A DNA stretch of 20,109 nt from a virus. Positions 1-20,109 of the stretch are shown here, in pieces; the stretch's first letter is position 1, and every line of letters starts with the position of its first letter. Below the pieces are notes generated by a model that ran no database searches, had not been told where the DNA came from, and was given only the letters and a program-made list of their open reading frames with translations. A program made the translations under genes and the position numbers. The stretch spans positions 1 through 20,109 of IMG/VR virus record IMGVR_UViG_3300007554_000034. The stretch is one strand, 5' to 3'.

Positions 1-864
1 CAATTAAATAAAGACATTTTTGAAACCATTTATTTTGCGGCGGTTAGTGAAAGTAATGAATTGTGTAAAACTGAACAATACCAACCATATAAGTTCTTTG
101 AAGGTTCACCATTATCACAAGGAGTATTTCAATTTGATATGTGGGGTCTTAAAGAAGATGAACTTTCAGGTTTTTGGGATTGGAAATCTTTGAAAGAAGA
201 CGTTGCTAAATGGGGTGTTTGTAACTCATTATTTACGGCTCAGATGCCTGTCGCATCTTCGGCTAAGATTACAGGTTCTTACGAAATGACTGAACCTGCC
301 CACTCAGCAATCTTTAACAGACGAGTAGTTGGTGGTGAGATTATGATTGTAAATAAGTACCTCATCAACGACTTTGAAAAGATTGGTATTTGGTGTGAAG
401 ATTTGAAAAATGAAATCATCATGAACGATGGGTCAATTCAAAACATCAACTTCAACAATTATCTTGACCCTGAAGAAAAAACTTACAACAAAAAAGTTAA
501 ACGTATTGAGCACTTAATCCCTAAATACAAAACTATTTGGGAGATTTCACAAAGAGAACTTATTGATATGGCGGCTGACAGAGCACCTTTCATTGACCAA
601 ACACAATCAATGAATATCTACATGTCAAACCCAACATTGTCTAAGATTTCTTCATCACATTTTCACTCATGGAAAAGAGGTTTGAAAACTTTGTGTTACT
701 ATGTTAGAACTAAAGCAATTTCAACGGGAGCAAAACACTTAGCGGTTGATATCACTAAAGTTAGAAAACCTGTTACTAAAACTGATACACCAACAGTAAC
801 TTATACTCAGGAAACACAAAAACCAACTGATTCACAATTTGAATGTTTTGGGTGTTCATCTTAA
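1..864 (+). CDS. nrdA: Ribonucleoside-diphosphate reductase large subunit (class I), C-terminal part, 5'-truncated by window edge
   Basis: This enzyme reduces ribonucleoside diphosphates to deoxyribonucleotides, in complex with a radical-generating small subunit (NrdB), and feeds phage DNA synthesis. The reading frame is open from base 1 (QLNKDIFETIYFAAV...), so the TTG at 61 is internal and the true start lies upstream. Visible family motifs are MPVASSAKITG (the MPTASTAQI-type loop), RAPFIDQTQSMNIYM (compare R..FIDQSQSLN), the adjacent tyrosines in LCYYVRTKA at 697-702 that match the radical-transfer Tyr pair, and the C-terminal tail CFGC at 844-855, which fits the redox-shuttle cysteine pair. 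About 287 residues are present, roughly the last third to 40% of a normal NrdA. The tail just before the CxxC is rich in Thr/Pro/Gln, as expected for the flexible swinging arm. Nothing looks broken. It is followed directly by a terminator, so it probably ends a metabolism transcription unit separate from the tail genes. Confidence 0.95.
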   Translation, partial: QLNKDIFETIYFAAVSESNELCKTEQYQPYKFFEGSPLSQGVFQFDMWGLKEDELSGFWDWKSLKEDVAKWGVCNSLFTAQMPVASSAKITGSYEMTEPAHSAIFNRRVVGGEIMIVNKYLINDFEKIGIWCEDLKNEIIMNDGSIQNINFNNYLDPEEKTYNKKVKRIEHLIPKYKTIWEISQRELIDMAADRAPFIDQTQSMNIYMSNPTLSKISSSHFHSWKRGLKTLCYYVRTKAISTGAKHLAVDITKVRKPVTKTDTPTVTYTQETQKPTDSQFECFGCSS

Positions 865-896
865 TCACGACATTAATCACGACATTAATCCCGACA
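861..896 (+). repeat. Three tandem 12-nt units (TTAATCACGACA), third unit diverged into terminator arm
   Basis: Units lie at 861-872, 873-884 and 885-896. The first two are identical and the third has C instead of A in the middle (TTAATCCCGACA). The first unit contains the stop codon of the reductase gene. A fourth, out-of-array copy of the core (ATCACGACATTA) lies at 938-949, just before the gp25-like gene. The third unit is the left arm of the terminator hairpin. The repeats may be simple duplication of terminator sequence or protein-binding sites. Confidence 0.75.
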
Positions 897-914
897 TATT
901 GTCGGGATTTTTTA
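887..914 (+). terminator. Rho-independent terminator after the reductase gene
   Basis: A perfect 10-bp stem pairs AATCCCGACA (887-896) with TGTCGGGATT (900-909) across a TAT loop, and a T-rich run continues to about 914. It starts 22 bases after the reductase stop codon and is the clearest intrinsic terminator in the window. It isolates the nucleotide-metabolism gene from the downstream tail genes. Confidence 0.88.
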
Positions 915-917
915 TTT

Positions 918-930
918 TGTAACTATTTAT
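918..930 (+). promoter_or_regulatory. Candidate promoter element upstream of the gp25-like gene
   Basis: AACTATTTAT at 921-930 lies after the terminator and 30 bases before the ATG at 961. The same ten bases recur at 3313-3322 before the 1688-aa gene. A new transcript must start somewhere here because the terminator closes the upstream unit. The resemblance to a T4-like late element is weak, so this is placed by context and by the repeated word only. Confidence 0.28.
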
Positions 931-960
931 TGAAAATATCACGACATTATATTTATTAGT

Positions 961-1419
961 ATGGCAGATGGTTTCACATATGGTATTAACTTCCCCTTTC
1001 AAGACTCTTTTGACGGAAAGTATTTAGATTTATCTGATTATACCGACGAAGAGATTAGAACCGACTTGGTTCACTTGATTCTTACAAGAAAAGGAAGTAG
1101 ATATTTTTTACCTGATTTTGGTACTCGTTTATATGAATATATTTTCGAACCATTAGACGGACCAACATTCTCTGACATTTCGGCTGAGATTAGACAAGCG
1201 GTTGAGGATTACATGCCTAACTTAAAGATAACTAACATTACTGTAACACCAGCATCTGCGGGTGAAGAAAATAAAGGTACTTACATTAATGAGAATGACC
1301 AAAGAGAATACAGGGTTACTAATATTAGTCAATTAGAACATACCGCCAAAATTAAAATTGATTATACTATCACTGATAGCGCTTTTAATACGTCAGATTT
1401 CATAATCATCAATATTTAA
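961..1419 (+). CDS. gp25: Baseplate wedge protein, T4 gp25-like
   Basis: This 152-residue protein has the signature of the gp25/GpW-type wedge subunit, which sits at the inner baseplate, bridges the wedges to the central hub and nucleates sheath assembly. Residues 45-66 carry the hallmark: GSRYFLPDFGTRLYEY followed by IFEP (family pattern G.R...P.FG..L...+FEP). It is preceded by an acidic N-terminal helix (about 25-40) and followed by a helix (about 70-86) and a beta-rich C-terminus. T4 gp25 has 132 residues, so this one is only slightly longer. The start is an ATG after an A/T-rich leader with no Shine-Dalgarno sequence. The gp6-like gene starts seven bases after its stop, the conserved gp25-gp6 order of contractile-tail phages. 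Confidence 0.9.
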   Translation: MADGFTYGINFPFQDSFDGKYLDLSDYTDEEIRTDLVHLILTRKGSRYFLPDFGTRLYEYIFEPLDGPTFSDISAEIRQAVEDYMPNLKITNITVTPASAGEENKGTYINENDQREYRVTNISQLEHTAKIKIDYTITDSAFNTSDFIIINI

Positions 1420-1425
1420 TAATAT

Positions 1426-3264
1426 ATGCCAAATAAGAAAATATCATATACAACTAGAGATTTCCAATCAATCAGGACTGAGTTGATTAATTTCACACGA
1501 ACTTACTATCCTGAGGTTGTTGACAATTTTAACGACGCGTCAGTTTTCTCAGTTTTGATGGATTTGAACGCGGCTGTTACTGATAACCTACATTATAATA
1601 TTGATAGAAGTATCCAAGAGACAGTTCTACAATATGCTCAACAAAGGTCATCAATTTTTAATATTGCCAGAACCTATGGTTTAAAGGTTCCTGGTATGAG
1701 ACCATCGGTTGCTTTGGTCGATTTCTCAATTACGGTACCTGCTTTTGGAGATAAAGAGGATATTAGATATTGTGGTATTTTAAGGAGAGGTTCCCAAATT
1801 AGTGGTGGTGGTCAAACATTTGAAACTGTATATGACATTGATTTTGCGTCACCAACAAGTAACGAGGGTTATCCTAATAGATTAAAAATACCTAATTTTG
1901 ACTCAAACAATAAATTAATTAATTATACTATTGTAAAAAGAGAAACGGTTGTGAACGGAGTTACTAAAGTTTTTAAACGAGTAATTACTCCTGTAGATGT
2001 CAAACCGTTTTTAGAGATATTCTTACCTGAAAAGAATGTTCTTGGTGTTACGAGTGTTTTATTAAAAGATGGAACACAATATGCTAACGTACCAAGTACT
2101 CAAGAATTTTTAGGTCTAAATAATAGATGGTACGAAGTAAGTGCCTTAGCCGAAGACAGAGTCTTTATCGAAGACCCAACCAAAGTTTCAGATAAACCAG
2201 GTATTAAAGTTGGTCGATATATTCAAGTTAATGATAAATTTATTACAGAGTATACCCCTGAAGGTTACATGAAAATGACTTTTGGTGGTGGTAGTCAATC
2301 TGCTGATGAACAACTACGTGAGTTTGCAAGAAACGGGTATGTTTTAAACCTTAACAAATACTCAAACAATTTCGCATTAGGAAGTGTATTGAAATCAAAT
2401 TCAACATTATTTGTTCAGTATCGTGTCGGTGGTGGTACAGTTAGTAATTTAGGTGTAAACACCATTACGCAAATTGGTACCGTTTCATTCTTTGTTAACG
2501 GTCCATCAGAGAACGTAAACACAAGTGTTGTTAATTCATTACGTTGTACTAACGTAACTGCAGCTATCGGTGGAGCAAATTTCCCAACAACTGAGGAGGT
2601 AAGGAACTTAGTTGCTTATAACTTCTCAGCTCAGAATAGAGCGGTAACTATTAATGACTACAATTCACTTATTAGAACAATGCCATCTCAGTTTGGTGCA
2701 CCTGCAAAAGTTGCTATAACAGAAGAAAATAACAAGATTAAAATTCAAATGTTATCTTATGATGATACAGGTTCTTTAACCGAAGTTGTATCGAATACCT
2801 TAAAGAATAACGTTGCGAATTACCTATCTAATTATCGAATGATAAATGACTACATTTCTTTAGAGACCGCAAATGTAATTGATTTAGGTATTAATATTGA
2901 TGTGGTTTTAGATAATAGTCAAAATCAGGGTGCGGTTATATCACAAATAATTAACATTGTTACTGAGTTTTTCAGTCCTTTAAGTAGAGAAATGGGTGAA
3001 AACGTATTTGTATCTGAGTTACGTAAATTAATACAGAGTGAGAATGGTGTAATTGCGGTATCCGACATTCAATTCTTCAACTTAGTTGGAGGACAATATT
3101 CTTCATCACAAACATCACAAAAATACATAGACCCTGTTACTCGTCAAATCGAATTAATTGATGATACAATCTTTGCACAACCAAACCAAATTTACCAAGT
3201 AAGATTCCCTAATAAGGATATTAATGTTCGTGTTAAGAATCTTAAAACGGTTAATTTTTCTTGA
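1426..3264 (+). CDS. gp6: Baseplate wedge protein, T4 gp6 / P2 gpJ-like
   Basis: A 612-residue protein, close to T4 gp6 (660). gp6/gpJ proteins form the continuous inner ring of the baseplate and link neighbouring wedges. The N-terminus matches the family: YTTRDFQSIRTEL, then FNDASVFSVLMDLNAA (about 35-50), then a helix RSIQETVLQYAQQRSSIFNIARTYG (split here as residues 61-75 and 76-85) before a region starting at the PG of residues 89-90. This is the arrangement of a short domain-swapped helical bundle leading into beta-rich domains. The later LVAYNFSAQNRAVTINDYNSLI segment is the usual gpJ/gp6 element where a module resumes with 'R.vt..Dy..l', followed by a C-terminal wedge-type fold. It starts at an ATG seven bases after the gp25-like gene and is surely co-transcribed with it. 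Its stop at 3264 is followed by a second TGA in frame. Confidence 0.85.
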   Translation: MPNKKISYTTRDFQSIRTELINFTRTYYPEVVDNFNDASVFSVLMDLNAAVTDNLHYNIDRSIQETVLQYAQQRSSIFNIARTYGLKVPGMRPSVALVDFSITVPAFGDKEDIRYCGILRRGSQISGGGQTFETVYDIDFASPTSNEGYPNRLKIPNFDSNNKLINYTIVKRETVVNGVTKVFKRVITPVDVKPFLEIFLPEKNVLGVTSVLLKDGTQYANVPSTQEFLGLNNRWYEVSALAEDRVFIEDPTKVSDKPGIKVGRYIQVNDKFITEYTPEGYMKMTFGGGSQSADEQLREFARNGYVLNLNKYSNNFALGSVLKSNSTLFVQYRVGGGTVSNLGVNTITQIGTVSFFVNGPSENVNTSVVNSLRCTNVTAAIGGANFPTTEEVRNLVAYNFSAQNRAVTINDYNSLIRTMPSQFGAPAKVAITEENNKIKIQMLSYDDTGSLTEVVSNTLKNNVANYLSNYRMINDYISLETANVIDLGINIDVVLDNSQNQGAVISQIINIVTEFFSPLSREMGENVFVSELRKLIQSENGVIAVSDIQFFNLVGGQYSSSQTSQKYIDPVTRQIELIDDTIFAQPNQIYQVRFPNKDINVRVKNLKTVNFS

Positions 3265-3290
3265 TGATTTATTTTAGAAATTAATGGATT

Positions 3291-3332
3291 ATCTTTTTGA
3301 AAATAGTATATAAACTATTTATCAAAAAAGAT
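3291..3332 (+). other. Imperfect A/T-rich inverted repeat just before the 1688-aa gene
   Basis: ATCTTTTTGAAAATAG (3291-3306) can pair with CTATTTATCAAAAAAGAT (3315-3332) across an 8-base loop (TATATAAA), with two single-base bulges. The right arm ends four bases before the ATG at 3337. It has no following T-run, so it is not a classical terminator. It could be a translational control hairpin in the leader, a weak bidirectional stop or a protein-binding palindrome. The loop and right arm also contain the candidate promoter word. Confidence 0.6.
3309..3322 (+). promoter_or_regulatory. Candidate late promoter (TATAAACTATTTAT)
   Basis: TATAAACTA at 3309-3317 resembles the T4 late promoter TATAAATA and recurs exactly at 19607-19615, also directly before a structural gene. 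It lies 19 bases upstream of the ATG at 3337, which would give a very short leader. Placement rests on the repeated word and on the 72-base gap between otherwise tightly packed genes. Confidence 0.35.
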
Positions 3333-3336
3333 TAAT

Positions 3337-6300
3337 ATGTCAAATTCCTATAGAATAAGAACAAAACCAGGTGTTGATAGTTCAGTTAGAGTCCTAATTG
3401 ACCAAGAGTTTGAGTATCTTGAAATTTTATCACTTAAAATATTACAAAATCAAATTTACACTCGTCAGTGTTCTGACTATGGGGTTATAGTAGGTCGTGT
3501 TAGTGTTAACAACGGTTTAGGTATCCCAAATGCCAAAGTTTCAGTCTTTATCCCATTAGAAGATATTGATGAAAATGACCCTGTTATTTCTGACCTTTAC
3601 CCATACAAAACATTAACGGACTTAAACGAAGATGGTTACCGTTATAATCTATTACCGTATAAACAACAACATGGGGGTCATACTGCAACAGGGACATTCT
3701 TTACTCGTGAAGACGTTCTAACCAACCCAACACTCATTGAGGTTTACGACAAATACTATAAGTTTAATGCAGTAACCAACGAGAGTGGTGATTATATGAT
3801 TTTTGGAGTTCCGGCAGGTTCTCAAACAGTTGTTGTTGATATTGATTTATCCGACATTGGTGAGTTTTCACTATCACCTCAGGATTTAATTAGAATGGGG
3901 GTTGCAACTGAAAATCAAGTTGCTGGTACCAAGTTTAAATCGTCAACTAATTTGAGGGAATTACCTCAAATTTTAACATTTAATAGAACCATTGAAGTTG
4001 AACCATTATGGGGACAACCTGATATTTGTAATTTAGGGATTACAAGAACTGACTTTGATGTTAGTGCTGAGACAAACATTAACATTACACCAACAGCTAT
4101 ATTTATGGGTTCTTTGGTATCAAGTAATGACGATACATATCTTAAGAAGAATTGTAAATCAAAACCGACCGCTGGTGACTTATGTAATTTGGTTACAGGA
4201 CCTGGTGAAATATTAGCTATTAGACAAACTATAGAACAAGACATTGATGGTAGACCAATATTAGAAAGTTTTGACTTAGACCAAGGTGGACAAGTAATTG
4301 ATGATAATGGTACTTGGATGATTGATGTTCCCATGAACATGGACTATATAACTACAAATGAATTTGGTGAAAGAATCATATCATCTGACCCAAAAGTTGG
4401 TGTACCAACAAAATCAAAATATCGTTTTAAAGTTAAATGGAATCAATCACCATCATTGGGTGCTGACCCAATTAAGAGGGGTTATTATTTAGTTCCTAAT
4501 ATTAAAGAATATGGGTGGGATATTGATGTCGACCCATTAAATGATGGTTCGGCCAGCTCCTCAAACAAAGAAGCTGCTGAAAAATCATACGCATTTAGTT
4601 TAGATTGGAGTGACTATGGGAATACTGGTACAACCATAGGACAACAAATGATTCAAGAGGCGATAAATTGTGAAGATAGATTCTTCGAAATGTCGTATAA
4701 CAAAGTTTACACAGTTTCACAATTAATATCACAATATAGGAAAGGTTACGGTAATTCTCGAATCATTTCAATCAAAGATATTTTAAATTCAGAATGTCAG
4801 AGTGAAAATAATAAGTTCCCAACTAACGACGCGGTAAGACAGTTTGATATTATATTCTTACTATTTCAAATATTTTCATTCTTAATGTTACCTGTGATAT
4901 ACACATTGGTAATTTTATCACACGTGTTAGCCTTCTTATTATTATTAATATCACCAATATTAGCTATATTGGCGGTCGTTGTGTTCCCATTTGTTTTGTT
5001 GGTTTGTGGAATTAATAATGTCTTAGCTAATTTATTTCCAAATAAATTTGACCACAAAGATTGTCCTAATTTAGATGATTTAGGTGATACAATTAATAAA
5101 ATTTTTAATTTATATAAATTATTCACCACTATTCAGGTACCTAATTTAGCATATCCTGATTGTGAAATGTGTGACTGTGAAGTTGGTGTACCTACTTCAC
5201 CCGAAGAAGAGACAATAGGTGCTACAGGATTAGAGTCAGCATACGCGGAGGCTTTAAATAATGGGTCTAACGCGGTTTTAACACCTTTGGAAGTTGCTGA
5301 AAGTTATGTTGAAAATGACTCCCAATATATTACTGACGGTAATAGTTATGAGAAGTTATTTGCAGGTGCCCTTATGGGTGTTTCAGGGTCAACTAATTTC
5401 CCATTAGTTGCTCAAACAAGAGCACCACAACCCCAAATATTAAACACAGGGAATACCCTAACAAGTATATTCACATCAAGTTTACCGATTTATGAACGAA
5501 TTAATTTATTCAACACTAAGGCGAAATACTTTGATAATTCACCAACAAACCCTGGAGGTGGTGTAAACCGAATAAAAGTTTCATTTAATACCGCAAACAA
5601 TGTTTATCACTATGACAATGTTATTGTTTTAATGGTTAGACCTGATAATAGTAACGTTTATCAATCTGGTAATATCGTCACATTCCAACAACCGTCATTA
5701 AGTAGTGATTCAAACATTACTGGTTATACTACGATAAATCAATTTGGAACTACAAGTATAACAGGTACAACAATTAATAATTCTGGTGGTACAATAACGG
5801 TCCAATACGCGGATTATAGTAACCCAAATAATTTATTAACCCAAACATATACAAGTCAACAAAATCCAAACGATTCTGTTTACGCAAGATTCCCTATGGA
5901 TATTGAGTATTTTCAGGTTATCACAGGTATGACTTATTCAGACTTTGACAATCAATGTAGTACGACACCAAATACTAACTCATTAAATGAAAGATTCTTA
6001 AAGAACACAATGAATGTTTATAAGTTCACAAGAACTGATTCAACAATTAGCTGTGGTGTAGGAATTTCAAACTATTTTAATTACACTCAACAAAATCAAT
6101 TGGTTCCACCATTAACCGCATTAACTAATTATGGTAATCAAAAAATTATTTTCTTAGTTAGAGGAGTTGACCCAAATACTACAAGACAAACTTGTTCTTA
6201 TGATTTAAGTTTATTATTCGGTTATAATTCGTTTAATGAACCTGGATATACCGTAACAGGTCAATACAAATTAAATCATCCTGTTAAACCAGGTTTTAAA

Positions 6301-8403
6301 AATACTCAACACAATATTGGGTCTAACACAACTTTAGATTCATATAGTAACAATTATTTATATCACGATTCTTATCATTTCCTACCATCGTCTACAGGTA
6401 ACGCATCTTTCAGTTCTTTTACCTCAAATATGGTATCGCATTATTCATCATTAGATTCGAATAATCTTGGGTTTGTACCACAGTCAGGTATGCCGACAGT
6501 TTCAACAGGTTTCACGGCAATTGTTAATGGTCTTAAAGTAAAATCTAATAACATGTATACTCGTGAGTATACAGATTTAACAGGTAATACCTACACACAA
6601 AATACAACAAACAATCGTGGTTATTTTGAAAATGAGATTGTTGAAGGTGGCAGTGGTTTATATGGTAATATGCCAACAACATACTCGACGTGTGGAAGTG
6701 TTATTGACTCTCTATTTGCAGCAAGTCCATTTTTATCAATTTATTACGCACCGGCATACTCAACAGCCACTTCATTAACTTATGGGTTAGGTGGTTCAGG
6801 TAATCAAATTGTGATGAGGTCAGATAGATTACCAACTTCTAGTGTTAGACAAGATAACATAAACAACAGTTTCCCATTACAATCTAATCTGTATTTTTCG
6901 GTATTTGTTGTTAATGAAGACGGTACTTCAGTGTCTTATGTTAGTCAAAATCCTGTAATTGCTTCAGCAGCTTCACAAGATAACCAAGAAGACCAACCGA
7001 GCTCAATTAGTTCTGAATTATTCAATACTTTTAATTGTGGTAGTATGATACCTCTTGGTTGCTATAAAGAAGCACCTGACGGAACCATGTATATTGCACC
7101 TGAAGGTGATGATTGTTATAAAGCTTTAGGGGGTAAACCTAAAATGATTAACGGTTGTTACAATTTAGTATCATTTATTTTCGTATCATTACCGAGTGAT
7201 ATTGTATCAATTACAGAATGGTTATCAAGGTTAACAATAAACTTTGCGGCTTGTCGAAATGTGTTTGGTCACTTATTTACGAATAATTGGATTAATGGTG
7301 TTCTATACCCATTTAGTTTTAGAAATGATGTGGTTTATTCATCACCAACATCACCAAACCCAAATCAATTAATTTCTGCTAATTATTGTAAAGATGTCGT
7401 GACATTACACCCAACAACTAACTTCTATTATAGAAGTAGTCCTTATTCGGTTAGTAATAATTCATTTATCGGTAAAAAGAACCCAACAGGTTTATTTGGC
7501 TCCTTCAATGGTAACGAATATAGTTTACAGTTTCCAACAACCATGATGGACTTAGGACCAAGAGCAGATTACTTACAAGATATTATTTTATCTGATGGTT
7601 TTGACGGATATGTCGCAAACAAATTAAATAATAGTAGTTACTCAGATGTTAGTGATATATTAAACTTATTTATCATTACCCGTTTAGCGAATACGAATTT
7701 CTTGAGTCAATTAACGGGTTCTGGCAGTATTGGTAAGTTCTTCAGTCGTGATAATAATATGGTTGATGCGGATTACGCTCAATCAATTTCAGTAAACTCT
7801 GAGATTGGTGTGGCACCTTTTGAAACAGGTAATTACACACAACCTAATCAAATCTATGTAAATTCATTAGCAGGTCCCGGAAATGAGGCTTTATTTGGTA
7901 TTTTCTTCACATCAGATACTCAAGTTAGAGATTATATTACACCAAAAAGAACCATTTTAAACCCAAATGTTAGTGTGGTTAACCCATGTGCGTTTAATGA
8001 ATTTGGTGCGTTCACACAAGAAGTACCGATGTATCAGTGGGGTATAACACCATCATCTCCGAGTATTTTTGGTACTCAAAAGAATGATTGGTATACAACA
8101 GGTATTGACGGTGTCAAGTTCTTTTCTCACGGATATCAAAGTATGGACAGATTATTAGCATCGTCAAGATACTTTAGAACCAATAATAATAATCAGAACG
8201 ACTACTTCAAAGGATATATTTATAGTGTTGATGGGTCAGGTCAATTAGAATGGAGTAATCTATCTAAATCACCTAATACGTTTGTTTCAGACGCCATTAC
8301 TGTTGGTGCACCTTACCATTTCTATTTTGGATTAAAAAGAGGTAAAACCGCTTATGATAGATTCCTATCTAAATGGGTTGATACAAATAAAGTTGTTGCG
8401 TAA
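3337..8403 (+). CDS. Very large baseplate-region structural protein with regulatory-like Ig domain and central hydrophobic block
   Basis: 1688 residues, the largest protein in the window. I do not recognise a named family for the whole. The N-terminus (RIRTKPGVDSSVRVLIDQEF) leads into what looks like a carboxypeptidase-regulatory-like Ig fold: GVIVGRVSVNNGLGIPNAKV (49-68) and, after a ~65-residue insertion, FNAVTNESGDYMIFGVPAGS (143-162), the usual 'G.V....g.pi..A.V ... T...G.Y.i..vp.G' pattern. Residues about 503-567 (4843-5037) are almost purely hydrophobic (FLLLLISPILAILAVVVFPF in the centre), long enough for two membrane spans, and are followed by a cysteine cluster CEMCDC at 609-614. The remaining ~1000 residues are Asn/Ser/Thr/Gly/Tyr-rich and beta-prone, with a second Cys-rich patch around 7030-7165. 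It follows gp6, the position of T4 gene 7, but I see no gp7 resemblance. Structural role is inferred from context, size and composition. Confidence 0.8.
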   Translation: MSNSYRIRTKPGVDSSVRVLIDQEFEYLEILSLKILQNQIYTRQCSDYGVIVGRVSVNNGLGIPNAKVSVFIPLEDIDENDPVISDLYPYKTLTDLNEDGYRYNLLPYKQQHGGHTATGTFFTREDVLTNPTLIEVYDKYYKFNAVTNESGDYMIFGVPAGSQTVVVDIDLSDIGEFSLSPQDLIRMGVATENQVAGTKFKSSTNLRELPQILTFNRTIEVEPLWGQPDICNLGITRTDFDVSAETNINITPTAIFMGSLVSSNDDTYLKKNCKSKPTAGDLCNLVTGPGEILAIRQTIEQDIDGRPILESFDLDQGGQVIDDNGTWMIDVPMNMDYITTNEFGERIISSDPKVGVPTKSKYRFKVKWNQSPSLGADPIKRGYYLVPNIKEYGWDIDVDPLNDGSASSSNKEAAEKSYAFSLDWSDYGNTGTTIGQQMIQEAINCEDRFFEMSYNKVYTVSQLISQYRKGYGNSRIISIKDILNSECQSENNKFPTNDAVRQFDIIFLLFQIFSFLMLPVIYTLVILSHVLAFLLLLISPILAILAVVVFPFVLLVCGINNVLANLFPNKFDHKDCPNLDDLGDTINKIFNLYKLFTTIQVPNLAYPDCEMCDCEVGVPTSPEEETIGATGLESAYAEALNNGSNAVLTPLEVAESYVENDSQYITDGNSYEKLFAGALMGVSGSTNFPLVAQTRAPQPQILNTGNTLTSIFTSSLPIYERINLFNTKAKYFDNSPTNPGGGVNRIKVSFNTANNVYHYDNVIVLMVRPDNSNVYQSGNIVTFQQPSLSSDSNITGYTTINQFGTTSITGTTINNSGGTITVQYADYSNPNNLLTQTYTSQQNPNDSVYARFPMDIEYFQVITGMTYSDFDNQCSTTPNTNSLNERFLKNTMNVYKFTRTDSTISCGVGISNYFNYTQQNQLVPPLTALTNYGNQKIIFLVRGVDPNTTRQTCSYDLSLLFGYNSFNEPGYTVTGQYKLNHPVKPGFKNTQHNIGSNTTLDSYSNNYLYHDSYHFLPSSTGNASFSSFTSNMVSHYSSLDSNNLGFVPQSGMPTVSTGFTAIVNGLKVKSNNMYTREYTDLTGNTYTQNTTNNRGYFENEIVEGGSGLYGNMPTTYSTCGSVIDSLFAASPFLSIYYAPAYSTATSLTYGLGGSGNQIVMRSDRLPTSSVRQDNINNSFPLQSNLYFSVFVVNEDGTSVSYVSQNPVIASAASQDNQEDQPSSISSELFNTFNCGSMIPLGCYKEAPDGTMYIAPEGDDCYKALGGKPKMINGCYNLVSFIFVSLPSDIVSITEWLSRLTINFAACRNVFGHLFTNNWINGVLYPFSFRNDVVYSSPTSPNPNQLISANYCKDVVTLHPTTNFYYRSSPYSVSNNSFIGKKNPTGLFGSFNGNEYSLQFPTTMMDLGPRADYLQDIILSDGFDGYVANKLNNSSYSDVSDILNLFIITRLANTNFLSQLTGSGSIGKFFSRDNNMVDADYAQSISVNSEIGVAPFETGNYTQPNQIYVNSLAGPGNEALFGIFFTSDTQVRDYITPKRTILNPNVSVVNPCAFNEFGAFTQEVPMYQWGITPSSPSIFGTQKNDWYTTGIDGVKFFSHGYQSMDRLLASSRYFRTNNNNQNDYFKGYIYSVDGSGQLEWSNLSKSPNTFVSDAITVGAPYHFYFGLKRGKTAYDRFLSKWVDTNKVVA

Positions 8404-8404
8404 T

Positions 8405-10204
8405 ATGGGTAATTTAAGTGAAATACGAGTAATATTAGGTTCTTTAAGGTACAAATCAGCACCTGATACTACCTTAATGGTTAATGTACCTTTTGTACAA
8501 ACAACAAAGGAAAATGTTGAATTTGAAAGAAATGTTAACATTGATTTAGAACAAGTGTTCTTTGATGAAAGACAGGCCTCCGAAACATTTAGACCAACCG
8601 CTAAGTTCAACGTCTTATTTTATAATGCTTATAGTGGAACAAGTAATTACACACCATTTGAAAATAGTATGTATTATGTAAATGAAACCGCTGCCGCAGT
8701 TTCTCAATGTAATACAAATGCTCAACAAATTGCGTGGACTGGTTTCCCTCAATATAATGAATTTAATTTCATACGAACTGATTATAACGAACCTGGTTAC
8801 ACACAACCACCAAACAATCATTTAACATTCGTACCTAAAAGCGCGTCGAGTTACAATTGGAACTTCTTTGTTAGTTACGCATTTGATAATATATACGACA
8901 AACCATTAAGTGCTATTGAATCAAAAACAGGTGTTCTAATTAATTGGGTTTCTGGTGATGGTGTACCTTTTGTAGTTGTACCAACAACATATAAAGGACA
9001 GGATGTGGTTATGTTTAGATGTCCATTTAAACATGGTTTAACTCCTGGTGAATATGTGCAATTAAATTTTAGTTATAATGGTAATAATTTATTTGAAGTT
9101 TATACTTTAGGTGATGGTACGTCAGGGAGTGAAGAATACGTTTTCAGTATTTCCGATTACGGATTTACTGGTGGTGGTTTAACAGTTTCAGGTACAACAG
9201 GAACTTTCAAAAGAATAATCAATCCTGCAAACCTTACTGAAACAACTTCTGAGTATTATGTGAGACGAAATAAAATTTTAACATCATCTGAAGATGCTGT
9301 TATGGTTAATGCAGGATTTGACCAAAACATATTTGGTAATAAACAAAAGTATTTAAGTAGCGGTTTAACACCCAACCAAGTTTCCCGTATTGCAACAAAA
9401 GAGGGGTCACAATCATACACGCTGTCATTCAACGAAGATGTTAAAATCACAGGTTTAGTTGATAATCAAAAAAGACCTGTAACGGAATTATTTATCACAA
9501 CTATTTGGAAAGGTTATTTTGGTTTAACATTCGGTACACAAAAACAGAATGGTCAGGGATATAATGGGCTACGACAAGGGTATGAATTTAACTTACCATT
9601 AGTGAATGGTAATGTTAACAATTGGTGGTCGACTTTAAATGTTAATTCTGATACACAACTACCTATTGATGTTTATAACACACCAATCGGTGCGACAGGA
9701 GGACCTGCGGGTGGGCCAATACCTTTCACATATGTTAGGTCATTAAAAAAAGATGATACTTTAGATGGTGACTTGTGTGAGTGGAATGACTTTGCTCAAG
9801 AAGAGAGAGTTATGTCAAGACTATACCATAAGTTTACGATGAATCCATTTGTGTTTAATGTAACTAATCCACCACAATCACCAGTTAATCGATATGGTTA
9901 TTATTACAACCCACATTCACCAATGACGTTGAGAGTCTTTTCTGATTACATAGAAACTGGTGATAAAAAGAATGTTGAGAACATACCTAATTATTCATAC
10001 TTCTCACAAAATGAGGGTGTGTTTATGTGGAGAGATTTATACCCATACGGATACATTGATTCAACAGGTTTAGGTGTTAATTACCCATTTTTAAATGATA
10101 AACATTACCCATATACTGACATAATCTTCAGAATAATCCCTGAAGGGACTAATTATATAGAACAGGTTAGAGTTAGTGACCCATTAATTGACGATTGTGA
10201 ATAA
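8405..10204 (+). CDS. Structural protein of unknown family, probable baseplate/tail component
   Basis: 599 residues from the ATG at 8405, two bases after the upstream stop. An in-frame ATG at 8354 would overlap the upstream gene by 50 bases and add a low-quality leader (MIDSYLNGLIQ), so I prefer 8405. The N-terminus (MGNLSEIRVILGSLRYKSAP) is followed by beta-prone sequence rich in Asn, Tyr, Phe and Gly, with a run of Gly/Thr/Ser-rich turns in the middle (about 230-280). I see no signal peptide, membrane span, catalytic motif or known fold. No T4 gp8 or gp9 signature is visible, although the gene sits where such wedge genes lie in T4. The role is inferred from its place inside an unbroken tail operon. 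Confidence 0.8.
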   Translation: MGNLSEIRVILGSLRYKSAPDTTLMVNVPFVQTTKENVEFERNVNIDLEQVFFDERQASETFRPTAKFNVLFYNAYSGTSNYTPFENSMYYVNETAAAVSQCNTNAQQIAWTGFPQYNEFNFIRTDYNEPGYTQPPNNHLTFVPKSASSYNWNFFVSYAFDNIYDKPLSAIESKTGVLINWVSGDGVPFVVVPTTYKGQDVVMFRCPFKHGLTPGEYVQLNFSYNGNNLFEVYTLGDGTSGSEEYVFSISDYGFTGGGLTVSGTTGTFKRIINPANLTETTSEYYVRRNKILTSSEDAVMVNAGFDQNIFGNKQKYLSSGLTPNQVSRIATKEGSQSYTLSFNEDVKITGLVDNQKRPVTELFITTIWKGYFGLTFGTQKQNGQGYNGLRQGYEFNLPLVNGNVNNWWSTLNVNSDTQLPIDVYNTPIGATGGPAGGPIPFTYVRSLKKDDTLDGDLCEWNDFAQEERVMSRLYHKFTMNPFVFNVTNPPQSPVNRYGYYYNPHSPMTLRVFSDYIETGDKKNVENIPNYSYFSQNEGVFMWRDLYPYGYIDSTGLGVNYPFLNDKHYPYTDIIFRIIPEGTNYIEQVRVSDPLIDDCE

Positions 10205-10994
10205 TAGTTACAAATTTATATTAAGTGATTTACCACAAGTTATTGAGTTACCAGTTGAACTCAAGTGGGATTTTTATGGTCGTGACGAAACTATTGATGA
10301 ATATCAAGAAGAAGTTGTTAACGAGATAATTGGTAATGGTTATGACTTTGAAGTACTCAGATTTACCCATAAAGAGTATGGTCAAGAACAAACCAAACTA
10401 CAATATGATTTTTATTTTTATAGTGGTAATACGAATGATGTTAACACATCAACACCGCTTAATTGGGTATGTAGTTATTTACCTGAAGGATTCTTATCGA
10501 CCGAAGTATACTATTACAGACCATCTTTTACAAAATCATTCTTTAAACTCGACTTTTACGATTCGCCAAGTGGGGTGTCACAGACTAATTACTTCACCGT
10601 GATTTTACCCGTTCAACAAGGGTTAACAGAAACCGTTAGTATATCAACAGCCTTACCTTCAGTACAAATTAAAAAACCATCAATGAATTTGGATTTTGTT
10701 GGTGATTCAGAAGGGTTTTATTTGTATTGGTTAAGAAATCCTCAGTTTTTGGATATTAACACTTTCTATATGACAGCCAAATTTTTTGATGCTAGATTAG
10801 GTGTTTTTGTTAAAATGATGAACACTTCACAAGGTTCATTACCTGATAAATTTAACTTTATCCCTGAGCAAAAATTTTATTACAAAGTTGTTTTGGACAG
10901 ACAGACCAAAACTTATGAAATATTTGACGTAGTTACAAACCAAAGAATTGGTAATGGAACACCGATAAAATGGTACGAATATGTTAACCCATAA
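10197..10994 (+). CDS. Structural protein of unknown family in the baseplate operon
   Basis: 265 residues if it starts at the GTG at 10197 (reads NNSYKFILSDLPQVIELPVE), overlapping the upstream stop in GTGAATAA. A TTG at 10188 would give 268 residues. No ATG is available near the upstream stop, so the start is non-ATG in either case. The protein is rich in Tyr, Phe and Asp and looks all-beta (for example FFKLDFYDS, FTVILPVQQG, FYLYWLRNPQ), without any motif I recognise. It ends at 10994 in TAATG, sharing one base with the start of the next gene, so the two are translationally coupled. The function is unknown. A wedge or peripheral baseplate role is inferred only from neighbours. Confidence 0.75.
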   Translation: MNNSYKFILSDLPQVIELPVELKWDFYGRDETIDEYQEEVVNEIIGNGYDFEVLRFTHKEYGQEQTKLQYDFYFYSGNTNDVNTSTPLNWVCSYLPEGFLSTEVYYYRPSFTKSFFKLDFYDSPSGVSQTNYFTVILPVQQGLTETVSISTALPSVQIKKPSMNLDFVGDSEGFYLYWLRNPQFLDINTFYMTAKFFDARLGVFVKMMNTSQGSLPDKFNFIPEQKFYYKVVLDRQTKTYEIFDVVTNQRIGNGTPIKWYEYVNP

Positions 10995-12175
10995 TGGACA
11001 ATAGACAATATCATATTAGAATATCACCCGAGGTAATTAAGAATGACATATTCCCTGTAAATACTTACGCTGAATATGCGGATACGGAGTTAATTCCGTA
11101 TTGTTGTGATATTATTACCCGAGAAGTTATTAAATATGTAACAGGAACCACTTACGTTTATTCATCGATGACTGAGATATTATCAGGTGGTACTGATGGA
11201 ACATCTCTTTTAACTGGTTTAACTGTACCAATTCTTTTAACTGAAAACACAATTGATTTGGGTTATTATAGTGTGTTTGATGGTATGATTGAACAGCAAG
11301 AAACAATGACAAACTTTTTGTTTTCAGCAACCACTTCTTACCCATATACTTATTATTTTTATAACACATCTGATACTGAGTTTAAAAAATATTTGAGTTT
11401 TTCAAATTACTACGTTGATTGGGGTGATGGTAGTCCTATTGAAACTATTACAAGTGGAACACCTATTAATTATAGTCACACTTATACGATGGACGGTGAA
11501 TTTACAATTACTATGTCAGGTATGAGTCCTTGGGGGTCAAACATTATTCAAAAAACAATTACAACACCATACATTAATGTACCAATTTTAAATCCACAAG
11601 GAACTGCGTATTTTGTACCTGCGGGTGGTAGTTGGTCGGGAACGCCATTAGATTACAATTATATTTTTAGTGGAGACCAAGATTGCGATGTTTATTTAAA
11701 CTCAAGTTACAATTATACAACAGTACCTTTCCCTGTGACAGGGTATACTAATTCAACAATAAATGACCTCGAAGTTTATGGTAAAAAAGATGTTCTTTGG
11801 GGTGGTAAATATAAGATAGGGGTACCAGTAACTGGTACTTCAGGTAATGTAGGAACCGTTTGGGGTGAATTTAATGACGGTTTATATACCGCATATACTA
11901 TTAACAATGTTGACTACTATGATTATAATGATGGTAGAACTGTTTTTGTCGTTATGTCATCAGGAATGACACCTGACATGATGATATGTTCAGCAATTAC
12001 AAAAAATGAGGTATTATTAAACGTAATTGATGAAGCAGAAGTTCAAACTAATGTATTTATTGAGAGAGGTAAAGTATCTGCATTAGAAAGGGTTGAACGA
12101 CTTGGTGAAATTAACAATATCGGAGACCTTGAAAAATATGGTTACGGATTCTTTAACATAATAAAAATAGCTTAA
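10994..12175 (+). CDS. Structural protein with a PKD-like Ig domain
   Basis: 393 residues. Around residues 125-190 is a PKD-type beta-sandwich signature: YVDWGDGSPIE (140-150), then SHTYTMDGEFTITMSG (161-176), matching the family pattern 'W.fGDGs ... HtYt..G.ytvt.t'. PKD domains are typical of extracellular and surface-binding proteins and usually mediate protein or glycan contacts. The N-terminal ~120 residues and the rest are beta-prone and unrecognised. The C-terminus (residues about 355-393) is different, a charged helix followed by LGEINNIGDLEKYGYGFFNI, which could be an attachment element to the baseplate. It starts with ATG overlapping the upstream TAA by one base, and its own stop is one base from the next ATG. 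Its role as a peripheral baseplate or short fibre component is inferred. Confidence 0.78.
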   Translation: MDNRQYHIRISPEVIKNDIFPVNTYAEYADTELIPYCCDIITREVIKYVTGTTYVYSSMTEILSGGTDGTSLLTGLTVPILLTENTIDLGYYSVFDGMIEQQETMTNFLFSATTSYPYTYYFYNTSDTEFKKYLSFSNYYVDWGDGSPIETITSGTPINYSHTYTMDGEFTITMSGMSPWGSNIIQKTITTPYINVPILNPQGTAYFVPAGGSWSGTPLDYNYIFSGDQDCDVYLNSSYNYTTVPFPVTGYTNSTINDLEVYGKKDVLWGGKYKIGVPVTGTSGNVGTVWGEFNDGLYTAYTINNVDYYDYNDGRTVFVVMSSGMTPDMMICSAITKNEVLLNVIDEAEVQTNVFIERGKVSALERVERLGEINNIGDLEKYGYGFFNIIKIA

Positions 12176-12176
12176 C

Positions 12177-13082
12177 ATGGCAACAGGAACATATGGAACG
12201 ATAAGACCGGCTGACGTATCACCGGAAGATGTGGAGATAATTTTAAATTACACTCCATCAAGAGATGAGACTGATAACTTTGTCTTAACTAAATTGGACG
12301 CCGCGGCGATTCTAAAGCCTTATTTCAATAACTCAAGTACAGGTGGTAATCCTGTTGAAATTTTGGGTGGGTTGTATAATTTAAAGTTACCCGCAGACCA
12401 ATTCAATAAACTAGGTATCTACACCCTATACATTAGACCCGTTCAAATCAGAACTTCAATAACTGATTGTGGTGTTTTAGCGGCACTTCCTAACGTTAGA
12501 GGTTTGGTTATTGATTTAAATAACGTACCTACTGAATATAGAAATAAATTTGTTAATCAAGGTTTAGTCGGATTTAGAATTGAATACTTAAACTCTGATG
12601 GTACAAAAATACCTAATTTTTTCAGATTAATCACATCATCTTTCTTTTGTGAACCGGTAGTTCAAAATTTAACTAATACATCACAGAAAGCTGTTAGGTA
12701 TCGATACACAGATAATAACACTAATTTAGTTTTTTGTACATTATCACCATCATCCGCACCAACAAACAAACCGAATGCGGTACCTTTTATCGGACAACCA
12801 AACCAAGATGTTCTAATTTCAAATACGTACTTTAACCCAATCACTTTAGATATTGAAGTTGCAGAACACGACTTCTCAACACTAGCAATTGCGTTGTACG
12901 GAAATCAAACAAAATCAATTGACGATGGTATCTACACTATGTACGATACTAATAACAATATTTACAGACAATACAACTTGTATGAAATTCGTGACCAATT
13001 TAATGAATTGTTATACGAAGTTAGACAAGATAGAGGTAGTAATATTGATTATAGCAAAAACTTCTCAAATATCACACAATAA
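12177..13082 (+). CDS. Structural protein of unknown family, baseplate operon
   Basis: 301 residues, with ATG one base after the upstream stop. The N-terminus MATGTYGTIRPADVSPEDVE is followed by a probable beta-domain (FNKLGIYTLYIRPVQIRTSI around 85-104; VRGLVIDLNNVPTEYRN around 109-125). The C-terminal ~60 residues become charged and likely helical (YNLYEIRDQFNELLYEVRQD) and may be an oligomerisation or docking element. No signal peptide, membrane span or enzyme motif is visible. It ends in TAATG shared with the 1006-aa gene, implying coupled expression and suggesting that the products assemble together. Function unknown. The structural role is inferred from context. Confidence 0.78.
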   Translation: MATGTYGTIRPADVSPEDVEIILNYTPSRDETDNFVLTKLDAAAILKPYFNNSSTGGNPVEILGGLYNLKLPADQFNKLGIYTLYIRPVQIRTSITDCGVLAALPNVRGLVIDLNNVPTEYRNKFVNQGLVGFRIEYLNSDGTKIPNFFRLITSSFFCEPVVQNLTNTSQKAVRYRYTDNNTNLVFCTLSPSSAPTNKPNAVPFIGQPNQDVLISNTYFNPITLDIEVAEHDFSTLAIALYGNQTKSIDDGIYTMYDTNNNIYRQYNLYEIRDQFNELLYEVRQDRGSNIDYSKNFSNITQ

Positions 13083-16000
13083 TGGCGAATTTAAAATATA
13101 CTTGTCCACCACAATCGGCTACAGGAGCAGGGACTTTTTCAGATAATCTGGTTGGTTTTCAGTTAGTTGCTGGGGGTGGTTTGACGCAAGGTAATTTTCA
13201 ATTCACATCATCTATAAATGAAAAAGAAAATCGTAATTTTAGTGTTGGTGCTTTTTCACAACCAATAAATTTAGATGGTTTAGGTATTAATAACGTTTAT
13301 CAATCTAAAACCATTTTTGAAAAGAATTATAAGGTTTACCCTAACTACGATTTAAGTCAAATAACAAACTTTACTCAGTATGGTTCGTTGGTGAAAAGGT
13401 TATCAACATCAGTTGAAACTATCATCGCTAAGTTCCCTGCGGGTTTAGAGTCTGCGTTTATGGGTGTTAACTATGTTACTGGTCAAACAGCATTTAATGT
13501 TTCTTATAACTCAACTAGCGATACAACAACTTTTAGTTTAGATGCCACAAGAATTAGAAACCCATTTGATATTGATTTTAGTGTTAACGCAACTCTTAAT
13601 TTATCTTTAAGAGAAATCCAAGTGTCTCCATTAAGAGATATGACACTACAATATAGTAAGTATTCCCTATACTATAGTGGTAATGGATATTCTGTTGTTA
13701 ATATTGTACCAACAACAACAAATACTTTTGGTGATTTAATCATTACAGTTCAAGGAAATCCATTCTCAGGTGAAACTAATATTACTGAAACTATAATTGT
13801 TAGACCTAACGATTATGAAGTTAATCGTGTCTTTAATGAAGACTTTGACCAAGTTGAAAACTTTTTATTAAATAGAAATACATCACCGATTTATACTGCA
13901 ACATTTGAGGTACCTAATCAAACTGAAGATGGACAATACTATACCGACTATAACTCAATAACATGGCCTTTAAATGGTCTTTGGAATTTAGATATAGTTA
14001 CAAACGCATTTACAAATTATCTTCAAAAACTAGATGAGGTTGGTTTGTTCTTTGACCAATACGTAACAAATTTAATATCGAGATTTTTTATTACTGACGC
14101 GTTTAAAGAGTTTGATACTCAAACACAAAAAATTGAAAAGGTATTACAGATTTACGGTAGAAGTTTTGACGAAACTAAAAAGTTCATCGGGGCGTTAGCC
14201 TTTATGAACTCAGTTAATTATAATGTTGGTAATGATATTCCATCACAGTTATTAAAAAATTTGGCTCAAACATTAGGTTGGAATATCAATATATCACCAA
14301 TAACTAATGATGACTTTTTAAGTTCTGTATTTGGTCAAAAAAATGTTGATAAACCACAATTTACCGGTATATCTACCGAAGCAACTCCTGATGAATTAAA
14401 TTATCAATATTACAGAACATTAATACTTAATTCAGCTTACCTATTCAAATCAAAAGGAACAAGAAAATCTATAGAGGTTTTACTACGTTTGATTGGTGCA
14501 CCTGAAGCTCTTGTTGAGTTTAATGAGTATGTATATTTAGCGGACCAAAAAATAAATATGATTGAGTTTGATACTCAATTTGCATCTATATCAGGTGGTA
14601 CATATATACAACAGACACCAACATTAGAGGATGGTAATACGTTCACCATTTTTGGTGTCCAATATACAGGATTCACTACTTCAGAAACTATTTACGATGT
14701 AAACGTGTTTAGAGATGAATACCCTGTTGATGAAGACGGGTACCCAACCGCACCATTAAATACTGAAGGATTTTTCTTCCAAATAGGAAGTGGTTGGTTC
14801 GAACAAACACCTGAACACAGAGCTCCCACACAAGCCGACCCGAATATTAACGTATTCACAGGTAATAACCCTAATTATCAAACGGTATTACAACCATATA
14901 GTTATGGTCAAGAATACCTTAATAGATTTAGATATTTCCCATATATGGACATGGGTTATACCTTAACACCTGTTATTGATAATAATAAAAGTTGGGCCGA
15001 CTACGAAACTGGGTTAAGAACTAACTTTGATGGGGGATTAAATTCACGTTATTTGGTAGATGATGATAGATTAGTGTTAAATGTAAAGAATGTTGATTTA
15101 TTTATGAATCCTGCACAAGGTTTAGCCTACGACGTTTGGTTCATGTCAAGACAATACAATTACCCAATTCCTGACCAAGGATTACTCTATGTCCCACCTA
15201 CTTATTGTGACCCAACACCAACATCTGACTATCCTGTTAGAGGTGGTGTGGATTGGACGGAGATTAATCCACAACCTAAGAGAAAGACCTTCTTCGAATT
15301 TGCTCAGACTTTTTGGTTAAACATGATTAATGTTAGAAACAGACAATTTGCGACCGATGGTAAAACTGGTGGATACCCAACATTAGCATCAATCTATTGG
15401 AAATACTTAGAGTCCGAACAAATGGCTGGCATCCAAAACAACAACTTCACATATCAAACAATGATGGATTATGTGAATGGTATTGGCGACTATTGGATTA
15501 GATTGGTTGAACAGATGATACCCGCAACAACTATTTGGAATACAGGTACACGTTTAGAAAACTCAATATTCCACAGACAAAAATTTGTTTGGAGAAGACA
15601 AGAAGGATGTCAATTAGTTCCTGTACCATGTAAACCATGTGAGGTAACATCAAATATATTTAGATATGATTGTCCTATTGAACAAGTTGAGTGTGGTATT
15701 TTCCCATATTCAGAAAATCCACAACTAACAAGTTTCGGTGGTGTTTTAGGACAAGTTATGAACAACTATCTAAACCTTAATGGTTACACTTTAGGTAGTT
15801 GTGATTTAAATTCTTTAACAACTAAATGGTATGTTGATTTAAGATTAAATGGGGAACCAATAATTCAAAATAATTTCTTTAATGGTGTTGGTTATTTAGA
15901 CCCTATTTTAAGTTCACCAACTAATGAAGAATGGTTAAACGCATTAGTTAGTTCGTTAAATGATTTAAAAAATTATGGATATGATTACTATTTAACTACT

Positions 16001-16102
16001 GAAGATACTATTGTGATTTATAATGTAATATGTTCCGAATCAGAAGTGGGAACCAACTTTAAGTTAAATGTTGGTATAAACTTTAATATTTTGTGTAGTT
16101 AA
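13082..16102 (+). CDS. Large baseplate wedge protein with P2 gpI / T4 gp7-like core and a C-terminal module shared with the next gene
   Basis: 1006 residues, close in size to T4 gp7 (1032). The N-terminal ~280 residues are beta-rich. Residues about 315-430 are helical (FFDQYVTNLISRFFITDAF; LLKNLAQTLGWNI at 390-402). Residues 441-490 carry the pattern of P2 tail protein I: a helix YQYYRTLILNSAYLFKSKGT (441-460), then RKSIEVLLRLIGAP. The KGT-helix-G motif is typical of gpI, the counterpart of T4 gp7 that pairs with gp6/gpJ in the wedge. Aromatic- and Pro-rich sequence follows, then a Cys-rich patch near 847-874 (CQLVPVPCKPC). The last ~100 residues (905-1006) resemble residues about 610-711 of the next protein. 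Start and stop share bases with both neighbours (TAATG). The gp7/gpI call is motif-based and not certain. Confidence 0.85.
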   Translation: MANLKYTCPPQSATGAGTFSDNLVGFQLVAGGGLTQGNFQFTSSINEKENRNFSVGAFSQPINLDGLGINNVYQSKTIFEKNYKVYPNYDLSQITNFTQYGSLVKRLSTSVETIIAKFPAGLESAFMGVNYVTGQTAFNVSYNSTSDTTTFSLDATRIRNPFDIDFSVNATLNLSLREIQVSPLRDMTLQYSKYSLYYSGNGYSVVNIVPTTTNTFGDLIITVQGNPFSGETNITETIIVRPNDYEVNRVFNEDFDQVENFLLNRNTSPIYTATFEVPNQTEDGQYYTDYNSITWPLNGLWNLDIVTNAFTNYLQKLDEVGLFFDQYVTNLISRFFITDAFKEFDTQTQKIEKVLQIYGRSFDETKKFIGALAFMNSVNYNVGNDIPSQLLKNLAQTLGWNINISPITNDDFLSSVFGQKNVDKPQFTGISTEATPDELNYQYYRTLILNSAYLFKSKGTRKSIEVLLRLIGAPEALVEFNEYVYLADQKINMIEFDTQFASISGGTYIQQTPTLEDGNTFTIFGVQYTGFTTSETIYDVNVFRDEYPVDEDGYPTAPLNTEGFFFQIGSGWFEQTPEHRAPTQADPNINVFTGNNPNYQTVLQPYSYGQEYLNRFRYFPYMDMGYTLTPVIDNNKSWADYETGLRTNFDGGLNSRYLVDDDRLVLNVKNVDLFMNPAQGLAYDVWFMSRQYNYPIPDQGLLYVPPTYCDPTPTSDYPVRGGVDWTEINPQPKRKTFFEFAQTFWLNMINVRNRQFATDGKTGGYPTLASIYWKYLESEQMAGIQNNNFTYQTMMDYVNGIGDYWIRLVEQMIPATTIWNTGTRLENSIFHRQKFVWRRQEGCQLVPVPCKPCEVTSNIFRYDCPIEQVECGIFPYSENPQLTSFGGVLGQVMNNYLNLNGYTLGSCDLNSLTTKWYVDLRLNGEPIIQNNFFNGVGYLDPILSSPTNEEWLNALVSSLNDLKNYGYDYYLTTEDTIVIYNVICSESEVGTNFKLNVGINFNILCS

Positions 16103-18372
16103 TGTGTACTCTATTATATAACTTATCTGTTAGTGGTGATTGTACCAATAGTGGTTTAGGTGCCTTTACCGTAGATATTACGGGTTCAGCTCCCGACTAC
16201 TCAATTCAATGGGTAAGTCCCTCGTCAGGAACCACCGCATTGGGTTCTGGTGTAACAACATACACAATAGAAAATCTATCTGCAGGTACATACACTTTTA
16301 ACATTATAGATAGTTGTGAACCAGTTAACACAATTCAAACAGTTAACGTGGCGATATCAAGCGGAACTTGTGTTAATATTATTGGACAAAATGATACTAC
16401 TTGTGGATTAGATAATGGTAGTATAAGTGCTGCCACAACAAACTTTTATGGTAATACCGAGTTTTATCTTTATGAGAACACATTAGGTTATATTACTTCA
16501 GGTACTTCATTTAGTAACACCTATGAATTTGTTAATATTTTAGCGCCTGGTGTTTATTATGTTGCTGCCAATGATGGTGGTGGATGTACAGGTAAGTCTG
16601 AGACCACAATCATCAAATCAACACCACAATTTGACTATGGTTTATATATTGTAAATGATGCGGGATGTGCGGTTGAATCAGGTAAAATTTATGTTACAGG
16701 TCAGACATGTAATGCACCTTACACATATTTGTGGTTTAATGGTAGTACCGAATCATATGTGACAGGATTGACTGAAGGAACTTATAGTGTTACGGTAACT
16801 GACTCTTACGGATGTTCTTTAACTAAGTCAGGTACTATTGTAAAAGTCGACTCAGTTGGGTTAGGTTCGTTAGTTGTTGAACAACCTGATTGTTTTGAAT
16901 CTAACGGTTCTTTAACTATTACATTAACAGGTGGTACGGCTCCTTTTTATTATTCAGGTTCTAATGGGACTACCGCAGTTTCATTCTCCAATGACTACAC
17001 CTTTAGTGGTTTAGGTGCGGGTATCTTCGCGTATTCAGTAACGGATGCTGGACTATGTAAGTTTAGTGGTCAAACGTCAGTACTAACTCCTGGTGGTTTT
17101 ACATTAGTTAGTGTTGGTACAACAAATACTACTTGTGGTAATACAGGAGGGTCAATTAACCCCATTTCAATATACGGAGGTAGTGGTAATTACACTTACA
17201 CATTACTTTATCCTGATGGACACACCCAAGTTGATAATACTTCAAGTACGACTTGGCAGTTTGATAATTTATCTGCCGGAACATATACTTTAACAATAAC
17301 TGATGGTGTTTGTACATTTACATCAGATTATGAGATTTTTAATAACTCGCCTATTCAGGTTGATGTTAATACAACAGGTACTACTTGTAATCAAGCGAAC
17401 GGAGCGATTGAAATTACTTTAACAGGTGGTACAGGCCCATATACATATCAGATAAATGGTCAAATATATGGACCAACTAACGATACTGGTTATACGTTTA
17501 CTAATTTAGTTGGTGGTGTTTATTCAGCGTCTTTAACCGACAGTACAGGTTGTGTTATCACTGAATCGGTATTGGTACAACCTTCATTTTTACCCGACTT
17601 TGTATTGGTTGGACAAAACACAACTAACGGTGTTAATGGTTCTATTAATGCTTATATTACTAATGGTGAACCTGAATTTACTTGGACTTGGAGTAATAAT
17701 GTTAACGGTCAAACGGGTTTAACGGTAACTAACTTATCAGCCGGAACTTATTCACTTACGGTAACCGATTCATTTGGGTGTACTAAAACTAAAACACAAA
17801 CAATTACGGGTCCTAACACTGTTGGTAATTACCTTACTTATAATATTTGTAACCAAGATTTCCAAAATAGTGGGTTGGTCATTAAGAAAGGTTTGAGGGA
17901 AATGTTGTGGGAAGGATTCCATGACCTAACATCAGATGATTATAATTGTGTTCTTAACCAATCTATTTTTGAAGTTACTGCGATTGTTGGTACCACTTAT
18001 ATGGGACTACCATTTTTTACAGGGTCAACACTAAGTGATTACCCTTCTGACAATGTGTATTATGACGCAATTGATTCGTTATTAACATCATTTAATGGGA
18101 TTGGTTCTGTAAGTATAGATGCCGAAACAAATACAATTAAAATATATTCAGATTGTAATTCTGAAATATCATTGTCGGATACCAATATTGAACTTAATTT
18201 AAAGATTAACTATGATATTTCTTGTGTTGCTTGTAACGTGACCCCAACACCAACACCTTCATTAGGATGTAATATCGTATATGACGCTGATATTCAATGT
18301 GGAGTGACACCAACACCAACGGTTACAACAACACCAACTAGAACTCCAACTCCAACACCGTCAATAGGTTAA
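16102..18372 (+). CDS. SprB-like multi-repeat adhesin/tail fibre protein with Pro-Thr-rich C-terminus
   Basis: 756 residues. Residues 1-570 form seven Ig-like repeats of about 75-86 residues (1-86, 87-171, 172-247, 248-329, 330-412, 413-492, 493-570) of the SprB type: 'C...nGsi.v...gG..pytY.wsnG.....i.nLsaGtYtvtVtDs.GC', for example YVTGLTEGTYSVTVTDSYGC. SprB repeats are known from gliding adhesins of Bacteroidota. Paired cysteines flank most repeats. Residues about 580-711 form a different domain whose last 100 residues resemble the C-terminus of the preceding baseplate protein. The tail (714-756) is Pro/Thr-rich in two blocks split by a short Cys-containing segment. There is no signal peptide, as expected for a virion protein. 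It is coupled to the upstream gene by TAATG. The likely role is a host-contacting fibre or decoration. Host-derived acquisition of the repeats is plausible but unproven. Confidence 0.87.
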   Translation: MCTLLYNLSVSGDCTNSGLGAFTVDITGSAPDYSIQWVSPSSGTTALGSGVTTYTIENLSAGTYTFNIIDSCEPVNTIQTVNVAISSGTCVNIIGQNDTTCGLDNGSISAATTNFYGNTEFYLYENTLGYITSGTSFSNTYEFVNILAPGVYYVAANDGGGCTGKSETTIIKSTPQFDYGLYIVNDAGCAVESGKIYVTGQTCNAPYTYLWFNGSTESYVTGLTEGTYSVTVTDSYGCSLTKSGTIVKVDSVGLGSLVVEQPDCFESNGSLTITLTGGTAPFYYSGSNGTTAVSFSNDYTFSGLGAGIFAYSVTDAGLCKFSGQTSVLTPGGFTLVSVGTTNTTCGNTGGSINPISIYGGSGNYTYTLLYPDGHTQVDNTSSTTWQFDNLSAGTYTLTITDGVCTFTSDYEIFNNSPIQVDVNTTGTTCNQANGAIEITLTGGTGPYTYQINGQIYGPTNDTGYTFTNLVGGVYSASLTDSTGCVITESVLVQPSFLPDFVLVGQNTTNGVNGSINAYITNGEPEFTWTWSNNVNGQTGLTVTNLSAGTYSLTVTDSFGCTKTKTQTITGPNTVGNYLTYNICNQDFQNSGLVIKKGLREMLWEGFHDLTSDDYNCVLNQSIFEVTAIVGTTYMGLPFFTGSTLSDYPSDNVYYDAIDSLLTSFNGIGSVSIDAETNTIKIYSDCNSEISLSDTNIELNLKINYDISCVACNVTPTPTPSLGCNIVYDADIQCGVTPTPTVTTTPTRTPTPTPSIG
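18241..18363 (+). repeat. Low-complexity ACACCA-type repeats coding for the Thr-Pro tail
   Basis: Two blocks, 18241-18261 and 18307-18363, of imperfect Thr-Pro codon pairs (mainly ACACCA, ACTCCA, ACACCT) encode alternating Thr-Pro in the last 43 residues of the 756-aa protein. Synonymous codons vary, so selection for the amino acid pattern is more likely than recent slippage alone. The same codon style recurs at 19936-20109. Confidence 0.75.
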
Positions 18373-18551
18373 GACTTTTTTTCCGATTCTTTTTTACCAA
18401 TACCTTCGTAAAGTCTCATCAATTTAAGTGACTCGTTGTAGTTTTTTTCTAGACGCTCAAGCTCCTTTTCATTGACACCTTTTTCACACGCCAATTCATA
18501 AGCTTCTTGTGATTCTAAAACAATTCTTGTTATCGTCTTCAATAGTTTCAT
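18369..18551 (-). CDS. Small charged helical protein, hypothetical
   Basis: 60 residues on the minus strand, the only plausible minus-strand gene here. It fills a gap with no + strand coding. The sequence (MKLLKTITRIVLESQEAYEL at the start) is amphipathic, Lys/Glu-rich and probably all alpha-helical, with possible coiled-coil potential in the ELERLEKNYNESLKL segment and no membrane span. Its stop codon overlaps the stop of the 756-aa gene tail-to-tail by three bases, leaving no room for a terminator between them. TATTTAT lies five bases upstream of its ATG on the minus strand. It could be a small regulatory or moron-type protein, or a spurious frame. The composition looks protein-like, so I favour a real gene. 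Function unknown. Confidence 0.55.
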   Translation of the reverse strand: MKLLKTITRIVLESQEAYELACEKGVNEKELERLEKNYNESLKLMRLYEGIGKKESEKKS

Positions 18552-18555
18552 ATAA

Positions 18556-18563
18556 TATAAATA
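18556..18563 (+). promoter_or_regulatory. T4 late-type TATAAATA element in the divergent gap
   Basis: An exact TATAAATA on the + strand lies 53 bases upstream of the glycosyltransferase ATG (18617), inside the 65-base divergent gap with the small minus-strand gene. It matches the T4 late promoter consensus. It is short and A/T-only in an AT-rich genome, so chance is possible. Its reverse complement lies right before the minus-strand start. Confidence 0.35.
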
Positions 18564-18616
18564 TGTCCTAAAACATCATTTATTAAGTTAAGACCTTCAT
18601 TATATTTAATGTAATT

Positions 18617-19591
18617 ATGGATAAATTATTATTTGTTAGTTCTCAACCTGATGTGCCTTATTTTCATTGGCAAGTTAGAGTTTATATTCATAATTTTATT
18701 GATAAAGGGATTAACCCTAATAATATTCATGTGTTATTTGGTATTGTTAACGGGGCGAAAGGGCCGAGTGAAGAATCTTTATCACTTAAAGAACTTGGTG
18801 TGAATATTCATCATTATTTGGATAATCGAGAACACAAATATTATATACCTAATATCAAACCATTTTTAGTTTATCAGTGGTTAAAAGAAAACCCTCAATA
18901 TGGGGAGTGTTTCTTTTTACATGATTCGGATATTATTTTTAGAGAATTACCCGATTTTAATAAGATGTTGAACGATAAAATTTGTTATTTATCGGACACC
19001 GTAGGGTACATAGGACACAATTACATAATGGATTGTTGTAGTAGATATGAGGCTAAACACCCTACCTCTGATAAAGGACAATTGTTAAAAGAAATGTGTG
19101 AGGTTGTTGGTGTAACACCTGAGTGTATTGAGTGTAACCAAGAAAATTCTGGAGGTGGTCAGTATATTATTAAAAATACTGATTGGATGATTTGGGAGAA
19201 AATATATATGGATTGTGTTCCACTATACGACCAAATGTTGGATTATCAAAAAAGATTCCCAATAAACCCTGGACAAATTCAATTTTGGACCGCTGAGATG
19301 TGGTCTTTGTTATGGAATTTATGGTATTTTGGTAAAGAAACTAAAGTTACTAAAGATTTAGATTTTTCTTGGGCGACCGATGATATTAGGGTTTATGAAC
19401 AGAGACCAATACTCCACATGGCAGGTGTAACTGATAACCTAAAAACCAAAAAATTCTTCAAAGGAGATTTTATAAATGTTAACCCTTTAGATAAATTAAG
19501 GGAGGATGAAACCTTTTTTGATTATATAGAAGAAAGTAGCTCAACAAAAAAATATGTTGAACTGATGAAGGAAATAGTTAAAAAACAATAA
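18617..19591 (+). CDS. Glycosyltransferase-like protein with DxD motif, resembling peptidyl Hyp/Ser O-glycosyltransferases
   Basis: 324 residues. A GT-A-type nucleotide-sugar glycosyltransferase is suggested by an N-terminal beta-strand (DKLLFVSSQ), a central FFLHDSDIIFRELPDF with a DxD (D103, D105) that would bind metal and the sugar nucleotide, then ICYLSDTVGYIGHNYI, a Gly-rich acceptor-side segment NSGGGQYIIKNTDW (177-190), FWTAEMWSLLW (223-233) and ILHMAG (265-270). The order of DxD, then 'W..EM', then 'ILH.' reminds me of hydroxyproline O-arabinosyltransferase / peptidyl-serine galactosyltransferase-type enzymes, but I could not test this. There is no membrane span or signal peptide, so it would act in the host cytoplasm. 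It lies between two genes whose products end in Pro/Thr-rich tails, suggesting virion-protein O-glycosylation (inference). Alternatives are modification of host surface sugars or of DNA. The start is an ATG with an A/T leader and no Shine-Dalgarno sequence. Confidence 0.72.
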   Translation: MDKLLFVSSQPDVPYFHWQVRVYIHNFIDKGINPNNIHVLFGIVNGAKGPSEESLSLKELGVNIHHYLDNREHKYYIPNIKPFLVYQWLKENPQYGECFFLHDSDIIFRELPDFNKMLNDKICYLSDTVGYIGHNYIMDCCSRYEAKHPTSDKGQLLKEMCEVVGVTPECIECNQENSGGGQYIIKNTDWMIWEKIYMDCVPLYDQMLDYQKRFPINPGQIQFWTAEMWSLLWNLWYFGKETKVTKDLDFSWATDDIRVYEQRPILHMAGVTDNLKTKKFFKGDFINVNPLDKLREDETFFDYIEESSSTKKYVELMKEIVKKQ

Positions 19592-19606
19592 TCCGATTAT
19601 TTATAG

Positions 19607-19615
19607 TATAAACTA
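19607..19615 (+). promoter_or_regulatory. Candidate late promoter (TATAAACTA)
   Basis: TATAAACTA is identical to 3309-3317 and lies five bases before the ATG at 19621, in the 29-base gap after the glycosyltransferase gene. A TATTTAT at 19598-19604 lies beside it, as also happens at 3316-3322. The distance to the ATG would give an almost leaderless transcript, so it may equally be part of a translation-start context. Confidence 0.3.
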
Positions 19616-19620
19616 ATTAA

Positions 19621-20109
19621 ATGGGAGACACGGTTCAGAACGAATGTAATGTGATTACCATATTCCCTATGGTAATTGAGTGTATGGGTATTAACCCATC
19701 AACACCTACCGCTAGTGATGGACAAATGAGTGTTTCAATTACGGGAGGCACACCACCATATACCATAATTTGGAGTAATGGTAACGTTTCACCAGCAATT
19801 AATAATTTAAGTGTTGGTGAATATTCTGTAACGGTTATTGATTATTATGGTGATTTCAGTGCAGAAACTTCATGTACATTAAGTACCGTACTTGATTGTG
19901 ATTTTGGTGTCTACGTTCAAAACTTTACCGTTGAACCAACACCTACACCAACTTTAACTCAAACATTAACCGCAACGGCAACATTAACACCAACACCTAC
20001 ACCAACATTGACGGCAACACCAGGAATTACACCAACAATGACACCAACAAGGACGGTAACCCCAACATTAACACGAACACTAACCCCAACATTAACAAGA
20101 ACATTGACA
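19621..20109 (+). CDS. SprB-like repeat protein with alternating-Thr tail, 3'-truncated by window edge
   Basis: The frame is open from the ATG at 19621 to the last base (163 codons, no stop), so the gene continues outside the window. Residues about 18-90 form one SprB-like Ig repeat: SDGQMSVSITGGTPPYTIIW, then NNLSVGEYSVTVIDYYG, followed by a Cys. It lacks the classical C-terminal GC. A short linker ending at about residue 105 leads into a low-complexity region (106 onward) in which nearly every second residue is Thr, the others being Pro, Leu, Ala, Arg, Met, Val or Gln. There is no signal peptide. The domain plus Thr/Pro tail parallels the 756-aa protein upstream of the glycosyltransferase, so this is probably a second fibre or decoration protein and a possible second substrate of that enzyme (inference). 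Confidence 0.85.
   Translation, partial: MGDTVQNECNVITIFPMVIECMGINPSTPTASDGQMSVSITGGTPPYTIIWSNGNVSPAINNLSVGEYSVTVIDYYGDFSAETSCTLSTVLDCDFGVYVQNFTVEPTPTPTLTQTLTATATLTPTPTPTLTATPGITPTMTPTRTVTPTLTRTLTPTLTRTLT
19936..20109 (+). repeat. Imperfect hexanucleotide-type repeat coding for an (X-Thr)n tail
   Basis: The stretch is built from imperfect 6-base units (ACACCA, ACATTA, ACACCT, ACAAGA and similar), so that Thr appears at almost every second codon through the end of the window. Higher-order duplication is visible near the end, where 'CCAACATTAACA' followed by 'CGAACACTAAC' and then 'CCAACATTAACA' followed by 'AGAACATTGAC' form a roughly 24-base unit. The array runs off the edge, so its full length is unknown. 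Confidence 0.85.

Follow-up and report, generated by a model that had tools for sequence, protein, structure and literature searches.

Glycosylation of virion proteins by phage-encoded enzymes has been described in mycobacteriophages, where glycosyltransferases of Che8, Corndog and Myrna glycosylate capsid and tail-tube proteins of the phage that encodes them (Freeman et al. 2023; via PMC12619734, PMC11600133, PMC12363180). The glycans of mycobacteriophage virions are reported at C-termini (PMC12619734), and in a few mycobacteriophages virion glycosylation has been shown to alter antibody recognition (PMC11600133, PMC12363180). In Gram-positive bacteria, the glycosylation of serine-rich-repeat adhesins is performed by cytoplasmic enzymes that decorate low-complexity Ser/Thr-rich surface proteins, and these systems use several enzymes together with a dedicated export route. 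Here we describe a 20,109-nucleotide stretch of viral DNA (the whole stretch analysed, hereafter the window) in which a predicted glycosyltransferase gene is flanked by genes for SprB-like proteins. A reading made from the sequence alone had proposed that this enzyme O-glycosylates the Thr/Pro-rich tails of the two neighbouring proteins, and that such a dedicated phage enzyme–acceptor pair would be new.

A phrog_4417 protein with a predicted GT-A fold

The gene at 18617..19591 (plus strand) encodes a 324-aa protein that is matched over its full length by the phrog_4417 profile (E 1.6e-71, residues 6-320 on profile positions 3-291 of 293), a family annotated as 'unknown function' in PHROGs. Members of this family were identified in 74 sequenced isolates and in prophages of many Bacillota, and the hosts of phages that carry it include at least Bacillota and Bacteroidota, together with one Actinomycetota isolate. 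Both sequence features on which the sequence-only reading had relied, a DxD motif at residues 103-105 (D103-S104-D105) and an EM...ILH pattern (E227-M228...I265-L266-H267), are present. In a 45-sequence alignment, columns D103, D105, M228 and H267 were invariant; the DxD columns were equally invariant in 13 divergent family members, and the DxD, the His (His267) and the Lys (Lys282) are kept unchanged across very divergent phrog_4417 members.

An AlphaFold (AF2) model of the protein (pLDDT 96.5, pTM 0.93) was used for a fold search, which returned glycogenin as the nearest match (Z 15.5 over 226 residues), followed by LgtC (14.2) and GlyE (13.7), with UGGT and GTA/GTB also among the top matches. 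GlyE is an enzyme of serine-rich-repeat adhesin glycosylation. A structure prediction without a GT-A fold would have refuted the original proposal; the fold found was a confident GT-A, a Rossmann-like fold that binds nucleotide sugars. The predicted fold and the conserved catalytic-type residues show the 324-aa protein to be a GT-A fold glycosyltransferase, while sugar transfer itself is inferred.

At the sequence level, no credible Pfam or NCBIfam family matched the 324-aa protein. No hmmscan match to PF01501 (GT8) was obtained for the window protein or for 13 family members, and hhalign of the family profile against five GT8 proteins gave a probability of only 1.7%. The family motif, H267-x-A-G270 ... 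K282-G, is spaced unlike the HxxGxxKPW-type motif of GT8 and contains no KPW, which is invariant in the GT8 proteins used for comparison. The earlier comparison with hydroxyproline/serine O-glycosyltransferases was not supported by any match: no credible Pfam match pointed to such plant enzymes, and the fold neighbours are GT8/GT24-type enzymes, although the absence of the plant type from the fold list is no argument against a relationship. Other candidate matches were rejected. Those to TAL effector PDB sequences were artefacts in which one short stretch aligned with many repeats (single domains <=5.6 bits), and disappeared on profile search (E 0.15); weak Pfam matches (LcrG and others) fell under cut-offs, differed between members and were attributed to chance. 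Cellular relatives of the enzyme in Chitinophaga and Dysgonomonas adjoin LanC-like genes, a gene context that makes these likely to be peptide-modification loci.

Thr/Pro-rich tracts in the flanking SprB-like proteins

The left-hand neighbour (16102..18372, plus strand) is a 756-aa SprB-repeat adhesin-like protein, with three SprB stretches (PF13573, E 8.9e-18, 64.1 bits, above the cut-off) and a Thr/Pro-rich C-terminal tract. This protein is a proposed acceptor, and its C-terminal segment (18232..18369, plus strand) is the part proposed to be glycosylated; the last 48 residues contain 13 Thr and 9 Pro, and the true C-terminus reads ...VTPTPTVTTTPTRTPTPTPSIG. The right-hand neighbour, also a proposed acceptor, is represented by the 5' part of a second SprB-like gene (19621..20109, plus strand; 163 aa, running past the end of the window), assigned on the basis of one SprB stretch of 26.2 bits, just below the Pfam cut-off of 28, and of full-length relatives in loci L002-L004. 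Its Thr/Pro-rich stalk (19933..20109, plus strand) is cut by the window end, and the last 59 residues of the fragment contain 28 Thr and 11 Pro. In the nearest relatives (L002, L003 and L004) the corresponding tract is internal and is followed by a small C-terminal domain.

The placement of the glycosyltransferase between two adhesin genes, as originally claimed, held, with the addition of a conserved 60-aa ORF on the minus strand (18369-18551) between the 756-aa gene and the enzyme gene. The SprB assignment held on the left and fell short of the cut-off on the right, and a Thr/Pro-rich tail end was confirmed for the left protein only. When 24-residue stretches were scored for combined Pro and Thr content, the peak was 16/24 residues in the left protein and 18/24 in the right. 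Shuffling each complete protein 2000 times gave mean peaks of 10.4 and 12.9 and best values of 17 and 18. Outside the Thr/Pro tracts, the combined content reached only 9/24 in either protein. The SprB-like adhesin proteins of this phage are encoded downstream of baseplate genes. No isolate phage match was found at the protein level for the window's 1006-aa neighbour, nor at the DNA level for the stretch 10994-16102.

Thr-rich genes accompany the enzyme across lineages

Enzyme sequences were grouped into 57 clusters at 70% identity. A Thr-rich gene was directly adjacent to the enzyme gene in 43/57 clusters, within three genes in 49/57 and within the locus in 52/57. By comparison, Thr-rich genes made up 8% of the more distant genes and 1.1% of those in enzyme-less phage loci. 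Frequent occurrence of the enzyme without Thr/Pro-tailed proteins would have refuted the initial proposal, and the proportion of clusters with an adjacent Thr-rich gene speaks against it. Lineages other than the window's own, including that of Chryseobacterium phage MA9V-3, carry Thr-rich tracts in the gene or genes just upstream of the enzyme gene; mixed repeats (for example TTVKPTTVAP) immediately precede it in some of them. The divergent members L153, L283 and L282 have no Thr-rich neighbour. Conversely, when an ORF with a Thr8 run was the sole criterion for choosing viral loci, the enzyme was present within the locus in 12/76, and a search of whole records for the first 47 of these loci found it in 10. 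Poly-Thr alone is therefore not specific to the enzyme.

In three Bacillota tail-protein families, enzyme and poly-Thr tail strictly co-occur

Tail proteins of Bacillota phages were used for the decisive comparison, because nearly all usable loci of the window's clade carry the enzyme and many of its records end early. Bacillota phages have the homologue near, and often immediately after, the genes for the major capsid protein (MCP) or major tail protein (MTP). Among isolates, it is directly downstream of the MTP gene in phiFL1A and 1706 and of the MCP gene in bIL285 and 9183; poly-Thr ends are found on these proteins or on different virion proteins encoded by the phage concerned. In prophage loci of about 30 Bacillota species, poly-Thr tails were seen on the MCP, the MTP and a small ~105-aa protein. 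The tails sit on proteins that are not homologous to one another (MCP, MTP, small head-region protein), and some of these are encoded several genes from the phage's enzyme gene.

Across three families of homologous MTPs, a poly-Thr tail was present in 30/30 loci with the enzyme and in 0/97 without it. The same held after dereplication (18/18 versus 0/62), with zero exceptions. The tree of the largest MTP family requires 8 changes of enzyme state, and the tail state also changes 8 times, in step with them; the same tree yielded 8 independent pairs when all branches are counted, 4 of them on branches with good support, and of the latter 4/4 agree. These data show that enzyme and poly-Thr tail strictly co-occur in three tail-protein families. 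They support the idea of an enzyme–acceptor pair and extend it well beyond the window.

A looser pairing in the window's own clade

Thr/Pro-rich tracts were likewise found in genes surrounding the enzyme gene in loci of the window's clade, where they are (TP)n-like, not poly-Thr. P/T-tract content per 1000 aa was 49 in loci with the enzyme versus 19 in those without (p 0.004), a value that is uncorrected for kinship and rests on only 6 loci without the enzyme. The link between enzyme and stalk is weaker here than in Bacillota, because (TP)n stalks, albeit shorter ones, persist in five relatives for which no enzyme was detected. Such stalks can therefore occur in the absence of a phrog_4417 enzyme, or use a different one.

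Discussion

Our data make it likely that a single phage-encoded enzyme adds O-glycans to Thr-rich parts of virion surface proteins, although there is no direct evidence of glycosylation. In this model, a soluble, metal-dependent GT-A glycosyltransferase would be produced during infection and would act in the host cytoplasm, placing sugar most likely onto Thr hydroxyls, perhaps also Ser. Its targets would be Thr-rich regions of low complexity in surface proteins of the phage's own virion. In the window phage these would be the stalks and tails, rich in Thr/Pro, of the SprB-like adhesin proteins, and in related Bacillota and other phages the poly-Thr C-terminal tails of the MTP, the MCP and the ~105-aa protein. 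The system would need no component beyond a single enzyme and its portable Thr-rich tag, and the resulting glycan brush may be stiff, protease-resistant or shielding, and may tune binding to the host or to surfaces. Activity of the enzyme and the use of Thr as acceptor are inferred, as are the donor of the sugar and any benefit; no sugar has been shown on such a particle. A bolder reading, which may as easily prove wrong as right, is that phrog_4417 represents a widespread one-enzyme O-glycosylation in which the Thr-rich tag makes almost any virion surface protein, whether capsid, tail tube or adhesin, a substrate, producing a mucin-like brush, and that it possibly shares an origin with the glycosyltransferases of LanC-type loci in Bacteroidota.

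Other explanations can be envisaged. Virion proteins might be glycosylated while the Thr/Pro stalks of the window's clade are mere spacers, the acceptor being the SprB domains or another structural protein, in which case the pairing seen in other phages would not extend to this clade. The shorter TP stalks of the five relatives without a detected enzyme, and the difference between (TP)n-like tracts and poly-Thr, are in keeping with this idea. However, Thr/Pro tracts of this clade lie around the enzyme gene and are longer when the enzyme is present, and the mixed repeats that other lineages use upstream of the enzyme gene imply that pure poly-Thr is not required of the acceptor; we consider the spacer explanation unlikely. 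Less likely still, the Thr-rich tail could serve for docking only, or could be a trait with no bearing on the enzyme that is carried in the same gene cassette, with the enzyme modifying another residue of the protein or a host molecule. Passive linkage is conceivable, as the enzyme gene usually adjoins the tailed gene, but it would not explain repeated coincident gain and loss, nor tails on several non-homologous proteins (adhesins included), some encoded several genes away.

Phage glycosyltransferases that modify teichoic acid, LPS or capsule at the host surface, leading to superinfection block or serotype conversion, or that glycosylate phage DNA are well known (cited in PMC12619734). Such a role can be all but ruled out here on the grounds of gene context and tail linkage: in every annotated isolate examined the enzyme gene lies within the virion structural module, without adjoining membrane partners or DNA-modification genes, and linkage to Thr-rich tails would be left unexplained.

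If glycosylation of Thr-rich virion segments is confirmed, the acceptor tag would be readable in sequence, so that genome sequences could be used to predict which virion proteins are modified, and a compact cytoplasmic O-glycosylation system would become available for protein engineering. The claim is readily testable, as carriers include the well-studied phages bIL285 of Lactococcus lactis IL1403, Lactococcus phage 1706 and Enterococcus phiFL1A. Tails of the sequence TTTTTTTTT or TPTPTPT could serve as model acceptors.

The novelty initially claimed for a phage enzyme–acceptor pair held only in part, since glycosylation of a phage's own virion is known from mycobacteriophages (PMC12619734, PMC11600133, PMC12363180). 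What probably is new is the combination of the phrog_4417 enzyme family with a portable Thr tag; the literature searched (mostly open-access) yielded nothing relevant on poly-threonine or threonine-rich virion proteins, and a prior description cannot be excluded. The likeness to the mycobacteriophage systems lies in a phage-encoded glycosyltransferase tied to the phage's own virion proteins, the glycan being inferred for phrog_4417 phages. By contrast, Che8 gp108-110 belong to Pfam GT2/GT25 and gave no match to the window-enzyme profile (hmmsearch E 0.18 or worse, filters off), neither the MCP nor the MTP of Che8 carries a Thr-rich tail, and the three Che8 enzyme genes are far from the structural genes, whereas phrog_4417 is one gene beside its presumed acceptor. 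With GT8/GT24-type enzymes (glycogenin, LgtC, UGGT, GlyE) the window enzyme shares the fold (Z 13.5-15.5), the DxD and a late conserved His, and it differs from them in lacking both a PF01501 match and the KPW motif. Finally, where serine-rich-repeat systems require several enzymes and export, phrog_4417 phages would rely on a single phage gene, with virions assembled intracellularly.

A predicted GT-A glycosyltransferase among adhesin genes

The 324-aa protein encoded at 18617–19591 (+) in this 20.1-kb virus record matched phrog_4417, a family of 'unknown function', over its full length (E 1.6e-71), and no credible Pfam or NCBIfam family was found for it or for 13 divergent members. A structure model built from an alignment of 45 family members was very confident (pLDDT 96.5, pTM 0.93), and its top structural neighbours were GT-A glycosyltransferases: Foldseek returned WbbM, UGGT and glycogenin (E about 1e-6 to 1e-7), while VIA-align gave Z 15.5 for glycogenin (226 residues, 3.3 Å), 14.2 for both LgtC and UGGT, and 13.7 for GlyE. 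By its predicted fold, the protein is a GT-A glycosyltransferase. The DxD motif (residues 103–105) and EM...ILH pattern claimed in the sequence-only reading were both found in the translated ORF (D103-S-D105; E227-M ... I265-L-H267). Since the DxD, His267 and Lys282 are invariant among members down to 26% identity, the enzyme is probably active and metal-dependent, with activity inferred; a retaining mechanism may also be inferred from the fold neighbours. GT8 membership by sequence was rejected, as there was no PF01501 match, an hhalign probability of 1.7% against five GT8 proteins, and no KPW motif. A more distant structural relative is BFVD Q5ULR5, Orf49 of the Lactobacillus myophage LP65 (22% identity, TM about 0.7).

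The same reading had both flanking SprB-like proteins ending in Thr/Pro tails. This held for the left gene (16102–18372, +), whose 756-aa product carries SprB repeats (PF13573, E 8.9e-18 in a Pfam search) and ends in VTPTPTVTTTPTRTPTPTPSIG. The right gene (19621–20109, +; SprB-like match of 26.2 bits, slightly under cut-off) runs off the end of the window within a Thr/Pro tract (59 residues, of which 28 are Thr and 11 Pro); because a small C-terminal domain follows this tract in the closest relatives (loci L002–L004), it is a stalk rather than a tail. A 60-aa ORF starting MKLLKTITRIVLESQEAYELACEKGV... lies between the SprB and enzyme genes (18369–18551, –). It is likely to be a real small gene, with no function assigned, since many related phage loci keep it at about 70–80% identity (37 database hits, not counting the one in the window). 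Farther left, baseplate-wedge proteins were identified (phrog_261/43 and phrog_219 matches). The SprB repeats hint at a Bacteroidota host, by inference only. Gene length and domain content around the enzyme differ strongly among close relatives (L047, L048, L061–L064 and other loci of the window's clade); the left neighbour has 756 aa here, 854 in L004, 895 in L003 and 1097 in L005, as might be expected of fast-exchanging adhesin tips joined by Thr/Pro stalks.

Thr-rich virion proteins accompany the enzyme

Relatives of the enzyme are encoded on 254 candidate IMG/VR stretches (best 80 retrieved, 64–86% identity) and in 74 isolate phages (31–38% identity) of Lactobacillus, Enterococcus, Staphylococcus and Lactococcus, plus a single phage each of Chryseobacterium and Arcanobacterium. 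Scanning the genomes of bacterial species gave 38 enzyme loci, mostly in Bacillota and mostly among virion genes. In annotated isolates, the enzyme gene lies directly 3' of the major tail protein (MTP) gene in phiFL1A and 1706, directly 3' of the major capsid protein (MCP) gene in bIL285 and 9183, near MTP/MCP genes in TPWB06, and after a small protein annotated as major tail protein in Bacchae. C-terminal Thr runs were found on the phiFL1A MTP (...NGTTTTTSTTTTTTSSTTTTTTTQASSK) and MCP (...TTTTTKPTTTTTKPTTTTTTTQG), on the MTPs of 1706 (...GVTTTTTTTTTTHHD), bIL285 (...SKTTTTTTTTTRHD) and TPWB06 (...GTTTTTTTTTP), and on two R3.3 proteins; the 9183 tail is weaker (TTTDPVTTTSTTRQ). In bIL285 the Thr-tailed MTP is seven genes from the enzyme, whose gene comes after that of an MCP lacking a Thr tail. 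Prophage loci of Lentibacillus, Oceanobacillus, Lacticaseibacillus, Gracilibacillus, Virgibacillus, Halobacillus, Trichococcus, Clostridium and others carry Thr-tailed proteins of ~390, ~210 and ~105 aa, probably the MCP, MTP and a small head-region protein. In Chryseobacterium phage MA9V-3, two genes upstream of the enzyme contain Thr/Ser-run tracts; in further lineages the gene immediately upstream carries Thr runs or TTVKPTTVAP repeats; and the window's clade has Thr/Pro-rich tracts on the surrounding genes. Across enzyme clusters (70% identity), a Thr-rich gene was directly adjacent in 43/57 and within three genes in 49/57, against a background of 50/622 genes farther from the enzyme and 23/2046 genes in phage loci without it.

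Relatives of three MTP families were gathered irrespective of enzyme presence. At every locus a profile search decided whether the enzyme was there, and a tail was counted when the C-terminal 30 residues of the MTP held a run of ≥5 Thr. Enzyme and tail were both present or both absent in 11 and 31 bIL285-type, 3 and 11 phiFL1A-type, and 16 and 55 Bacillaceae-type loci, with no mixed cases. Dereplication at 90% identity left 1 locus with both and 10 with neither, 2 and 7, and 15 and 45, respectively, again without exceptions (Fisher p 1.9e-14 for the Bacillaceae-type set). A Bacillaceae-type MTP tree built without the last 30 residues required 8 changes each for enzyme and tail; counting independent pairs gave eight when every branch of the best tree was used and four when only well-supported branches were. 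Those four all go in the same direction, but so small a number cannot make a sign test significant. The proposed enzyme–acceptor pairing, checked by co-occurrence, held in three MTP families and was looser in the window's clade.

Thr runs without the enzyme, and the enzyme without Thr runs

Prediction from Thr run to enzyme is weaker than the reverse. When viral loci were selected solely because an ORF contained a Thr8 run, 12/76 held the enzyme within the locus, so Thr runs can also have a different partner or none at all. Short records are common in this set, and searching whole records raised the count for the first 47 loci from 7 to 10. Viral proteins with C-terminal Thr runs were also seen at four loci without the enzyme (L291, L309, L314, L357), where a different glycosyltransferase or another purpose is conceivable.

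Five relatives in the window's clade retained shorter Thr/Pro stalks, and the enzyme was not found in their 56–144 kb records (completeness unknown). P/T-tract content in this clade was about 2.5-fold lower in loci without the enzyme (p 0.004); this rests on six such loci, one possibly ending too early, without correction for kinship. No Thr-rich neighbour was found at three divergent members (L153, L282 and L283). Cellular-type homologues in Chitinophaga solisilvae (L283:10001-12937) and a Dysgonomonas MAG (L282:2289-4398) are each followed directly by a LanC-like lanthionine synthetase gene; these could be RiPP-like peptide-modification loci with a glycosyltransferase, which would fit a polypeptide-modifying origin of the enzyme.

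Proposed mechanism and relation to known virion glycosylation

Fold, conservation, gene context and enzyme/tail co-occurrence are shown; that the enzyme glycosylates Thr-rich virion segments is the likely reading, with activity, sugar, linkage and benefit all inferred. A soluble GT-A enzyme, produced in the infected cell and using a nucleotide sugar as donor, would glycosylate Thr (perhaps Ser) within Thr-rich stretches that are exposed and flexible, before or during virion assembly. The tail tube, capsid or adhesin would then bear a stalk or brush covered in sugar. Since phage proteins are assembled in the cytoplasm, an O-glycosylation system in the host periplasm would have no access to them, and this may be why the phage supplies its own enzyme.

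Mycobacteriophages have been reported to glycosylate capsid and tail-tube proteins with enzymes that they encode themselves (Freeman et al. 2023, as cited in PMC12619734, PMC11600133, PMC11256854 and PMC12363180). The enzymes of mycobacteriophage Che8 match GT2 and GT25 rather than phrog_4417, and its MCP and MTP lack Thr tails. In the literature searched, whose coverage was limited, we came across neither a virion glycosyltransferase role for phrog_4417 nor poly-Thr tags. On these grounds the proposed phrog_4417 system is best placed as a variation on known virion glycosylation: self-glycosylation of virions has been reported before, and the combination of this enzyme with a poly-Thr tag appears, within that literature, to be new.
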